The notes under the pieces: generated by a model
What the model saw: only the letters and a program-made list of their open reading frames with translations
What the model was told of the DNA's origin: nothing
The model's database searches: none
Made by a program: the position numbers and the translations under genes
NCBI GenBank assembly: GCA_016201105.1
Contig: JACQDN010000059.1
Span: 1 to 64,000, forward strand
Length of the DNA stretch: 64,000 bases
Source of the DNA: Pseudomonadota bacterium
GTDB lineage: Bacteria; Pseudomonadota; Alphaproteobacteria; Micropepsales; Micropepsaceae
Direction: 5' to 3'
In this document: piece after piece, positions 1-64,000 of the stretch
How positions within the stretch are numbered: the first letter of the stretch is position 1
Layout of the letters: every line of letters begins with the position of its first letter

Positions 1-26
1 AAATCCTGGGAATAGGCTCGCGCCAT
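1..26 (-). CDS. IS630-family transposase, N-terminal fragment
   Basis: ATG at 24-26 (minus) is preceded by a good ribosome binding site, GGGAGG about five bases upstream. The eight readable residues MARAYSQD match the start seen in many IS630 transposases, whose DDE catalytic residues would lie off the window. Intactness cannot be judged. Confidence 0.5.
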
Positions 27-118
27 CCGCGCCTCCCGAATCAGCTTCGATCCGAGACTCGCTTATCAAGCCAACTTTGGGAATCCATCCCGAGTCAGCT
101 CATTCCAAAATTGCTCTA
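1..118 (-). mobile_element. Right-hand end of an IS630-type element (partial)
   Basis: The minus strand starts a reading frame at 26 that leaves the window and begins MARAYSQD, which resembles the typical N-terminus of IS630-family transposases (M-x-x-AYS-x-D-L-R). The non-coding stretch 27-116 would hold the terminal inverted repeat, and a TA dinucleotide at 117-118 fits the TA target used by this family. Only eight residues are visible, so the family call is a recognition from a short N-terminus. The other end lies outside the window and no inverted repeat pair can be compared. Confidence 0.5.
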
Positions 119-130
119 GTCGTTGTAAAG

Positions 131-167
131 AGAGCGCGGGAGAGACATCTTCCGCGCTCTTTTTTTT
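131..167 (+). terminator. Rho-independent terminator
   Basis: A stem of GAGCGCGG(A) pairing with (T)CCGCGCTC is followed directly by eight T residues, the classical intrinsic terminator layout on the plus strand. The gene it served is not visible; it was either displaced or cut by the IS element lying just to the left. Confidence 0.85.
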
Positions 168-186
168 CGACGGAAAATAAAAAAAG

Positions 187-372
187 GAAATGATTCACGC
201 GGAGCCGCGGAGACGCGGAGCGGGCCGTGTCTTCGGTGGATGAGTTTTTTGAGGTTTGCCAAGAAGGTTTTCTGGCGCGCTTCGCGCGCCAAGTGATTCA
301 CTCCATCCAGAATGCCAAAGCGCGGATTGCTCGAACCGCTCCGCGTCTCCGCGGCTCCGCGTGAATCATTCC
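187..372. repeat. Large inverted repeat with about 35-bp arms
   Basis: Arm 187-223 and arm 337-372 are reverse complements over about 34-35 bases, with GC-rich CGCGGAG-type internal repeats. The 113-base spacer contains a second small hairpin (273-291, GGCGCG/CGCGCC). The right arm ends just before the SDR stop codon at 380. It looks like a dispersed palindromic intergenic element rather than a simple terminator because the arms are long and the spacer is large. Confidence 0.8.
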
Positions 373-379
373 TTTTCTG

Positions 380-1054
380 CTAAACCTTGCCGGCGACCGG
401 AATGAGTGCGCCGGTGATGGCGCGGGACCTGTCGGAGAGAAGAAACACGATCACGTCGGCGAGCGCGTCCGGCGAAACCCATTTCGAAAAATCGGCATCG
501 GGCATGTCTTTGCGGTTTTGCGGCGTGTCGATGATGGTGGGAAGCACCGCGTTCACCCGCACGCCTTTGGCCTTCATTTCCTCGGCGAGGCTTTCGGTCA
601 AGCGCGAGACGCCGGATTTCGACGCCGTATAGGCGCCCATGCCGGCTGCGGCCTTCGCCGTGGCGGCGGCGCTGACATTCACGATCGCGCCTTTGTTCTT
701 CACCAAAGAGGCGAGCGCCGCTTGCGAGGCGACGACGGCGGTCTTGAGATTGACGTTGTAGAGAAAGTCCCAAGTTTCGGGCTTGCCTTCCGCCAGCGTT
801 TCCCAGCGAAAGGTGCCCGCGACATTCACCAGCCCATCGAGCCCGTCCATCTGTTTTTCCGCGTCGGCCAACACACGCGCAGCGGAAGGGGCATCGGCGA
901 TGTCGATACCGCCGAACGCGATGCCCGAAATTCCTGCCGGCTTCGGCGCGCGATCGACAGCTGCAACTTTGGCGCCCTCGCGCTCGAGCGCCCTCACCAC
1001 GGCGGCGCCCAGAACGCCAAACGCTCCGGTGACGACGATATGTCTGCCTTTCAT
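380..1054 (-). CDS. SDR family oxidoreductase
   Basis: The 224-residue product is a classical short-chain dehydrogenase/reductase. It has the Rossmann glycine motif TGAFGVLG at 9-16, NVAG at 77-80, the catalytic Ser near 128 and YTASK (Tyr142, Lys146). NAD(P) is therefore the expected cofactor; the substrate is unknown. I chose the ATG at 1054 because it sits directly before the first beta strand (MKGRHIVVTG) and has a GAGG-like site upstream; a longer frame adds only Arg/Ser-rich residues with no homology to the fold. The C-terminus is a little short compared with 240-260 residue relatives. It stands alone, downstream of the small disordered-protein gene. Confidence 0.88.
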   Translation of the reverse strand: MKGRHIVVTGAFGVLGAAVVRALEREGAKVAAVDRAPKPAGISGIAFGGIDIADAPSAARVLADAEKQMDGLDGLVNVAGTFRWETLAEGKPETWDFLYNVNLKTAVVASQAALASLVKNKGAIVNVSAAATAKAAAGMGAYTASKSGVSRLTESLAEEMKAKGVRVNAVLPTIIDTPQNRKDMPDADFSKWVSPDALADVIVFLLSDRSRAITGALIPVAGKV

Positions 1055-1109
1055 GGAAGCCTCGCGCGCATTTGCGCCTTCAATCATAAGCAAGCGAGCG
1101 CGCAAACGC

Positions 1110-1143
1110 GAACGGCCCGGCACCTTTCGATGCGGGACCGTTC
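1110..1143 (-). terminator. Possible terminator hairpin
   Basis: An imperfect stem (GAACGG-CCCGG arm pairing with a GGTCCCG-type arm, GAAAG-like loop) lies about 20 bases past the stop codon at 1164 of the small minus-strand gene. There is no T-run, so it may be a weak or Rho-assisted terminator. Confidence 0.35.
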
Positions 1144-1163
1144 TCGTAGACTGGCGACTGAGA

Positions 1164-1382
1164 TCAGTGCTGGTTGCCCTTGCGGCCAAAATCCTTGTCG
1201 TCGCGCTGACCCTGTTGGCCGTGCTGGCCATGCTGATCATGCTGGTCTTTCTGACCGTCACGCGGGCGCGTGGACTGATCCTTGTCGCCCATCTGTCTGC
1301 CGGCGTCTTTCTTGCGCTGATCGTCGGTGTCGTAACGGTTTGGATTGTTCTGATTGCTCGGATTGTTCGGATTGTTCGGCAT
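1164..1382 (-). CDS. Small low-complexity hydrophilic protein
   Basis: This encodes 72 residues with no hydrophobic segment. The N-terminus is Asn/Pro-rich (PNNPNNPSNQNNPN) and the C-terminal half is built from Asp, Gln, His, Gly and Lys. Such composition predicts an intrinsically disordered, hydrophilin-like protein. The start at 1382 is fixed by an AGGAGAG site six bases upstream; longer in-frame starts lack this. A match to the EcfG general-stress promoter lies about 55 bases upstream (1435-1460), so a stress role is inferred. No protein family is recognised; the gene is real by its ribosome binding site and promoter, but the function is unknown. Confidence 0.65.
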   Translation of the reverse strand: MPNNPNNPSNQNNPNRYDTDDQRKKDAGRQMGDKDQSTRPRDGQKDQHDQHGQHGQQGQRDDKDFGRKGNQH

Positions 1383-1434
1383 CAAGCTCTCCTGGTTGGC
1401 CCTTGTGTCGGCCATTGTCGGGGGGTGCCTAAGA

Positions 1435-1460
1435 AACGTGGCATGGCGGCACGCCGTTCC
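1435..1460 (-). promoter_or_regulatory. EcfG-type (general stress) promoter
   Basis: On the minus strand GGAAC (1460-1456) is separated by 17 bases from CGTT (1438-1435), which fits the -35/-10 pattern of the alphaproteobacterial stress sigma factor EcfG (GGAAC-N16/17-CGTT). The predicted transcript would start about 45 bases before the ATG of the small hydrophilic protein gene. Confidence 0.6.
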
Positions 1461-1566
1461 GGTTCCATGCACAATTTTCTCTTTTCCTTTAGGAACTTAG
1501 GGGTGTTTTCAGGGAACTGCGCCGCGCTTAGACTGCGGCGCAAGACACACAACAACGAGATTCGAA

Positions 1567-3003
<1,437 letters not shown>

Positions 3004-3098
3004 CGCCGGACATCACACGCAAACGTGCATCGCGCGGATCGGCGAAATCTGGTTTGCGCTCCACAAACATGAGTCGGCAACGGCGCAAGGATTTCCTT

Positions 3099-4502
3099 AT
3101 GGCCAGAAAACTAAGCAACACAGCTTTCCTCGGTCATCCCTCCGGCCTCGGCTGGCTCGCATTCTCTGAATTCTGGGAGCGCTTTTCCTACTACGGCATG
3201 CAGGCGCTGCTAATGCTCTACATGACCAAATATCTTCTGCTGCCCGGTCATGTCGACAAGGTCTTCGCCTTCGCGCCGTTTCGCGCGTTCATCGAAGGCA
3301 TGTACGGGCCACTGTCGCCGCAGGCGCTCGCTTCAGCAATTTTCGGACTCTATGCGGGCCTGGTTTATCTGACGCCCATCGCCGGCGGGTTGCTGGCGGA
3401 TCGCATCATCGGGCGGACCAACGCGGTGGCGACCGGCGCTCTTCTGATGGCGATCGGCCACTTCCTGATGGCGTTCGAGGTGAGCTTTCTGCTCGCGTTG
3501 CTGTGCCTGCTGATCGGCGTCGGTTGCTTCAAAGGCAACATCGCCTCGCAGGTCGGCGAACTCTACGGCCCCGACGATCCGCGCCGCGCCGATGCGTTCC
3601 AGGTCTTTCTCATGTCGGTGCAGATCGCCGTTATCATCTCCCCATTTGTGTGCGGCACGCTGGGCGAGAAGGTGGGCTGGCATTGGGGCTTCGGCGCGGC
3701 CGGTGTCGGCATGCTGATCGGGCTCGCGACCTATCTTTCAGGACGCTATGCCCTGCCGCCTGAACCGAAGCGTGACGCGGCAGGCGCGACCGTGGCACGC
3801 CCGCCACTCCAACGCAGCGACAAAGTCCGGATCGCGGTGTTGGTGGCGCTGTTGCCGGTACTGGCAGTCTCCCTCGTGGGCAATCAAGAGATCTTCAACG
3901 CCTATATCGTGTGGGCGGATTCGCATTATCAGCTCGTCTTCTACGGCGAGACGATGCCGCTCACCTGGCTTTTGTCGTTCGATGCCGCTTTCAGCGCCGC
4001 CACCATTTTCGCATCCGTCGCCTTCTGGCGCTGGTGGTCCAGGAAATGGACCGAACCCGACGAGATCACCAAGATCACCATCGGCGTGGTGATTTCCGCG
4101 TTTGCGCCGCTCATGCTGGCGGGCGCCTCAGCCATCGTCGCCTCGAGCCATCAGAAAGTGGGCCTCGGCTGGGCAGTAGGTTTTCACCTCATCAACGATC
4201 TGGGCTTCGCCAACGTGCTGCCTGTCGGCATTGCGCTCTATTCGCGCGCCGCGCCGAAGGGATGGGCGGGCATCATCATCGGCATCTACTACACACATCT
4301 TTTCATGGGCAACATGTTCGTGGGTTGGCTCGGCGGCTTTCTGGAGAAGATACCGGCGACCACGTTCTGGTTGTTGCACGTCGGGCTGATGCTGGGATCC
4401 GCAGCGATCCTGCTCGTCGTGCGTTTTTCGGTGGGAAAAATTCTGGCACCGGGCTACGAGCACCACGCGCCGGACGTCGCGGAGGCGGAGGTGGCGGCGT
4501 AA
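3099..4502 (+). CDS. POT family proton/oligopeptide symporter
   Basis: This is a 467-residue major facilitator protein with about 12-14 membrane helices. The POT signature ExxER occurs in helix 1 (Glu24, Glu27, Arg28 in FSEFWERFSYYG), and the SPFVCG-LGEKVGW segment matches the family's central motif. It should import di- and tripeptides with protons across the inner membrane, partnering with the M20 peptidase 95 bases upstream. The ATG at 3099 has AAGGA eight bases upstream; another ATG at 3069 is possible. The last 49 bases overlap, antisense, the 3' end of the next gene. A relic of a second POT 3' end lies at 5157-5216. Confidence 0.9.
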   Translation: MARKLSNTAFLGHPSGLGWLAFSEFWERFSYYGMQALLMLYMTKYLLLPGHVDKVFAFAPFRAFIEGMYGPLSPQALASAIFGLYAGLVYLTPIAGGLLADRIIGRTNAVATGALLMAIGHFLMAFEVSFLLALLCLLIGVGCFKGNIASQVGELYGPDDPRRADAFQVFLMSVQIAVIISPFVCGTLGEKVGWHWGFGAAGVGMLIGLATYLSGRYALPPEPKRDAAGATVARPPLQRSDKVRIAVLVALLPVLAVSLVGNQEIFNAYIVWADSHYQLVFYGETMPLTWLLSFDAAFSAATIFASVAFWRWWSRKWTEPDEITKITIGVVISAFAPLMLAGASAIVASSHQKVGLGWAVGFHLINDLGFANVLPVGIALYSRAAPKGWAGIIIGIYYTHLFMGNMFVGWLGGFLEKIPATTFWLLHVGLMLGSAAILLVVRFSVGKILAPGYEHHAPDVAEAEVAA

Positions 4503-5002
4503 GCCTTCAGAGGCTTCACGCCGGCCGATCGGGAGAGCAAAAGCCGGCTCGCCAGGGAAATCGGCAGACCGAAGGCGAAGAGGTGTATGCCAAAACTCGC
4601 CAGAAAGAGTGGCAAAGATTTGGGTAGTCTGAACCCGATGGCAGAAAGCGGAACGACGACAAACGTCATGACGATATAGGCCATCACGCCAAAAATTATT
4701 CCGCTCATGACCGGTTTGCGGATCAGGACATCCCACCGCGATGCCGCAAAAACAAAGATCGCAGCAGCCACTAGAGAGACGAACAGATGAACCGCTACGC
4801 CCAGGGACGCGGCGTATAGACCTCCCGTGAAGGCGGCTCGGCCCAACGCACCGCTGGCGATGGATTGAAACACGATCAGCGGAGATGCTCCCAACATAGC
4901 CTGGATGGGAAGCACGAAGATCATTTCGACGATCGCTGCGGTGAGTCCTGCTGCCACAGATGTTGTGGCCAATTGGGCCAAAGTTGTTTGTCGAGCCGGC
5001 AT
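4454..5002 (-). CDS. Integral membrane protein, unknown family
   Basis: The 182-residue product has about four hydrophobic helices (near residues 10-35, 50-75, 85-100 and 105-130, plus a possible fifth at 145-165). I recognise no catalytic motif. The start at 5002 (MPARQTTLAQ) is chosen because upstream codons give a charged, unlikely extension; the Shine-Dalgarno GGGGAAG is about ten bases away. Its 3' end runs 49 bases into the POT gene on the opposite strand, which is unusual and suggests it was brought here by a rearrangement. Homologs may belong to a small DUF family, but I cannot name it. Confidence 0.6.
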   Translation of the reverse strand: MPARQTTLAQLATTSVAAGLTAAIVEMIFVLPIQAMLGASPLIVFQSIASGALGRAAFTGGLYAASLGVAVHLFVSLVAAAIFVFAASRWDVLIRKPVMSGIIFGVMAYIVMTFVVVPLSAIGFRLPKSLPLFLASFGIHLFAFGLPISLASRLLLSRSAGVKPLKAYAATSASATSGAWCS

Positions 5003-5156
5003 GAAAGAAATCTTCCCCAGTCCTAGGCTTGCACGACGCTTGCGCCATGCGTCACCCTTGCGAACTGTGACACAGACATCGATTGCGCGCATTCACACGG
5101 ACTTGATGCGATTTGTCCGGCCAAATTTTATGCTCGCATGCGACCACTCGAATGAA

Positions 5157-5216
5157 GGGGCGCCGGGATATGAGCACGCCGCACCGAACATGGTTGGGGC
5201 AGAATTGGCGGCGTAG
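5157..5216 (+). pseudogene. Relic of a second POT transporter C-terminus
   Basis: The plus-strand frame ending at the TAG 5214-5216 reads GAPGYEHAAPNMVGAELAA, matching the POT protein tail (LAPGYEHHAPDVAEAEVAA) at 13 of 18 compared positions, followed by a stop in the same place. Nucleotide identity is roughly 70 percent over 60 bases. No upstream POT coding sequence remains; the rest of the 5003-5283 gap shows nothing else recognisable. Confidence 0.6.
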
Positions 5217-5283
5217 GCAGAAGGACTTCAACAGATCCGACCAATCGTGCCAAGTGGTTCAGTTGTGTGGGTTGCCGGATTCA

Positions 5284-6039
5284 TTAGGACATGCCGACCC
5301 AGGCGAAGAGCAGAGCATATTCGACGACATCGCTGACATTGTGACCGATGATCGGAGCAAGGACGCTGCCGGACTTCTCCAGCCAATACGCATAGAGGAC
5401 ACCGAGCGCGAAGGCATACACTTGCTGCCCCAGCGCCAGAGGCCAAGGTTCGGCCCAGAAACTGGTTGCATGGAGCAGCGCAAACAGCAGCGCCACGAGT
5501 ACGCCCGCTCCGTTCATCTCGAACCGGCCCAGGCGCAACCGTCCCGGCATCGTTGCAGCCAGATAGGTCACCAGCAAAGCGCGAAACGGAATTTCCTCGG
5601 TCGGCCCGACATAGACGCCCTCGAAAAACAGCCAGCCCGAGACATTTGCCGGCGTGAGCGGATAGTCGAGTATCGGAACGGTGTGTGCGAGAAGCTGAGG
5701 TGCGTAGTCGACGACCGTCATCAACACGCCAAAGAATGCTCCCCACAAGACGGCCGGGCGGACATAGGTTTTCGCCCGCGGCCGGTGCAGGCCGTAGTCG
5801 GCCGGCACGATGCGCTTGAACACCGCGATGGCGAGCAACGCGAAAGCGAGCTGAAACGCGTGGTGGCTATAGAGCCACGGCAATGTCGGACCCGTCGGAG
5901 ATGGCATCCCGAACCGCCTGCTCGCAAAATATGCGGCATAGGCTGCCAGATATGGCAGGCCAAATCCGACCGCCGCCACGACAAGGAGCGGAACCGGCTT
6001 CAGCCGAAAGCTCGGCGAATGAGTCGATGGAACGGCCAT
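5284..6039 (-). CDS. CPBP family intramembrane metalloprotease
   Basis: The 251-residue protein carries the three motifs of the CPBP (CAAX protease/bacteriocin-processing, Abi) family: EE-x3-R (Glu148, Glu149, Arg153 in PTEEIPFR), F-x3-H (His190 in FALLHATSF) and a final HN pair (His233-Asn234 in IGHNVSD). About seven to eight membrane helices surround them. It is expected to be an inner-membrane glutamic-type or metal-dependent endopeptidase. The ATG at 6039 lacks a clear ribosome binding site but lies 17 bases after the stop of the AraC regulator gene, so the two are probably co-transcribed and possibly translationally linked. Substrate is unknown. Confidence 0.85.
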   Translation of the reverse strand: MAVPSTHSPSFRLKPVPLLVVAAVGFGLPYLAAYAAYFASRRFGMPSPTGPTLPWLYSHHAFQLAFALLAIAVFKRIVPADYGLHRPRAKTYVRPAVLWGAFFGVLMTVVDYAPQLLAHTVPILDYPLTPANVSGWLFFEGVYVGPTEEIPFRALLVTYLAATMPGRLRLGRFEMNGAGVLVALLFALLHATSFWAEPWPLALGQQVYAFALGVLYAYWLEKSGSVLAPIIGHNVSDVVEYALLFAWVGMS

Positions 6040-6056
6040 AAAGGGATACAGCCAGA

Positions 6057-6827
6057 TCAGTCCCCGGCCGTCTTGAACGGATTTGACGTCGAGATCCACG
6101 CGGCAGGCGTTTTGCCCGTGAGCTTCTTGATCGCCCGCGTCATGTGCGGCTGATCGGCAAAGCCGGCTTGGGCCGCCACGCTCGCAAGCGGGATATTTCC
6201 GCCCGAAATCAGATCGAGGGCGCGCCCCGCACGCGCTTCCGCGCGGAACCGAGCAGGTGCGACGCCGTAGAGTTTTCTGAAGCCTCGCGACAGTGTCTCC
6301 CCAGCAAGTCCCATCCGCCGCGCCCAGGCCCCAAGGCTTCGCTCGGGATGCTTCCTCAGATCCGAAGCCAGCAGGTCCGGCCAATCGTTCTCGCTCTGCC
6401 CGGTCTCGACGAACGCCTCCAAAAGGAGGGCGCTTGCAGCGGTCGGGTCGCGCTCGGCCGCTCGCGCGATGGCATCGGCGTCGGCGACGCGACCGGCGCA
6501 TGGCGACAGGCGGAGCGGCTTGGAAACGCACAAATTCAAAATCTCGGTACTGCGCGAAAAAAAGCGATCGAGATGCGCTTCAAACGGAGCATGCCAAAGA
6601 ACATCGCCCGGGCCGACGCGGAAACGGCCGCGCATGCCGCTCTCCTCGTAGCCGCCTCGCAGCACTATTGCGGCATAGGACTGAACATGGCGATGCCGCG
6701 GCATCGCGGCATTCGCGCCCCAACGCTCTCTTCCCACCGCTGTGTGAGTGACATCTGTCAACTTGCCCGGCACTGCACGAACTTTGGCGACAGTATACAA
6801 TTTCCCGAGGCACTGGTCGGCGACCAA
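6057..6827 (-). CDS. AraC family transcriptional regulator
   Basis: The protein (256 residues from the first ATG) has an N-terminal cupin-like half (H-x-H near 45 in PRHRHVQS, then GPGDVLWH) and a C-terminal double helix-turn-helix from about residue 150, with the second helix signature GFADQPHMTRAIKKLTGKTP. It probably senses a small molecule and controls the CPBP protease gene that follows by 17 bases. The N-terminal first 22 residues look non-conserved; a TTG at 6761 giving LTDVTHTAVG is an alternative start. Confidence 0.87.
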   Translation of the reverse strand: MVADQCLGKLYTVAKVRAVPGKLTDVTHTAVGRERWGANAAMPRHRHVQSYAAIVLRGGYEESGMRGRFRVGPGDVLWHAPFEAHLDRFFSRSTEILNLCVSKPLRLSPCAGRVADADAIARAAERDPTAASALLLEAFVETGQSENDWPDLLASDLRKHPERSLGAWARRMGLAGETLSRGFRKLYGVAPARFRAEARAGRALDLISGGNIPLASVAAQAGFADQPHMTRAIKKLTGKTPAAWISTSNPFKTAGD

Positions 6828-7024
6828 TCGTGAATGGTGTGGCCAAATCGGTAGTCGCCGATCCCCGCACGCGCATGGCAGAGGAACGAAAGGCTCTCGA
6901 ACTTCGGGTGACGAACGCTAGAAACCGTCCAGGAAATCCACTGATTTTCCGCGCATGGACTCGCCCAAGTCCCCCTGCTATTAGCCCGGCCTTCGAGCGA
7001 TCCGCCGATTCCGGCAGGCCTCTC

Positions 7025-7099
<75 letters not shown>

Positions 7100-7150
7100 A
7101 TCAATTCAATGACTTAGGTAGTTCTCGCGCCATTTGGCGCGAGAACACGC

Positions 7151-8308
7151 CTATCCGAACAGCCCCGCCGCATGGCGCGGGATTTCGACCTGGCGGTGGA
7201 CGTGCACGCTCATCAGCAGGCCGAAGCCGAACATCACCGTCAGCATCGCCGTGCCGCCATAGGAAATCAGCGGCAGGGGAATGCCCACCACCGGAATGAG
7301 GCCCATCACCATCGCGGTGTTGATCAGGATGTAGAAGAAGAAGTTGAGCGTAAGGCCCATCGCGAGCAGGCGGCCGAACTGGCTGCGCGAGGCCATGGCG
7401 ATGCGGATGCCGTAACCGATGATGAGCGCGAAGAGCAGCAGCAGCGCCAGCGATCCGACGAAGCCGAATTCCTCGCCCAGCGTGGTGAAGATGAAATCGG
7501 TTTCCTTTTCGGGGAGGAAGTTGAGCTGGCTCTGGGTGCCTTGCACGAAGCCCTTGCCCGCGACGCCGCCGGAGCCGAGCGCGATTTCCGCCTGGCTGAT
7601 GTTCCACCCTGCCCCGAGCGCGTCGGTCGAGGGATTGAGGAACGTCATCACGCGCGCCTTTTGATAGTCGTGCAGGAAGAATTCCCAGCCGATGGGAACC
7701 GCCGCGGCGATGGCCGTGACGGTTGGCGCGATCCACCACCAGGAAAGACCGGAGAGGAACAACAACACGCAACCGTCTGCCATCAGGATGGACGCGGTAC
7801 CGAGATTGGGCTGATGCAACACCAGTGCTGCTGGCGCCACGATCATCGCCAGCGGAATGGCAAGTTTGAGCGGCTTGGAAACGTCTTCCACCGACAGCCC
7901 GTGCAGATAGCGCGCCAGCGCCAGCACCAGCGAGATCTTCATCAGCTCGGAAGGCTGCAGCTCGATCGGGCCAAGCTCGATCCAGCGCTGAGCGCCAAGC
8001 CCGGCGCTGCCGGCCACCTCCACGCCCACCAGCAATAGAAACGCGAGCGCATAGGCGGGATACGCCAAACTCATCCACACGCGCAGATCGACAACCGCGG
8101 CCAGGATCAGAAATGCGAGACCGATGGCAAAGCGCACCATCTGCTTGCCGGCCCAGGGCGAGAAACTTCCGCCCGCCACCGAATAGAGCATGGCGAAGCC
8201 GATGCTGGCGACGACGGCGATGAGCAGGACCAGGCCCCAATTGATGTCGAGCAGCTTCTCGCGGGTGGAGAGCGTGCCACGGCCGGCCGCATAAGCGCGC
8301 GTGTTCAT
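7151..8308 (-). CDS. rodA: Rod shape-determining glycosyltransferase RodA
   Basis: The 385-residue SEDS protein polymerises lipid II glycan strands in the elongasome, together with PBP2. About ten membrane helices are visible with typical SEDS landmarks: ELQPSELMK in the middle, HQPNLGTA, the long extracellular loop ending in NFLPEKETDFIF, and GLIPVVGIPLPLISYGGTA near the C-terminus. The ATG at 8308 overlaps the mrdA stop codon (ATGA), so the two are translationally coupled. It is the last gene of the mre-mrd block. Confidence 0.97.
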   Translation of the reverse strand: MNTRAYAAGRGTLSTREKLLDINWGLVLLIAVVASIGFAMLYSVAGGSFSPWAGKQMVRFAIGLAFLILAAVVDLRVWMSLAYPAYALAFLLLVGVEVAGSAGLGAQRWIELGPIELQPSELMKISLVLALARYLHGLSVEDVSKPLKLAIPLAMIVAPAALVLHQPNLGTASILMADGCVLLFLSGLSWWWIAPTVTAIAAAVPIGWEFFLHDYQKARVMTFLNPSTDALGAGWNISQAEIALGSGGVAGKGFVQGTQSQLNFLPEKETDFIFTTLGEEFGFVGSLALLLLFALIIGYGIRIAMASRSQFGRLLAMGLTLNFFFYILINTAMVMGLIPVVGIPLPLISYGGTAMLTVMFGFGLLMSVHVHRQVEIPRHAAGLFG

Positions 8309-10200
8309 GCCGGCCTCCGGTTGGCAACGCCGTCGATACCCGCCGCATTGACGGGATAGGCGGTCGGCAGCTGAGCGCTGTTGCGCTGCTGCGCGAAGAG
8401 AAGAACGTCGCGCGCGATCTGTACCTGGGGATGGGCGCCCACCGCGCCGTGCTCGATCATGCAGACGCAAGCGTAACGCGGCTGCTGCACGGGGGCGAAC
8501 GCAATGAAGAGCGCGTGATCGCGCAGTTTCCACGGCAAGGATTGATTGCTCTTCACGCCCGTGGCGCGCTCTTCCTTGGTGATGCGGCGCACCTGCGCGG
8601 TGCCCGTCTTGCCTGCCATTTCGAAGCCCGCGTCCGGGATGCGCCAGGCGTAGGCGGTGCCCCCCGGTTCGTTGCAGACGGCGTTCATGCCCGATTGCAC
8701 GGCGAGGATCGCCTTGTCGGAGAACGGCAACGCCTTGATCTGCGGGCGCGGCTGTACGCTCTGGCCGACGACGCGGGTGATGCGCGGGCTCACCTGATTG
8801 CCGCTGGCGATGCGGGCGGCGAGCGTGCAGAGCTGCAGCGGCGTGACGAGCACATAACCCTGGCCGATGCCGGTGACGAGCGTTTCGCCCTGCTGCCAGG
8901 GTACGCCGTAATGCTGCTCTTTCCAGGCGCGGCCGGGAATGACGCCAGAGCGCTCGCCGGGGATTTCGATTCCGGTACGCTCACCGAGGCCGAGCTTGTG
9001 GGCCGCGTCTTCCATCTTGTCGATGCCGAGACGCTTGGCGACTTCATAGAAGAAAACGTCGCAAGACTGCTGAATGCCGCGATGCAGATCGACATGGCCG
9101 TGGCCGCCACGCTTCCAGCAGTGGAAGACGTTGTTGCCGAGCGTAATCGAACCGGTGCAGACCACCTGAAGATCGTCGAGCCCCGCCTCAACCGCCGCCA
9201 TGGCCATGGCGGGTTTGAAGGTCGAGCCCGGCGGATAGGCGCCGGAAAGCGCCTTGTTCATCAGCGGGGTGTGATCGTCGGAGGTCAGCGCGTTCCATTG
9301 TCCGTGGTTGATTCCGACGTTGAACAGATTGGGATCGAAGCCGGGGGTGGAACACAGCGCCAGCACATCGCCGTTGGTGACATCCATCACCACACAGGCC
9401 GCGCTCTCGCCAGCCATGCGCTCGGCGGTAAAGCGCTGCACGTCGCGGTCGATGGTGAGGTAGATATCCGAACCCGGCGTGCCAGGCTCATGGCCAAGTT
9501 CGCGGATCACGCGGCCATAGACATTGACTTCCACGCGGCTGGCGCCCGCGGTGCCGCGGATCTCTGCATCGAATTGCTTTTCAATGCCGCGCTTGCCGAT
9601 GCGAAACCCGGGAAGGTCGAGCAGCGGGTCTTGGTCGTCCTTCTTGTCGTCCGGCGAAACCGACGCGACATATCCCAGGATGTGGGACATCTCGTCGTTG
9701 AAGGGATAAGCGCGCGTCTCGCCCACGTCCGGCTGAATGCCGGAGAGATAGGGCAGATGAAGATTGACGCGGGCGAATTCTTCCCAAGTCAAGTTCTCGG
9801 CCACGGTGACAGGCACAAATTTCTTGTTCTGCGCGATGTCGCGCTTGATGCGTTCGCGCTGCGTGGGCGTGATGAGGATGATCTGGCCGATGGTATCGAG
9901 CGCGGCGTCGATGCCGTCTGAAGCCTGCTCCGGGATCAGCAGAACGCGATAATTGCGCCGGTTGTTGGCCAGTTCCTGGGCGAAACGATCGAGGATGCGC
10001 CCCCGCAACGGCGCCACCAGACGCTGGCTGACGCGGTTTTCTTCCGCGCGCGTCATGAACTGATCGCCTTCGAGGATCTGGAGCTGATAGAGACGGCCCG
10101 CCAAGGTCGCGAACACGGCCGTCATGCCGCCCGTCACCATGAGGGTGCGGCGCGAGAAAGTCGCGTAACGGCTTTTGTCCTTGGCATCGAACAGCGACAT
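8305..10200 (-). CDS. mrdA: Penicillin-binding protein 2 (transpeptidase)
   Basis: The 631-residue class B PBP cross-links peptidoglycan during elongation. A single membrane anchor lies at about 20-40, followed by a dimerisation/pedestal domain (60-230) and the transpeptidase domain. Active-site motifs are S326-T-F-K329, S379-C-D381 (the SxD form usual for PBP2) and K531-T-G-T. The start at 10200 shares one base with the mreD stop codon; the 3' end overlaps rodA by four bases. Confidence 0.97.
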   Translation of the reverse strand: MSLFDAKDKSRYATFSRRTLMVTGGMTAVFATLAGRLYQLQILEGDQFMTRAEENRVSQRLVAPLRGRILDRFAQELANNRRNYRVLLIPEQASDGIDAALDTIGQIILITPTQRERIKRDIAQNKKFVPVTVAENLTWEEFARVNLHLPYLSGIQPDVGETRAYPFNDEMSHILGYVASVSPDDKKDDQDPLLDLPGFRIGKRGIEKQFDAEIRGTAGASRVEVNVYGRVIRELGHEPGTPGSDIYLTIDRDVQRFTAERMAGESAACVVMDVTNGDVLALCSTPGFDPNLFNVGINHGQWNALTSDDHTPLMNKALSGAYPPGSTFKPAMAMAAVEAGLDDLQVVCTGSITLGNNVFHCWKRGGHGHVDLHRGIQQSCDVFFYEVAKRLGIDKMEDAAHKLGLGERTGIEIPGERSGVIPGRAWKEQHYGVPWQQGETLVTGIGQGYVLVTPLQLCTLAARIASGNQVSPRITRVVGQSVQPRPQIKALPFSDKAILAVQSGMNAVCNEPGGTAYAWRIPDAGFEMAGKTGTAQVRRITKEERATGVKSNQSLPWKLRDHALFIAFAPVQQPRYACVCMIEHGAVGAHPQVQIARDVLLFAQQRNSAQLPTAYPVNAAGIDGVANRRPA

Positions 10201-10745
10201 CAGAAATCGCTCCGCAACGGACCGACGATACGGCGATGCACGCGGTTCAGGATGGCGGCGGCCGGAATGTAGAAGAGGATCGTGACGGCAATCTGCACGA
10301 TCAGCGGCGCCAGCGGCGGCAGATGGCTGTAGTAGATGGCAACGACGACATAGGCCGTGCTCGAAGCGATGAGCATGGCGGCGGCAAAGCCGAGAATGGC
10401 GCCCAGCCCCGAAAGGCCGGCGAAGGTGTCGCGCTGGCGGTCGACGACGGCGTAAGCGGCGACGAAAGACAGCGTCCACACGCCCGCAGGCCCGCCGGAG
10501 AAAATGTCTTCCATCAGGCCGAGCGCGAAAGCCGCCGCCGGCGGCATCAGATCGGGGCGCACCAGGCACCAGAAATAGACCGGCATCAAAGCGAGCAACG
10601 GCGCGGGGATGTGACCGCCCGAAAGCGAGATCGGAATATTGGCGAGGAACACGCCCAGAACGCCGAAGGTGAAGGGCACCAGCGCCGCGAAGAAACCGCT
10701 CATGGGGAGTTGTCCAAGCCGTTCCATGACCGCGCTATCACTCAA
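10200..10745 (-). CDS. mreD: Rod shape-determining protein MreD
   Basis: The 181-residue protein has five to six membrane helices and matches MreD in size, hydrophobic pattern and the FALGLMEDIFSGGPAG segment (about 95-110), a conserved MreD signature. It links MreC and the cytoplasmic MreB filaments at the inner membrane. Its start overlaps the mreC end by eight bases and its stop overlaps the mrdA start, consistent with one polycistronic message. Confidence 0.93.
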   Translation of the reverse strand: MSDSAVMERLGQLPMSGFFAALVPFTFGVLGVFLANIPISLSGGHIPAPLLALMPVYFWCLVRPDLMPPAAAFALGLMEDIFSGGPAGVWTLSFVAAYAVVDRQRDTFAGLSGLGAILGFAAAMLIASSTAYVVVAIYYSHLPPLAPLIVQIAVTILFYIPAAAILNRVHRRIVGPLRSDF

Positions 10746-11880
10746 CCTCGCCAGGCGTTTGATCGGAGGGTTTGTCTTTTGGATTCAGCGTCGGCTTCGG
10801 GCCCGTATTGGTCTTTGCCGTGTTGGGCTGCGGGCCGGTGACCAGCTTCTGGCCGGCAGGCGGATTTTGCTGCGCGGGCTTGGTGCCGGGGGAGGCGGTG
10901 TTCACCGCGTTGGTATTGTTCAACGCAGGCTTGTTCAACATTGGATTGTTCAAAATTGGCGGCGGCAGAGTCTGTGTCGAAGGCACATCGCTCGGCGGTG
11001 CCAAAGGTTCGAGGCCGGCGGCGGTAGCCGGCAGGTCTTTCTTGGTCACGGCCGGCGGCTGGTTCGGCGGAGTTTTGAAATCGACGATCTGCACGTCGTC
11101 GGCCGTGCTTGCATCGGCGAGCAGCGCGACGCGGAAGCGGTCACCGTCGGCGGCAAGCGATCCGATCGGCAGGCCCGGCGGAATGAGGCCGCCGTCGCCG
11201 GAGGTGAGAACCTGCATGCCCGGCTTCAGCGTCGCCCATTGCGCAAGCGTTTCCACGGTCGGCGCCCCGGAATTGTCGCCCGCGATCATCGCCTGGATGT
11301 TGCCCGGTTGAATGACGACGGGAATGCGGCTGTTCAAATCGGTGAGTAGGATGACCCAGGAGGTGCGATCGCCGGCGAGGAAAATCCGCCCGATCATGCC
11401 GCGGGCATCGAGCACGGCCTGGCCCGGCTTCACGCTCTGCTTTTTGCCCGCATCCAGGATCATCGTTTCCAGGAACGGTTTGCTGGAGCGGCCTATGACG
11501 CGCGCCGTCACCGTGGTGAGCGTCGGATCGGGAACGGCATTGAGCAGGAGCTGGTAGCGCTTGACGCGGTCGTCCAGCACCAGCGCCGCGCTCTGCCATT
11601 GGCGAAGGCGGGCGTTTTCTTCCTTGAGCTTCAGGTTCTCGTTGTAGACCGAGAAGATCTCGCCAATGCTGCCGACCCAGCGTGAAACCCCTTCGACGGG
11701 AGCGTTTACCGCCTTGAGCAGCGGCGACGTCCAATCTGAGAGTTTGGTGCGCGCGTCGTCGAACAGCGACGACTGCGCCTTGCCGATGAGAACCACGACG
11801 ATCGCCAGAACGGCAAAGACCGCAAGCGGAAGCTGAGCGGAGCTTCTATTGCGCGCGATCTTCCACGTGCCGTTGGCCAT
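10738..11880 (-). CDS. mreC: Rod shape-determining protein MreC
   Basis: The 380-residue protein has a cytoplasmic N-terminus, one membrane helix at about 18-37, a coiled coil at about 70-100 (VYNENLKLKEENARLRQW) and the periplasmic beta domain (VTARVIGRS, DAGKKQSVKPGQAV, LLTDLNSRIPV). These are typical for MreC. After about residue 280 comes a Pro/Asn/Gln/Lys-rich tail with PxLN-type repeats, longer than in many MreC proteins and probably disordered in the periplasm. It is placed between mreB and mreD. Confidence 0.95.
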   Translation of the reverse strand: MANGTWKIARNRSSAQLPLAVFAVLAIVVVLIGKAQSSLFDDARTKLSDWTSPLLKAVNAPVEGVSRWVGSIGEIFSVYNENLKLKEENARLRQWQSAALVLDDRVKRYQLLLNAVPDPTLTTVTARVIGRSSKPFLETMILDAGKKQSVKPGQAVLDARGMIGRIFLAGDRTSWVILLTDLNSRIPVVIQPGNIQAMIAGDNSGAPTVETLAQWATLKPGMQVLTSGDGGLIPPGLPIGSLAADGDRFRVALLADASTADDVQIVDFKTPPNQPPAVTKKDLPATAAGLEPLAPPSDVPSTQTLPPPILNNPMLNKPALNNTNAVNTASPGTKPAQQNPPAGQKLVTGPQPNTAKTNTGPKPTLNPKDKPSDQTPGEVE

Positions 11881-11928
11881 ATTCTACTCGCTCACCCCTA
11901 CGCGCACATCATCCCTTGGGATGGCCTA

Positions 11929-12993
<1,065 letters not shown>

Positions 12994-13036
12994 TCAAGAA
13001 GGCTACCGTCCTGCAATCGCCATACCCGCGATGAAG

Positions 13037-13064
13037 GGGCTTGCGGTGGTTAATCCGCAAGCCC
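13037..13064 (-). terminator. Terminator-type hairpin after leuA
   Basis: A perfect 10-bp stem GGGCTTGCGG / CCGCAAGCCC with an 8-base loop begins six bases after the leuA stop codon. It lacks a U-tract, but its position between leuA and mreB (same strand) indicates a role in ending the leuA transcript. Confidence 0.6.
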
Positions 13065-13070
13065 GTTGTC

Positions 13071-14633
13071 TCATCGTGCGACAGTCAATGCCTCAGGCAC
13101 CTGCTTTTCGCGTTTCACCAAAAGCTTGTTGAGCGCCGTCACGTAAGCGTGGGCGGCGGCCACAAGCGTGTCCGTATCCGCGCCGCGCCCCGTCACCGTG
13201 CGCCCGTTTTCCTCGAGCCGCACACTCACGGTCGCCTGCGCATCGGTTCCTTCGGTCACGGCCTGGACCTGGAACTGCTGCAGCGATGCAGTGTGCGGAT
13301 AGAGTTCTCGAATGGCCTTGAAGATGGCGTCGACCGGGCCGTCGCCAGTCGTCTTGATGCTGCGCTCTTCGTTTTCGACGACGAGCGTCATCTCCGCCGA
13401 CGGCTCGATGCCGACGCCGGTTTCCACCTTCAATGCCTTGATGACGACGACGTCGGCGCCGCGGACGATCTCGTCGTCCACCAAGGCAACGATGTCTTCG
13501 TCGAACACATGTTTTTTCTTGTCGGCGAGATCCTTGAAGCGCTTGAAGGCTTCCTGCAGCGCCTCGTCGGAAAGATCGTAGCCGAGGCTTTCCAGCTTAT
13601 CGCGGAAGGCGTGGCGGCCCGACAGTTTGCCGAGCACCAGCGAGGTCTCCTTCACACCCACTTCCTCGGGACGCATGATCTCGTAGGTTTCGACGTTCTT
13701 GAGCATGCCGTCCTGATGAATGCCGGATTCATGTGCGAACGCATTCTTGCCGACGATCGCCTTGTTGAACTGCACGGGGAAACCCGTGACGTTCGAGACG
13801 AGCTTGGAGGCGCGCGCCAGCATCGTGGTGTCGATGTTGGTGGTGAACGGCATGGCGTCGCGGCGCACCTTGAGCGCCATGACGATTTCTTCCAGCGCCG
13901 CATTGCCCGCGCGCTCGCCGATACCGTTGATGGTGCATTCGACCTGGCGGGCGCCGGCAATGACGCCGGCCAGCGAATTGGCGACGGCGAGGCCCAGATC
14001 GTTGTGGCAATGCGTTGAAAACACGACCTTTTCCGCGCCCGGCACGCTTTCCATCAGCATGCGGACAAGCTCGACATATTCCTGCGGCGTCGTATAGCCG
14101 ACGGTGTCGGGAATGTTGATGGTCATGGCGCCGGAACGGATCGCCAATTCCACACAGCGGCAGAGAAAATCGCGTTCGGTGCGGGTGGCGTCTTCCGCGC
14201 TCCATTGCACGTCATCGGTCAAATTGCGCGCGCGCGTTACTGAAGCGCCAACCGCATCCAGCACCGCGTTCGGTCCCATCTGGAGCTTGTGCTTCATATG
14301 TACCGGACTGGTGGAGATGAAAGTGTGGATGCGTGCGCGCTTGGCGGAGCGCAGCGCTTCGCCGGCGCGATCGATATCCTTGATGCCGGCGCGCGACAGT
14401 CCGCAGATGACGGCGTTCTTCGTGCGGCTCGCGATTTCGCTCACCGCGTCGAAATCGCCCTGCGAGGAAATCGGAAAACCCGCTTCGATGATGTCGACGC
14501 CCATCGCATCGAGCAGTTCGGCGACTTCGATTTTCTGGTCGAGAGTCATGGCCGCGCCGGGCGACTGTTCGCCGTCGCGCAACGTCGTATCGAATATTCG
14601 AACCTGTTGAGGTTTTTGGGAATTTGCACTCAT
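13071..14633 (-). CDS. leuA: 2-isopropylmalate synthase
   Basis: The 520-residue enzyme joins acetyl-CoA and 2-oxoisovalerate in the first committed step of leucine synthesis. The catalytic TIM barrel begins with the metal-binding DTTLRDGEQSPG (about 15-26); the metal-ligand segment STHCHNDLGLA and GERAGNA are present. The C-terminal regulatory domain (about 390-510), which binds leucine for feedback inhibition, is complete. The ATG at 14633 is preceded by AAGGA; a GTG two codons upstream is also possible. Upstream lies a Leu-rich leader ORF with an overlapping stem, suggesting attenuation. Confidence 0.96.
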   Translation of the reverse strand: MSANSQKPQQVRIFDTTLRDGEQSPGAAMTLDQKIEVAELLDAMGVDIIEAGFPISSQGDFDAVSEIASRTKNAVICGLSRAGIKDIDRAGEALRSAKRARIHTFISTSPVHMKHKLQMGPNAVLDAVGASVTRARNLTDDVQWSAEDATRTERDFLCRCVELAIRSGAMTINIPDTVGYTTPQEYVELVRMLMESVPGAEKVVFSTHCHNDLGLAVANSLAGVIAGARQVECTINGIGERAGNAALEEIVMALKVRRDAMPFTTNIDTTMLARASKLVSNVTGFPVQFNKAIVGKNAFAHESGIHQDGMLKNVETYEIMRPEEVGVKETSLVLGKLSGRHAFRDKLESLGYDLSDEALQEAFKRFKDLADKKKHVFDEDIVALVDDEIVRGADVVVIKALKVETGVGIEPSAEMTLVVENEERSIKTTGDGPVDAIFKAIRELYPHTASLQQFQVQAVTEGTDAQATVSVRLEENGRTVTGRGADTDTLVAAAHAYVTALNKLLVKREKQVPEALTVAR

Positions 14634-14690
14634 TGCCACGTGTTCCTTCGTTTGCCTTTCGGCCGCTTCGATCTCTCCTTTTGCTGTCGT

Positions 14691-14738
14691 CCCCTAAACA
14701 TCCGCTCCGCCATACGCGAAACAGCCGATGCCTAGGGG
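14691..14738 (-). promoter_or_regulatory. Leader stem-loop overlapping leader stop codon
   Basis: On the minus-strand transcript CCCCUAGGCAUC (14738-14727) pairs over 12 positions, including two G-U pairs, with GAUGUUUAGGGG (14702-14691), enclosing a 24-base loop. The upper arm contains the UAG stop codon of the leucine-rich leader. A ribosome finishing the leader would block this stem, and one stalled on the Leu codons would not, which is the geometry of translational-coupled attenuation. No U-run follows the stem. Confidence 0.55.
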
Positions 14739-14863
14739 CAGCTAAGGAGGAGAAGCGTTGCCTGAAGCAAACCGAGGGAGTGACGCGGTGAAAGCGCAAG
14801 GCGTGCAAAAGCGCGAGCGGACAAGCCACTCTTCACGCTCCGATTGCACACACATCGCTTCAT
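14732..14863 (-). CDS. Leucine-rich leader peptide upstream of leuA
   Basis: The frame from ATG 14863 encodes 43 residues and ends LGLLQATLLLLSCP, with four adjacent leucine codons (CTT CTC CTC CTT) and two more just before them, then TAG. It lies 98 bases upstream of leuA. Such a run right before the stop is the hallmark of amino-acid-sensing leader peptides. The start is uncertain: 43 residues is long for a leader and no strong ribosome binding site is seen, so a shorter in-frame GTG start may be used. The remaining bases to 15035 show nothing else. Confidence 0.55.
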   Translation of the reverse strand: MKRCVCNRSVKSGLSARAFARLALSPRHSLGLLQATLLLLSCP

Positions 14864-15035
14864 GCCGGTTCGCCAGTTCCGCCCGCCGTGTTTACGGATC
14901 GCTAACTTATCGAATTGACCTTAAGCCAGCGTAAACGCTCGACTTTTGCCCTTCGTGACAGGGGTTTTACGCCACAAGCGATGTATGGCGCAAGTGCAAC
15001 ACCCTGTGTCCGCGCAGTATTTTCGCCGGCTTCGC

Positions 15036-16226
15036 TCAGGGTCGCGCTGAAACGGGACGGACGCGTGCGGCCGCAGTCTTGGCGCGCTCGCGAGCGTCTT
15101 TCGTGTCGTTCCCGCACGCCAACGCGACACCCATCCGGCGTTTCTTGAAGGACTCCGGTTTGCCGAAAAGCCGAAGTTCCGTCTGCGGATCGGCCAATGC
15201 TTCGGGCACGCCTTCGAAGGCGATGCCCTTCTCTTCCAGTCCGCCATAGATCACGGCCGACGCGCCGGGCGACTTGAGCGCGGTGGAGACGGGCAGGCCC
15301 AGAATGGCGCGGGCGTGAAGTGCGAACTCGCTTTGATATTGCGACACAAGCGTGACGAGGCCGGTGTCGTGTGGCCTGGGGCTGATTTCCGAGAACCAGA
15401 CCTCGTCGCCTTTGACGAACAGTTCGACACCGAAGATGCCGAGGCCGCCCAATCTGGCAGTGACCGCGTGGGCGATGTGATGCGCTTTCGCCAGCGCAGC
15501 TCTGCTCATGACTTGCGGCTGCCAGGATTCCACATAGTCGCCGTCGATCTGCACATGGCCGACGGGCTCGCAGAAGTGCGTGCCGTCCTTCGCCCGCACC
15601 GTGAGCAAGGTGATCTCGAAATCGAACTGAATTTCGCCTTCGACGATGACGCGCGGTTGCTTCACGCGGCCGGCGGTGAGCGCCTTGTCCCAGGCCTTGG
15701 CAACGTCGGCTTGCGATTTCAATTTAGTCTGACCTTTGCCAGATGACGACATCACCGGTTTCACGAATGAGGGAAACCCGATGCCGCTATCGATCGCCGC
15801 CTGCAGTTCCTCTAGCGACGACGCGAAGGCGTAAGGCGATGTCGGCAATTTCAAATCTTCGGCTGCGAGCCGGCGAATGCGCTCGCGATTCATTGTCGTG
15901 TGCACGGCGAAGGCTGTGGGAATGATGGTCGCGAGCTTGTCGTCTTCGATACGCACCAACTCATCGGTGGCGATGGCTTCGATCTCCGGCACGACGATGT
16001 GCGGGCGTTCCTTCTCGATCAGCGCGCGCAACGCTTTGGCATCGGTCATATCGATGACATGGAAGCGATGCGCCACCTGCTGCGCCGGCGCGTTTTCATA
16101 GCGGTCGACGGCAATGGTCTCGACGCCCAGCCGCTGCAGCTCGATGACGACTTCCTTGCCCAGTTCGCCCGAGCCCAAAAGCATGACTTTTATTGCATTT
16201 GGTGAGAGCGGGGTTCCGACTTTCAT
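15036..16226 (-). CDS. purT: Formate-dependent GAR transformylase PurT
   Basis: The 396-residue ATP-grasp enzyme makes formyl-GAR from GAR, formate and ATP in purine synthesis. Visible are the N-terminal nucleotide-binding start [21 protein letters not shown] (phosphate loop of the ATP-grasp), [14 protein letters not shown], and the metal-binding [27 protein letters not shown]. The ATG at 16226 gives the usual PurT N-terminus. It is monocistronic here; a GC-rich palindromic repeat lies just upstream. PurU, which can supply formate for PurT, is encoded at 32840-33727. Confidence 0.96.
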
Positions 16227-16287
16227 GGTCGAATGAACCGTAAAGCTGTCGAAATAGTTGCACCCGTAAAAGAATAAATGAAACTCG

Positions 16288-16402
16288 CTCTCCCCCGCCA
16301 CTTGGGCGGGGGAGAGGGTTGGGGTGAGGGGGTCTTAACCAGCGAGCGCAACTTTCGACGCCCCCTCACCCTGCCCTCTCCCCCGCTGCGCGAGGGAGAG
16401 GG
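16288..16402. repeat. Palindromic intergenic element
   Basis: Two hairpins (16288-16316, CTCTCCCCCGCC/GGCGGGGGAGAG; 16374-16402, CCCTCTCCC/GGGAGAGGG) flank a larger inverted pair, GGGGTGAGGGGG at about 16321-16332 with CCCCCTCACCC at about 16361-16371. The CCCTCACCC/CCTCTCCC core recurs at 62362-62494 and in part at 42568-42626. Confidence 0.75.
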
Positions 16403-16424
16403 AATGACTGAAGATAGTTCTGTC

Positions 16425-17405
16425 TTAAATTTCAAACCGCTCCCCCAGCATCTTTTCACTCAACGCCCACAACCGTTTCGTCGCGTCCGGATCAATCGCC
16501 CAGGGGCGCACGCCGTTGAAACCTTTGTCGTCGGCGGGAACGGCGGCGGCGATGTTGCAGTTCTCGCAATAGACCCCGCCGCCGTCGTAAAGAAGTTTCG
16601 ACGTCGCGCACCACACCGCGGTCGAGGCGCCGCCAGCCGGTGTCTTGAAACCGTCGCGGAGCTTGCCATTGTCGTCGACCCAGCCCATTGCCTTGATTTC
16701 CTGGGCGGACATTTCGCGCTGAAGCTCGGTCATGATGCCGCCGGGATGCACGGCATAGGCGAACACGTTTTTGGGTTCGAGACGACGATTGAGTTCGATC
16801 GCGAACAGCGAATTCGCCGTCTTGGACTGACCGTAGGCCGTCCATTTGTCATAAGGACGCCGCTCGAAATTCGGATCGTCGAAATCGACCGGGCTTCTGC
16901 GATGACCGACTGAAGACAATGCCACCACGCGGGCGCGGCCGGCCTTCAACAGCGCGGGCGCCAGCCGGCAAGCGAGCAGCATATGGCCAAGATGATTGGT
17001 GCCGAACTGCGATTCCACATTGCCCATAATGCGCCGTTCGGGCGTCGCCATGATGCCGGCATTGGCGATGAGGATGTGGAGCGGCGAGCCGCTCTTCAGG
17101 AACGCATCGGTAAAAGCGCACACGCTGGGCCAATCGGCGAGATCCATTGTTGCGGTTTCGACTTGGCTGTTGCCGGTGGCGGCGCGGATATCGACGGCAG
17201 CCTTCTCGCCTTTTTCCCGCGAGCGCACCGGCAGGATCACGCGCGCGCCGGCGCTTGCCAGCGCGCGGGCGGTTTCCACGCCGAGGCCGGACGAGGCGCC
17301 GGTGACGATGGCGGTCTTGCCGGAAAGATCGATGCCCTTCACGACCTCGCCAGCCTGCGACTTGGCGTTGAACGGCGATGCAATAGGTCTTTGCGCGAGC
17401 GGCAT
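16425..17405 (-). CDS. SDR family oxidoreductase (retinol-dehydrogenase-like)
   Basis: At 326 residues this is longer than typical SDRs and resembles the WWOX/retinol dehydrogenase-like branch. TGASSGLG is at 35-42, NAGI at 115-118, and Y191-GQS-K195 is the catalytic pair, with Ser about 165 before it. VHPGGIMTELQ after the active site is typical of that branch. It should use NADP(H) on a hydrophobic alcohol or ketone, but the substrate is unknown. A SnoaL-like gene ends 20 bases upstream, so the two may form an operon. Confidence 0.9.
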   Translation of the reverse strand: MPLAQRPIASPFNAKSQAGEVVKGIDLSGKTAIVTGASSGLGVETARALASAGARVILPVRSREKGEKAAVDIRAATGNSQVETATMDLADWPSVCAFTDAFLKSGSPLHILIANAGIMATPERRIMGNVESQFGTNHLGHMLLACRLAPALLKAGRARVVALSSVGHRRSPVDFDDPNFERRPYDKWTAYGQSKTANSLFAIELNRRLEPKNVFAYAVHPGGIMTELQREMSAQEIKAMGWVDDNGKLRDGFKTPAGGASTAVWCATSKLLYDGGGVYCENCNIAAAVPADDKGFNGVRPWAIDPDATKRLWALSEKMLGERFEI

Positions 17406-17425
17406 GAAATCTCCGAACGAGGCGG

Positions 17426-17857
17426 TTACTGGCCGGGACTTATATCACCCTGCTGATGCAGCACCGCGCCGGTGTCGAAGAATCCTTCGTAGGTCAGCAC
17501 TTTGTGGCCGCGAAACGTCACCCGAAACGCGATGCGTCCTTCAACTTTGCGCTTGGTCGGCAAGTGAAAAGCCTCGACGTTGCAAATAGCCCATACCTGA
17601 TTGTCGATCTCGGCAATTTCATCGACGTCGTAGCGGCTGAAGCTGTACTCGGAGGATACCTTGGCCAGAAGGTCGACGGCGCCTTCGCGTTTGAGGTGCT
17701 CGCCGCCGAAGCGGAAGTAAGGCGGCAAGGAATTCGATTTCCAGACCACGTTCTCGTCAAGCGCGTCGACAAGCGGGCGCATGTCGTTGTGGCCGAGCGC
17801 GGTCATCATTCTTCGAACCAATGGAATATTCGACTGAGTAATGACTTGAACCATCAA
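17426..17857 (-). CDS. SnoaL-like (NTF2 fold) protein
   Basis: The 143-residue product has the pattern of the SnoaL/nuclear-transport-factor-2 fold: an N-terminal helix pair (VRRMMTALGHNDMRPLVDAL), then DENVVWKSNS, a middle segment with EGAVDLLAKVSSEYSFSRYDVDEI, and curved strands (KVEGRIAFRVTFRGHKVLTYEGFFDTG). Proteins of this fold are cyclases, isomerases or small-ligand binders. It lies 20 bases upstream of an SDR gene in the same direction. No catalytic residues can be assigned. Confidence 0.75.
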   Translation of the reverse strand: MMVQVITQSNIPLVRRMMTALGHNDMRPLVDALDENVVWKSNSLPPYFRFGGEHLKREGAVDLLAKVSSEYSFSRYDVDEIAEIDNQVWAICNVEAFHLPTKRKVEGRIAFRVTFRGHKVLTYEGFFDTGAVLHQQGDISPGQ

Positions 17858-17904
17858 GAGCCACCAGTCTCGAATCTTGCGAGAAGTATCAGGTCTGCGC
17901 CCTA

Positions 17905-18210
17905 TCAGCCAGCCTTGCCCGATCTTATCGCTACGTGGTGGCGGATGACTTCGGTGACGATGAAGGTCAGGAATTTCTCGGCGAAATCGGGATCGAGCTT
18001 GGCGTTGCGCGCGAGCGCGCGCAGCCGGGCAATTTGCTGAGCTTCGCGCGCCGGATCGGCCGGCGGCAGATCGTGCGTGGCTTTATATTCGCCCACGGCT
18101 TGCGTGCATTTGAAGCGCTCGGCCAGCAGATGCACCAGGGCGGCATCGATATTGTCGATGGAATCGCGAAGCCGCAGCAGCTCCGGATGGGTTTTGGTAT
18201 CGGCACTCAT
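17905..18210 (-). CDS. Chorismate mutase (AroQ type)
   Basis: The 101-residue all-helical protein matches the stand-alone AroQ-class chorismate mutase: LRDSIDNIDAALVHLLAERF (helix 1 with the substrate Arg), then AVGEYKATHDLPPADPARE with the conserved Lys, and a C-terminal helix pair. It converts chorismate to prephenate for phenylalanine and tyrosine synthesis. AAGGGG six bases before the ATG fixes the start at 18210. It is 19 bases downstream of the DUF4919 gene. Confidence 0.9.
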   Translation of the reverse strand: MSADTKTHPELLRLRDSIDNIDAALVHLLAERFKCTQAVGEYKATHDLPPADPAREAQQIARLRALARNAKLDPDFAEKFLTFIVTEVIRHHVAIRSGKAG

Positions 18211-18229
18211 CGTCTGCCCCTTAAATCAC

Positions 18230-18880
18230 TCACTCTTTCTTGTCCGGCTGCTGCAGCTTCCCGGCAAGGCCGGCAAAAAGCAATGAGACATCGAAGTAGA
18301 CGCCGATCTTCACGCCCGTCTTGTCCGTGCCTTCGATGAGATCGAACTGCTTGCCGTTTTCGTTGACGAGCGCCTGGCGTTCCTTGGAGAGGCCGTAATG
18401 CACCAGCACGAAGCTCTCTTCGTTCAGCGTCACGACCTTGAAGGCGGTTGCTGTGCTCTTGCCGTCGCCGCTGGCCAGCAATGACAGAGCGAGTCCCTTG
18501 GCCACGCCAAGTTCGCGTTCGGCTTCGGCCTCGTCGCCCTGCTGCTTGAGACAGCTCTCGCGCATCACGTGGATGGGAATGCGGGTGTAGTCGAGCTTCA
18601 GCAGCTCGGCGGATTTGGCGAGCACGGTCGCGCAATCCTTGGCCTGCAACGCGTCCCAGCTTTGTTTGAAGAGCGCTTCATTGTTGGCGCTGTAGGGGTC
18701 GTATTGCTTGGTCTGCGCGTAAGCCAGGCGCAGCTCGGTGTAGTCGACGTCGCTGTCGCCCTGCTGGGCCCTGGCGACAAGATCGTCATAACGGGATGAA
18801 GACGCGGTGTCGTCCGCGAACGCGGCACGCGCGAAAAGCAAGGCCAAGCCGAAGCAGCAAAGGCGCAAAAACAAGCTCAT
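18230..18880 (-). CDS. Exported DUF4919 family protein
   Basis: The 216-residue product starts with a Sec signal peptide (hydrophobic core LRLCCFGLALLFARAAFA, cleavage near 20). The mature part matches the DUF4919 pattern: YTELRLAYAQTKQYDPYS, later GDGKSTATAFKVVTLNEE and LVHYGLSKERQALV. It should be a helical periplasmic protein of unknown role. The ATG at 18880 is preferred because it puts the signal peptide at the start. It precedes the chorismate mutase gene by 19 bases. Confidence 0.78.
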   Translation of the reverse strand: MSLFLRLCCFGLALLFARAAFADDTASSSRYDDLVARAQQGDSDVDYTELRLAYAQTKQYDPYSANNEALFKQSWDALQAKDCATVLAKSAELLKLDYTRIPIHVMRESCLKQQGDEAEAERELGVAKGLALSLLASGDGKSTATAFKVVTLNEESFVLVHYGLSKERQALVNENGKQFDLIEGTDKTGVKIGVYFDVSLLFAGLAGKLQQPDKKE

Positions 18881-18934
18881 GCGCTCACCGTGACGCACAA
18901 CCCGCGCCACGGCAAGTTGTTCGATCTACCAGCC

Positions 18935-19594
18935 CTACTTTGGCTGCGGCACGATGCGCAGATAAGGCCGCGGCGCCTTCCAGCCGGCCGGATAAATCTT
19001 CTTGGCGTCGTCATCGGACACCGAGCCGGCGATGATCACGTCCTCGCCATGCCTCCAGTTCACCGGCGTCGCGACCTTGTGCTTGGCGGTGAGCTGCATG
19101 GAATCGATCACCCGCAGCACTTCGTCGAAGTTGCGCCCCGTGGTCATGGGATAAACGAGGATCAGCTTGATCTTCTTGTCCGGCCCGATGACGAAGACGT
19201 TGCGCACCGTCTGATTGTCGGCCGCCGTGCGCTTGGCCGGATCGCCGGAGGCTTCCGCGGGCAGCATGCCGTAGAGCTTGGAAACGTTGTAATCGTCGTC
19301 GCCGATCATGGGATAGTTCGGCGCGGTGCCTTGGGTTTCGCGGATGTCCTCGGCCCACTTGGCGTGCTTGTCGACCGGATCGACGGAAAGCCCGATGATC
19401 TTCACATTGCGCTTGTCGAATTCCGGCTTGAGCTTGGCCATGTAGCCGAGCTCGGTGGTGCACACCGGCGTGAAATCCTTGGGGTGCGAGAAAAGCACTG
19501 CCCAGCTGTCGCCGATCCAGTTGTGGAAATTGATTTTTCCTTGGGTCGTCTGGGCCTCGAAATTGGGCGCGGTTTCACCAAGACGCAGGGTCAC
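18935..19594 (-). CDS. 1-Cys peroxiredoxin (Prx6 type)
   Basis: The 219-residue thiol peroxidase reduces hydrogen and lipid peroxides. The peroxidatic Cys45 is in DFTPVCTTE, preceded by the HPKD loop; the C-terminal extension (VATPVNWRHGEDVIIAG) is the dimerisation arm of Prx6-type enzymes, and no resolving Cys is present. Translation starts at a GTG (19594) with a strong TTAGGAGG site six bases upstream. The neighbouring upstream gene encodes a methionine sulfoxide reductase, making an oxidative-damage pair. Confidence 0.95.
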   Translation of the reverse strand: MTLRLGETAPNFEAQTTQGKINFHNWIGDSWAVLFSHPKDFTPVCTTELGYMAKLKPEFDKRNVKIIGLSVDPVDKHAKWAEDIRETQGTAPNYPMIGDDDYNVSKLYGMLPAEASGDPAKRTAADNQTVRNVFVIGPDKKIKLILVYPMTTGRNFDEVLRVIDSMQLTAKHKVATPVNWRHGEDVIIAGSVSDDDAKKIYPAGWKAPRPYLRIVPQPK

Positions 19595-19610
19595 TAGAGC
19601 CTCCTAAGAC

Positions 19611-19642
19611 AAGAGCCGGAGACTATGTAGTCCCCGGCTCTT
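19611..19642 (-). terminator. Hairpin between msrB and peroxiredoxin gene
   Basis: AAGAGCCGG (19611-19619) and CCGGCTCTT (19634-19642) form a perfect 9-bp stem, about 35 bases after the msrB stop and just before the peroxiredoxin ribosome binding site. It is followed by only a few T residues, so it may be a weak terminator or an mRNA processing/stability structure. Confidence 0.5.
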
Positions 19643-19677
19643 CAATGTCCAAGAGAGGAATGATGCGTGAAAGACTG

Positions 19678-20268
19678 TTATGCGCGTGGAACAAATTTGA
19701 GCGCCGCCGAATTCATGCAATAGCGCAGGCCCGTGGGCTTGGGGCCGTCGTCGAACACGTGGCCCAGATGGGCGTCGCAGCGGGTGCAGGACACCGCCGT
19801 GCGCGTCATGAAGAAGCTCGTATCGGTGATTTCCACAGCATTGAGCTTGGAAATCGGCTGCCAGAAGCTCGGCCAGCCCGTGCCGGATTCAAATTTCGTT
19901 TTGGAATCGTACAGCGCCGTGTCGCAGCAGATGCAGCGGAAGAGACCGCTCCCGTGCTCGTTCAACAGACTGCCGGAGAACGAGGCCTCGGTGGCCGCGT
20001 GACGGGTGACCTCAAAAGACTCCGGCGCGAGCTGTTTCTTCCAGTCCGCTTCGCTCTTCACCACTTTGGCGACGCTGACTTTGCCGAGGCTTTTGCCGGC
20101 CGCGTTGAAATTTTCGATCGTCACCATTTTTGCGGAGGTGACGGCATGGGCCGGTCTGGCGGCCAGGGCCGCGGCGCCCAAAGCAACAGCGGACGCCGAG
20201 AGAAGAAAGCCGCGCCGCGAAGGGCTGGGAGCGGCAATGGCTTTGGCAGGACCCTGCATCAAGATCAT
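19678..20268 (-). CDS. msrB: Tat-exported methionine-R-sulfoxide reductase MsrB
   Basis: The 196-residue protein repairs the R form of methionine sulfoxide. It starts with a twin-arginine signal (SRRGFLLSAS, Arg18-Arg19, then an Ala-rich core, cleavage near 42), so it should work in the periplasm, unlike the usual cytoplasmic MsrB. Zinc ligands are the pairs Cys112/Cys115 and Cys161/Cys164; the catalytic Cys184 is in RYCMNS. The start is ATG 20268, with another in-frame ATG at 20259. Confidence 0.93.
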   Translation of the reverse strand: MILMQGPAKAIAAPSPSRRGFLLSASAVALGAAALAARPAHAVTSAKMVTIENFNAAGKSLGKVSVAKVVKSEADWKKQLAPESFEVTRHAATEASFSGSLLNEHGSGLFRCICCDTALYDSKTKFESGTGWPSFWQPISKLNAVEITDTSFFMTRTAVSCTRCDAHLGHVFDDGPKPTGLRYCMNSAALKFVPRA

Positions 20269-20553
20269 GGGCGATATCCTCGTTGCTCGAAGGCAGATAC
20301 GAGAGCGCTGCCGCCGCGGTTCACATCATACGTTGGAAGCAGGGAAAATGTTACAGCCGCCAGCGGCTGGAACTGACCGGCGTTTTTCGCCAAATTGCCC
20401 TCACTGTGTGGGGTAATTCGATGAATGTGCTTGCGGACCGGGCGAGCCGCCGCCCTCCTCCAGTGATGGACCGCATCCCAAGATCGGCACGCCGACTGAA
20501 GGGACGATTCCGACTCTCCTCGCATAGCGCGCGGTGCTCGCCGGGGGTGACAC

Positions 20554-21786
20554 CTAGGTAGGGGCTGTGGCTCTTTCGTTCGCGCCGTCCCACGCCCGCA
20601 GCACCACACACGCCACCGAATTGCCGACGATGTTGGTGCCGCTGCGGCCCATGTCGAGCAGGTGATCGACGGCGAGCACCATCAACAGTCCCGCTTCCGG
20701 CAGGTGGAAATAAGGTAGCGCCGCGGCGATGACGACGAGCGATGCGCGCGGCACGCCCGCCATGCCTTTGCTGGTGACCATCATCAACAGCAGCAAGGTG
20801 ATCTGCTGACCGAGCGAGAGATCGATGTGGTAGAGCTGCGCGATGAAGAGCGTGGCGAAGGTGCAATACATCATCGAGCCGTCGAGATTGAACGAGTAAC
20901 CGAGCGGCAGCACGAAACTCACGATCTGGCGCGGCAAACCGATCTTCTGGAGATTCTCCAGCAACTTGGGATAGGCCGCTTCTGAACTGGCGGTGGAGAA
21001 TGCGAGCAGCACCGGCTCGCGGATGGCACCGAGCAGCGGATTAAGGCTTCCGCGCATCAAAAGCGCGGCAACGGCCAACAGCAAGACCCAAAGCATGAGC
21101 AGCGCCACATAGAAACCGCCGACGAATTTCGCATAGGTCGCAAGAATGCCGGCGCCTTGCGTGGCAACGGTGGAGGCGAGCGCCGCGAACACCACCAGCG
21201 GCGCCAGCAACATCACATAACCGGTGATCTTGAGCATGATGGCGGCGATCTGCTCGACCAAAGCGAGCACGGCGGGCGCGCGATCTTTGGTGGCGACGAT
21301 CGCCGTGCCGACGAAACAGGAGAAAACGACGATCTGCAGGATCTCGTTGTTCGCCATCGCTTCCGCGATGGAACGCGGCACCAGATGCTCGATGAATTCC
21401 GAGAGCGTCAGAGAAGACGCGCTGACGGCTGTGTTCGAAGCTTCGTTGGTGAGTGTCAGACCGATACCGGGTTGAAAGAGATGCACCATCACGAGGCCGA
21501 GCGAGAGCGAGACCAGCGAGGCCAGAATGAACCAGGCGATGGCCTTGGCGCCGACGCGGCCGATGGCGGCGGCATCTTCCATGTGGGCGATGCCGGCGAC
21601 GAGCGTTGAGAACACCAGCGGCGCAATGATCATTTTTATCAGGCGCAGGAAGACGGTGGTGACGATGCCGAGCCCGCCGGCCAGCGACTTCGTCTGATCG
21701 GGTGTGAGATATTGATGCGAGATCAACCCGGCGGCGATACCGGTGACCATCGCAATGACGAGCAAGAGCGTGAATGTGCGATTCAT
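20554..21786 (-). CDS. Dicarboxylate/amino acid:cation symporter
   Basis: The 410-residue protein belongs to the DAACS family (DctA/GltP/GltT). The conserved hairpin and substrate-site segments are readable: serine-containing SASSLTLSEF region, SSEAAYPKLLENLQKIG, LPLGYSFNLDGSMMY (the family NMDGT-like site, here NLDGS) and RSGTNIVGNSVACVV. It takes up C4-dicarboxylates, acidic or neutral amino acids using sodium or protons. It is the last gene of a three-gene minus-strand operon behind an Asp/Glu racemase and a D-cysteine desulfhydrase family enzyme, pointing to an amino or sulfo-amino acid as substrate. The gap 20269-20553 shows only a weak hairpin at 20354-20369. Confidence 0.92.
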   Translation of the reverse strand: MNRTFTLLLVIAMVTGIAAGLISHQYLTPDQTKSLAGGLGIVTTVFLRLIKMIIAPLVFSTLVAGIAHMEDAAAIGRVGAKAIAWFILASLVSLSLGLVMVHLFQPGIGLTLTNEASNTAVSASSLTLSEFIEHLVPRSIAEAMANNEILQIVVFSCFVGTAIVATKDRAPAVLALVEQIAAIMLKITGYVMLLAPLVVFAALASTVATQGAGILATYAKFVGGFYVALLMLWVLLLAVAALLMRGSLNPLLGAIREPVLLAFSTASSEAAYPKLLENLQKIGLPRQIVSFVLPLGYSFNLDGSMMYCTFATLFIAQLYHIDLSLGQQITLLLLMMVTSKGMAGVPRASLVVIAAALPYFHLPEAGLLMVLAVDHLLDMGRSGTNIVGNSVACVVLRAWDGANERATAPT

Positions 21787-21841
21787 TTGTTCCCCGAATG
21801 CCCCAGAGCGCGGTGAAATAGAAGATGAAAGAAAGGACGGT

Positions 21842-22564
21842 TCACGCGGACGCTTTTGCCTTGGCCAGCGTGGCCCGAACCAAAATATCCAGCGCGTCGA
21901 TATAAGGAAGAGTGCTGCCGGGCGGCGGGCCGAGGACGGACAGCTCGGTGCAGGCTATGAGATACGCCTCGGCGCCGTTTTCGGACAGCGAGTTGGCGAT
22001 GGCGGCGTAGTTGCGCTGATGGGATTCCTCCACCTTGCCCGCTTTCACGGTACGGATGATATCCAGAATGCCCGCCTCGCCCCTTTCGCTGGGAAACACG
22101 GCCTCGTAGCCCGCCTCGTTGAGTCGCTTCTCGTAGAGCCCGACCATGCGAACGGCCGGAGAGGCCAGCATGCCGACGCGCTTGGGCTTTTGCGGAAGCG
22201 CGCTGAGCTCGGCAATCGACAGCGCCACCATGTCGAGCAAGGGGATTTTCACCGCTTTGGCGATGGCCGGCAGATAATGGTGCGCGGTGTTGCAGGGAAT
22301 GACCAGGAAATCCGCGCCCTGCTTTTCCAAACCTTTGGCCATGGCGCACAACACGGGCGCGGGATCTTCGCCCCTGCCTTCGATCAGCGCCGCGATGCGC
22401 GAAGGAATTTTCGGATTGTTGTCGACCAGCACATGCAGATGGTCGGCGTCGTCGCGCGCGGGCGTTGCCGCCACAAGCCGGCGCAGAAAATCGACGGTCG
22501 CTTCCGGCCCCATGCCCCCGATTACGCCGACAGTCTTCTCGCGCCCACGAATTTTTTTTGGCAT
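21842..22564 (-). CDS. Aspartate/glutamate racemase family protein
   Basis: The 240-residue protein has the two-cysteine, cofactor-independent racemase fold: VGVIGGMGPEATVDF at the N-terminus, the first catalytic Cys in VIPCNTAHH (about 90) and the second in LIACTELSVL (about 206). These enzymes interconvert D- and L-aspartate or glutamate. Its start is five bases from the stop of the upstream desulfhydrase gene, so they are co-translated. Together with the symporter gene 55 bases downstream it forms a D-amino acid type cassette. Confidence 0.92.
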   Translation of the reverse strand: MPKKIRGREKTVGVIGGMGPEATVDFLRRLVAATPARDDADHLHVLVDNNPKIPSRIAALIEGRGEDPAPVLCAMAKGLEKQGADFLVIPCNTAHHYLPAIAKAVKIPLLDMVALSIAELSALPQKPKRVGMLASPAVRMVGLYEKRLNEAGYEAVFPSERGEAGILDIIRTVKAGKVEESHQRNYAAIANSLSENGAEAYLIACTELSVLGPPPGSTLPYIDALDILVRATLAKAKASA

Positions 22565-22569
22565 GACGT

Positions 22570-23586
22570 TCAGACGTAACCGGGAAGATCGAACGTATCA
22601 GGATAGCCGAACAATCCCGCCGAGCCGCCGGTGTGCAGAAACACGACGTTGGAATCCTTCGCGAAGAAACCCTTGCGCACGTGATCGAACAAGCCTGCCA
22701 TGGCTTTGCCGGTGTAGACCGGATCGAGCAGGATTCCTTCCAGCCGCGCCACGGTCTTGACCGCGTCGATCATGCCGTCGGTCGGAAGGCCGTAACCGGA
22801 GCCGACATAGTCGCCGTTCGCCACGATATGCTCGCGCTTGACGATACCGGGCGCGCCCAAATGTTCCGCCGTGCGCTGCGCCAGATCGAACACAGAATTC
22901 TCCTGCTTCTCCTTGGGCGCGCGCACGCTGATGCCGAGCGTGGGAATGCGCGAATTGATCGCCACGAGGCCGGCGACGAAGCCGGCTTGCGTGCCCGCGC
23001 TGCCGGTTGCGTGCACCACATGATCGATCTTCAGCTGCATCTCGTTTGCTTGCGCCACCAGCTCCAGCGCACAATTGGCGTAGCCGAGCGCACCCACGGG
23101 ATTGGAGCCGCCGCCGGGCACGACGTAAGGCTTCTTGCCTTTGGCGCGCAGATCGGCGGCAAGGATTTCCATCTCCTTGTTCATGTCGCTGTCCTTGGCG
23201 CGCTTGGAGATGCTTGCGCCATGCAGACGGTCGAGCAACACATTGCCGTTCAGGGTGTAGTCGGGAGAGGCGTTGCCGGTGCGGTCTTCCAAGAGGATAT
23301 GACAGGCAAGGCCAAGCTTCGCCGCCGCCGCAGCCGTCTGACGCGCGTGATTGGACTGGGTTGCGCCCTGCGTGATGATGGTATCGGCGCCTTGTTTCAG
23401 CGCGTCGCCCATCAGGAATTCGAGCTTGCGCGTCTTGTTGCCGCCGGTGGAAAGCCCGGTGCAGTCGTCGCGCTTGATCCAAAGCCGCGGGCCGTCTTTG
23501 GCGAGAAACTTCGACAAACGCTCCATCGGTTCCAGCGGCGTGGGTAGGTGCGCCAGACGGACGCGCGGAAAGCGGGAGAAGTGCAT
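22570..23586 (-). CDS. D-cysteine desulfhydrase / L-cysteate sulfo-lyase family
   Basis: This 338-residue PLP enzyme is of the ACC deaminase/D-cysteine desulfhydrase group. Lys51 in STGGNKTRK forms the Schiff base, QSNH at 77-80 holds the substrate carboxylate, and [10 protein letters not shown] near the end is the phosphate/pyridine region. The reaction is breakdown of D-cysteine to pyruvate, ammonia and sulfide, or of L-cysteate (CuyA) to pyruvate, ammonia and sulfite; the sequence does not allow me to choose. It heads the operon with a racemase and a DAACS symporter. Confidence 0.88.
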
Positions 23587-23688
23587 CAGAAGCTCCGGAG
23601 GAAAGATTCTACAGCGAAAGCAAGGATCGGAATGCGCAGCAAGCGATTGACGGACAAACTAGCGCGGGACTTGAAGAAAGGAACCACC

Positions 23689-24468
23689 ATGAACGTGCAC
23701 CATAAAATCACAAACTCCGCTGAGCTTCCGGCCGAACAAGACCCGCGCTGGCAGGCAGTTGTCAGGCGCGACCGGACGTTTGACGGACAGTTCTTCTATT
23801 CCGTCAAGACGACTTGTGTCTATTGCCGGCCCTCCTGCGCCGCCCGCCTGGCCAATCCGAAAAATGTCCGCTTTCATCTGACGCAGGCCGATGCGAGGCA
23901 GGCGGGTTTTCGGCCCTGCAAACGCTGCAAACCAGATCTGATCGCGGCGGCGGCCGATTCCGAGTCCGCGTCGGACGGTATCCGCTACGCAATCGGGACC
24001 TGCTCTCTCGGCGCGGTCCTGGTGGCGCAATCCGCCAACGGCATTTGCGCCGTTCTGCTTGGAGACGACGCGAAGAGAATCGAAAAGGATTTTCACAAGC
24101 GGTTCTCGAAGGCTATCCGCGACGATCGCCGGCTGGCGAAGCCTCTGGCAGACCTCGTGGAATTCGTCGAACAACCCTCAAGAGGTTTCGATCTGCGGCT
24201 GGATCTGCAAGGCACCACTTTCCAACAACGTGTTTGGAAAGCGTTGGCGAAAATCCCGACCGGCAAGACAGCAAGCTATGCCGAGATCGCCAGGCGCGTG
24301 GGAACGCCAACCGCCGTTCGCGCGGTGGCGCAGGCTTGCGCCGCGAACGCCATCGCCGTGGCGATCCCCTGTCACCGCGTGGTGAGAAGCGACGGCACGC
24401 TATCGGGCTATCGCTGGGGTGTGGAGCGCAAGCGCGCACTGCTCGCGCGCGAGACGCTCGCGGCATGA
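23689..24468 (+). CDS. Ada-type methyltransferase lacking the AraC HTH
   Basis: The 259-residue protein combines the N-terminal Ada zinc/methylphosphotriester domain (Cys46, Cys50 in CRPSC; Cys77, Cys80 in CKRC) with the C-terminal O6-alkylguanine methyltransferase (Cys228 in PCHRV). The AraC-type DNA-binding part that separates these in E. coli Ada is absent; the methyltransferase part follows at about residue 95. It can thus accept methyl groups from DNA but should not act as the classical activator. AAAGGA before ATG 23689 fixes the start. The stop overlaps the next start (ATGA), coupling it to a 2OG-Fe(II) oxygenase. Confidence 0.93.
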   Translation: MNVHHKITNSAELPAEQDPRWQAVVRRDRTFDGQFFYSVKTTCVYCRPSCAARLANPKNVRFHLTQADARQAGFRPCKRCKPDLIAAAADSESASDGIRYAIGTCSLGAVLVAQSANGICAVLLGDDAKRIEKDFHKRFSKAIRDDRRLAKPLADLVEFVEQPSRGFDLRLDLQGTTFQQRVWKALAKIPTGKTASYAEIARRVGTPTAVRAVAQACAANAIAVAIPCHRVVRSDGTLSGYRWGVERKRALLARETLAA

Positions 24469-25202
24469 GAGCGGTCCCCCAAGCGGCAAGCGCCCGCACG
24501 ATCGAGCAACGGGTGAAGAGTCTGGATTGGCAACAGACCTTCACTCAACTCGACGCTCAGGGTTGGATGACGATTCCCCGTTTCCTGGATGCGGACGAAT
24601 GCCGTGAGATTGCGTCACTCTATGATAACGACGCCCGCTTCCGCAGCACGGTGACTATGGCGCGCCACGGGTTCGGACGCGGCGAATACAAGTATTTCGC
24701 CTACCCTCTTCGCGGTGTCGTCCGCGACCTCCGCAAGGCGCTCTATCCGCATCTCGTTCCACTGGCCAACCGCTGGAACAAAGCCATGGGAATCGAGGTG
24801 TGGTTTCCACCGGGACATGAAGACTTCATCACGCGCTGCCACAGAGCGGGCCAAAAGCGTCCCACGCCTTTGCTGCTGCGCTATGGTGCGGGCGACTACA
24901 ACTGCCTTCATCAAGACCTCTACGGCGAGCATGTGTTCCCGCTGCAGACGGCAATTCTGCTGTCTGAGCCGGGACAAGATTTCGAAGGCGGCGAGTTCGT
25001 CCTGACCGAGCAGCGCCCGCGCTTGCAATCGCGCGCAACCGTCGTGCCGCTAGACCAAGGCGATGCCGTGATCTTCGCCGTCCATCATCGTCCGGTCATG
25101 GGAACTCGCGGAACCTATCGCGTGAACATGCGCCACGGCGTGAGCCCGCTGCGGTCCGGCGAGAGATTCACCGCGGGCATTATCTTTCACGACGCGGCGT
25201 AG
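24465..25202 (+). CDS. 2OG-Fe(II) oxygenase next to ada
   Basis: The 245-residue dioxygenase has the iron triad His149-x-Asp151 (HQDLYG) and distal His224 (RHGVSP), with Arg219 in TYR available to bind 2-oxoglutarate. It resembles the prolyl-4-hydroxylase-like oxygenases rather than canonical AlkB. The first ATG overlaps the stop of the Ada-type gene by four bases, so a role in alkylation damage repair is inferred. The target (DNA base, RNA or protein) cannot be deduced. Confidence 0.85.
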   Translation: MRAVPQAASARTIEQRVKSLDWQQTFTQLDAQGWMTIPRFLDADECREIASLYDNDARFRSTVTMARHGFGRGEYKYFAYPLRGVVRDLRKALYPHLVPLANRWNKAMGIEVWFPPGHEDFITRCHRAGQKRPTPLLLRYGAGDYNCLHQDLYGEHVFPLQTAILLSEPGQDFEGGEFVLTEQRPRLQSRATVVPLDQGDAVIFAVHHRPVMGTRGTYRVNMRHGVSPLRSGERFTAGIIFHDAA

Positions 25203-25228
25203 TACGGTTGGCCTCTGCGGAGGTACAC

Positions 25229-26125
25229 ATGATCGAACTTGCGATTTCCTCGCGACGCAAAGATCTCGGAGGCGGATTCCAGGTCAGTCGCGTGCTGCCA
25301 TTTGCGACACACCGCATGGTGGGCCCCTTTATCTTCTTCGATCACATGGGACCGGCGGATTTCGCACCCGGAATTCCCAAGAGCATGGACGTGCGCCCGC
25401 ATCCCCATATCGGGCTTTCCACCGTCACCTATCTGTTCGACGGCGAGATCATCCATCGCGACAGTGTCGGTTCCGAGCAGGCCATCCATCCCGGCGAAAT
25501 GAACTGGATGATCGCCGGCAAAGGCATCACCCATTCCGAGCGCTTCGAAAAAGCCCGTGCCAAAGGCGACCGGCTGCACGGCATCCAGTCCTGGGTGGCC
25601 TTGCCGGCCGAGAAAGAAGAAACCGATCCTTCCTTCGTGCATTACGGCCTGGAGGCTTTGCCGAACTTCGAAGAGGGCGGCGTGTGGGCGCGGCTTATCG
25701 CGGGCGAAGCGTTCGGAAGGAAATCGCAAGTGAAGACGCATTCGCCGATGTTCTATGTCCATTGGGCTCTGGGTCCCGGTACGCGCGCGCAACTGCCCGC
25801 GAACTACTCCGAGCGCGCGGCGTTCGTCGTTTCGGGTTCCGTGGAAGCGGAGGGACAAACGTTCGAAGCGGGACAGATGATCGTTTTTGCGGCGGGAAAA
25901 GACGCGGTCGTGAAAGCGGCCACGCGCGCCGTCGTCATGGGGCTGGGCGGCGAGCCGATCGGCCAGCGTTTCATCGAATGGAATTTCGTCTCGTCTTCGA
26001 AGGAGCGCATCGAACAGGCGAAAGCCGACTGGCGCGCCGGACGCATGAAGTTGCCCGATCTCGACAACAAGGAGTTCACCCCGCTGCCGCCGGAGCCAAC
26101 GCCGCAACCGGCGCCACCGCTTTAA
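25229..26125 (+). CDS. Pirin family protein
   Basis: The 298-residue bicupin has the pirin signature: FIFFDHMGPADF, the metal-binding HPHIGLSTVTYLFDGEI with two His residues, and GEMNWMIAGKGITHSER. Iron is the expected metal. Members act as quercetinases or as redox-linked regulators. GGAGG six bases before ATG 25229 fixes the start. The C-terminal tail is Pro-rich. An osmC relic begins immediately after the stop. Confidence 0.92.
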   Translation: MIELAISSRRKDLGGGFQVSRVLPFATHRMVGPFIFFDHMGPADFAPGIPKSMDVRPHPHIGLSTVTYLFDGEIIHRDSVGSEQAIHPGEMNWMIAGKGITHSERFEKARAKGDRLHGIQSWVALPAEKEETDPSFVHYGLEALPNFEEGGVWARLIAGEAFGRKSQVKTHSPMFYVHWALGPGTRAQLPANYSERAAFVVSGSVEAEGQTFEAGQMIVFAAGKDAVVKAATRAVVMGLGGEPIGQRFIEWNFVSSSKERIEQAKADWRAGRMKLPDLDNKEFTPLPPEPTPQPAPPL

Positions 26126-26222
26126 CGACGCAGCGAAGAAGGCCGTGGAGACGGCGAAAGCCAATAGCCCGGTCTCCAAACTGCTGAAGGCCGAGATTGC
26201 CATGTATGCGACGATAGAGGTC
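26124..26222 (+). pseudogene. Relic of an OsmC/Ohr-type C-terminus
   Basis: The frame starting at 26124, in a different frame from pirin, reads NDAAKKAVETAKANSPVSK and LLKAEIAMYATIE, which looks like the last helix and strand of OsmC/Ohr peroxidases (KANCPVSKLLKAEI-type). The usual Cys before PVSK is Ser. There is no start and no upstream OsmC sequence, and the frame runs on into a palindromic repeat. Confidence 0.55.
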
Positions 26223-26239
26223 TACCCACGTAATGCATC

Positions 26240-26391
26240 GTCATCCCGGTCAAGCGGCCCCGGATTTATTCCGGGGACGCGCGTGCCGGGACCTATGATC
26301 ACAGTGTAGAAAAAATTTGCCAGAACCTTGCAATAGCGAGCGTATGGGTCCCGGCACACGCGTTGCTGCGCAACGCGTGTGCCGGGATGGC
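26240..26391. repeat. Palindromic intergenic element (TCCCGGCAC type)
   Basis: It opens with TCATCCCGG and closes with CCGGGATGG. Inside are GCCCCGGA/TCCGGGG-type, CGCGTGCCGGGACC pairing with GGTCCCGGCACACGCG, and a perfect hairpin ACACGCGTTGC/GCAACGCGTGT. The AT-rich centre (about 26298-26340) is unpaired. Such nested palindromes are typical dispersed repeats; here it separates the osmC relic from the broken tetR. Confidence 0.75.
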
Positions 26392-26426
26392 GGCGTAGAG
26401 AAAAATGAACCTACTCCGAATCCGCA

Positions 26427-26977
26427 CTAAACCACTGGCACGATCCGGCAGAGGAATTTTTCGATGTTGCGTGAGAGCGCGGAGACCGAAGCCTCGTCTT
26501 CGAGCACGAGCCGCACGCAGATGCCGTCGAGAAAGGCGCAGAGAACGTCGGGCAGGATGCGCGCGGCTCCGCGTCGAGCTTTCCCGCCTTTACCAGCGGT
26601 GCAAGTTTGGACGCCATGAATGCGAGAGCGTCATCGTTCCATTGCGCGAGTTTGGCGATCGCGCCTTTGGACGGCGGCGGACGCAGCAGCACGCGATATT
26701 GCGAACGGTTGGCGTTGAAGTCCGCGAGTACGGCGTCAAGCAATCGCTTGACGATGGGACCCTTGGAACTTGTCTTTTCGAATTGCGCTTCGACGCGCGC
26801 GACGTAACCCGACACGCAGTAATCGAGCACGGCGTCGTAGAGCGCTTCCTTCGAGGGGAAGTACCAATAGAAACTGCCGCGGCTGACTTTCGAGCGCGCG
26901 ATGAGATCGTCATAGGTGACGCGTTCGCAGCCCTGCTCGGCGAAACATTTCAAGCTTTCGTCCAAAATGTGATGCAC
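26427..26977 (-). pseudogene. TetR family regulator, frameshifted
   Basis: The N-terminal 125 residues show a normal TetR HTH (YDDLIARSKVSRGSFYWYFPSKEALYDAVL). After LVKAGKLD the current frame becomes Ser/Arg-rich (ending near 26411), while the +1-shifted frame gives a sensible TetR ending (ILPDVLCAFLDGICVRLVLE ... IEKFLCRIVPVV) and stops at 26427. A single missing base at about 26559-26575 explains this. The N-terminus is also short: the GTG at 26977 begins inside helix 1, and another frame just upstream reads VATSRKKKVGAKTA, so a second lesion may exist in the GC-rich stretch 26978-27003. A sequencing error cannot be excluded. Confidence 0.75.
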
Positions 26978-27338
26978 CCGCGCGCCGAACGGCGCCGCGC
27001 GGTCTTGGCGCCGACTTTCTTTTTCCGTGAAGTTGCAACCACTTGAGAGCTATTCCCCGCGTCTTTGCCGATGCCGCTTTGCGCCTCGCGCGGTTCTTCA
27101 ACACAAGCCCGGAGTTCTGGATGAACCTGCAGGCATGCACGATCTGACGAAGGCGCGACAGGAAAATGGCGGCACCATCGAACACGACAGGCGGCCGCGG
27201 GTGGTCTGAATTCACAGCATACGAGGAACACAGCGCCCGCTATCGGCCGTCCCGCGAATGCCCCTTGCGCAACACGGTATCGCGACCGCAATTTTCCCCT
27301 AGACGCGAACCAAGACTGCCACAAATGTTCGTCCCAGC
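26978..27338. other. Intergenic region, no gene recognised
   Basis: This 361-base divergent spacer separates the broken tetR from the glycolipid-binding gene. Apart from the possible lost N-terminal codons of tetR (26978-27042, minus strand) I see no gene, RNA or clear promoter. Confidence 0.5.
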
Positions 27339-27953
27339 ATGAGGATGTCCGGCATGAACAGCTTATCGACGAAGCGCGGCGTGCTGCGCCGCCTTGTATG
27401 GCGGCGCGTCTACGACGACAAATCGTTCGAGTTCTGCGAGGTGAAGCGCGCGGCGAACGGACTTGCGATCGCGGGACGGATCATCGCGGTGGCGGGCGAG
27501 AATCTCCCGGCGACCGTTTCTTACGAACTCCTATGCGCGCAGGATTTGAGCCGGTGCCGCTCCCTGCACCTCGAATGCGTGCTGGCGGGCGAAACCAGCA
27601 CGCTCGACCTTGAGACGGCGGGCGAAGACCGCTGGCGCAAGAACGGCGCAGCGGCTCCGGAACTCGACGGCTGCAGCGATCTCGATCTCGAATGGAGCCC
27701 CTCCACCAATACGTTTCCGATCCGCCGGCTTGGCGTTGCCGCCACCGAGCCGATGGCCATCAAAGCCGCCTGGGTGCGTCTGCCCGGCCTGGCCGTGGAA
27801 GCGGTGACGCAGAGCTACGAACGGCTTGGCCCCACGCGCGTGCGCTATGCGGTCAAGGCAACCGGCTTCGAAGCGGAGATTGACGTCGACGACCTTGGCT
27901 TGCCGATAACCTATCAACGCATCTGGACAAGGATTGCCGAATGGAACCCCTGA
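27339..27953 (+). CDS. Putative glycolipid-binding family protein
   Basis: The 204-residue product matches the putative glycolipid-binding family (formerly DUF1089, PA1994-like). Visible landmarks are VWRRVYDDKSFEFCEVKR near the start, LDGCSDLDLEWSPSTNTFPIRRL in the middle, AAWVRLPGLAVEAVTQSYERL and the C-terminal LGLPITYQRIWTRI. There is no signal peptide, so it is cytoplasmic. Starts at 27339 or at an ATG four codons later (27354) are possible. Its 3' end overlaps the next gene by 13 bases. Confidence 0.85.
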   Translation: MRMSGMNSLSTKRGVLRRLVWRRVYDDKSFEFCEVKRAANGLAIAGRIIAVAGENLPATVSYELLCAQDLSRCRSLHLECVLAGETSTLDLETAGEDRWRKNGAAAPELDGCSDLDLEWSPSTNTFPIRRLGVAATEPMAIKAAWVRLPGLAVEAVTQSYERLGPTRVRYAVKATGFEAEIDVDDLGLPITYQRIWTRIAEWNP

Positions 27954-28549
27954 CAAATTTTCGTGCCGTCGTTCTTTCGTCGATCTTTGCAGCCCTCGGA
28001 GTCTTTGCCGTGACCAACGCCTCTGCCGATGCCGCCGGCGATTTCGCCCACGCGCTGATCTCGTCCCAGCGATCGCCGGAGATCAGAGCGGACGAGGACA
28101 TTTATGCCAGCTTGCTCGGCGCTTGGGACGTCGAGGTTCGCGATCGCAAGGACGATGGATCGTACCGGCAAAGCCGAGGCGAATGGTTGTTCGCCCGCAC
28201 ACTCGAAGGCCGTGCCGTCCAGGACGTATGGATTTCCCCACCACGCAGCGAACGCCGCGCCGGCATGGACCGGTTCGCCAACCGCTACGGCAACAGCCTG
28301 CGAACATTCGACCCCAATACCAGGCATTGGCAGGTGGTGTGGCTCAACCCGGTTTCCGGCGCTTTCAATGTCCTGGCCGGCCGCCGCGAAAACGGCCAGC
28401 TTATCCAGGAGGGCACTGCCAACGGCCAGCACATCCGCTGGACATTCGTCGAGATCAAGACTTCAACGTTTCATTGGAAGGGCGAAACGCTTCTACCGGA
28501 CGGGACGTGGCGGCTCGACGCCGAGTTCAACGGCCGAAGGCATCGCTGA
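27941..28549 (+). CDS. Exported protein paralogous to 30389-31039
   Basis: The 202-residue product has a Sec signal peptide (core VLSSIFAALGVFAV, cleavage near NASADA at about 29). The mature part begins LLGAWDVEVRDR and has EGRAVQDVWIS, RHWQVVWLNPVSG and TFHWKGETLLPDGTWRL; the same four blocks occur in the protein encoded at 30389-31039. This suggests a lipocalin-like/DUF1579-like beta barrel for small molecules. It overlaps the glycolipid-binding gene by 13 bases. Exact function unknown. Confidence 0.72.
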   Translation: MEPLTNFRAVVLSSIFAALGVFAVTNASADAAGDFAHALISSQRSPEIRADEDIYASLLGAWDVEVRDRKDDGSYRQSRGEWLFARTLEGRAVQDVWISPPRSERRAGMDRFANRYGNSLRTFDPNTRHWQVVWLNPVSGAFNVLAGRRENGQLIQEGTANGQHIRWTFVEIKTSTFHWKGETLLPDGTWRLDAEFNGRRHR

Positions 28550-28572
28550 GTCCGTTTCAGCGAGGAGTGGGA

Positions 28573-29334
28573 ATGCGCGTTACCGTTTGTCAGCTTGCCA
28601 ACGAGCGCCAAACCTTCGCGGCCGATTGGTCCGCGCTTTGCGCCCATGTGCGCCAGGAGCGTAGCGAGCTGGTTGTGCTCCCCGAAATGCCCTTCTCGGT
28701 TTGGTTCGCGGCGGTGCGCGAATTTGCCCAGCGCGATTGGAGCGCAGCCGTCGCTGCGCATACGTCTTGGGAAAGCCGGCTCGACGAAATGGCGGCGACG
28801 GTCCTGGGCACGCGGCCGGTCGACCGCAATCGCCGGCGCCTGAACGAAGCATTTGTCGCCGCGGCGGACGGACTGAGCGCCGCCCATTACAAGCGCTATT
28901 TGCCAGACGAAGATGGTTTCTGGGAGGCTTCCTGGTACGAGCGCGGCGACGGCTCATTCGTTCCGGTGGACGCGGCGGGCACCAAAATCGGATTTCAGAT
29001 CTGCACCGAGTTGTGGATGCTGGACCGGTCCCGGCAATATGGCCTGCAAGGGGTCGAGATTATCGCCGTTCCGCGCGCAACGCCTGAATCGAGCCGCGAG
29101 CGCTGGCTGGTCGGCGGGCGCGCCGCGGCCATCGTCGCGGGTGCCTATTGTCTGTCATCGAACCGCAGCGGTGACAGCGGCACGGGCTTTCGCTTCGCCG
29201 GACAGGGCTGGATCGTCGATCCCAATGGAGATGTCCTGGCGCTCACCTCAGAAGACCAGCCCTTTGTCACGCGCGACATCGACCTGCAGAGCGCGGTGGA
29301 CGCGAAGTCGACTTATCCGCGCTATGTCCGCTGA
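28573..29334 (+). CDS. Carbon-nitrogen hydrolase (nitrilase superfamily)
   Basis: The 253-residue protein has the Glu-Lys-Cys triad of the nitrilase superfamily: Glu38 in VLPEMPF, Lys107 in HYKRYLP and Cys144 in QICTELW. Family members hydrolyse nitriles, amides or carbamoyl groups; the Thr/Glu after Cys is not diagnostic for a subgroup. GAGGAG upstream supports ATG 28573. It lies 23 bases after the exported-protein gene and is in the same transcript. Confidence 0.88.
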   Translation: MRVTVCQLANERQTFAADWSALCAHVRQERSELVVLPEMPFSVWFAAVREFAQRDWSAAVAAHTSWESRLDEMAATVLGTRPVDRNRRRLNEAFVAAADGLSAAHYKRYLPDEDGFWEASWYERGDGSFVPVDAAGTKIGFQICTELWMLDRSRQYGLQGVEIIAVPRATPESSRERWLVGGRAAAIVAGAYCLSSNRSGDSGTGFRFAGQGWIVDPNGDVLALTSEDQPFVTRDIDLQSAVDAKSTYPRYVR

Positions 29335-29486
29335 GCGCCGGACCAGGCGCGCCGTCGCCGCGCGAACCGAACCTCGCGCAAACGTGCTTGCCGTCGGCAC
29401 GGCGAACAGTGACGGCATCAAAGCCTTCGCTTAAACTTCGGCGCCGATCTTGCGAGGATCGAAGTGTTGCGCTGGAGAAGATCGCC

Positions 29487-30380
29487 GTGGCCAATTCGGC
29501 TCAAATCGTCGCCCGGGCGGTGCAAAACCGCCGTCTTGGCGGCCAGCCCGGCGGTGCAACGTTAACGACGATCGCGCAAGGCGACGGCTGGGGGATCGCC
29601 GATATCGTCTGCTCGGCAGGGCCGTGCGACGCGCGCGCCGAAGAGCAGCATCAGCACGTATCCCTTGCGCTCGTCGTGGCGGGCGCTTTCACCTATCGAA
29701 ACAGCGCAGGCCGGGCAAACCTGCAATCGGGCTCCATCCTGCTGGGCAGCGTGGGCGCCTGCTTCAGCTGCGGTCACGAGCACGGCGAAGGCGATCGCTG
29801 CATCGCCTTGAAATTCGCTCCGGCCGCCTATGAGCAGATGCTGTCGTTGCTCGCCGGACCCGCGACGCGGATGTCCTTTGCGAATGCCGCGCTGCCGGCA
29901 TGCCGGGAAACTTTTTCCTTGTTCGCCGAAGCCGAAGCGTTCGCGGCGGCGAGCAGCCTGCACGAACCGCATGAATTCGCTCTTCGTGTCGTATCGCGCG
30001 TGATTTCGATCCTGGGCGAACGTCGCGGCCGCGATCCGGCGCCAACCGCGACACAGGCGCGGGCGATCAGCGCCATCGCCCGTCTCGTCGAGGAAAATCC
30101 CGGTTCGGAGGCCTCGCTCAAGACGCTTGCCGCCAAGGCCGGCATGAGTCCGTTTCACTTCATCCGGTGTTTCAAGCGCGTGATCGGTATGACGCCGCAC
30201 GCCTTCGTTCGGGCAACGCGCCTGCGCGAAGCGGCGCGTTTGCTTCGCGATCCGCGCCTTTCGATCGCGACCATCGCTTTTGAGGCCGGGTTCCAGGATC
30301 TCTCCGTCTTCAACGCAGCCTTTCGCCAGGCTTTCCAAATGACGCCGCGAACGCTGCGCGGTTCGTTGTCGCGCGGCTGA
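29487..30380 (+). CDS. AraC family transcriptional regulator
   Basis: The 297-residue regulator has an N-terminal sensor half (cupin-like, with HQHVSLALVV, SGSILLGSVG and a Cys-His-rich SCGHEHGEGDRC stretch near 95-110) and a C-terminal AraC HTH: LAAKAGMSPFHFIRCFKRVIGMTP and IAFEAGFQDLSVFNAAFRQAF. The Cys/His cluster could bind metal. GTG 29487 with GGAGA about nine bases upstream is a better start than longer ones that give a basic, low-quality extension. It presumably controls the surrounding cassette. Confidence 0.88.
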   Translation: MANSAQIVARAVQNRRLGGQPGGATLTTIAQGDGWGIADIVCSAGPCDARAEEQHQHVSLALVVAGAFTYRNSAGRANLQSGSILLGSVGACFSCGHEHGEGDRCIALKFAPAAYEQMLSLLAGPATRMSFANAALPACRETFSLFAEAEAFAAASSLHEPHEFALRVVSRVISILGERRGRDPAPTATQARAISAIARLVEENPGSEASLKTLAAKAGMSPFHFIRCFKRVIGMTPHAFVRATRLREAARLLRDPRLSIATIAFEAGFQDLSVFNAAFRQAFQMTPRTLRGSLSRG

Positions 30381-30388
30381 TCCTTTGC

Positions 30389-31039
30389 TCACGCCGCGCG
30401 CTTTGGGCGCCGCATGTGGTGAAGTTCCTGAAGCCGCCAGGTCGCACCGTTGTCGGTGGAATACTCTCCGCGCCAGGTGAACGAGGTGTCCGTAATGTCG
30501 TCGATCGACCAGCGCAGAAGCGAGCCGTCGCTATCGGTGCCGTGCAGCACGATCGCGTCGCCGTCGGACTTTCCAGACAGGCGGATCACAGATTGCGCCA
30601 TGGGTGAGATCCAGGTGACCTGCCACAGGCCCTTCGCCGCATCGAAGAAGCGCACGGACGTGCCGACAAAGCGCTCCGACCGCGGTTTGTTGGCCGGATA
30701 TCCGATCCAGATGTCTTGCAGCGCACGCCCGTCCAGGATCCAGCCGAAAATCAATTGGCCGGGACTATGGTTCGCCGCGCCGTCGGCGGCGTAGATGGTG
30801 GAGTCGCAATCCCAGGTGCCGACGAAGCGATCGAACAGATCGGCATCGGGGCTGTCCGCTCTGGAAACATTCGGCCCCGCAGCGCGCAGTTCGGAAATCA
30901 TATCCCAGCGCGGATCGCGGCTTGCAAAATCCCCGCGCGGCTCCTTCGCGACCGCGCCGCCCAGAAGAGCGGCCGACGCGGCACTCGCCGCCATCGCGCT
31001 TCCGGCAAGTATCAAACCACGACGCGCTATCGGTTCCAT
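30389..31039 (-). CDS. Tat-type exported protein, paralog of 27941-28549
   Basis: The 216-residue protein begins with a signal peptide bearing two arginines (IARRGLILAGSAMAASAASA), Tat-like though not the full motif. The mature domain has FVGTWDCDSTIY, DGRALQDIWIGYP, GLWQVTWISP and TSFTWRGEYSTDNGATWRL, parallel to the paralog three genes away. It is convergent with the AraC gene, eight bases apart. The start ATG at 31039 has GGAG about nine bases upstream. Function unknown; a lipocalin-like fold is inferred. Confidence 0.72.
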   Translation of the reverse strand: MEPIARRGLILAGSAMAASAASAALLGGAVAKEPRGDFASRDPRWDMISELRAAGPNVSRADSPDADLFDRFVGTWDCDSTIYAADGAANHSPGQLIFGWILDGRALQDIWIGYPANKPRSERFVGTSVRFFDAAKGLWQVTWISPMAQSVIRLSGKSDGDAIVLHGTDSDGSLLRWSIDDITDTSFTWRGEYSTDNGATWRLQELHHMRRPKRAA

Positions 31040-31375
31040 CGGACAATCTCCGTTTTCAAAACAGGCGCCAGAATTCGCCGAACGTTGCATGAGGTCTAGG
31101 CGAAAATTGCTCTCACGGCAGCCGGTGGCGGCGGACGCGCGCGGCCTGGACGAGCGATCTTGCGCAGGAGTCGGAAGCGTTCGCAGTCATTAGCTGCGGC
31201 CGACCACAGCGCTCTTGTCCCGGGCGACGAAAGCGCCCGCGGGTCCGGCGGCAGAAGCGGCGAGAAGCGGCAACAACGCCTTTCACGCCGTTCGATAAAG
31301 CGTTTCAGCCCATCGTGCAGGCCTGGATTAAGCCGCTATAGTTCTTGCCGCTCGCGGCCGGAAGGAAAGCCAACG
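31040..31375. other. Divergent intergenic region, nothing recognised
   Basis: 336 bases separate the minus-strand exported-protein gene from the dehydratase gene. They must contain both promoters, but I see no convincing sigma-70, EcfG or operator sequence and no RNA gene. Confidence 0.5.
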
Positions 31376-32353
31376 ATGCCCACGACACTCGAACCCGTCC
31401 GCCCCATCGCGCTGGCCGAAATCCGCGACGCGCGGACGCGCATCGCAGATACCATCGTGCGCACGCCGCTCATTCGCCTGCCATTGGGACCGAACGCGCC
31501 GGACATAAGGCTGAAGCTCGAAAACCTGCAACCGATCAACGCCTACAAATTGCGCGGCGCCGCCAATGCGGTGGCGATGCTGTCGGAGGCCGAGCGCAAA
31601 CGCGGGGTGTGGACAATCAGCGCCGGCAATGCCGGACAAGGTGTGGCCTATGCGGCGCGGGCGGCCGGCGTGCCGTGCACGGTCGTCGTCATCGAGACGG
31701 CGCCCGAGGCGAAGAAAGAGCGCATGCGGGCGCTGGGCGCGAAACTGATCGAGGTTCCTTACGAGGTTGCGTGGAAAGCACTCGATGACCGTTCCTATCC
31801 CGGCGCGGAAGGGACATTCATCCATCCCTTTGACGATCACAATTTCATCGCCGGCCACGCGACGATGGGCCTGGAGATTCTTGAAGACGCGCCGGACACG
31901 GCGGCGGTGATCGCAGGTATCGGCGGCGGCGGGCTTGTCGTCGGCGTCGGCAGCGCCATCAAGGCGCTAAAGCCCGGCGTGAAGATCTTCGGTGCCGAGC
32001 CGGAGACGGCCGCGCCCACCGCGCTCTCCTATCAGATGGGATCGCCGCAAAAATTCACCACCTGGCAAGCCTCCTTCGTCGACGGCGCCGGCGGACAAAG
32101 CATGTTCCCGCGGATGTGGGAGCGCATGAAGCCGCTGGTCGACGCGATCATCGTCGTCAGTCTGGAAGAGACGCGCAATGCGATGCGGCTGATGGCGGAA
32201 AAAACCCGCGTGATTTCCGAAGGCGCAGGCGCCCTGCCTCTCGCGGCCGCCCTGACGGGCAAAGCGGGCCCAGGTCCCATCGTCGCCATCGTGTCGGGCG
32301 GCAATATCGATCTGAAGAAGTTTTGCGAGCTGATCGGTTCGGCGGTTGGTTGA
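31376..32353 (+). CDS. Threonine/serine dehydratase (PLP)
   Basis: The 325-residue fold-type II PLP enzyme has the Schiff-base Lys58 in NAYKLRGA, SAGNAGQGVA for the substrate carboxylate, and the glycine loop GIGGGGLVVGV around 182-192. It lacks the C-terminal ACT domain of biosynthetic IlvA, so it is a catabolic-type threonine/serine dehydratase or a serine racemase; SAGNAGQG (instead of SSGNHAQG) departs from the standard motif. GGAAGGA lies about nine bases before ATG 31376. Confidence 0.88.
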   Translation: MPTTLEPVRPIALAEIRDARTRIADTIVRTPLIRLPLGPNAPDIRLKLENLQPINAYKLRGAANAVAMLSEAERKRGVWTISAGNAGQGVAYAARAAGVPCTVVVIETAPEAKKERMRALGAKLIEVPYEVAWKALDDRSYPGAEGTFIHPFDDHNFIAGHATMGLEILEDAPDTAAVIAGIGGGGLVVGVGSAIKALKPGVKIFGAEPETAAPTALSYQMGSPQKFTTWQASFVDGAGGQSMFPRMWERMKPLVDAIIVVSLEETRNAMRLMAEKTRVISEGAGALPLAAALTGKAGPGPIVAIVSGGNIDLKKFCELIGSAVG

Positions 32354-32371
32354 GCACTTGTCGAATCGTCC

Positions 32372-32397
32372 ATCATCTCCCCTTGTGGAGAGATGAT
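32372..32397. terminator. Hairpin between convergent genes
   Basis: ATCATCTCC and GGAGAGATGAT form an imperfect stem around CCTTGT, located between the stop codons at 32353 and 32415. No long T-run is present. It also resembles the CTCCCC-CAAGG/GTGG half of the dispersed palindromes seen elsewhere in the window. Confidence 0.5.
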
Positions 32398-32414
32398 TGC
32401 GCCGGCGTCGAAAA

Positions 32415-32813
32415 TCAAAACCGGCCACATTGGTAGAGCGCGGTCGCTGCGTCCCCGATCCCTGTATCCTCATCCTTCGACTGCTCCTCCGGATGGGCCT
32501 TAAGCCAGGCCACCACTGCATCTTCGAAGGCTTCGAAATCTCTTAGGAGGGCGCGCTTGTCTTTGAGGGCTTCTTCCGTGATGGGGAAACAGAGTACCGG
32601 GGTGCCAGGCGCTTTGTAGCCCATGTTGATCTGAGCTTCGACACCCCAGGCCATAAAAGAACCAATCCGTCGTTGGCAGTCCTGTACCTTGGTCTTCTGA
32701 TCCTCAGAGACGCACGCGGCAAGCAAGTCTTTGACTGTGGGCTTCGCAGTCGATTGAGCATGAGCACCGCTGAGTGTCACGGTCGCTAAAGCCACGGCTG
32801 CGATAGCTCGCAT
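32415..32813 (-). CDS. Rap1a/Tai-like exported protein
   Basis: The 132-residue product has a short signal peptide (cleavage near AHA-QS at 19). Three Cys residues (about 34, 46 and 75) plus one near the C-terminus, together with LLAACVSED, CQRRIGSFMAWG, CFPITEEAL and AWLKAHPEE, match the Rap1a/Tai immunity-protein pattern; such proteins neutralise type VI amidase effectors or are free-standing relatives. No effector is beside it. Base composition is lower in GC than most of the window, like the next gene. Confidence 0.7.
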   Translation of the reverse strand: MRAIAAVALATVTLSGAHAQSTAKPTVKDLLAACVSEDQKTKVQDCQRRIGSFMAWGVEAQINMGYKAPGTPVLCFPITEEALKDKRALLRDFEAFEDAVVAWLKAHPEEQSKDEDTGIGDAATALYQCGRF

Positions 32814-32839
32814 TTCTCAGTCCTTCCACCCACCGTCGA

Positions 32840-33727
32840 TCACCGAAGTACAACCGTACGATTGCCAAACTCAAACACGCGATGTTCCGCATGCCATTGC
32901 ACGGCGCGATTGAGCACGACGCTTTCGATCTCATTCCCGAGCGTGGTCAGCTGCTCTGGACCCATTGTGTGATCCACCCGTTCCACCGCTTGTTCAATGA
33001 TAGGCCCCTCATCGAGATCAGCATTCACATAGTGCGCGGTCGCGCCGATCAGTTTGACCCCACGCGCATAAGCTTGATGATAAGGTCTTACGCCTTTAAA
33101 ACCCGGCAGAAAGGAGTGATGGATATTTATTGCACGGCCGGCGAGTCGATTGCAGGCCCCGTCGGTCAATATTTGCATATAGCGGGCAAGAACCAAGAGA
33201 TCGGCGTCCAGGTTGTCGAACAATGCAAGCAGTAGCGCTTCCTGTTCTTCCTTTTGTCCAAGCGCGATCGGAAGATGGTGGAACGGCAGCCCATACCACT
33301 CCACAAGCCTACACTGGGTCTCGTGATTGGACACTACGCCTACGATCTCTACGGGAAGTGTCCCCGTTTCCCATCGATGCAGGAGGCTCTTCAGACAATG
33401 ACCGTGCTTCGATACTGCAACCAACACTCGCGATCGTCTGCCAGCATCGTGAATCTGCCAATTCATTCCAAACCGTCTGCCAACAACTTCAAAATCTCGC
33501 GATAGTTCGTTTATCTCGAGTGACCGTTCGTCATTCGATTGGAACACAATCCGCAACACCGTGCTGTTTGAAACCGGCTCACGGTAGTGATGTGCTTCAG
33601 TGATAAGGGCGCCGTGCTGTGCCAACTCTCTCGTAACCGACGCAACAATACCTACGGTATCGGCACAGGAAAGCGTGAGGATGAAACTCTGCTTGGCATC
33701 AATCCGTTCAATCATTTTCAAACTCAC
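32840..33727 (-). CDS. purU: Formyltetrahydrofolate deformylase PurU
   Basis: The 295-residue enzyme releases formate from 10-formyl-THF, balancing one-carbon pools and feeding PurT. It has an N-terminal ACT domain (LTLSCADTVGIVASVTRELA) and a formyltransferase domain with the catalytic NIHHSFLPGFKG and the later HYVNADLDEGPIIEQ. Length is normal. GC content is visibly lower (about 53-55 percent in sampled lines) than in neighbours, suggesting transfer. It lies 26 bases upstream of the Rap1a-like gene. Confidence 0.95.
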   Translation of the reverse strand: MSLKMIERIDAKQSFILTLSCADTVGIVASVTRELAQHGALITEAHHYREPVSNSTVLRIVFQSNDERSLEINELSRDFEVVGRRFGMNWQIHDAGRRSRVLVAVSKHGHCLKSLLHRWETGTLPVEIVGVVSNHETQCRLVEWYGLPFHHLPIALGQKEEQEALLLALFDNLDADLLVLARYMQILTDGACNRLAGRAINIHHSFLPGFKGVRPYHQAYARGVKLIGATAHYVNADLDEGPIIEQAVERVDHTMGPEQLTTLGNEIESVVLNRAVQWHAEHRVFEFGNRTVVLR

Positions 33728-33786
33728 CCAAATTCCCGTTCAACGATATTGCTCGAAGTCCACGCGCAGGACCAGCCGGCGCGCGG

Positions 33787-33964
33787 AGTAGATAGGTCTG
33801 GGAAGATTTGCGACAACGATAGGAGGTCGAAAACTTCGCAGCGTCGTTTCCACCCTCCCCTGGGAGGGTGGAAAATTCGCGCGTAGCGAGAATTTTCGGG
33901 GAGGATGTGGAAGGAGGTATACCTTTGCGCATCCTCCCCGAAGCGCTTCGCGCGAGGGAGGGTT
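33787..33964. repeat. Dispersed palindromic element with conserved head
   Basis: A head (33787-33825; TAGATAGGT-C-GGGAAGATTTG) is followed by hairpins 33850-33871 (CCACCCTCCC/GGGAGGGTGG), 33871-33897 (GAAAATTCGC/GCGAGAATTTTC) and the pair GGGGAGGATG/CATCCTCCCC. The same head, nearly identical over some 35 bases, precedes a comparable palindrome at 62311-62494. Nothing else is seen in the 33728-34007 gap. Confidence 0.75.
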
Positions 33965-34007
33965 GTAGCTGGATCTGCGGTGTAGCGAAGGGACGTTCGA
34001 CCGCCGA

Positions 34008-34361
34008 CTATTTGCCGGCTGCGGCCTGCAATTCTTTCGGATGAGCCTTGTTGTAGGCGCCAACCGCGTCGTTGAACTTCTTGCCGAGGAGCACCTTTTC
34101 CTGCTGGTTCTCCGAAATCAGCCGCATCGCTTGAGGTTCGAACGAGCTGTCGCCGCCCTGCGCTTTCATCAGGCACGTCTGATAGACATCCGACGCCGCG
34201 ATGAAGCTCACGACGTCTCCACGTAGCGTGACCATGTCTTGCACCGTCGCACTGGGTGCAACCGAAACCTCCGGCATATAGGGCTGATTGCAGCGCTCGC
34301 TTGCGGCGGCCGGCAAGGTCGTAGCAACGAACGCAGCCACAACAACAAATACACGCCTCAT
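34008..34361 (-). CDS. Small exported protein, unknown family
   Basis: The 117-residue product has a clear Sec signal peptide (RRVFVVVAAFVATTLPAAA, cleavage near 20) and a helical, soluble mature part with two Cys residues (about 24 and 63) and DVVSFIAASDVYQTCLM. It should be periplasmic. I recognise no family. It stands alone between a palindromic repeat and the chemotaxis operon. Confidence 0.65.
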   Translation of the reverse strand: MRRVFVVVAAFVATTLPAAASERCNQPYMPEVSVAPSATVQDMVTLRGDVVSFIAASDVYQTCLMKAQGGDSSFEPQAMRLISENQQEKVLLGKKFNDAVGAYNKAHPKELQAAAGK

Positions 34362-34753
34362 GAGCCGATACTCCCGTTAACATGTCCGTCTCCGTCGGAA
34401 ACCGACGGCGAGGAAGCGCCTACAGACTAGAGGTCAGACTTTAAGATTTTCTAATTTTCCGGATTCGTGCCCGATGGAACTTCACACATCGAGCCGGTCG
34501 ACCCGGCGATCGTTAACCGTAATACCGTTCCCAAATCCGCCGAATTCTGCGGCTCCATGGCTCGGGTTTCCCGCCTTCGACGCGACATGCGCGATGCGCC
34601 CTACTTCGGCGCAGCCGCCGACAATACGACCTTAACCTTAGCTTCTTATCATCAGGGCTGCACTCGGCAGATGCGAACCCCGGGTCGTCCGGCATTCGAT
34701 CCCACGTGCTCGTCACGCCGGCGTCAGCCGGCAAGGCATTGGAACAAGAAACG
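34362..34753. other. Intergenic region upstream of the chemotaxis operon
   Basis: This 392-base stretch holds the promoter region of the operon. Two TTAA-N7 half-site-like elements, TTAA-GATTTTC-TAAT (34441-34455) and TTAA-CCTTAGC-TTCT (34632-34646), resemble CtrA boxes but neither is a perfect match. A small hairpin GCCGGC...GCCGGC lies at 34717-34732. No gene is recognised. Confidence 0.4.
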
Positions 34754-36751
34754 ATGGCCATATATTCACTGAAAAGCATGATGCGCGTGACCTACGCGCT
34801 CATCCTTCTGGGATTCGGGACGTTGGGTTTCGTGGCGGTCAATCGCCTGCAACTCGTCAGCGATCAATCCAACGTCATGAACGCAGTCTGGACGCCGAGG
34901 GTCCACACCGTCGACGAAATGACCCAGGCAGCCAGCCAGTATCGCATCAGCGAGGCGCTGCGAATCTTGTCGGTGTCGCCGGAAATGGCCGCGCACGCAG
35001 ACAACGATTTGAAGGCGAATGCCGATGAGTTCCATTCCAAAGTCACCGCCTATCGCGCGCTTCTGCAGAAGGGCGAAGCCACCGCGGCGATCGACGGCAT
35101 AGAGCAAGCTTGGGGCAACTATAAAACCGGCAACGACCAGATGCTGGCGTTCGCTCACAACAACCAGCAGGCGGATGCGACCGCCAGATTCCGCAACTCC
35201 GCAAGCCGGTTTTATTTACTGACTTCATCGCTGGACGAGCTTTCGGCAGCCGACCAAGCCCACGGCGCGCAAGCAAGCAATACCGCGAAGACTATATTCG
35301 AGCAGGCACGCCGACAGCTGTTGCTTTCGCTCGGCATCGTCGCGCTTCTGCTGTTCTCGCTGGCCGCCTTCTTCGAGGTGCGCGTGTGGGGGGCGCTTGC
35401 CGGCTTGTCGCAAGCCATGAAGACACTGGCCAATGGCGATTTCGCGACCGAGGTCAAATGGACAGCGCGACAGGACGAGATCGGCGACATGGCGCGCACG
35501 GTGAAAATATTCAAGGACAACGGAATCGAGATGCGCCGGCTCGAGGCGGAAACCGTGGCGCAGCGCCAAGCGGCAGAAGAGGAGCGCCGGCAAAACGACG
35601 AAACGCTTGCCCAAGCCCAAGCCCAGCGCAGCTTTGTCGTTCAATCGGTCGCCAAATGCCTGGAGGAACTGTCAGGCGGCAACTTGACCACTCGCCTGAC
35701 CGAGCCTTTCGCAGCGGAATTCCAGAAGCTGCAAAACGACTTCAATTTGGCGATGGATAGGCTTCAAGACACGATGAAGATAATTTCGACCGGAGCCGTC
35801 GGCATTCATTCGAACACCGAAGAAATCAGCAAAGCCTCCGACAAGCTGGCGCAGCGCACGGAAAATCAGGCCGCAACGCTTGAAGAAACTGCCGCGGCGC
35901 TGGAGCAGTTGACCGCGGGCGTGAGCACGTCCGCCGGCAGCGCCAAGCAGGCCAAGCTGGCAGTAGCCACAACCAAAGCCGATGCAGAGCAGTCGGGCAT
36001 CGTTGTGCGCGGCGCGGTGGCGGCGATGAGTGAAATCGAGAAGTCTTCGGAGCAGATATCCGAAATTATCGGTGTCATGGACGGCATCGCCTTCCAGACC
36101 AATTTGCTTGCGCTCAATGCCGGCGTCGAAGCCGCGCGCGCGGGCGAAGCCGGCAGAGGCTTTGCCGTCGTGGCCTCCGAAGTCCGCGCCTTGGCGCAAC
36201 GCTCCACCGTCGCGGCGAAAGAGATCAAGGCGCTGATCTCCTCCTCAACCAAGCAGGTCGAGGCGGGTGTCGATTTGGTCGATCAGACCGGCAAAGCCCT
36301 GGAGCGCATCGTGACTCAAGTCGCCCAGATCAACGGCGCGATCGGTGAAATCGCGGCCGCCGCCGAAGAACAGGCCATGAGCCTTGTCCAAATCAACACG
36401 TCCGTCACGCAGATGGACAAAGTCACACAGCAGAATGCCGCCATGGCCGAGGAAAGCACCGCCGCCAGCCACGCTCTTGCGGAGGAGGTCAATGAACTCG
36501 CACGGCTGATCAATCAGTTTCAACTGGGCACCGTAGCGATGCAGTCGCCATCAATGCAGGCGCCTTCGGTACAGGTGCCATCGATACAGGCGCCATCGAT
36601 ACAGGCAGGGGAGCCGAAAGTGCCAGCACAATCCGTCGCCCTGCGGGCGGCCAAAGCGGGCGCGATCCTTCGCACGCTCTCATCGGGAAGTGCCGCAACG
36701 GCGCGCAAATTGGAAGCGGCGATCGACCACGAAAGCTGGGAGGAATTCTGA
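34754..36751 (+). CDS. Methyl-accepting chemotaxis protein
   Basis: The 665-residue receptor has a membrane helix at about 9-30, a periplasmic helical bundle (about 31-190), a second membrane helix at about 192-215, a HAMP domain (about 216-268), a second HAMP-like segment near 300-350, and the signalling domain (360-600) with the tip sequence [22 protein letters not shown]. The tail has five-residue repeats (xQAPS type, residues about 596-617) and ends ESWEEF, resembling the xWxxF tether for CheR. It leads a nine-gene operon. Confidence 0.93.
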
Positions 36752-36795
36752 TCGGCAGCGGCCGCGTCGTTGCGGTCGAGATTGGGTGATCTGGG

Positions 36796-37329
36796 ATGCA
36801 AAGAGACACTAGCGCCGGCCAGATGGATTCGATGTGGCTTTCTGTGCGTCTCGGCGCACAAGAATTCGCCATCGACATTGCGGCCGTGCGCGAAGTGCGC
36901 GGGTGGACCGCGCCGACCCCGCTTCCCCAGGCACCGCACTATGTCAGCGGCATGGTCGATTTGCGCGGTGACGTCATTCCGATCATCGACCTTGCCGATC
37001 GCCTTGGCCTGCCGCCTGCGGAGCATACCGCGTCATCGGTTATCGTCGTCGTGCGGATCGCGGATTTTCTTGCCGGACTGCACGTCGATCAAGTCTGCGA
37101 CCTTGTCACGATCGCCGGCCATACCCCTGCGCCACAGCTGCGCGACGCAGCCTGCGATCCATCGCGATATCTCATTGCCGGAACGGTTTCGATCGACGGC
37201 AGAATCTTGCATCTGATTCGCGTCGAGAACGTCGTCGGCGCCGACGAGAGCCGCGATCTCTCCTCTGTGGCGGACCCCGGCGTGAACCCCGGCTTCGTGA
37301 AACCCGGCACCGCCGCGTCGATGGCATGA
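36796..37329 (+). CDS. cheW: Chemotaxis coupling protein CheW
   Basis: The 177-residue CheW bridges the receptor and CheA. SH3-like strands are visible (LSVRLGAQEFAIDIAAVREVR, VDLRGDVIPIIDLADRLGL, IVVVRIADFLAGLHVDQV). The N-terminus is short and the C-terminal tail (about 155-177) is Pro/Gly-rich. It is one of two CheW genes here; the other is at 40086-40565. It follows the MCP gene by 44 bases, and its stop overlaps the next start (ATGA). Confidence 0.92.
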   Translation: MQRDTSAGQMDSMWLSVRLGAQEFAIDIAAVREVRGWTAPTPLPQAPHYVSGMVDLRGDVIPIIDLADRLGLPPAEHTASSVIVVVRIADFLAGLHVDQVCDLVTIAGHTPAPQLRDAACDPSRYLIAGTVSIDGRILHLIRVENVVGADESRDLSSVADPGVNPGFVKPGTAASMA

Positions 37330-37619
37330 GGCACGACATGACGCACGACCAGACAAGCCCGTTCGCATCGTTGTCACTTCCCGAAGTGTTGGACAGTGCG
37401 GCAGCGACCGTGCTCGCGAACAATCTTCTGAGCTTTCGCGGCAGGGCAATTTCGCTCGACGCCGCCCAAGTTCGCAGGATGGGAGGATTGTGCCTTCAAG
37501 TCCTGATATCGGCGCGAATTACCTGGAAGGCAGACGGTATCCCCATGCGGATCGAAAGATCGTCGGGGGCTTTTCGCGAAATCCTTTCGCTCGCCGGCGC
37601 CGAATTCATCGTAACCTGA
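37326..37619 (+). CDS. STAS domain protein in che operon
   Basis: The 97-residue product is a single STAS-like domain (VLDSAAATVLANNLLSFRGRAISLDAAQVRRMGGLCLQVLISA), the fold of anti-sigma factor antagonists. The position usually holding the phosphorylatable Ser is in AAQVRRMGG, where Ser is replaced, so it may be regulated by binding only. It overlaps the CheW stop by four bases; an ATG at 37338 is an alternative start. STAS genes at this place are known in alphaproteobacterial che clusters. Confidence 0.78.
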   Translation: MRHDMTHDQTSPFASLSLPEVLDSAAATVLANNLLSFRGRAISLDAAQVRRMGGLCLQVLISARITWKADGIPMRIERSSGAFREILSLAGAEFIVT

Positions 37620-37633
37620 TTGGATGCCAAACT

Positions 37634-38005
37634 ATGCTTGAACCCAAAACCATACTGACAGTCGATGATTCCCGCACCATGCGCGACTTGCTGGGCAACG
37701 CCCTGCGCGAAGCGGGCTATAGCGTCGTGCAGGCAGGCGACGGCCAGGAAGCTCTCGGCGCGCTAGATTCGATCAAGCCGGACCTTATCATCACGGACAT
37801 CAACATGCCGCGGATGGGTGGCTTCAATTTCATCGATCAGGTGCGGCGCAATCCGCGTCATCGCGCGACCCCTATCCTCGTTCTCACGACGGAAAGCGCG
37901 CCCGAGCTGAAGGAGAGAGCCCGCAAGTCCGGCGCCACGGGTTGGATCGTAAAACCATTCGATCCGGCACGGCTTCTGGATGCCATCCGGAAGGTTGGGG
38001 TCTGA
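37634..38005 (+). CDS. cheY: CheY-type response regulator (1)
   Basis: The 123-residue single-domain receiver has the acidic pair Asp11-Asp12, phospho-acceptor Asp55 (ITDINMP), Thr85/Thr86 and Lys107 (VKPFDP), so it should be phosphorylated by CheA. It has no output domain and probably acts on the flagellar motor or as a phosphate sink. It lies 14 bases after the STAS gene and 3 bases before cheA. Confidence 0.93.
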   Translation: MLEPKTILTVDDSRTMRDLLGNALREAGYSVVQAGDGQEALGALDSIKPDLIITDINMPRMGGFNFIDQVRRNPRHRATPILVLTTESAPELKERARKSGATGWIVKPFDPARLLDAIRKVGV

Positions 38006-38008
38006 ACC

Positions 38009-40093
38009 ATGTCTGCCGAGCATCCTGAGGGCTGGATCCCACCCGACGTCATGGCGGGAATAACCCAGCAATTCTTCGAGGAATGCGAGGAGCATCTGGC
38101 ATTGCTGGAGTCCGGCTTTCTGCGATTGGAGGCCGGCGATCACGATCCGGAGACCGTCAACTCGGTTTTCCGTGCGGCGCACTCGATCAAGGGCGGCGCG
38201 GCAATGCTCGGTGCGACCGCGCTAGTCGGTTTTTCGCATCGCTTCGAGTCGGCGCTTGCGCACTTTCGGACGAGCAAGACATTCCCGTCGCACGATGTGC
38301 TCAAAGTATTCCTTAAAGCGACAGACCAGCTGGCCGATCTCGTTCGCGCAACACGCGCCGGCAAAGAGTTGACGGACGAACAGTTGAATGCCGCGTCACG
38401 GGAGCTCGCCGGGCTGGCGGACACCACCGGTACCGACACCTCGCCCGTGGCCCACACCGAAGAACCTGCATTCAGCCCGGTTCGAGTGGAGTTCGAGGAT
38501 TTTGCACCGGCAGAGCAACCCTGGACGATCGATTTTCGCCCGCATGCCGAACTTTACGCCAAGGCCAACGATCCGATCGTCCTGCTGCGCGAATTGAAGC
38601 GATTGGGAGAAATGGACACAGTCCTCGATACCAGCGCCATCCCGCTGCTCTCGGACCTCAATCTCGAAGACGCTTATCTCGCCTGGTCGATCACGCTGCA
38701 TACCGCCCGAACCGAATCGGCGGTCCGCGAAGTATTCGAATTCGTGGAGCGGGATTGCGATTTGCATGTGCGAGCCGGGATCGCCGAAACGGCGATACCG
38801 CCTGCTGCGGACCCTCGCCCAGTGCCGGCTCCCGCGCTGCGCCCCGGAGACGCTTCGCAAGACGCGCCGGCGCTCCGCGCTGCCCTGCAGCAACCCTCTA
38901 CGCTGCGCGTCGATCTCGAGCGCCTCGATCGTTTGATCAATCTGGTCAGCGAATTGGTGATCAGCGAAGCCGCGCTGGCAGAATACGCACCGAAGGATTC
39001 GGCCCAAAACCCGAACTTCGGCGAAGCCCTCGACGATCTAAGCCAACTCACCCGCGACATCCAGGAAAGCGTGATGGGGATTCGGGCCCAGCCCGTCAAA
39101 TCCGTCTTCCAGCGCTTGCCGAGGCTTGTGCGAGAAATCGAAAAAGCGACGGGAAAAACCGTTCGTCTGACGATTGAAGGCGAAGACACCCAAGTCGACC
39201 GCTCCGTCATCGAAGGACTGACCGATCCGCTGACGCACATGGTTCGCAACGCGATCGACCACGGCATCGAAACCTACGAACAACGACAGAAAGCGAACAA
39301 GCCGGCGCAGGGATCCTTGCGCATCTCGGCCGCACATCGCGCCGGCCGCGTCGTGATCGAGGTGGCGGACGACGGCGGCGGCATCGACCGCGATTGCGTG
39401 CGTGCTATCGCCGTGAAACAGAACTTGATTTCCGCCGATGCGATCGTTGCCGGCGAAGACATCGACAATCTCATCTTCGAACCCGGCTTCACCACGGCAG
39501 ACAAGGTGACCGATCTTTCGGGTCGAGGCGTCGGGATGGATGTCGTCAGGCGCAGCGTTCAGGCGCTGGGCGGGCGCATCTCGGTCTCCTCGCGCAGAGG
39601 CGCCGGTACGACGTTCGCCTTGAGCCTGCCGCTTACGCTGGCGGTGCTTGACGGAATGCTGGTCTCGGTTTGCGGGCAGAGTCTGGTCGTGCCCTTGGCG
39701 GCATTGCTCGAGACCGTACAGTTCTCTTGCGACAACGTGCATAAAGTCGGGCCGAATGCCTCGCTGCTGGCGATTCGCGGCAGCCACGTGCCGCTCATCG
39801 ATCTAGGCGCCACGCTTGGCTACAAGCCGCAGTCGCAACTTTCAGCGGACGGGATCGCACTGCTGGTCGAAGACGATGCGGGACGCAGGGTTGCGCTCGC
39901 TGTCGACGACATTCTCGGCCAAAAGCAGGTCGTCATCAAAAGCCTGGAGATCAACTGTCACCGCATCGCGGGCATCGCTGCCGCCACTATTCTGGGCAAT
40001 GGTTTGGTGGCGCTCATTCTGGACGTCAACGCCGTCATGGCGTCTCAAAAGATCGGTTTGGCGCAGGACGAAAGGCTGATGGCCCATGCGTGA
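38009..40093 (+). CDS. cheA: Chemotaxis histidine kinase CheA
   Basis: The 694-residue kinase has an HPt domain with phosphorylated His58 (RAAHSIKGG), a variable central linker (about 110-300), the dimerisation domain (about 300-370), an HATPase domain with the N box (VRNAIDHGIE), G1 (DDGGGID) and G2 (GRGVGMDVVR), and a C-terminal CheW-like domain (from about 555). No clear P2 docking domain is obvious. It overlaps the following cheW by eight bases. Confidence 0.96.
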   Translation: MSAEHPEGWIPPDVMAGITQQFFEECEEHLALLESGFLRLEAGDHDPETVNSVFRAAHSIKGGAAMLGATALVGFSHRFESALAHFRTSKTFPSHDVLKVFLKATDQLADLVRATRAGKELTDEQLNAASRELAGLADTTGTDTSPVAHTEEPAFSPVRVEFEDFAPAEQPWTIDFRPHAELYAKANDPIVLLRELKRLGEMDTVLDTSAIPLLSDLNLEDAYLAWSITLHTARTESAVREVFEFVERDCDLHVRAGIAETAIPPAADPRPVPAPALRPGDASQDAPALRAALQQPSTLRVDLERLDRLINLVSELVISEAALAEYAPKDSAQNPNFGEALDDLSQLTRDIQESVMGIRAQPVKSVFQRLPRLVREIEKATGKTVRLTIEGEDTQVDRSVIEGLTDPLTHMVRNAIDHGIETYEQRQKANKPAQGSLRISAAHRAGRVVIEVADDGGGIDRDCVRAIAVKQNLISADAIVAGEDIDNLIFEPGFTTADKVTDLSGRGVGMDVVRRSVQALGGRISVSSRRGAGTTFALSLPLTLAVLDGMLVSVCGQSLVVPLAALLETVQFSCDNVHKVGPNASLLAIRGSHVPLIDLGATLGYKPQSQLSADGIALLVEDDAGRRVALAVDDILGQKQVVIKSLEINCHRIAGIAAATILGNGLVALILDVNAVMASQKIGLAQDERLMAHA

Positions 40094-40565
40094 TGCCGCA
40101 GCCCGGAATCAAGCACAGGAGACGCAAGAGCGTCGCGATTTTCTCGTGTTTCGCGTCGGCGCGCAGGAATTCTGCGTCGACGTGCTCGCCGTCAAAGAAG
40201 TTCGCGGCTGGACGCCGACCACATCGCTGCCCAAAGTGCCGTCTTTTTTGCGCGGCGTGACCAACCTGCGCGGAACGGTGCTGCCGATCGTCGACCTCGG
40301 CGATCGACTGCAGATTGCATGCGATACGGCGATTGAGGATCGCATCGTCGTCGTCGTTTGGATCGATCGCAAACTGCTCGGTCTCCTGGTTGACGCCGTT
40401 TGCGACATCGTCACCGCGGGCGACAAGAACCTGCAGGCAATGCCGGATCTGACCGGCGAACCGATTCACACATCGGTCACATCCTTGATCACCGTCGACG
40501 GCCGCGTCATCGGCCTTGTCGCATTGGACCAAATCCTTGCGGACACCAGGAGCCAAAACGCATGA
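40086..40565 (+). CDS. cheW: Chemotaxis coupling protein CheW (2)
   Basis: The 159-residue CheW has the expected strands (FLVFRVGAQEFCVDVLAVKEVRG, VTNLRGTVLPIVDLGDRL, LLGLLVDAVCDIV). It overlaps cheA at its start and cheR at its end (ATGA). A second coupling protein in one operon suggests separate roles in array assembly or for different receptors. Confidence 0.93.
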   Translation: MRDAAARNQAQETQERRDFLVFRVGAQEFCVDVLAVKEVRGWTPTTSLPKVPSFLRGVTNLRGTVLPIVDLGDRLQIACDTAIEDRIVVVVWIDRKLLGLLVDAVCDIVTAGDKNLQAMPDLTGEPIHTSVTSLITVDGRVIGLVALDQILADTRSQNA

Positions 40566-41488
40566 CGGGCGGTCCGAAAGCGCCGGCGACGGGAGCGCGC
40601 GAGTCCTCGAATGAGGAATTCGCGTTTACCAGCAGCGATTTTATGCATTTGGCGGAGATGTTGCGGAGCAACACCGGCATCGTTCTCGACGACGAGAAAA
40701 TGCCGTTGGTCTATGCCCGGTTGACAAAACGCCTGCGCGCGCACGGATTCAAGACGTTTCGCCGCTATCGCGCCTTCATCTCCACGGAACAGGGCGCGGG
40801 CGAACGCCGGCGCATGATGGAAGCACTCACGACCAACGTGACGCGATTCTTTCGCGAAGCGCACCACTTCGAGCATTTGAAGAATCGTGCGTTGCCGCCA
40901 CTGGTTGCCGCCGCCCGCAACGGCAAACGGGTTCGCCTATGGTCGGCGGGATGCTCGACCGGAGAAGAAGCCTATTCGATGGCGCTGACGCTGCTGTCGA
41001 TCATGCCCGACGCGACCCGGTTCGACATCAAGATCCTGGCAACGGACATCGATACCAACGTGCTGGATCATGCCAGGGCCGGCGTGTATCCGGCGGCCGC
41101 CGTTTCACCCGTAAGCGCGGAACTGCGCGAGCGCTGGTTTGTGCCAAACGATGCAAACCCCGACGAGTCGTTCTTGCGCGTTCGGCGCGATTTGAAGTCG
41201 CTCGTGGCGTTTCGAACCGCGAATTTGATCGGCCCGTGGCCGATGAAGGGACCGTTTCAGGTCATCTTCTGCCGCAACACCGTCATCTATTTCGACGAAA
41301 TCACACGCAACGATATCTGGAACAAGATGGCGGCGCTGCTCGCGGCGGGCGGGCATTTGTACGTAGGACATTCCGAGCGTCTGCCGGCCGACGCCCACTG
41401 GTTCCGGCCGGATGGGTTGACGATCTACCGGCGGGAGGACGACGCGTTCGCATCGCCCGCGCATGCCCGTTCAGTCAGGGGGGACTGA
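40562..41488 (+). CDS. cheR: Chemotaxis methyltransferase CheR
   Basis: The 308-residue enzyme methylates receptor glutamates using S-adenosylmethionine. It has the N-terminal helical domain (NVTRFFREAHHFEHL, the CheR signature) and the Rossmann-like SAM domain (LWSAGCSTGEEAYSMAL, ILATDIDTNVLDHAR, VIFCRNTVIYFD). ATG 40562 overlaps the cheW stop. No cheB demethylase gene follows. Confidence 0.95.
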   Translation: MTGGPKAPATGARESSNEEFAFTSSDFMHLAEMLRSNTGIVLDDEKMPLVYARLTKRLRAHGFKTFRRYRAFISTEQGAGERRRMMEALTTNVTRFFREAHHFEHLKNRALPPLVAAARNGKRVRLWSAGCSTGEEAYSMALTLLSIMPDATRFDIKILATDIDTNVLDHARAGVYPAAAVSPVSAELRERWFVPNDANPDESFLRVRRDLKSLVAFRTANLIGPWPMKGPFQVIFCRNTVIYFDEITRNDIWNKMAALLAAGGHLYVGHSERLPADAHWFRPDGLTIYRREDDAFASPAHARSVRGD

Positions 41489-41490
41489 CA

Positions 41491-41880
41491 ATGCCGATAG
41501 CGGCACAGATAAAGACGGTCATCGTCGACGATCAATCCACGATGCGATCGTTGCTCCGCGCCTGCTTGCGGCAGATCGGCGTCAGCCAGGTCACCGAATG
41601 TTGCGACGGCGAGGAGGCGCTGGAGGTTCTCAAGCGAGTTCCGACGCATCTCGTCATATCCGATCTCAATATGCCAAAGCTGGACGGTATCGGCCTGCTG
41701 CGCGCCGTGCGAGGCGATCCCGCCATCGCCAAGACGGCTTTCATCATGCTGACGTCCCACGCCGAGCGTAACTGCGTCCAAGACGCCGTGAAGTTCGGCG
41801 TCAACAACTACCTCGTGAAACCGTTCAACTTCGCAGGGTTGAAGACGAAGATTGAAGCGGTGTTCGGTCCATTGACATGA
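41491..41880 (+). CDS. CheY-type response regulator (2)
   Basis: The 129-residue receiver has the acidic pair Asp13-Asp14, Asp58 (ISDLNMP), Thr88 and Lys110 (VKPFNF). It is more like the motor-binding CheY type, since it is the one next to cheD. It starts 2 bases after the cheR stop and overlaps cheD by four. Confidence 0.92.
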   Translation: MPIAAQIKTVIVDDQSTMRSLLRACLRQIGVSQVTECCDGEEALEVLKRVPTHLVISDLNMPKLDGIGLLRAVRGDPAIAKTAFIMLTSHAERNCVQDAVKFGVNNYLVKPFNFAGLKTKIEAVFGPLT

Positions 41881-42455
41881 CGGCAAAGCTCGGCCGCACC
41901 GAGACACGCAGATCGCCTGCTGGAAACAAGATTCATCTGATCCAGGGCGAGTATCGCGTATCGGATTCTCCCGACGTCGTTTTCACCACGACGCTCGGTT
42001 CGTGCGTGGCCACATGCATGCGCGATGCCGAAGCAGGCGTCGGCGGAATGAACCATTTCCTGCTGCCCCATGGAGGCGTTGCCGGTGCGGATATGCAGCG
42101 GTTCGGCGCCCATGCGATGGAACTGCTGATCAATGCCCTGCTCAGCAGCGGCGCGCGGCGCGACAGGCTCGAGGCCAAATTGTTCGGCGGCGCCCGGCTG
42201 GACGATGGCCTGCCCGATATCGGCCGCCAGAATGCCGAATTCGCGAAATTCTTCCTCGCCAATGAAGGCATCGCCTACGACGGCGGCAGCCTGGGCGGGC
42301 GACACGCGCGGCGCCTGCAGTTCTGGCCCGCTTGCGGACGGGTGCGCCAGCTGGTTCTGCGCCATCACGACGATGCCATCTTCGCTGCGGAGCGCCGCAA
42401 GCGGCCGATCGATGCGGATTGCGGATCGGTGGAGTTGTTCGCGTTCAAGGATTAG
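41877..42455 (+). CDS. cheD: Chemoreceptor glutamine deamidase CheD
   Basis: The 192-residue enzyme deamidates specific receptor glutamines. The catalytic Cys43 is in TTLGSCVATC and His60 in GGMNHFLLP, followed by a conserved GGA-type segment (KLFGGARLDD). It is the last gene of the operon. The overlapping ATGA with cheY fits translational coupling. Confidence 0.94.
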   Translation: MTAKLGRTETRRSPAGNKIHLIQGEYRVSDSPDVVFTTTLGSCVATCMRDAEAGVGGMNHFLLPHGGVAGADMQRFGAHAMELLINALLSSGARRDRLEAKLFGGARLDDGLPDIGRQNAEFAKFFLANEGIAYDGGSLGGRHARRLQFWPACGRVRQLVLRHHDDAIFAAERRKRPIDADCGSVELFAFKD

Positions 42456-42567
42456 CCGGCGCCCAGCGCCTGCCCTCGCCGCCGTCTTGACCGGACGTGG
42501 AGGCCAAGGTCCCATTGTCGGAGCATTGCGATCGCAGGTGGGGTAAGTGTGGAAGCACGCCATCGAC

Positions 42568-42626
42568 GTCCCCCACCCGACGGCACTCGCTGCGCTCGCG
42601 CGTCGACCTCCCCGCAAGGCGAGGTA
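42568..42626. repeat. Partial palindromic element
   Basis: The stretch has CACCCGACG and CGTCGACCTCCCC-CAAGG-GAGGT, closely matching the right half of the 62362-62494 element. It lies in the upstream region of the GST gene, just before its ribosome binding site. Confidence 0.6.
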
Positions 42627-42650
42627 ACAACGACCACAAGAGAGGACACC

Positions 42651-43265
42651 ATGATCAAGATCCACAATTTCCCCCGCGGCGCGCGCGGCGTGCGGGTGAT
42701 GTGGCTGTGCGAGGAAATGGGCCTGCCATATGATGTGGAGCTGGTCAGCTTTCCCGTAAGCGACGCCTATCGCGCGAAAAATCCGCTCGGCTCTGTGCCG
42801 TTTCTGGAAGATGGCAGCGTCGCGATCAACGAGTCCGTCGCGATGGTGTTATACATCGCGGGAAAATACGGTCCGACGCCGCTCCTGCCCGGCAAGGACG
42901 ATCCCGCGCTTGCCCGCGTGCTGCAGATGACCGTATTCAGCGAGGCCACCTTCGGCGGCGGCATCAATCCGCTGATCATGGCGAAGTTCGCAGCGCCCGA
43001 GGCCGACAAGCAGAATTGGTCCGTCACCGCGCAGGAGGGGCGCTCCCAAACGGCACTGGATTTTCTGTCCGGCACACTGGGCGATGCGCCCTACCTCGCG
43101 GGCGACAACTTCACCATCGCCGATATCTGCAACTGCACGGCGCTCGGCATCTGGCAGGGCGCACTGAACAAAGCGATTGCGGAAAACCTCAAAGCCTATC
43201 GCGAACGCTGTGCGGCGCGGCCCGCCTATCAGCGGGCGCAGACCAAGGCTACCGGCAAAGGCTAA
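42651..43265 (+). CDS. Glutathione S-transferase family protein
   Basis: The 204-residue protein has the N-terminal thioredoxin-like domain (IHNFPRGARGVRVMWLCEEMGLPYDVELV, then GSVPFLEDGSVAINESVAMVLYI with the cis-Pro and the Glu-Ser pair) and the C-terminal helical domain ending DNFTIADICNCTALGI. It probably conjugates glutathione to electrophiles. AGAGGA before ATG 42651 fixes the start. The isolated position says nothing about the substrate. Confidence 0.9.
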   Translation: MIKIHNFPRGARGVRVMWLCEEMGLPYDVELVSFPVSDAYRAKNPLGSVPFLEDGSVAINESVAMVLYIAGKYGPTPLLPGKDDPALARVLQMTVFSEATFGGGINPLIMAKFAAPEADKQNWSVTAQEGRSQTALDFLSGTLGDAPYLAGDNFTIADICNCTALGIWQGALNKAIAENLKAYRERCAARPAYQRAQTKATGKG

Positions 43266-43328
43266 ACGCCCTGGTTTTCGGCGTCGCTCATTGCAGTGCC
43301 GCGTTGTCGAAGTGCCGACTTCGTTGAA

Positions 43329-43371
43329 CTAGCGCATGATCTGATGACTCTGAATCAGATCATGCTCTAGA
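43329..43371. repeat. GATCTGAT/ATCAGATC palindrome
   Basis: CGCATGATCTGAT and ATCAGATCATGC form a near-perfect inverted repeat with a short spacer, closed by TAG...CTA. This pattern is a well-known dispersed repeat in Rhizobiales-type genomes. It lies between the GST gene and the convergent mucR-like gene. Confidence 0.75.
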
Positions 43372-43430
43372 TTCTTTGATTGTCGCGCAATTTGGCGGGT
43401 AAACCGCTTCACACTTCACTCGATTGCGCT

Positions 43431-43877
43431 CTAGGCGCGCTTCTTGCGCTTCACCGCGACGCGCTTTTGTCGTCCCAGACCGTTCTTCTTCGCAAAGTTC
43501 GAGCGCAGGATCGCGTAGTTCGGGGCGACCATCGGGTAGTCCGCAGGCAAGCCCCATTTGACCCGGTACTGCTCAGGGGTGAGCTCGTAGCGCGAGCGCA
43601 GGTAGCGCTTGAGCATCTTGAGCCTCTTCCCGTCCTCAAGGCAGATGAGATAATCGGGCGTCACGGATTTCTTGATCGAAACCATTGGCTTCTGCGATGT
43701 ACCTGCATCGGCTGCGTTGGGTGCGGACAACCCGCTCAAGGCGTTGTGCACGGACCTGACCATCGCCGGCACATCGAAGGCGGGGATTTGGTTGTTCCCG
43801 ACATAGGACGCCACGATGGTACGCGTCATTCCGAGAAGCTCATTTGTTGAGGCTGACACATCCGTTATCTCATTCAT
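43431..43877 (-). CDS. MucR/Ros family regulator without zinc histidines
   Basis: The 148-residue protein has the conserved C-terminal part of MucR: PDYLICLEDGKRLKMLKRYL, RYELTPEQYRVKWGLPADYPMVAPNYA and a basic tail. In active Ros/MucR the residues after LKR are His; here KRH and the following THx are KRY and RSR, so the usual zinc-finger histidines are missing. Some Mesorhizobium relatives also lack zinc and still bind DNA. The start is ATG 43877; a GTC-preceded longer frame is less likely. Confidence 0.82.
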   Translation of the reverse strand: MNEITDVSASTNELLGMTRTIVASYVGNNQIPAFDVPAMVRSVHNALSGLSAPNAADAGTSQKPMVSIKKSVTPDYLICLEDGKRLKMLKRYLRSRYELTPEQYRVKWGLPADYPMVAPNYAILRSNFAKKNGLGRQKRVAVKRKKRA

Positions 43878-44008
43878 AGATTTGACTCCGACCGAAGCGC
43901 GCGGACCAAGCCGCTCGCGACGCACCATGCACACGATGCAAAGAAGACCTCAACGGCAAATGTTGAGGTCAAAGTGACTCAGCGCAACACTTGCAGGTTG
44001 TTGGAACG

Positions 44009-44551
44009 CTACGAGCGCTGTTGCACTAGGGCTGTCGTCAAATCCCACGCGTTGCGGATGCCGATCAATAAGAGGACCAGCATGGTCGCGCCGATCGCGT
44101 ACACCGCTGCATGGGGCGCGAGCCACACCGCGGCCGCGGCGCCGGCGAGCGCCAGATAGGCAATGGCGGGAAAGAATCCGTAGAAGCATTTGTCGGACAC
44201 GTCAGGGGGCAGCGCCCATCCGGGCTCAAACAGCCTTTTTGCCGCCAGCAGCGCGTAAGAAAGGCCCGTGACGGCGATAAGTGCGAGGATCATGCCGACG
44301 ACGGCGAACGGGATGTCGGGAATTTCGGAAATCGCGCCGACCACCAGCACCACCGCGAAATGAAAGATGATCGGCGTGATGTAGACCCGTGCGCCGCGGG
44401 AAACCTGGGTTGGATCGCGCCCGGCCGTCAGCGTGGCCACCACGAACATCAGCCCGATCAGCGCGCCCGCTGCCGAACCCACCAGGACGTAGAATTCTTC
44501 CCAGCCACGGAACACTGCATCCTCCTTTCGATAGGCTGGCATTTGAGCCAT
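44009..44551 (-). CDS. Integral membrane protein, unknown family
   Basis: The 180-residue product has about five membrane helices (near 20-42, 58-78, 84-103, 125-145 and 148-168). The N-terminus GWEEFYVLVGSAAGALIGLMFVV and the PPDVSDKCFYGFFP loop look conserved but match no family I can name. No catalytic motif is seen. It lies behind the mucR-like gene on the same strand with a gap of 131 bases. Confidence 0.65.
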   Translation of the reverse strand: MAQMPAYRKEDAVFRGWEEFYVLVGSAAGALIGLMFVVATLTAGRDPTQVSRGARVYITPIIFHFAVVLVVGAISEIPDIPFAVVGMILALIAVTGLSYALLAAKRLFEPGWALPPDVSDKCFYGFFPAIAYLALAGAAAAVWLAPHAAVYAIGATMLVLLLIGIRNAWDLTTALVQQRS

Positions 44552-44667
44552 GACGTCAGATCGTGCTCAGCATCCCATATTTTCCGCCGGCTCTCCTATA
44601 GGGTTAGAAACCAAATGCGGCTTGGACTAGCATTCGCCTGCGTTTCCACTCCACGCAGGAGCCCGCA

Positions 44668-44919
44668 ATGACCCAAGAGAAAATCCAAGAAGGTTTCGAC
44701 GTGTTCCTGCACGATGGCGCGCACGCCTTCGGCGCGGTGCGACACGTCTCGCCGCACCAAATCTCCGTCTATATCGAGAACGCGGGAGATTTCACCGTGC
44801 CGATGAGCGCGGTGCAGGAGGTTCACGACGAGAAGGTGATCCTCAACAGCCGCAGAATCGACGAAGCGCTGAAAGCCGCCATCGCCCGCGCCCATCGCGG
44901 CGAAGACCCGAGGATATGA
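44668..44919 (+). CDS. Small conserved protein of unknown function
   Basis: The 83-residue product is soluble: FDVFLHDGAHAFGAVRHVSP, then IENAGDFTVPMSAVQEVHDEKVIL. The beta-rich layout resembles a PRC-barrel-like fold, inferred only from spacing. CAGGAG seven bases before ATG 44668 supports the start. No partner is evident. Confidence 0.6.
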   Translation: MTQEKIQEGFDVFLHDGAHAFGAVRHVSPHQISVYIENAGDFTVPMSAVQEVHDEKVILNSRRIDEALKAAIARAHRGEDPRI

Positions 44920-44930
44920 TCTGGTGAAGA

Positions 44931-44953
44931 AGGGCCGGGACGGTCCCGGCCCT
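44931..44953. terminator. Bidirectional terminator hairpin
   Basis: AGGGCCGGGA and TCCCGGCCCT form a perfect 10-bp stem with a CGG loop, between the stop codons of convergent genes at 44919 and 44975. No T-run, but the stem is very stable. Confidence 0.7.
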
Positions 44954-44974
44954 CACTTTCAGCAGGGAGCGACT

Positions 44975-45271
44975 TTACGCCCGCTCGCCCGAGAACGGGA
45001 ACGATCCAAATGCACCGGCCTTCACGCTGCCGGAGATCTTGTTGCCGTCGACCGTGCCGCTGTGCTCCAGCACCATCGGCATCGGCGATGTGATCGAGAT
45101 CGACCAGGAGACGGCGTTGCCGTCCACCTTGCCGTTGGCGATTTCCATCGAGCCCTGTTGACCGCTCTGCGTGCCGGCCAGCGCCCCGCCATTGGCCTTG
45201 AGTTCGAGCGTGCCCTTTTGAGCGCCCATCGGCGAATTGATCGTGATGTTGTACTTGCCGTCGACTGCCAT
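44975..45271 (-). CDS. Small beta-rich protein of unknown function
   Basis: The 98-residue product is made of repeated short strands: GKYNITINSPMGAQKGTLEL, SMEIANGKVDG, SPMPMVLEHSGTVDGNKISGSVKAG. It has no signal peptide or membrane helix. The pattern suggests a small beta barrel, but no family can be assigned. It is convergent with the preceding gene. Confidence 0.6.
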   Translation of the reverse strand: MAVDGKYNITINSPMGAQKGTLELKANGGALAGTQSGQQGSMEIANGKVDGNAVSWSISITSPMPMVLEHSGTVDGNKISGSVKAGAFGSFPFSGERA

Positions 45272-45420
45272 GTGCCGTTCTTTCTTTGCTGCGGGCGCAT
45301 CTAAGGGGTGACCCGGTCCTCGCGCAAGGCTTGGCGCCGCGGGGGTCCGAAGCTTGAAATGTGCGCGGGACCGGCGCAGGGAACGGTAGGGACGGATAGC
45401 GCTCGCTGGGGGAAAATGAC

Positions 45421-46227
45421 ATGGCTGAACGCAGCTTGAACGAAGACGATCCGCTGGACGATTTCGAGCGGCGCAAGTTCACGCTGCTGGACAAGACCAA
45501 GCTCGTCTATGTCGCCGGCAAGGGGCCGGCCGTCATCGTCATGACCGAGATGCCTTGCATCAGTCCGCACGTCGCCCGTTTCGCGCGCTGGGTGCGCGAC
45601 GCCGGGTTCACGGTGTACATGCCGCATCTGTTCGGCAAGGACGGCGCGGTGCCGAAGATTCCCTCGGGACTGCTCACCATCGCGCGAGGCTGCGTGAGCG
45701 CCGAATTCCGTGCCTTCGCGTCGAATGCCTCGAGCCCGGTGACGCGCTGGCTGCGCGCGCTCGCCGCCGAGGCGCACACCGAATGCGGCGGCAAGGGTGT
45801 GGGCGCCATCGGCATGTGCTTCACGGGAAATTTCGCGCTCTCGATGATGCTGGAGAAATCCATGCTCGCGCCCGTGCTGGCACAGCCGTCCCTGCCGATG
45901 AACAATCCCGCCGGCATGCACATCGCGCCCGATGAGTTGGCGGCAGTGAAGAAGCGCATGGACGACGAAAACCTGACGGTGCTCGCCTATCGCTTCGAGG
46001 GCGACAGCTTCTGCAAGGCGCAACGCTTCGCCGCCTATCAAGAGGCGCTGGGCGACCGCTTTGTCGGCCGCGTGCTACCGGATTCGGCGGCAAACCCGAG
46101 CGCCATGATGAAAAACCCGCACAGCGTGGTGACGCAGCACCTGATCGACGAAGAAGGCCAGCCGACGATCCAGGCTCGGGATGAGATTCTGGCGTTCTTC
46201 GTAATGAGGTTGAAATCAAACGATTGA
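45421..46227 (+). CDS. Dienelactone hydrolase family protein
   Basis: The 268-residue alpha/beta hydrolase has the Cys nucleophile in GMCFTGN (Cys133), as in dienelactone hydrolases, a nearby TEMPCISPH segment near the oxyanion hole, and a late DSF...HSVV with candidate Asp and His. It should cleave cyclic esters or lactones. The ATG at 45421 follows GGGG-rich sequence. It lies 88 bases before the membrane-UbiA fusion gene but codon usage differs sharply, so the two are probably unrelated. Confidence 0.85.
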   Translation: MAERSLNEDDPLDDFERRKFTLLDKTKLVYVAGKGPAVIVMTEMPCISPHVARFARWVRDAGFTVYMPHLFGKDGAVPKIPSGLLTIARGCVSAEFRAFASNASSPVTRWLRALAAEAHTECGGKGVGAIGMCFTGNFALSMMLEKSMLAPVLAQPSLPMNNPAGMHIAPDELAAVKKRMDDENLTVLAYRFEGDSFCKAQRFAAYQEALGDRFVGRVLPDSAANPSAMMKNPHSVVTQHLIDEEGQPTIQARDEILAFFVMRLKSND

Positions 46228-46315
46228 CGTAAACGAATATTGCTCTTAGTCATAGTAGCATTGAACCTTTCCGCCTTTTGATATCTGAACTTTAGCGCGA
46301 CATTTGCGAGGAAAT

Positions 46316-48607
46316 ATGCCCTCGATTGACAGCAACAATTCTCCAAGTTTGTCTCACATCGCCACTTCGTCGGTGGGAATGGCGTTCGTTGCCCTCATTT
46401 GTGGGCTGTCAGGACTAATGTACGGGCTGGGCCGAGCCTTTGAGCATACCCAGGTCCACTATCTGCAAGTACTACAGGTATTCTTATTCGCGGTCCTCAT
46501 CTATCCCTATTTCTATAGTCGATACGTTTCCGTTGAGGGACCCAAGCTAAATCCCGATGAATTGCGCGACAGAGTACGGTTCGTTTCTTTCTGGATAACA
46601 CTCTGCACGTGCCTTTTCGTGATTTTGACCAGCGCCCTGCTCGTCATCCTTGGAATTGCACCCCCTAATGGATGGACGATGTGGTTTGGCCTCACAGGAT
46701 TGGCGGCCCTCCCTTTTCTCTATCTTGGAATCACAACACATCAGAGGTTACTCGAGAGTGGCGAAATCGCTGAAGGCGAGCGCTTGTTCAAGAACAAGGT
46801 GCTCATTCCTGCCTTTGCCACTTGCCTAATCTCATTCTCGTTCGGCTGGGCCATCAATCACACCGACTTCTGGTGGACGCTCATTGTTCCAATTCTCTTG
46901 ATTGTCACAGGACGACATGTCGTAGACGGCGGCTGGCGGCGCATGCTGCCTTTTGTACTCGGCGTTATTTTGGTGGCGTTCGTTTCGTCACTCTTATTTC
47001 ATGGGACAATGTTTGCAATTGGTCGCGTCGTACTAACCGGGATCATAATGACGCTCGGAATGGGCGTATCCGAGGTATGCAAGCGCGTCGTCAGCATCGC
47101 GAATGGCGACCAATTTGTTGCGACACCTGCAGAGGATGCTACATTCTATCTGTCAGGGTCGAACTGGTCGAGCATAGTCTTTCCGCTTTGCTTGTGCTTG
47201 CTTCCCCTTCTCAATGTGGAACTAGCAGTGCTGCCAACGTTTGCCATACTGTCGTTTCAATATATGCATTGGCACTATTTTTCACCGAATAAGGGGCATG
47301 TTTGGCTCCTGGTTATCAACGTCATGCTCGGTTTCTCTCTGCCGCTGGCACTTGGCCTTCAGTACTACTTTGGGATCGTACCGCAGCCGCCCCAAATAAA
47401 TTTGTTTGCAGAATTGTTGGGCTTCTTTGGATTCCTGGTTCCCCTCCTTGCGTTCTTCGAGCACCGGCGATTTGGGATACAGTACAAGAAGTTCTTTTCT
47501 GAGCTTGCAGAGCGTCAGACGTATCTTTCTTATGACAACTGCTTCGCTCTGTTCCTTACCGTGTTTTTTGGAGCGGTGCTGGTGGTAGGGGTACTGGCGC
47601 TTCTTGTAGACGCCGATTTCGCGGTTGATCTCCGTCCCAAAGCAACTCAAACCGTGATTTATCTGATTGCGCTTGGATTTTTTGCGACCCTGACATTCAT
47701 ATTCAGACGGCCTACAATGACAGGCACACGGCCACCGCCACATCGAGTTTCCGACATGCGTCATAGGGAGTCCGGCACCAGCTCAACACCACCCGAAGCG
47801 CTCTCATCAATGGCGAGGGTTGCTGGCTTGCTTAGAATTTCGCGAACTCCCGTGGCGCTCATCGCTGGACTGCCGACATTCATTCTCACGCTTGATCAAC
47901 ATTCCTCGTGGTTACTTGCCTGTCTGAACGCAATTCCAATGGTCGTCATGACCATGGCTGGATTTGTGCTCAATGACATCCATGACGTCGACAAAGACAA
48001 AGACGTTGGTCCACGAAAGCCACTCCCTACCGGTGCGATACCGCTTCTCTGGGCCCGCAATTTTGCCTGGCTTCTGATCGTACTCAGCGTTCTTCTAGGG
48101 ATTCTTCTATCGCAAGGTGGTTCCGCTTATGCCGTAGCGTTTGGAATAGTCGGTGTGGCGATGTATTCGTCACTCGCCATTCGCTTTCCCCTCTTCAAGG
48201 GTCTCACAACGTCGCTCCTTTCTTGCATCCCCTTCGCTTACGCATCTCTCTTGTGCGACCATCACATATCCTTGTTGCTCTACTTATCTCTGATGGCGTT
48301 TATTTTTGGCAGAGAGATGCTTCTGGATTTGCGGGATTGGTCATTCGATGCGGCAGTGGGTATCAAGACACTAGCGATGGTCCTTGGTCGAACGAGTAGT
48401 CGCGTGGCCGGCTGGTGTATGATGGTTGGCAGTCTAGTTGTCGGGTTGCCGTTCGCCCATGGCGCAGCGGGTACTTTTGTTCAGATCGCACTGGTGTCTC
48501 TAAGCGTCTCCCTTATTGCATACATCTTTGACGAAAAGGCTGGGCTTGGCCTTTCGCGCTTGACCTTGCTAGCCGGCTCTATTGGGATCGTTTACTTTAC
48601 CGGCTAG
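46316..48607 (+). CDS. Polytopic membrane domain fused to UbiA prenyltransferase
   Basis: This 763-residue protein has two parts. Residues about 15-480 carry some 12-13 membrane helices with no motif I recognise. Residues about 495-763 form a UbiA-type prenyltransferase: the first Asp-rich motif NDIHDVDKD begins at Asn553-Asp554 and the second, DLRDWSFD, at Asp671, with TLAMVLGR after it. UbiA enzymes move prenyl groups from polyprenyl diphosphates to quinone or lipid acceptors within the membrane. GC content is near 50 percent in sampled lines, clearly below flanking genes. GAGG precedes ATG 46316. Acceptor and the role of the N-terminal domain are unknown. Confidence 0.85.
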   Translation: MPSIDSNNSPSLSHIATSSVGMAFVALICGLSGLMYGLGRAFEHTQVHYLQVLQVFLFAVLIYPYFYSRYVSVEGPKLNPDELRDRVRFVSFWITLCTCLFVILTSALLVILGIAPPNGWTMWFGLTGLAALPFLYLGITTHQRLLESGEIAEGERLFKNKVLIPAFATCLISFSFGWAINHTDFWWTLIVPILLIVTGRHVVDGGWRRMLPFVLGVILVAFVSSLLFHGTMFAIGRVVLTGIIMTLGMGVSEVCKRVVSIANGDQFVATPAEDATFYLSGSNWSSIVFPLCLCLLPLLNVELAVLPTFAILSFQYMHWHYFSPNKGHVWLLVINVMLGFSLPLALGLQYYFGIVPQPPQINLFAELLGFFGFLVPLLAFFEHRRFGIQYKKFFSELAERQTYLSYDNCFALFLTVFFGAVLVVGVLALLVDADFAVDLRPKATQTVIYLIALGFFATLTFIFRRPTMTGTRPPPHRVSDMRHRESGTSSTPPEALSSMARVAGLLRISRTPVALIAGLPTFILTLDQHSSWLLACLNAIPMVVMTMAGFVLNDIHDVDKDKDVGPRKPLPTGAIPLLWARNFAWLLIVLSVLLGILLSQGGSAYAVAFGIVGVAMYSSLAIRFPLFKGLTTSLLSCIPFAYASLLCDHHISLLLYLSLMAFIFGREMLLDLRDWSFDAAVGIKTLAMVLGRTSSRVAGWCMMVGSLVVGLPFAHGAAGTFVQIALVSLSVSLIAYIFDEKAGLGLSRLTLLAGSIGIVYFTG

Positions 48608-48681
48608 GCTAGCCGTTGATTCCCGCTTCACGCACACGACTGGTTTCTCATTTGGACCCAACAGTCAATTCGTGAGAGCGC

Positions 48682-51147
48682 ATGCCCTCCCCCCTCGACA
48701 AATATCGCGCCAAGCGGCGCTTCAACAAAACACCGGAGCCTGAGGGCGGCGCGGGGCACGGCGACGCGCCGATCTTCGTCATCCAGAAGCATCATGCGCG
48801 GCGCATGCATTACGACCTGCGCCTGGAGATCGGCGGCACATTGAAAAGCTGGGCGGTGCCGGAAGGGCCCTGTCTCGATCCCAAAGTGCGCCGCTTTGCG
48901 AAGCTGGTGGAAGATCATCCGCTCGACTATGCGAGTTTCGAGGGGCGCATTCCGGCCGGCAATTACGGCGCCGGCACCGTCATCGTGTGGGACCGCGGCA
49001 CCTGGGTGACGCTGGCCGACGATGCCGAAGAAGCCATCGCCGACGGCGAACTCAAAATCCGTCTCTCGGGCGAGAAACTTTCCGGTGGCTGGACGCTGGT
49101 GCGTCTGCCGGACGATCCCAGCAATTGGCTGCTCATCAAGGAACGCGACATCGCGGCGCGTCCGCTTGCCGACTACGACGTGCTGGTGGAAGAGCCCAAC
49201 AGCGTCGTTACCGGCAAGCCGGTCGACGAGGTGTCGCCGCCGGAGCGCAAGCCCGTCAAGAAACCCAAAGCCGACAAGATTCCCGGCGCCCGCGCCTCCG
49301 CCATGCCCAAGCGCTGGTCGCCGCAGCTGGCGACCTCCGTCGAGACTGCGCCCAAGGGCAAGGATTGGCTCTGCGAGATCAAATATGACGGCTATCGCAC
49401 TCTGGCCTTCTTCGAGGACGGCCAGGTCCGCCTCATCACCCGCAACGGTCACGACTGGACGGAGCGCTACAAGGCGGTGGCAAAAGCTTTCGCGAAGCTT
49501 CCGTGCAAAACCGCCATCGTGGACGGCGAAGTCTGCGTGCAGGATCCGCGCGGCATCACCTCGCTGAACCTGCTCGAAGCGACGCTGGAAGGCAAAGAGA
49601 GCCACGCGCTGATCTATTACGCTTTCGATCTTTGCTATCTCGACGGCTACGACCTCAGCCACGCGAAACTCACCGACCGTCGCGCGGCGCTGCAGGGATT
49701 GATCGACCCACTGATCGACGAGCGCTCACCGATCCAGTTCAGCGATTCCATCGAAGGCGATGCCGAGACGCTGTTCGCGCAAGCCAGCCGCATGGGGCTG
49801 GAAGGCATTGTCTGCAAGAAGGTGGACGCGCCTTACGTGCAGAGGCGGTCCGAGACCTGGCAGAAGGTGAAACGCGTCGACATCGATACCTTCACTGTCA
49901 TCGGATATCTCTCGAGCGCGCCCAAATGCGTGACCTCGCTTGTGCTTGCCGAAGAGCGCGACGGCGAACTGCAATATGCCTGCCGCGCCGGATCGGGCAT
50001 TTCCGAAGCCAAGGGGCGCGCCCTGTATGCCGAGTTCTCCAAAGCGGAACGCTCAAAGCCTGTCATTGCCGTGCCTAAAACGGATCCAAAATCTCGGGGC
50101 GCGCATTGGATCGAACCCAACTGGAGCGCGGAGATCGCCTATCGCACACGCTCATCGGAGAATGCGCCGCGCGCGCCAGTCGTGTTGAGCGTGACCGCGA
50201 AAGCGCCGGCGAGGAAGCCTGCGCGTTCGCTCAAACCTAAACTCGTCGGCGACCGCGAACTTGCCGCGATCCATCTCACCAATCCCGAACGCGAGATGTT
50301 CGAAGGCAGCGGCGTCACCAAGCTCGACATCGCGCTTCACTACGCGCGCGTCGGCGATTGGGCGCTGCCGGAATTGCTGCGCCGGCCGCTCACGATCTTT
50401 CGCTGCACCACGGGCCATCTGAAGGATTGCTTCTATCAACGCCACGCCTTCCCCGGCTTGCCCGACGGCGTCGAGACCATCGACCTCAAGGACGAAGAAG
50501 GCCGCGCCGCGTTCATCACGGTGACGCAGCCGAAGGGTTATCTGGCACTGGCGCAATTCGGCGCCATCGAGCTTCATCTGTGGGGCTGCAAAATCGACGA
50601 TCCCGAACACCCCGACCGCCTCGTCATCGATCTTGATCCCGACGAGAGCCTGCCCTGGGCACGTGTCTGCGACGCGGCGGAGATTCTGAAGACGCGTTTG
50701 GAAACGATGGGCCTTCATCCCTTCCTGCGCACCACGGGCGGCAAGGGACTCCATCTCGTCATGGCGCTGAAGCCGGGCCATGACTGGCCGACCGTGAAAG
50801 GATTTGCCGAAGCGTTCTCGCGCGCGATGGCAGCGGACTCCCCCAGCCTCTTCACAGCCGTGTCATCGAAGGAGCGGCGCAAGGGGCGCATCTATCTCGA
50901 TTATCTGCGCAACGGGCGCGGCGCGAGCGCGGTCGCCTCCTACTCCTTGCGTGCGAGGCCTGGATTTCCCGTCGCGACCCCAATCTCTTGGGCGGAGCTG
51001 CGCACGTTAACGGGCGGGTCAGTCTTCAATCGTATTAATATCTTGAAGCGGCTGGAGACTCTTTCCGCCGACCCCTGGGATGGATTAGGATCAAGTTCCT
51101 CTTCGATCTCGCCGCAGGCGCGGCGTGAAGTGGGCCTGAAGAAATGA
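48682..51147 (+). CDS. ligD: NHEJ DNA ligase LigD (PE-LIG-POL)
   Basis: The 821-residue multidomain enzyme repairs double-strand breaks with Ku. Order: 3'-phosphoesterase (about 10-150, HYDLRLEIGG with metal His/Asp), ATP-dependent ligase with the nucleotidyl Lys234 in EIKYDGYR, and archaeo-eukaryotic primase-type polymerase (about 535-820) with the metal-binding DLDPDE and the catalytic His-containing GKGLHLV. All three domains are complete. ku starts 15 bases downstream. Confidence 0.97.
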   Translation: MPSPLDKYRAKRRFNKTPEPEGGAGHGDAPIFVIQKHHARRMHYDLRLEIGGTLKSWAVPEGPCLDPKVRRFAKLVEDHPLDYASFEGRIPAGNYGAGTVIVWDRGTWVTLADDAEEAIADGELKIRLSGEKLSGGWTLVRLPDDPSNWLLIKERDIAARPLADYDVLVEEPNSVVTGKPVDEVSPPERKPVKKPKADKIPGARASAMPKRWSPQLATSVETAPKGKDWLCEIKYDGYRTLAFFEDGQVRLITRNGHDWTERYKAVAKAFAKLPCKTAIVDGEVCVQDPRGITSLNLLEATLEGKESHALIYYAFDLCYLDGYDLSHAKLTDRRAALQGLIDPLIDERSPIQFSDSIEGDAETLFAQASRMGLEGIVCKKVDAPYVQRRSETWQKVKRVDIDTFTVIGYLSSAPKCVTSLVLAEERDGELQYACRAGSGISEAKGRALYAEFSKAERSKPVIAVPKTDPKSRGAHWIEPNWSAEIAYRTRSSENAPRAPVVLSVTAKAPARKPARSLKPKLVGDRELAAIHLTNPEREMFEGSGVTKLDIALHYARVGDWALPELLRRPLTIFRCTTGHLKDCFYQRHAFPGLPDGVETIDLKDEEGRAAFITVTQPKGYLALAQFGAIELHLWGCKIDDPEHPDRLVIDLDPDESLPWARVCDAAEILKTRLETMGLHPFLRTTGGKGLHLVMALKPGHDWPTVKGFAEAFSRAMAADSPSLFTAVSSKERRKGRIYLDYLRNGRGASAVASYSLRARPGFPVATPISWAELRTLTGGSVFNRINILKRLETLSADPWDGLGSSSSSISPQARREVGLKK

Positions 51148-51162
51148 AATAGGAATCGTACG

Positions 51163-52023
51163 ATGGCCGGACGCGCCTCTTGGAGCGGATATCTCAAGCT
51201 TTCCCTGGTCTCCTGCCCGGTGAAGCTCTACACGGCGACGTCCGCGTCCGCCGGGAAGATTTCGTTCAATCTCCTGCACAAGGACACCCTGAACCGCATC
51301 CAGCAGAAGTATCACGACCCCGAACTGGGCCAGGTCGAGCGCACCGATCTGGTGAAGGGCTATCAGTTCGAAAAGGACAAATACGTCGTCGTCACGCAGG
51401 AAGAGATGGACGAGATCCAGGTCGAGTCGAGCAAGACGATCGACATCGACGGCTTCGTTGACGCGGGCGCCATCGATCCCATCTATCTCGACACGCCCTA
51501 TTACATGGCGCCGGAAGGCCCCATCGCCGAAGAGACCTATGCCGTCGTCCTGGAAGCAATGAAGCGGGCGAAGGTGGTGGCGCTGGCGCGCCTCGTCATG
51601 TCGGGCCGCGAACGTCTCGTCGCCATTCATCCGCTGGAAGGCGGCTTCAAAGTGACGACCATGCGCACCGCGAAGGAAGTGAAACAGCCCTCGACCGTGT
51701 TCGAAAAGCTCCACGGCAAAGTGACGGGCGACATGCTTGCCATGGCAGCGCAGATCATCACCAAGAAGAAGTTGAAGAAGTTCGACGCCGCCGAATTCGA
51801 GGACCGCTACGAAAACGCGCTGATGACGCTGGTGCAGTCCAAGATCAAGGGCGGCAAGCCGATCATCACCAAAGTGCCGGAACGCGGCAATGTGGTGAAC
51901 CTGATGGATGCGCTGCGCCGTTCCATCGAAGAAGAGCGCCGCCCCGCCGCGCCCAGCCTGGGCAAGGAAAAGAAGGCGGCGAGGCCCGCCAAGAGCGCAA
52001 CCAAGAAAAAAGCGCGCGCTTAG
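51163..52023 (+). CDS. ku: Non-homologous end joining protein Ku
   Basis: The 286-residue Ku forms a ring-shaped homodimer that binds DNA ends and recruits LigD. Typical features: WSGYLKLSLVSCPVKLYTA at the N-terminus, the central YYMAPEG and KVVALARLVMSGRERLV, and a Lys/Ala-rich C-terminal tail (KKAARPAKSATKKKARA) that can extend DNA contacts. It lies between ligD and the BRCT-TPR gene, three bases before the latter. Confidence 0.97.
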   Translation: MAGRASWSGYLKLSLVSCPVKLYTATSASAGKISFNLLHKDTLNRIQQKYHDPELGQVERTDLVKGYQFEKDKYVVVTQEEMDEIQVESSKTIDIDGFVDAGAIDPIYLDTPYYMAPEGPIAEETYAVVLEAMKRAKVVALARLVMSGRERLVAIHPLEGGFKVTTMRTAKEVKQPSTVFEKLHGKVTGDMLAMAAQIITKKKLKKFDAAEFEDRYENALMTLVQSKIKGGKPIITKVPERGNVVNLMDALRRSIEEERRPAAPSLGKEKKAARPAKSATKKKARA

Positions 52024-52026
52024 TCC

Positions 52027-53094
52027 ATGGATCTGTTTCGCCGGTCGGTCGCGCTTTACGGGCGGTTCTCGCCGGGCACGCGCGAGCGCCTGCAACAGGA
52101 GATCGTCGAGCGCGGCGGCACGGTCGTGCGCGATCTTACGCGCCGCAGCGACTTTCTCGTCGTCGGCGCCTATGCGACAGCCCTGATCGACAGCTTCTCG
52201 CTCGCGTCGCGCTTGCAGACAGCGACCACGCGCGGCGTTCCGTTTTTCGGCGAGCGCGCGTTTGGCAGCGCGATCCGCGGCGAAGCGGGCGAAGAGCCCA
52301 CCATGCCGCTTTCGCGCGCGCTGGCACCCACGGCGCTGACGCCGGAAGACGCCCGGCTGCTTGCGGCGTTCGACCTCATCGTCCTGAAGAACGATCATTG
52401 CCGGTTTGCCGATGTCGGCGTCATCCGCACCGCGGCCGAGCTGCTCAGCCAGAACCGCTCGCGCGCCGAGGTGGTGCGGATCATGATGCGGGCGCGCGAT
52501 CATGCGCCGTCAGGCCGGCGAAAGATCGTGCTGGTGCCGTCCGGCGATGCGGGCCTGCAGTGGGAAACCGGTTTCACGACGCTCGAGGGGCAAGGGCTGC
52601 TGCCGCTCGACAACGCTCCGGCCAATCTCGAGGAAATCTTCGAAGACGCCGAACTCGCGGAAGCCGGCGGCGCGCACGACATCGCCGCGCGGCTCTACGA
52701 GACCTGTGCGCAGGCCGACCGTGACGACGCCATCGCGCCGTTCAATCTGGGAAACATCCGCCTTGCTCAAGGCAAGCATGACGAAGCCTCGCTCGCCTAT
52801 GCCAGAGCGCTGGCGCGCGACGCGGACTTCGTGGAAGCGCGATACAACCTTTCGATCGTGCATGAAGCCCAGAAGCGCCCGAAACAGGCAAAGGAAGAGC
52901 TGAGACGGGTGCTCGAACTCGATCCCGCCTATGCCGACGCGGTCTTCAACCTGGCGCAATTGCTGCTCAAGACGGGAGAGCTTTCAGGGGCGAAGGTGCT
53001 CTACGAACGCTACCTCACGCTCGACCCGCCGGCGGAGTGGGCGGCGACCGCGCGCAAAGCCATCACCTATTGCGCAGCGAAACTGTCGGCCTGA
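52027..53094 (+). CDS. BRCT-TPR protein in the ligD-ku operon
   Basis: The 355-residue protein starts with a BRCT-like domain (about 4-85: SVALYGRFSPG, then EIVERGGTVVRDLTRRSDFLVVG and a late GVPFFGERAF). A middle segment (about 95-200) has charged helices and a KIVLVPSGDAGLQW strand; its fold is unclear, possibly MerR/HTH-like. From about 205 to 355 it has tetratricopeptide repeats (AIAPFNLGNIRLAQGKHDEA, FVEARYNLSIVHEAQ, YADAVFNLAQLLLKTGEL). It begins three bases after the ku stop, so it is co-translated with ku and ligD. BRCT domains bind DNA ends or phosphoproteins, TPRs bind proteins; a role as NHEJ scaffold is inferred. Confidence 0.8.
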   Translation: MDLFRRSVALYGRFSPGTRERLQQEIVERGGTVVRDLTRRSDFLVVGAYATALIDSFSLASRLQTATTRGVPFFGERAFGSAIRGEAGEEPTMPLSRALAPTALTPEDARLLAAFDLIVLKNDHCRFADVGVIRTAAELLSQNRSRAEVVRIMMRARDHAPSGRRKIVLVPSGDAGLQWETGFTTLEGQGLLPLDNAPANLEEIFEDAELAEAGGAHDIAARLYETCAQADRDDAIAPFNLGNIRLAQGKHDEASLAYARALARDADFVEARYNLSIVHEAQKRPKQAKEELRRVLELDPAYADAVFNLAQLLLKTGELSGAKVLYERYLTLDPPAEWAATARKAITYCAAKLSA

Positions 53095-53105
53095 AAAACC
53101 CGGCG

Positions 53106-53918
53106 CTAATTCTGCACTCCAATCATCCACGCTCCGGCGGCAAGAGCGGCGATGCCGGCCAGCGTAGACAGATATCTGCCGCCCGGAACGATCTTCTCCG
53201 CCAATACGAAAATCATGATGGCGGCGATCCACAGTACGTTCATCACGCCGCCGACGAACAACAGCGCCATCAGCGCCCAGCAACAGCCGATGCAGTAAAA
53301 CCCGTGCAGGGCGCCAAGCCGGAGCGATCCGAACGCGGTCGATTGAAACCCGCCGTGACGCTGCACGAAGGAGAGCGGCGCGCGGCATTGCGACAGGCAC
53401 GCGTTCTTGAGCGGCGAGAGCTGATAGAGCCCCGCGACCAGGAGAATGGCGCCGCCGAAATAGCGGCTCGTGCTCGCCATTGCCGGCGACAGCAGCGCGG
53501 CCTGCTCGAGGCTAAATTGCGCCGCCGTCGCGAGCGCGGCGAACAATGTCCACGCCAGCAGATAGCCGGAGGCGAACCATCCGGCCGGCGCGAAGGGCTT
53601 GCCCAAGGTGCCCGATTGCCGTGCCACCTGGGTGTAGATGAGAACCATGGGCGCGACCGACGGCGTCATCATGCCGATCATCATCACCGCCCACATCGTG
53701 AAGACGAACAGAGCGTGCATCGCCGTCCACTGCACGAAAGCGGGCGCCAGCATCGCGCCCATGTCCATCCCGGGCATGGCGGCCGGCGCCGCATTCATCC
53801 CGGCCGCCAGCCACAGCACATAGGCCCACGCCAACGCGGTGAGCGCGATCAGCGCCGCGGCGGCGATCAGGCCGTCGCGTTTGAGCAGCGCCGAAAGCGC
53901 CCCGCCCGGCTCACTCAT
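53106..53918 (-). CDS. DUF2182 family membrane protein
   Basis: The 270-residue protein has about seven membrane helices and the DUF2182 signature MWAVMMIGMMTPSVAPMVL, and a Cys-rich stretch near 175-225 (LKNACLSQCRAPL, GFYCIGCCWALM). The family is predicted to bind metal. Its start overlaps the stop of the upstream DUF1326 gene (ATGA), a pairing that recurs in proteobacteria. The gap to the convergent TPR gene is only 11 bases. Function unknown. Confidence 0.85.
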   Translation of the reverse strand: MSEPGGALSALLKRDGLIAAAALIALTALAWAYVLWLAAGMNAAPAAMPGMDMGAMLAPAFVQWTAMHALFVFTMWAVMMIGMMTPSVAPMVLIYTQVARQSGTLGKPFAPAGWFASGYLLAWTLFAALATAAQFSLEQAALLSPAMASTSRYFGGAILLVAGLYQLSPLKNACLSQCRAPLSFVQRHGGFQSTAFGSLRLGALHGFYCIGCCWALMALLFVGGVMNVLWIAAIMIFVLAEKIVPGGRYLSTLAGIAALAAGAWMIGVQN

Positions 53919-54553
53919 GCCGGAATGATGCCGTCCTGGCTCAGATGCAGCTCGGCGAACTGGCCGTAGGAATCGGCGAGCGACAATTCGATCGGACCGA
54001 AGGTCTTGGTCCAGCCGCGGCCGATTTCGGCGCTGGTGAATTCGAAACCGCCCTCGGGTTCAATGCGGATGCGATGCTCGGCGCCGGTCACCGAATTGAC
54101 GATCGGCTCGCCGCGCTGATCGATATAGTCGGGCACCTTCAGGCGCGCGCGGCGCTTGGCGATGTCCACTGCGAATTCGATATCGGCGAAGACCGGATCG
54201 TAGGCTTTCGACAGCATCGACGAAAACACCTGGAACATGGTGGCGCCGGGCTTGGTGTCCTGCCCGCTCATGATCCGCAGCAGTGCATTGCGCTGCGCTT
54301 GATTGGCGCGCTTGTCGACAATGGGGACCGCTTCGCCGTTTCCCTCGTGGATCGCGCCGGGATAGCGAAAGATGCCGGCCAGCCGCAAGCCGTCGAGCTT
54401 GGTGTCGCCGTGATAGCCCTTGTCGATCTCGACGCCGACGACGGCGGAACAATTGCCGTAGGTCGGCAGCGCGTTGAATTGACAGGGACAACCATAGGAG
54501 CAGTTGCAGTTGGCAAATTCGCGGCCGTGAATGGCCCATTTGGTATCGGTCAT
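53915..54553 (-). CDS. DUF1326 family protein
   Basis: The 212-residue protein has the DUF1326 Cys-rich start CNCSYGCPCQFN (about 16-27), which probably binds metal, followed by a beta-rich soluble domain (GFEFTSAEIGRGWTKTFGPIELSL near the end). No signal peptide is seen. It is translationally coupled to the DUF2182 gene, so the two very likely act together, with DUF2182 as the membrane part. Confidence 0.88.
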   Translation of the reverse strand: MTDTKWAIHGREFANCNCSYGCPCQFNALPTYGNCSAVVGVEIDKGYHGDTKLDGLRLAGIFRYPGAIHEGNGEAVPIVDKRANQAQRNALLRIMSGQDTKPGATMFQVFSSMLSKAYDPVFADIEFAVDIAKRRARLKVPDYIDQRGEPIVNSVTGAEHRIRIEPEGGFEFTSAEIGRGWTKTFGPIELSLADSYGQFAELHLSQDGIIPA

Positions 54554-54691
54554 CGTACCCTCCTGCGATAACGGTGAAACGAACCTTCGACGCGCCCTGA
54601 AGCATCAAGCCTAGCACAGGGTTGGCCAAGCGGAAGTGGCTCAACGGCCCGTTGTGCCGGCCGGGGTTGGGGATTGCCCGGCCTTCGGACT

Positions 54692-56263
54692 TTATTTGGC
54701 GTCGCGCACCACGCCGTCGTTGAAAAACCACTCCCGCCTCGCAGGGACCAACTTCGGCCATGGTGCCGTGTTGTTCGGCGGAACGACGGTCAACAGGTAT
54801 CCGATCGGCGGTCCGTGAATGCCGCCGAAGGCATGGGCGAGAGTGACCGTGACCGATGTCGTTCCTGGAAAATGGAACTGGCGGACCTTCGCAGTGCACT
54901 CCGGATTGCTTGCAAGACACACAATGAGAAGACCGTGCTCGGCAAGGTCACGAGGGGTAACCCACGGCGCATAACGGAAGGTCATCTCGATGAATTCCGA
55001 CGGCGAATCGGCGCTATAGAAAACAATCGCGTCGGCGATCGAAAACGGACCGCTGACATAGCGCAGCCTTGTATGTGTCACCTGGTGCCAGATATCCGTT
55101 GCGCGCTCGGCGAGTTCACGCCGCGGCCGCAAGATCTCTCCCTTGCCCAAGCGCACGGAGACTTCCATGTTCTCGTAGGCGACTGCGTAGGAAATCCCCG
55201 CCGCAACGACAGCCGAAGCCGCAACGGCCCAGGATAAGCGGCGCACAAAAGCGGCATCCGGCTGCACGTCGAAAACTTCCGTCGCCAGCAACGGAACGAG
55301 GCAAAACAGCGCTATGCCCGTGCGTTCCGACAGGTGCACGCGAAGCGCTATCGCAAAGACGAGGGTCAAAAGGGACGGCAACAGACAGAGTATCGCCAGC
55401 AGGCGGAATTTCGGATCGCTTGCGAGCCGTCGCAAACGGTCGCCCAAGGTGGGCAGCGAATATCTCCCTGCCCAGAGCAGCACTGCAAACAGAACGATCT
55501 GCCCGCCGAAATACCAGCCGACAAAGCTCTCCAGCTGAACAAGGTCTGTCGCCCAATCGGTATTCGACATCGCCTGAACATAGTGCAGCGGCAAATATCC
55601 GTTCGCCTGGAGCCACATCAGGTGCGGCGCGAAGACAAGACCGCCCACCAGCATCGCGACATAAGGCGATGCCGATTTGAAATAGGCGGCCCTTGCGGGG
55701 TGCTGCACCGCACCGGCCAGGCACGTGACAAGAAGAAGGACCGCGTAATACTTCGACAGCATGTCGAGGCCGGCGAAAACACCGAAGCCGATGGCATAAG
55801 CGATACGCCTGGTCTCCAGCGAGCGCACAAAAAAATACGCGGTCCACGGCCACAGCGACAGGAAGATCGTGTTGCCGCCGTAGCGGTCGTTGAAGATCGT
55901 GTAAAAAGGCGTCAGCAGCAAAAGCAGCGTTGCGACCGTCTGCTTTTGCCCTTCTGCGAAACAGCCGATCAGGCGCCAGGCGCCTATAAGACCAAGCCCC
56001 GCGTTAAGGCTCAGCAACAGCGCATAGGCCCACTGCGTGCGCGGAAACAGCAAAAACCAACCGCCCGATATCCAGGCCCATAAAGGCGGATGCTCGTAAT
56101 AACCAAACTGAAATTCGCGTCCCCAGACATAGGCTTCTGCCGAGTCGTTATCGATCACCGTCGAGCTTTGCGAGACCGCGTGGTAGATCGTCCACAGCGC
56201 GACGAACGCGATGAACCATTGCAACAAAGCAAGTGCACGGTGTCGCTGTTGTTGAGCGGTCAT
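54692..56263 (-). CDS. GT39-type membrane glycosyltransferase
   Basis: The 523-residue protein has about 11-12 membrane helices and the ArnT/PMT layout: the first periplasmic loop has DNDSAEAYVWGREF and YEHPPLWAWISGGWF with an acidic catalytic residue, and the C-terminal part (about 410-520) is a soluble periplasmic domain. It uses polyprenyl-phosphate sugar donors to decorate lipid A, cell-wall or protein acceptors. The ATG at 56263 gives a normal short N-terminus. It is divergent from a GT2 gene that could supply the donor. Confidence 0.83.
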   Translation of the reverse strand: MTAQQQRHRALALLQWFIAFVALWTIYHAVSQSSTVIDNDSAEAYVWGREFQFGYYEHPPLWAWISGGWFLLFPRTQWAYALLLSLNAGLGLIGAWRLIGCFAEGQKQTVATLLLLLTPFYTIFNDRYGGNTIFLSLWPWTAYFFVRSLETRRIAYAIGFGVFAGLDMLSKYYAVLLLVTCLAGAVQHPARAAYFKSASPYVAMLVGGLVFAPHLMWLQANGYLPLHYVQAMSNTDWATDLVQLESFVGWYFGGQIVLFAVLLWAGRYSLPTLGDRLRRLASDPKFRLLAILCLLPSLLTLVFAIALRVHLSERTGIALFCLVPLLATEVFDVQPDAAFVRRLSWAVAASAVVAAGISYAVAYENMEVSVRLGKGEILRPRRELAERATDIWHQVTHTRLRYVSGPFSIADAIVFYSADSPSEFIEMTFRYAPWVTPRDLAEHGLLIVCLASNPECTAKVRQFHFPGTTSVTVTLAHAFGGIHGPPIGYLLTVVPPNNTAPWPKLVPARREWFFNDGVVRDAK

Positions 56264-56688
56264 TCGCAAATTTCGGGTATCGCTGTAGTGGAGAGTTTCT
56301 GACCTTGCCGCGCAGCGGCGTTGTAATCTCGACGGCCGAAAAACGCTCGGCCACGCGGTCGCGTCGCCGCAGGAAATTGCCCGCCACCGTTGCCGCGATC
56401 CATGTGTAACAACGTCGCCAATCGCGTGCGCCACAACAGCGACTCTCGCGCAGGGCTAGTGAGTGTCATGTGCATGGCGCCGTAAATTGCATCGCTCTGT
56501 CGAAACACACAGGCGCCCCTCGACGCGTATCGCCGGCTGACAGGTTTACGTTTTGTTCACCAAACGAACATACCCCAGCAATCCTGGCGGTTAGAGTGGT
56601 GCGGTGGCGTCATGTCTGGGGAGACCCTTCGCAACGCGTTTTGAAATGGGGGGTTATTGGATGTGGTGTTGCCGCAAGCGAGTCACGC
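56264..56688. other. Divergent intergenic region
   Basis: 425 bases between two divergent glycosyltransferase genes must hold both promoters. A degenerate inverted sequence around TTTTGTTCACCAAACGAAC (about 56550-56570) is the only structure I notice. No gene or RNA is recognised. Confidence 0.45.
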
Positions 56689-57741
56689 ATGAACGCCGAA
56701 AGTCGAATCCGCCCGCGGTCCTTTGAGCGCAAAAGCGTTGCCTTTGTAATCCCCTTCTACAACGAAGCCGCGAACCTGCGCTCCCTGGTACAAGCGCTGG
56801 AAACCTATAGCCATCACGCAAGTTCCAAATGGTCGATCGCCATCGATGCCGTCTTTGTCGATGACGGAAGCGTCGACGGCGGCTTCGATCTGCTGCGGGA
56901 GATCGCGCAAAACCGCCAATGGCCCATGAGATTGCGGATGATCCGTCTGAGCCGCAATTTCGGCAAAGAAGCCGCCCTTACGGCCGGCCTCGACGTCGTC
57001 GAGACCGACGCCGTGGTCCTGATCGACGCCGACCTTCAGCATCCTTTTGCGGTTGTCGATGATTTCATCGCCGGTTGGCTCGACGGATTCGACATCGTCT
57101 ACGGTGTCGCCAAGGCGTCCGTTCACGAAGGCGCGGCCAAGAAGCTGGCCCGCAAACTCGCCTATGTCACGATGAACGCGGACAGCGACATTCCCATCCC
57201 GTCCAATGCCGGAGATTTTCGGCTAATGTCTCGCCGAGCCTACTCGGCGCTGCGCCAATTGGGTGAACGCCGCAGGTTGATGAAGGGGCTCTATGGCTGG
57301 ATTGGATTTCGCCAGAAGGCGGTTGCGTATGAACCGGCCGAGCGGATTTCAGGGAGCACCAAGTTCTCCGCGCTTCGGTTGTGGGCCATGACGATGGACG
57401 GCGTGACGTCCAACACGCTGCTGCCGCTGCGGCTCAGCGCAATGACCGGGTTCGCCGGCGCCATCCTGACAAGCTGCTACGCCGTGTGGACGATTTTCGA
57501 GAAGGTTTATTTCGGAATTTCCGTGCCCGGTTATCCCACGCTGATCGTCCTGATGGGTTTTGTAGGCGCGTTACAGCTCATCTTTCTGGGGGTCATCGGC
57601 GAGTATCTCGGCCGGGTGCTTGTTGAAGTGAAACAGCGTCCCCGCTACATCGTCGAGTCGGACATTTCGATTGCGAGCAAGTCACCGCGTCTGGCCGCGT
57701 TGTCGCAAAACCCTCTCAAGGATCGCGGCGACGCCGCCTGA
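56689..57741 (+). CDS. GT2 polyprenyl-phosphate glycosyltransferase
   Basis: The 350-residue protein has the GT-A catalytic domain (IPFYNEAANLRSLVQAL, VFVDDGSVDGG, the metal-binding DADLQHP) and two C-terminal membrane helices (about 240-262 and 280-305), as in DPM1/ArnC-type enzymes. It should transfer a sugar from a nucleotide donor to a polyprenyl phosphate, which the divergent GT39 enzyme could use. The start at 56689 has only a weak site. Confidence 0.87.
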   Translation: MNAESRIRPRSFERKSVAFVIPFYNEAANLRSLVQALETYSHHASSKWSIAIDAVFVDDGSVDGGFDLLREIAQNRQWPMRLRMIRLSRNFGKEAALTAGLDVVETDAVVLIDADLQHPFAVVDDFIAGWLDGFDIVYGVAKASVHEGAAKKLARKLAYVTMNADSDIPIPSNAGDFRLMSRRAYSALRQLGERRRLMKGLYGWIGFRQKAVAYEPAERISGSTKFSALRLWAMTMDGVTSNTLLPLRLSAMTGFAGAILTSCYAVWTIFEKVYFGISVPGYPTLIVLMGFVGALQLIFLGVIGEYLGRVLVEVKQRPRYIVESDISIASKSPRLAALSQNPLKDRGDAA

Positions 57742-57759
57742 TTTGAACCGGGTCGCCGT

Positions 57760-59829
57760 TCACTCCACAAAGCCCGGATCTCCCTCGACAATCCGCCGCG
57801 TCAGAGCCGGCGCTTCGCCTGCGTTCCAGAGCGCCGCGCTATGCACCACGCGATAGCGGATCGGTCCGCCGTCCGGCATCGTGCTGCGTTCCAACGGCCG
57901 CGGAATGCAGACGAATTCGGTTTCGAATTTATCCGCCGACGCGGTGACGACGGCATAACCATGTCCCCCCATGTCGACGAACGAGACATGCGGCGCGTTG
58001 TTCGGATTCGAGAGCGCCCTTGCCTTCTCCGCGTCGCCGCTTTGCGCGTATTCGAGCGCGGACTTCACGCCGTGATGCAGAAGCGTGTTGACGGTCGGCT
58101 GCGGTCTCGCATTCGCCCTGTCCGCGACGAACAGTGGGCGCAGCGGATGATCTTTCGGGAAATTGTGTTCCAGCGCTTCGGCCAAACCTGGCGCTGAAAT
58201 CGAACCGGTGATGAAGGCGATGCCGACAGGCTCGAACTCTCGCGGCGGCAGCGCCTTGGCGGCGAGGCCGGCCCAGAAACTGTGACGGTCGCCGGTGATG
58301 GTGGCAAAACCGGAGATCCGGTTTTTTGCCACGTGATCGTAGATCTCCGCACGCTCTACGAACGCCGAACTCGGATCGCCGCCGCCGAAGCTCGCATAGC
58401 CGTCGCTTGGCCACGGCTTACCCAACCCGGGCGGCAAATTCTGCGGATCGGCGCGCATATCGAGCGTACCGGCCGTATTGCCCCAGATTTTCCACGTCGC
58501 CTCAGACGCCGAGAGACGCTCCAGAAACCATTTCTTTTGCTCCGCACCAAGCACGGTCTGCGCCGGCTCGTTTTTTCGGAAGTTCGCCACTTCGACGTCA
58601 CCGAACTTCAACGTGGCGGGAGGTTTGCCGCCGTTCGCTGTTTTTCCGGCATCGATGATTTCCAGCACGTCCTGCGGAAAGAATTGCGGAAATTCCTTCG
58701 TCGAGAACACTTGCGCTTCAGCACGGCCGCTCGGGTCTTCGGAGCGATAGCTGTGCTGATCGGTGATGATGAGATCGACGTGCCGGCCCCAGCGCAGCGC
58801 GCGATAACCGGTCAAGCTGCCGATCGCAGCGAGATTGTTCGGTTCGTCGCCCAGTCCGTGATCGTCGAATTTCGCGACCGGCGCATCCATCACAGCGGGC
58901 GGATCGAAACGGTCCAGCGACGGTGATGGTTTGCGCACACGCGCCGGCTGATATTCGAACCAGGCCTGATTTGCCGCCACTTTTCGCGTCTGCGCCGGCC
59001 GGTTCACGCCTTTGAATTTCTGGATGCCCTGCCAGCCCAGCCAGGAGAATTCGTGATTGTCCCACATGTTCACGAAGGCAAAGCGGGCGCGGGCGTCCTG
59101 GATATCGGGATCGTGCAGATAGGCGCGATAGACGGCGCGATAATCGTCGGTCGTCGTGGGAATATGGAAATCGGCGATCTTTTCGCCGCCGGCATAACGC
59201 ACGATGTCGCGCAACCGGCGGTCATACATGCCTTGTGGACGATCTTCGGGGTACCAGACAATTTCATAGATGAAATCGCCCAGATGGAAGACGAAGCCGA
59301 TCTTGTCTTTCGGCGCGGCGCGCTCGTCTTCGTAGATCATCCGGCGAAACGCATTCTGCGCGCCTTGATTGACGTTCTGACAGGAGACGAAGGCAAAGCG
59401 CACAGGGCGCGGATCGTCTTCCAGCGGCGCCGTCACCGTGCGGCCGATCCGGCTGCCGTTGCCGTGCCGGTCGGTGAAGCGGTACCAGTATTCGGAGGCG
59501 GGCTTCAGCCCGCCGACAAGAACGCGGCAGGTCCAATCGGAGTCTGCCGAGATTGCGGCTGGTGTGCGCGCGACGATATTTTCGAACGTTGCATCCGTGG
59601 CGACTTCGACAATCAGCTTGGGCGGTTTTTCATTGGCCAGAGGTGCGCGACGCGTCCACAAGAGCACACTGGTGGAATCCGGATCGCCGGAGGCCACACC
59701 CTCAGCGAAGAGATCCCGGCGCTCGCGCCAGGCGATTTTCGATTTCGCGGCAACATCGCCGCTCCACAGCGCGGTCGCGCCAAGGGCGGCAGCGGCAAGA
59801 GTGAATTGGCGGCGGTCGATCTTCGTCAT
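57760..59829 (-). CDS. Alkaline phosphatase D (PhoD) family, Tat-exported
   Basis: The 689-residue metallophosphoesterase begins with a Tat signal (DRRQFTLAAAALGATALW). The N-terminal PhoD_N domain is followed by the catalytic domain with HLGDFIYE, MWDNHEFSW, TDQHSYRSED and GDRHSFWAG, which hold the Fe/Ca ligands. It should hydrolyse phosphodiesters or monoesters outside the cytoplasm, as in phosphate scavenging. Start at 59829 is the ATG that puts the Tat signal first. No Pho box is evident upstream. Confidence 0.93.
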   Translation of the reverse strand: MTKIDRRQFTLAAAALGATALWSGDVAAKSKIAWRERRDLFAEGVASGDPDSTSVLLWTRRAPLANEKPPKLIVEVATDATFENIVARTPAAISADSDWTCRVLVGGLKPASEYWYRFTDRHGNGSRIGRTVTAPLEDDPRPVRFAFVSCQNVNQGAQNAFRRMIYEDERAAPKDKIGFVFHLGDFIYEIVWYPEDRPQGMYDRRLRDIVRYAGGEKIADFHIPTTTDDYRAVYRAYLHDPDIQDARARFAFVNMWDNHEFSWLGWQGIQKFKGVNRPAQTRKVAANQAWFEYQPARVRKPSPSLDRFDPPAVMDAPVAKFDDHGLGDEPNNLAAIGSLTGYRALRWGRHVDLIITDQHSYRSEDPSGRAEAQVFSTKEFPQFFPQDVLEIIDAGKTANGGKPPATLKFGDVEVANFRKNEPAQTVLGAEQKKWFLERLSASEATWKIWGNTAGTLDMRADPQNLPPGLGKPWPSDGYASFGGGDPSSAFVERAEIYDHVAKNRISGFATITGDRHSFWAGLAAKALPPREFEPVGIAFITGSISAPGLAEALEHNFPKDHPLRPLFVADRANARPQPTVNTLLHHGVKSALEYAQSGDAEKARALSNPNNAPHVSFVDMGGHGYAVVTASADKFETEFVCIPRPLERSTMPDGGPIRYRVVHSAALWNAGEAPALTRRIVEGDPGFVE

Positions 59830-59901
59830 GGCGCTTCCCCATTCCAATCCTGCTTATTTCTCAGTGTGACCTGGCGCTTGATCGCTTCAACCCACATTTT
59901 C

Positions 59902-59990
59902 GTCATCGCCCGCTGTATGCGGGCGACCCATCTTCTGCGAGAGATAAAGATAGGTCACCCGGACCTCGCTGCGCTCAGCCGGGGGATGAC
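59902..59990. repeat. Palindromic intergenic element
   Basis: GTCATCGCCCGC...GCGGGCGAC forms one hairpin and GTCATC/GATGAC at the outer ends closes a larger fold, with a GGTCACCCGG...CCGGGGGATGAC pair inside. It fills the 59830-60012 gap. Confidence 0.7.
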
Positions 59991-60012
59991 CGACTTGAAA
60001 GCCAAGCGATTG

Positions 60013-60750
60013 TCAGCGCTTGCGCCGCGCGATCATCAGCATCTGGGCGCGCTCTTCGGCTTCCATGGCGGCATCGACGCTGCCGGTTTCCAGCGCCGCA
60101 TCGAGCGTGCGCTTGGTGAGGCGCAGCGCATCGGGCTGCGCTTCGAGCATGGCGCGGGCCAGCGCGAGGCCGTGTTCGTCGAGTTCGCCGTCCGGAACCA
60201 CCGACGACACCAAGCCCGTATGTTCGGCGGCTTGCGCATCGATGGGGCGGCCCGTGAAGAGAGCTTCGCGCGCCCGCGAGATGCCGATGGCACGCTGCAG
60301 GCGCCAGCTGACGCCCAGTTCCGCCCCGGACAGGCCGACTTTCACGAACGCCGAATGAAACTTCGCCGTCTCGCTGGCGACGATGACGTCGCTGGCGAGC
60401 GCGAGCGCAAGGCCGCCGCCCGCCGCGGCGCCGCGCACGAGCGCGATGATGGGTTGCGGACAAGCGCGCATCGCCTTCATGAGATCGCGCAGCACCCAAT
60501 CGCCGTTGGGACCGTCCTGCAATTGATCGGGCTGCCCCATCGCCTTCAGATCGGCGCCGGCGCTGAAAGCGCGGCCCGCACCGCAGAGAAGAATGACACG
60601 CGTCTTGGTATCGCGGCGGCGGGCTTCGAAGTAGGCGAGCAGCTGTTCGGCCAGATCCTGGTTGAGCGCATTGAGCCGATTAGGCCGGTTCATCGTGACG
60701 CGATGGATTTCGTCGAGATCTTCCACGAGCAGAATGTCGCTACCAGACAT
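60013..60750 (-). CDS. Enoyl-CoA hydratase/isomerase family protein
   Basis: The 245-residue crotonase has the two oxyanion-hole segments (AFSAGADLKAM near 65 and GAAAGGGLALALASDVIV near 108-125), and VGLSGAELGVSWRL. It should act on acyl-CoA esters. The ATG at 60750 gives a normal start. It lies behind the aldehyde dehydrogenase gene, with a small hairpin (60778-60797) in the gap, and near an acyl-CoA ligase gene, suggesting fatty acid or aldehyde/CoA metabolism. Confidence 0.9.
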   Translation of the reverse strand: MSGSDILLVEDLDEIHRVTMNRPNRLNALNQDLAEQLLAYFEARRRDTKTRVILLCGAGRAFSAGADLKAMGQPDQLQDGPNGDWVLRDLMKAMRACPQPIIALVRGAAAGGGLALALASDVIVASETAKFHSAFVKVGLSGAELGVSWRLQRAIGISRAREALFTGRPIDAQAAEHTGLVSSVVPDGELDEHGLALARAMLEAQPDALRLTKRTLDAALETGSVDAAMEAEERAQMLMIARRKR

Positions 60751-60777
60751 GTTTTGGTCCCTCAACAGCACCGCAAC

Positions 60778-60797
60778 TACCTCTCCCTCGGGAGAGG
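60778..60797. repeat. Hairpin ACCTCTCCC/GGGAGAGGT
   Basis: A perfect 9-bp inverted repeat with a short loop lies between gabD-like and crotonase genes, resembling the ACCTCTCCC hairpin at 62362-62383. Confidence 0.6.
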
Positions 60798-60800
60798 TGA

Positions 60801-62267
60801 TCACACCGAGCCAAGCCCGCCAAGCAGCACATATTTGATCTCGAGGAAATCCTCGATGCCGTATTTCGAACCTTCCCGCCCGATGCCGGATTCCTTCATG
60901 CCGCCGAAGGGCGCGGTTTCGGTCGAGATGATCCCTTCGTTGATGCCGATGATGCCGTATTCGAGCGCCTCGGCGACGCGGATCACCCGGCCGACATCGC
61001 GTGTATAGAAGTAGGCGGCAAGGCCGTATTGCGTGTCGTTGGCGATACGGATCGCATCCTTCTCGTCCTTGAAACGAAAGAGCGTGGCGACGGGGCCGAA
61101 GATCTCTTCCTGGGCGATCTCCATTTTCTCGGTCACGCCGGTCACGATGGTGGGTTCGAAGAAGGTGCCGCCGAGCGGATGGCGATGACCGCCGGTGGCG
61201 ATGCGCGCGCCTTTCTGCACGGCATCGCTCAAGAGTCTTTCGACTTTTTCGATGGCGGCCGGATTGATCAAGGGGCCTTGCGTGATCTCATCGTCCAGGC
61301 CGTTGCCGACCTTCATTTTGCCGACACGATCCGCGAGTTTGGCGGTGAACGCCTCGTAGATCCCATCCTGCACCAGAAAGCGATTCGCGCAAACGCAGGT
61401 CTGTCCCATGTTGCGGTACTTCGAGAGCATCGCGCCGTCGGCGGCGGCATCGAGATCGGCATCGTCGAAGACGATGAAGGGCGCGTTGCCGCCGAGTTCG
61501 AGCGAGACCTTCTTCACGGTGGAAGCACACTGCGCCATCAAAATCTTGCCGATCTCGGTCGAACCGGTGAACGAGAATTTGCGCACCAGCGGGCTTTCGG
61601 TGAGTTCACGTCCCACTTTCGCGGCCTGACGCGAGGTCACGACGTTGAACACGCCTTTGGGAATCCCGGCGCGATGGGCGAGTTCGGCGAGCGCGGTCGC
61701 GGAGAGCGGGGTTTCCGACGGCGGCTTGATCAGGAAAGTGCAGCCCGCGGCGAGCGCGGGCGCGGCCTTGCGCGTGATCATAGCATTGGGAAAATTCCAC
61801 GGCGTGATGGCGGCCACGACACCGATCGGTTCCTTGAACACCAGCACGCGCTTTCCGTGCGCATGCGTCGGGATCACGTCGCCATAGATGCGCTTTCCCT
61901 CTTCGGCGAACCATTCGATGAAAGCGGCGCCATAGGCGACTTCGCCGCGCGTTTCGGCGAGCGGCTTGCCCTGTTCGGCCGTCATCAGCCGCGCGAGATC
62001 TTCCTGGTTCGCCATGATGAGTTCGAACCATTTGCGCATGAGGCCGGCGCGTTCTTTCGCGGTCTTGGCCCGCCAGGCAGGAAAGGCCGTGTGCGCCGCT
62101 TCGATGGCGGCGCGCACATCGGACGCATCGAAGTCGGCGACCTGCGCGATCGTTTCCCCAGTTGCGGGATTGGTCACCGCAAAGCGGGCGCCGGAGCGGG
62201 CCTGTACCCAGGCGCCGTCCACATAGGCATCGGCGCGCAACAGGGTTTCATCTTTGAGCTTGAGCAT
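60801..62267 (-). CDS. gabD: NAD(P)-dependent succinate-semialdehyde dehydrogenase
   Basis: The 488-residue aldehyde dehydrogenase has TPWNFPNAMI, FTGSTEIGK, the general-base Glu in LELGGNAPF and the nucleophile Cys in GQTCVCANR. The GabD-like features (PTIVTGVTEKMEIAQEEIFGP, TETAPFGGMKESGIGREG) favour succinate-semialdehyde or a close short-chain aldehyde. AAGGA seven bases before ATG 62267 supports the start. The enoyl-CoA hydratase-like gene follows after 50 bases on the same strand. Exact substrate is inferred. Confidence 0.88.
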   Translation of the reverse strand: MLKLKDETLLRADAYVDGAWVQARSGARFAVTNPATGETIAQVADFDASDVRAAIEAAHTAFPAWRAKTAKERAGLMRKWFELIMANQEDLARLMTAEQGKPLAETRGEVAYGAAFIEWFAEEGKRIYGDVIPTHAHGKRVLVFKEPIGVVAAITPWNFPNAMITRKAAPALAAGCTFLIKPPSETPLSATALAELAHRAGIPKGVFNVVTSRQAAKVGRELTESPLVRKFSFTGSTEIGKILMAQCASTVKKVSLELGGNAPFIVFDDADLDAAADGAMLSKYRNMGQTCVCANRFLVQDGIYEAFTAKLADRVGKMKVGNGLDDEITQGPLINPAAIEKVERLLSDAVQKGARIATGGHRHPLGGTFFEPTIVTGVTEKMEIAQEEIFGPVATLFRFKDEKDAIRIANDTQYGLAAYFYTRDVGRVIRVAEALEYGIIGINEGIISTETAPFGGMKESGIGREGSKYGIEDFLEIKYVLLGGLGSV

Positions 62268-62310
62268 GGCGGTGTCCTTCAGATCACGCACATCATAGAC
62301 GCGTTTCATC

Positions 62311-62494
62311 GTAGATAGGTTCGGGAAGATTTGCGACAAAGATGGGAACCCTGCACTATTATTACCTCTCCCTCGTGGAGAGGTCGAAATTCGCGAAGCG
62401 AATTTCGGGTGAGGGGTAAGAATAGCGCGCAACTGGAGAGGCTTCCCCTCACCCGACGCGCTTCGCGTGTCGACCTCCCCACAAGGGGGAGGTG
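62311..62494. repeat. Dispersed palindromic element with conserved head
   Basis: The head TAGATAGGT-CGGGAAGATTTGC (62311-62340) matches that at 33787-33825. It is followed by ACCTCTCCC/GGAGAGGT, CGAAATTCGC/GCGAATTTCG, GGGTGAGGGG/CCCCTCACCC, GACGCGC/GCGTGTC and ACCTCCCC/GGGGGAGGT hairpins. It separates gabD from the divergent acyl-CoA ligase gene. Confidence 0.75.
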
Positions 62495-62514
62495 ATGACA
62501 GAGCAGGCTTGACG

Positions 62515-64000
62515 ATGAGCAAAACACAATTGAGTCATGTGCGCGGCGCAAGTGAACCGGCTCTGATCGAGAAAACGATCGGAACCGCGCTCGAGGAAGC
62601 CGTGGCAAAATGGGGTGACCGGCTTGCGCTCATCTCCGCCCATCAGAGCATTCGTCTGACATATAAAGAGCTGCTGCAGCGTACCGACGATCTCGCCGCC
62701 GGTCTGTTGAAACTCGGACTTGGCCGCGGCGACCGGATCGGCATCTGGTCGCCCAATGGCGCGGAATGGACGCTCACCCAATTCGCCGCCGCGCGCATCG
62801 GCGCCATCCTCGTCACCATCAATCCGGCCTATCGGCTTTCGGAAGTGGACTACACGCTACGCAAAGTGAGCGTGAAGGTGCTGGTGGCGGCGGAGCGATT
62901 CAAGACCAGCGACTATGTCGGCATGATCGAGGAGCTGGCGCCGCAGATTTCCTCTTCAAAACCCGGCGCGCTGGTTTGCCCGAAACTTCCCGCGCTCAAG
63001 ACCGTCGTCGTGATCGGACCGTCCGCGCGCCCGGGCTGGCTGACCTTCGAATCGGTGGCGCACAAGGCGGACGAAGCATCACGCCGCGATGTCGTGAAGA
63101 TCGCGCGGGCGCTCGACCGCAACGACGCCATCAATATCCAATTCACCAGCGGCACGACCGGTTCGCCAAAAGGCGCGACGCTCTCTCACCGCAACATCCT
63201 CAACAACGGCTTCTTCGTCGGCCGCAGCATCGGGCTTGAGGCCGGCGACCGGCTCTGCATTCCCGTACCTCTTTATCACTGCTTTGGCATGGTGATGGGC
63301 AATCTGGGCTGTCTCACCCATGGCGCGACGATGGTCTATCCCGCGCCGGTGTTCGATCCGGAGTCAGTGCTGAAGACAGTCGCAGCGGAGAAATGTACCG
63401 GCCTCTACGGCGTGCCCACCATGTTCATTGCGGTGCTCGGCCATCCGGATTTCGCGAAATACGACGTCTCGTCGCTGCGCACCGGATGCATGGCAGGCTC
63501 GCCCTGCCCCGTCGAAGTGATGAAGCAGGTGATCGCCAAGCTCCACATGCGCGACGTGACGATCGCTTACGGCATGACCGAGACCAGTCCCGTCAGCTTC
63601 CAGAGTTCGGGCAGCGATCCGCTCGAGCGGCGCGTCTCCACCATCGGCAGGGTGCAGCCGCATCTGGAAGTGAAGATCGTGGACGAACACGGCAACACCG
63701 TTCCACGCAAGACGCCGGGCGAACTTTGCACCCGCGGCTATTCTGTGATGATCGGCTATTGGGACGATCCCGAGCGCACCAGGGAGGCTGTCGACAGCGA
63801 AGGCTGGATGCACACCGGCGATCTTGGCACCATCGACGAAGAGGGTTACGGCAACATCGTCGGACGCATCAAAGACATGGTGATCCGCGGCGGGGAGAAT
63901 CTTTACCCGCGCGAGATCGAAGAATTCCTTTACACCCATCCCAAGGTTGCCGACGTGCAGGTGGTGGGACTGCCCGACAGGAAATACGGCGAAGAGCTTT
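62515..64000 (+). CDS. AMP-dependent acyl-CoA ligase (partial)
   Basis: The open frame from ATG 62515 reaches the window edge, so the C-terminus is missing. It shows ADENYLATE-forming hallmarks: the P-loop [52 protein letters not shown] and [12 protein letters not shown]. It activates a carboxylic acid (fatty acid or similar) as acyl-AMP and then acyl-CoA. It is divergent from gabD across the palindromic element and near a crotonase gene, fitting acyl-CoA metabolism. Visible length is about 495 residues, so only some tens of residues are lacking. Confidence 0.92.

What the first reader, a model, noticed from the sequence alone, without database searches (positions are those of the whole stretch)
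52027..53094. BRCT-TPR protein as third gene of the ligD-ku operon
The gene begins three bases after ku and combines a BRCT-like N-terminus with TPRs. Bacterial NHEJ is usually described as Ku plus LigD only. A BRCT-TPR partner could be a scaffold or end-bridging factor, comparable in concept to eukaryotic accessory proteins.
Basis: partly seen in the sequence, partly recalled or inferred. Interest (0 to 1): 0.82.

Follow-up and report, generated by a model that had tools for sequence, protein, structure and literature searches.

The report
Third partner in bacterial break repair

Summary
Window 52027-53094 (355 aa) starts 3 nt after the ku stop, third in a ligD-ku run. The gene is rare but tied to ku: in a draw of 386 genomes of the class 13 carry it, all among the 58 with Ku; in all 29 genomes found in the draws it follows ku directly. 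Sinorhizobium pSymB has it too. It is under purifying selection. New here: Kus beside it carry a tail motif [KR]-P-x-A-x-S in 29 of 31 cases, against 1 of 86 other Kus, and that one lies in a genome with the gene. The motif was seen by eye, then held in fresh data (8 of 8 versus 0 of 29). Best reading: a dedicated third NHEJ component docking on Ku's tail. Linkage and motif association are shown; binding, bridging and any effect on end joining are inferred. Independent phylogenetic contrasts are few (3 for, 0 against, 1 tie).

The parts
48682..51147 (+). ligD (821 aa; phosphoesterase, ligase, polymerase domains)
   Evidence: Pfam LigD_N, DNA_ligase_A_M/C, LigD_Prim-Pol; NCBIfam TIGR02776 551 bits
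51163..52023 (+). ku (286 aa)
   Evidence: Pfam Ku E 1.8e-44; TIGR02772 270 bits
51889..51924 (+). Ku minimal C-terminal stretch (aa 243-254)
   Evidence: position; the term minimal C-terminus from PMC9638933 (abstract and passages)
51940..51957 (+). Ku tail motif RPAAPS (aa 260-265), member of the [KR]-P-x-A-x-S class; proposed docking peptide
   Evidence: class present in 29 of 31 linked and 1 of 86 unlinked Kus
52027..53094 (+). third gene: BRCT - winged-helix-like - TPR protein (355 aa)
52027..52287 (+). BRCT domain (aa 1-87)
   Evidence: profile versus LigA BRCT structures E 5e-8; fold search Z 10.1, rmsd 2.3, 76 residues to a LigA chain (9a6z_B, an integrative model)
52309..52500 (+). 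MerR-like winged helix-turn-helix (aa 95-158), probable
   Evidence: helix-helix-hairpin-helix-helix in the full model (the first short helix is missing in the shorter model); Pfam MerR_1 in 2 of 10 relatives, best E 0.0011, none for the window protein; hhalign with MerR P 8e-4, probability 24%
52501..52620 (+). low-confidence linker (aa 159-198)
   Evidence: pLDDT about 25-34
52621..53091 (+). TPR solenoid (aa 199-355), beginning with an acidic helix (aa 199-216: 6 D/E, 0 K/R)

Best explanation
The gene encodes a dedicated third component of one type of alphaproteobacterial NHEJ system. It is made with Ku from the same operon and most likely docks on the basic extended tail of Ku through the peptide [KR]-P-x-A-x-S just after Ku's minimal C-terminus. 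The TPR solenoid, which begins with an acidic helix in most members, is the likeliest reader of that peptide; the BRCT domain (and perhaps the winged helix) would contact LigD, DNA or a second complex, so that the protein acts as an adaptor organising Ku-LigD-end complexes. Shown: domains, strict ku linkage in the genomes examined, purifying selection, association with the tail motif. Inferred: physical binding, which domain binds the motif, and any effect on joining.
For: Domains. Class draw: gene in 13 of 386 genomes, all 13 within the 58 of 386 with Ku (chance 6e-12 ignoring relatedness). 8 more genomes in the phylum draw and 8 new ones in the order draw: 29 of 29 directly after ku, same strand. 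Of 23 loci measured, 20 have a start codon -4 to +59 nt from the ku stop. Also on Sinorhizobium pSymB, start overlapping the ku stop by one base. dN/dS 0.08-0.26 in 7 pairs. Tail motif in 21 of 23 linked versus 1 of 57 unlinked Kus (shuffled tails expect 0.59 and 0.53), then 8 of 8 fresh linked and 0 of 30 further unlinked, 29 of them new; in all 29 of 31 versus 1 of 86. The one exception is a second Ku in a genome that has the gene. On the Ku tree the linked Kus are clustered (6 changes, shuffled mean 20).
Against: No physical interaction or phenotype is shown. Motif and gene share ancestry: most linked Kus form one Ku clade, and only 4 independent contrasts exist (3 agree, 1 does not differ, sign test p 0.25). 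Two linked Kus (L105, L106) lack the motif. Of four second Kus examined in genomes that have the gene or its truncated start, one has the motif (L158) and three lack it (L136, L152, L124). The extended Ku tail is already known to contact LigD in M. tuberculosis (PMC9638933, passages), so the motif could serve LigD or DNA instead. 45 of 58 Ku genomes in the class draw lack the gene (44 if the truncated L132 counts), so NHEJ does not need it. One member (L107) lacks the winged helix. Only the best of five N-terminal models was good (mean pLDDT 77, the others 63 to 39).
Confidence: 0.6

Rival explanations
1. It is a regulator of the NHEJ operon or of the damage response: the MerR-like winged helix binds DNA and the BRCT/TPR parts sense a partner.
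For: MerR-like architecture.
Against: By my reading of the alignments the Arg-x-Tyr-Glu stretch of the own-genome MerR domains is replaced by a Leu-Phe-Asp stretch in the family; one member lacks the domain; the Ku-tail association is not explained.
Confidence: 0.15
2. It is a dedicated chaperone or stability factor for this Ku type, with no role at the break itself.
For: TPR proteins often bind client tails (recalled); near-overlapping ku and third-gene reading frames would suit co-translational capture.
Against: A BRCT domain would be unusual for a chaperone (inference); most Ku genomes do without it.
Confidence: 0.12
3. The gene and the Ku-tail motif are passengers of one Ku lineage, spread as a module, with no functional link between the two; the motif may serve LigD or DNA contact.
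For: Most linked Kus form one clade; independent contrasts are few; the Ku extended tail contacts LigD in M. tuberculosis (PMC9638933, passages).
Against: The motif is kept inside an otherwise variable tail although the fresh linked Kus are at best 59-84% identical to earlier linked ones, and it occurs also in linked Kus outside the main clade (L051, L055, L056); the sole unlinked motif bearer is in a genome that has the gene.
Confidence: 0.13

Closest known systems
Two-component bacterial NHEJ (Ku + LigD)
   Same: Standard ku and full-length ligD in one run of genes
   Different: A third conserved gene tied to ku; a recent abstract still describes a toolkit of Ku homodimer and LigD (PMC12784961, abstract start in search listing)
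C-terminal BRCT of NAD-dependent ligase LigA and BRCT of RFC1
   Same: Closest BRCT relatives by profile and fold
   Different: Separate protein with winged helix and TPRs; Thr before the conserved Gly in 1 of 23 members versus 7 of 7 LigA BRCTs taken; insertion before helix 2; Arg-rich loop
Eukaryotic NHEJ factors with BRCT domains (Pol mu/lambda, ligase IV; recalled)
   Same: A BRCT domain in an end-joining protein; a chain (9cq3_f) of an NHEJ gap-filling complex is among the fold matches (rank 27)
   Different: No catalytic part, TPR solenoid instead; sequence similarity here is to LigA-type BRCTs
MerR-TPR proteins of other bacteria (recalled, not tested)
   Same: Order winged helix then TPR
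   Different: BRCT in front and genomic tie to ku

Membership tests
BRCT domain | profile similarity to known BRCTs | tested here: met
   family profile versus 2owo E 5e-8, 1l7b 2e-6, RFC1 8e-5; Pfam BRCT at E up to 1 in 6 of 9 members, best 0.0014; the single window sequence alone is sub-threshold
BRCT domain | beta-alpha-beta-beta-alpha-beta-alpha fold | tested here: met
   Z 10.1, rmsd 2.3, 76 residues to the LigA chain
5'-phosphate-binding BRCT (RFC1/LigA type; residues recalled) | Thr-Gly after strand 1 | tested here: not met
   Thr in 1 of 23, Gly in 22 of 23
TPR repeat proteins | tandem TPR units over the Pfam cut-off | tested here: met
   Z about 18 to 21 to TPR chains
MerR-type winged HTH | profile similarity to MerR | tested here: inconclusive
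   Pfam MerR_1 in 2 of 10 members, none for the window protein; hhalign P 8e-4, probability 24%
Bacterial NHEJ system | ku and ligD | tested here: met
Bacterial NHEJ component (this protein) | occurs only with ku | tested here: met
   29 of 29 genomes in the draws
Bacterial NHEJ component (this protein) | needed for or altering end joining | not testable with these tools
   needs bench work
Eukaryotic XLF/XRCC4/PAXX bridging factors | head plus coiled-coil fold (recalled) | not tested
   the predicted BRCT/winged-helix/TPR layout shows no such part, but no direct comparison was made

The most novel reading that the evidence does not exclude
A widespread subtype of alphaproteobacterial NHEJ is tripartite: a BRCT-wHTH-TPR adaptor reads a short linear motif in the Ku tail and bridges Ku-bound ends to LigD or to each other, a bacterial counterpart in concept to eukaryotic end-joining scaffolds.
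Probability: 0.4. Interest if true: 0.87.

Novelty: new variant of a known kind. Interest (0 to 1): 0.74.

Why it matters
Bacterial NHEJ is described and engineered as a two-protein system. A third component conserved next to ku in 14 family groups of the draws, and in the model symbiont Sinorhizobium meliloti, together with a short Ku-tail motif, gives a directly testable interaction. It could help explain why Ku tails vary so much, and could matter for end-joining tools built from alphaproteobacterial genes.

Tried and rejected
Chance ORF rejected: full-length relatives at 26-65% identity and dN/dS well below 1. Generic TPR gene rejected: the N-terminal profile is what tracks ku; the other 10 hits of the full protein in the own genome cover only its TPR part, in frames of 450-1220 aa. 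BRCT as a false Pfam hit rejected. The 5'-phosphate-binding idea, borrowed from RFC1/LigA, was weakened by the lost threonine. A phage origin found no support: 0 matches in 50,697 phage records; in viral contigs 10 stretches matched a pattern and none encoded a relative.

The genome-contig scan confirmed 3 loci of 27 pattern matches, the same contigs as G122, G408 and G101, so it added only organism titles (Alphaproteobacteria/Proteobacteria MAGs) and loci usable for structure prediction; that the window's class is Alphaproteobacteria is inferred from those titles. Order draws around G389 (23 genomes) and G122 (10 genomes) gave no new members. No organism outside the class is known to have been screened by whole-genome draws: the rows listed for the phylum draw were all of the same class. 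In some searches only 8-12 first-look candidates per genome were scored, so misses are possible; direct scanning of the 56 regions fetched around all Ku matches without a neighbouring hit found only one truncated start at a contig end (L132; E 0.014 in the relaxed scan), which I count as linked in the motif tally.

Rows dropped: G562 (short match in a 724-aa frame, taken as LigA BRCT) from the 29-genome count; G148, a weak hit of the single-sequence query (E 9.7e-4, 68 residues in a 1022-aa frame), which has no ku within its 20-kb region and is not among the 13 profile hits. From the motif tally: L107, L171, L167 (broken or truncated Ku tail), L165 (no anchor) and L017 (same Ku as L136). L107 counts in the linkage tally. 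The fresh unlinked test used the 30 loci supplied of 56 Ku matches. Ku adjacency was read in 2 of the 87 plasmid records (L099, L100). Other Kus of the phylum- and order-draw genomes and of S. meliloti were not examined.

Literature: searches in an open-access library listed no paper that I recognised as describing a BRCT-TPR third gene; one search ranked mostly generic TPR papers and is a weak test, as are 51 and 113. The key S. meliloti NHEJ papers (Dupuy 2019, Kobayashi 2008) are not held, so absence from print is not established. Passages only were read of PMC7719229, PMC10932983, PMC5862659 and PMC9638933.

Full report
Observation. The window holds a three-gene run on the + strand: ligD (48682-51147), ku (51163-52023) and the gene in question (52027-53094, 355 aa), with 15 nt and 3 nt between them. 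LigD has all three domains and Ku is a normal bacterial Ku. The next gene (53106-53918, PpoB2 family) is on the opposite strand, so the run ends here.

Domains. TPR repeats at residues about 200-355 are beyond doubt. The N-terminal BRCT is sub-threshold for the single sequence, but a profile of nine relatives finds LigA BRCT chains at E 5e-8 and RFC1 at 8e-5. The same profile also finds a short N-terminal match in long frames, evidently LigA with its C-terminal BRCT, in most genomes of the family (62 of 64 genomes have a hit of either kind). AlphaFold on a four-row alignment gives BRCT topology for residues 1-87 (full model mean pLDDT 76, pTM 0.46; N-terminal model 76.7, with four poorer models). 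Foldseek has one match at E <= 0.001, a LigA chain, and then mostly BRCTs of RFC1, XRCC1, PARP4, Rad4 and others; the second aligner gives Z 10.1 to LigA. Residues 95-158 are modelled as two helices, a hairpin and two helices, which is the MerR winged-helix layout; Pfam MerR_1 matches 2 of 10 relatives (best E 0.0011) and not the window protein, and hhalign to own-genome MerR domains gives P 8e-4 but a probability of only 24%. I call this probable. Residues 159-198 are low-confidence.

Distribution and linkage. In the window's family the N-terminal part is found in 2 of 96 genomes, while Ku is in 51 of 96. In a draw of 386 genomes of the class the profile hits 13, all among the 58 with Ku; if placed at random the chance is 6e-12, ignoring relatedness. 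Each of the 13 has ku directly upstream. A phylum draw of 249 adds 8 genomes of one genus, all beside ku. An order draw of 297 adds 8 new genomes, again all beside ku. That makes 29 of 29, in 14 family groups; G562 and G148 were left out for reasons given under Tried and rejected. 87 plasmid records hold the gene, all Sinorhizobium, Ensifer or Pararhizobium; in the annotated pSymB region I read, ku and the gene overlap by one base and are followed by an alpha/beta hydrolase and an exonuclease III gene. The annotation there is only 'tetratricopeptide repeat protein'. Gene order varies (ligD-ku-X or ku-X-ligD), which argues that X stays with ku.

Selection. In seven pairs dN/dS is 0.08-0.26 for the gene and 0.02-0.18 for ku: constrained, though less than ku.

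Ku tree and tail motif. In a Ku tree of 84 sequences, 18 linked Kus and the Ku whose contig ends inside a truncated start of the gene (L132) form one clade with SH-aLRT 100; five other linked Kus (L051, L055, L056, L105, L106) lie elsewhere. Reading the tails I noticed [KR]-P-x-A-x-S, mostly KPPAKS, just after the conserved minimal C-terminus. Counted: 21 of 23 linked against 1 of 57 unlinked; shuffled tails expect 0.59 and 0.53. Since the pattern came from the same data I tested it afresh: 30 Kus of the window's family (of 56 matches), 29 of them new, gave 0, and the 8 newly found linked Kus gave 8 of 8; the latter are at best 59-84% identical to earlier linked Kus, so they are relatives, not independent draws. 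Altogether 29 of 31 against 1 of 86. The single exception, L158, is the second Ku of G268, a genome that has the gene (beside L056, motif RPRAVS; L158 has RPRAAS). Against this: three other second Kus lack the motif, in G030 and G107, which have the gene, and in G161, which has only its truncated start; L105 and L106 lack it although linked; and phylogenetically independent contrasts number only four (3 agree, 0 oppose, 1 tie, p 0.25).

Mechanism. Work on mycobacterial, Bacillus and Pseudomonas Ku assigns LigD contact and control of DNA binding to the minimal and extended C-terminus (PMC9638933, abstract and passages read). A basic peptide at the border of these regions is a natural docking site, though it might serve LigD instead. 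The TPR part of the window protein starts with an acidic helix (6 D/E, 0 K/R in residues 199-216); a helix-shaped pattern picked the same stretch in 16 of 23 members and the stretches printed are acidic by eye, while 7 members were not matched. It is a plausible but untested reader. The BRCT has lost the LigA-type threonine in 22 of 23 members, keeps the glycine in 22 of 23 and has an Arg-rich loop, so a protein partner is likelier than a 5' phosphate. I therefore favour an adaptor docking on Ku; binding, the partner of the BRCT and the effect on joining are inferred.

Known or not. Open-access searches listed no description that I recognised; a large comparative NHEJ study (PMC7719229, passages by term search) and a Rhizobium etli break-repair study (PMC10932983, passages) do not use the words BRCT or tetratricopeptide in the main text. 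Central S. meliloti papers are not held. I rate it a new variant of a known kind, pending that literature.

Noticed in passing
L107 (G304:C20) 1460-2146: A linked family member in which BRCT joins the TPR part directly, without the winged helix; natural domain loss or an assembly deletion.
   Followed up: partly
L051 about 9500-9581; L054 about 10217-10262: No common start codon in frame before the BRCT in L051 (a CTG overlaps the ku stop); in L054 the likely start lies in another frame.
   Followed up: partly
L099 9914-11336 (S. meliloti pSymB): After the third gene follow an alpha/beta hydrolase and exonuclease III, possibly further members of the repair operon; the ligD upstream lies in two overlapping frames.
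   Followed up: no
window 46304-48607: 767-aa frame upstream of ligD: long membrane-like N-part (by eye) followed by a UbiA prenyltransferase domain at residues 519-743.
   Followed up: no
L158 (G268:C27): A Ku not next to the third gene carries nearly the same tail motif as the linked Ku of the same genome, RPRAAS versus RPRAVS.
   Followed up: yes
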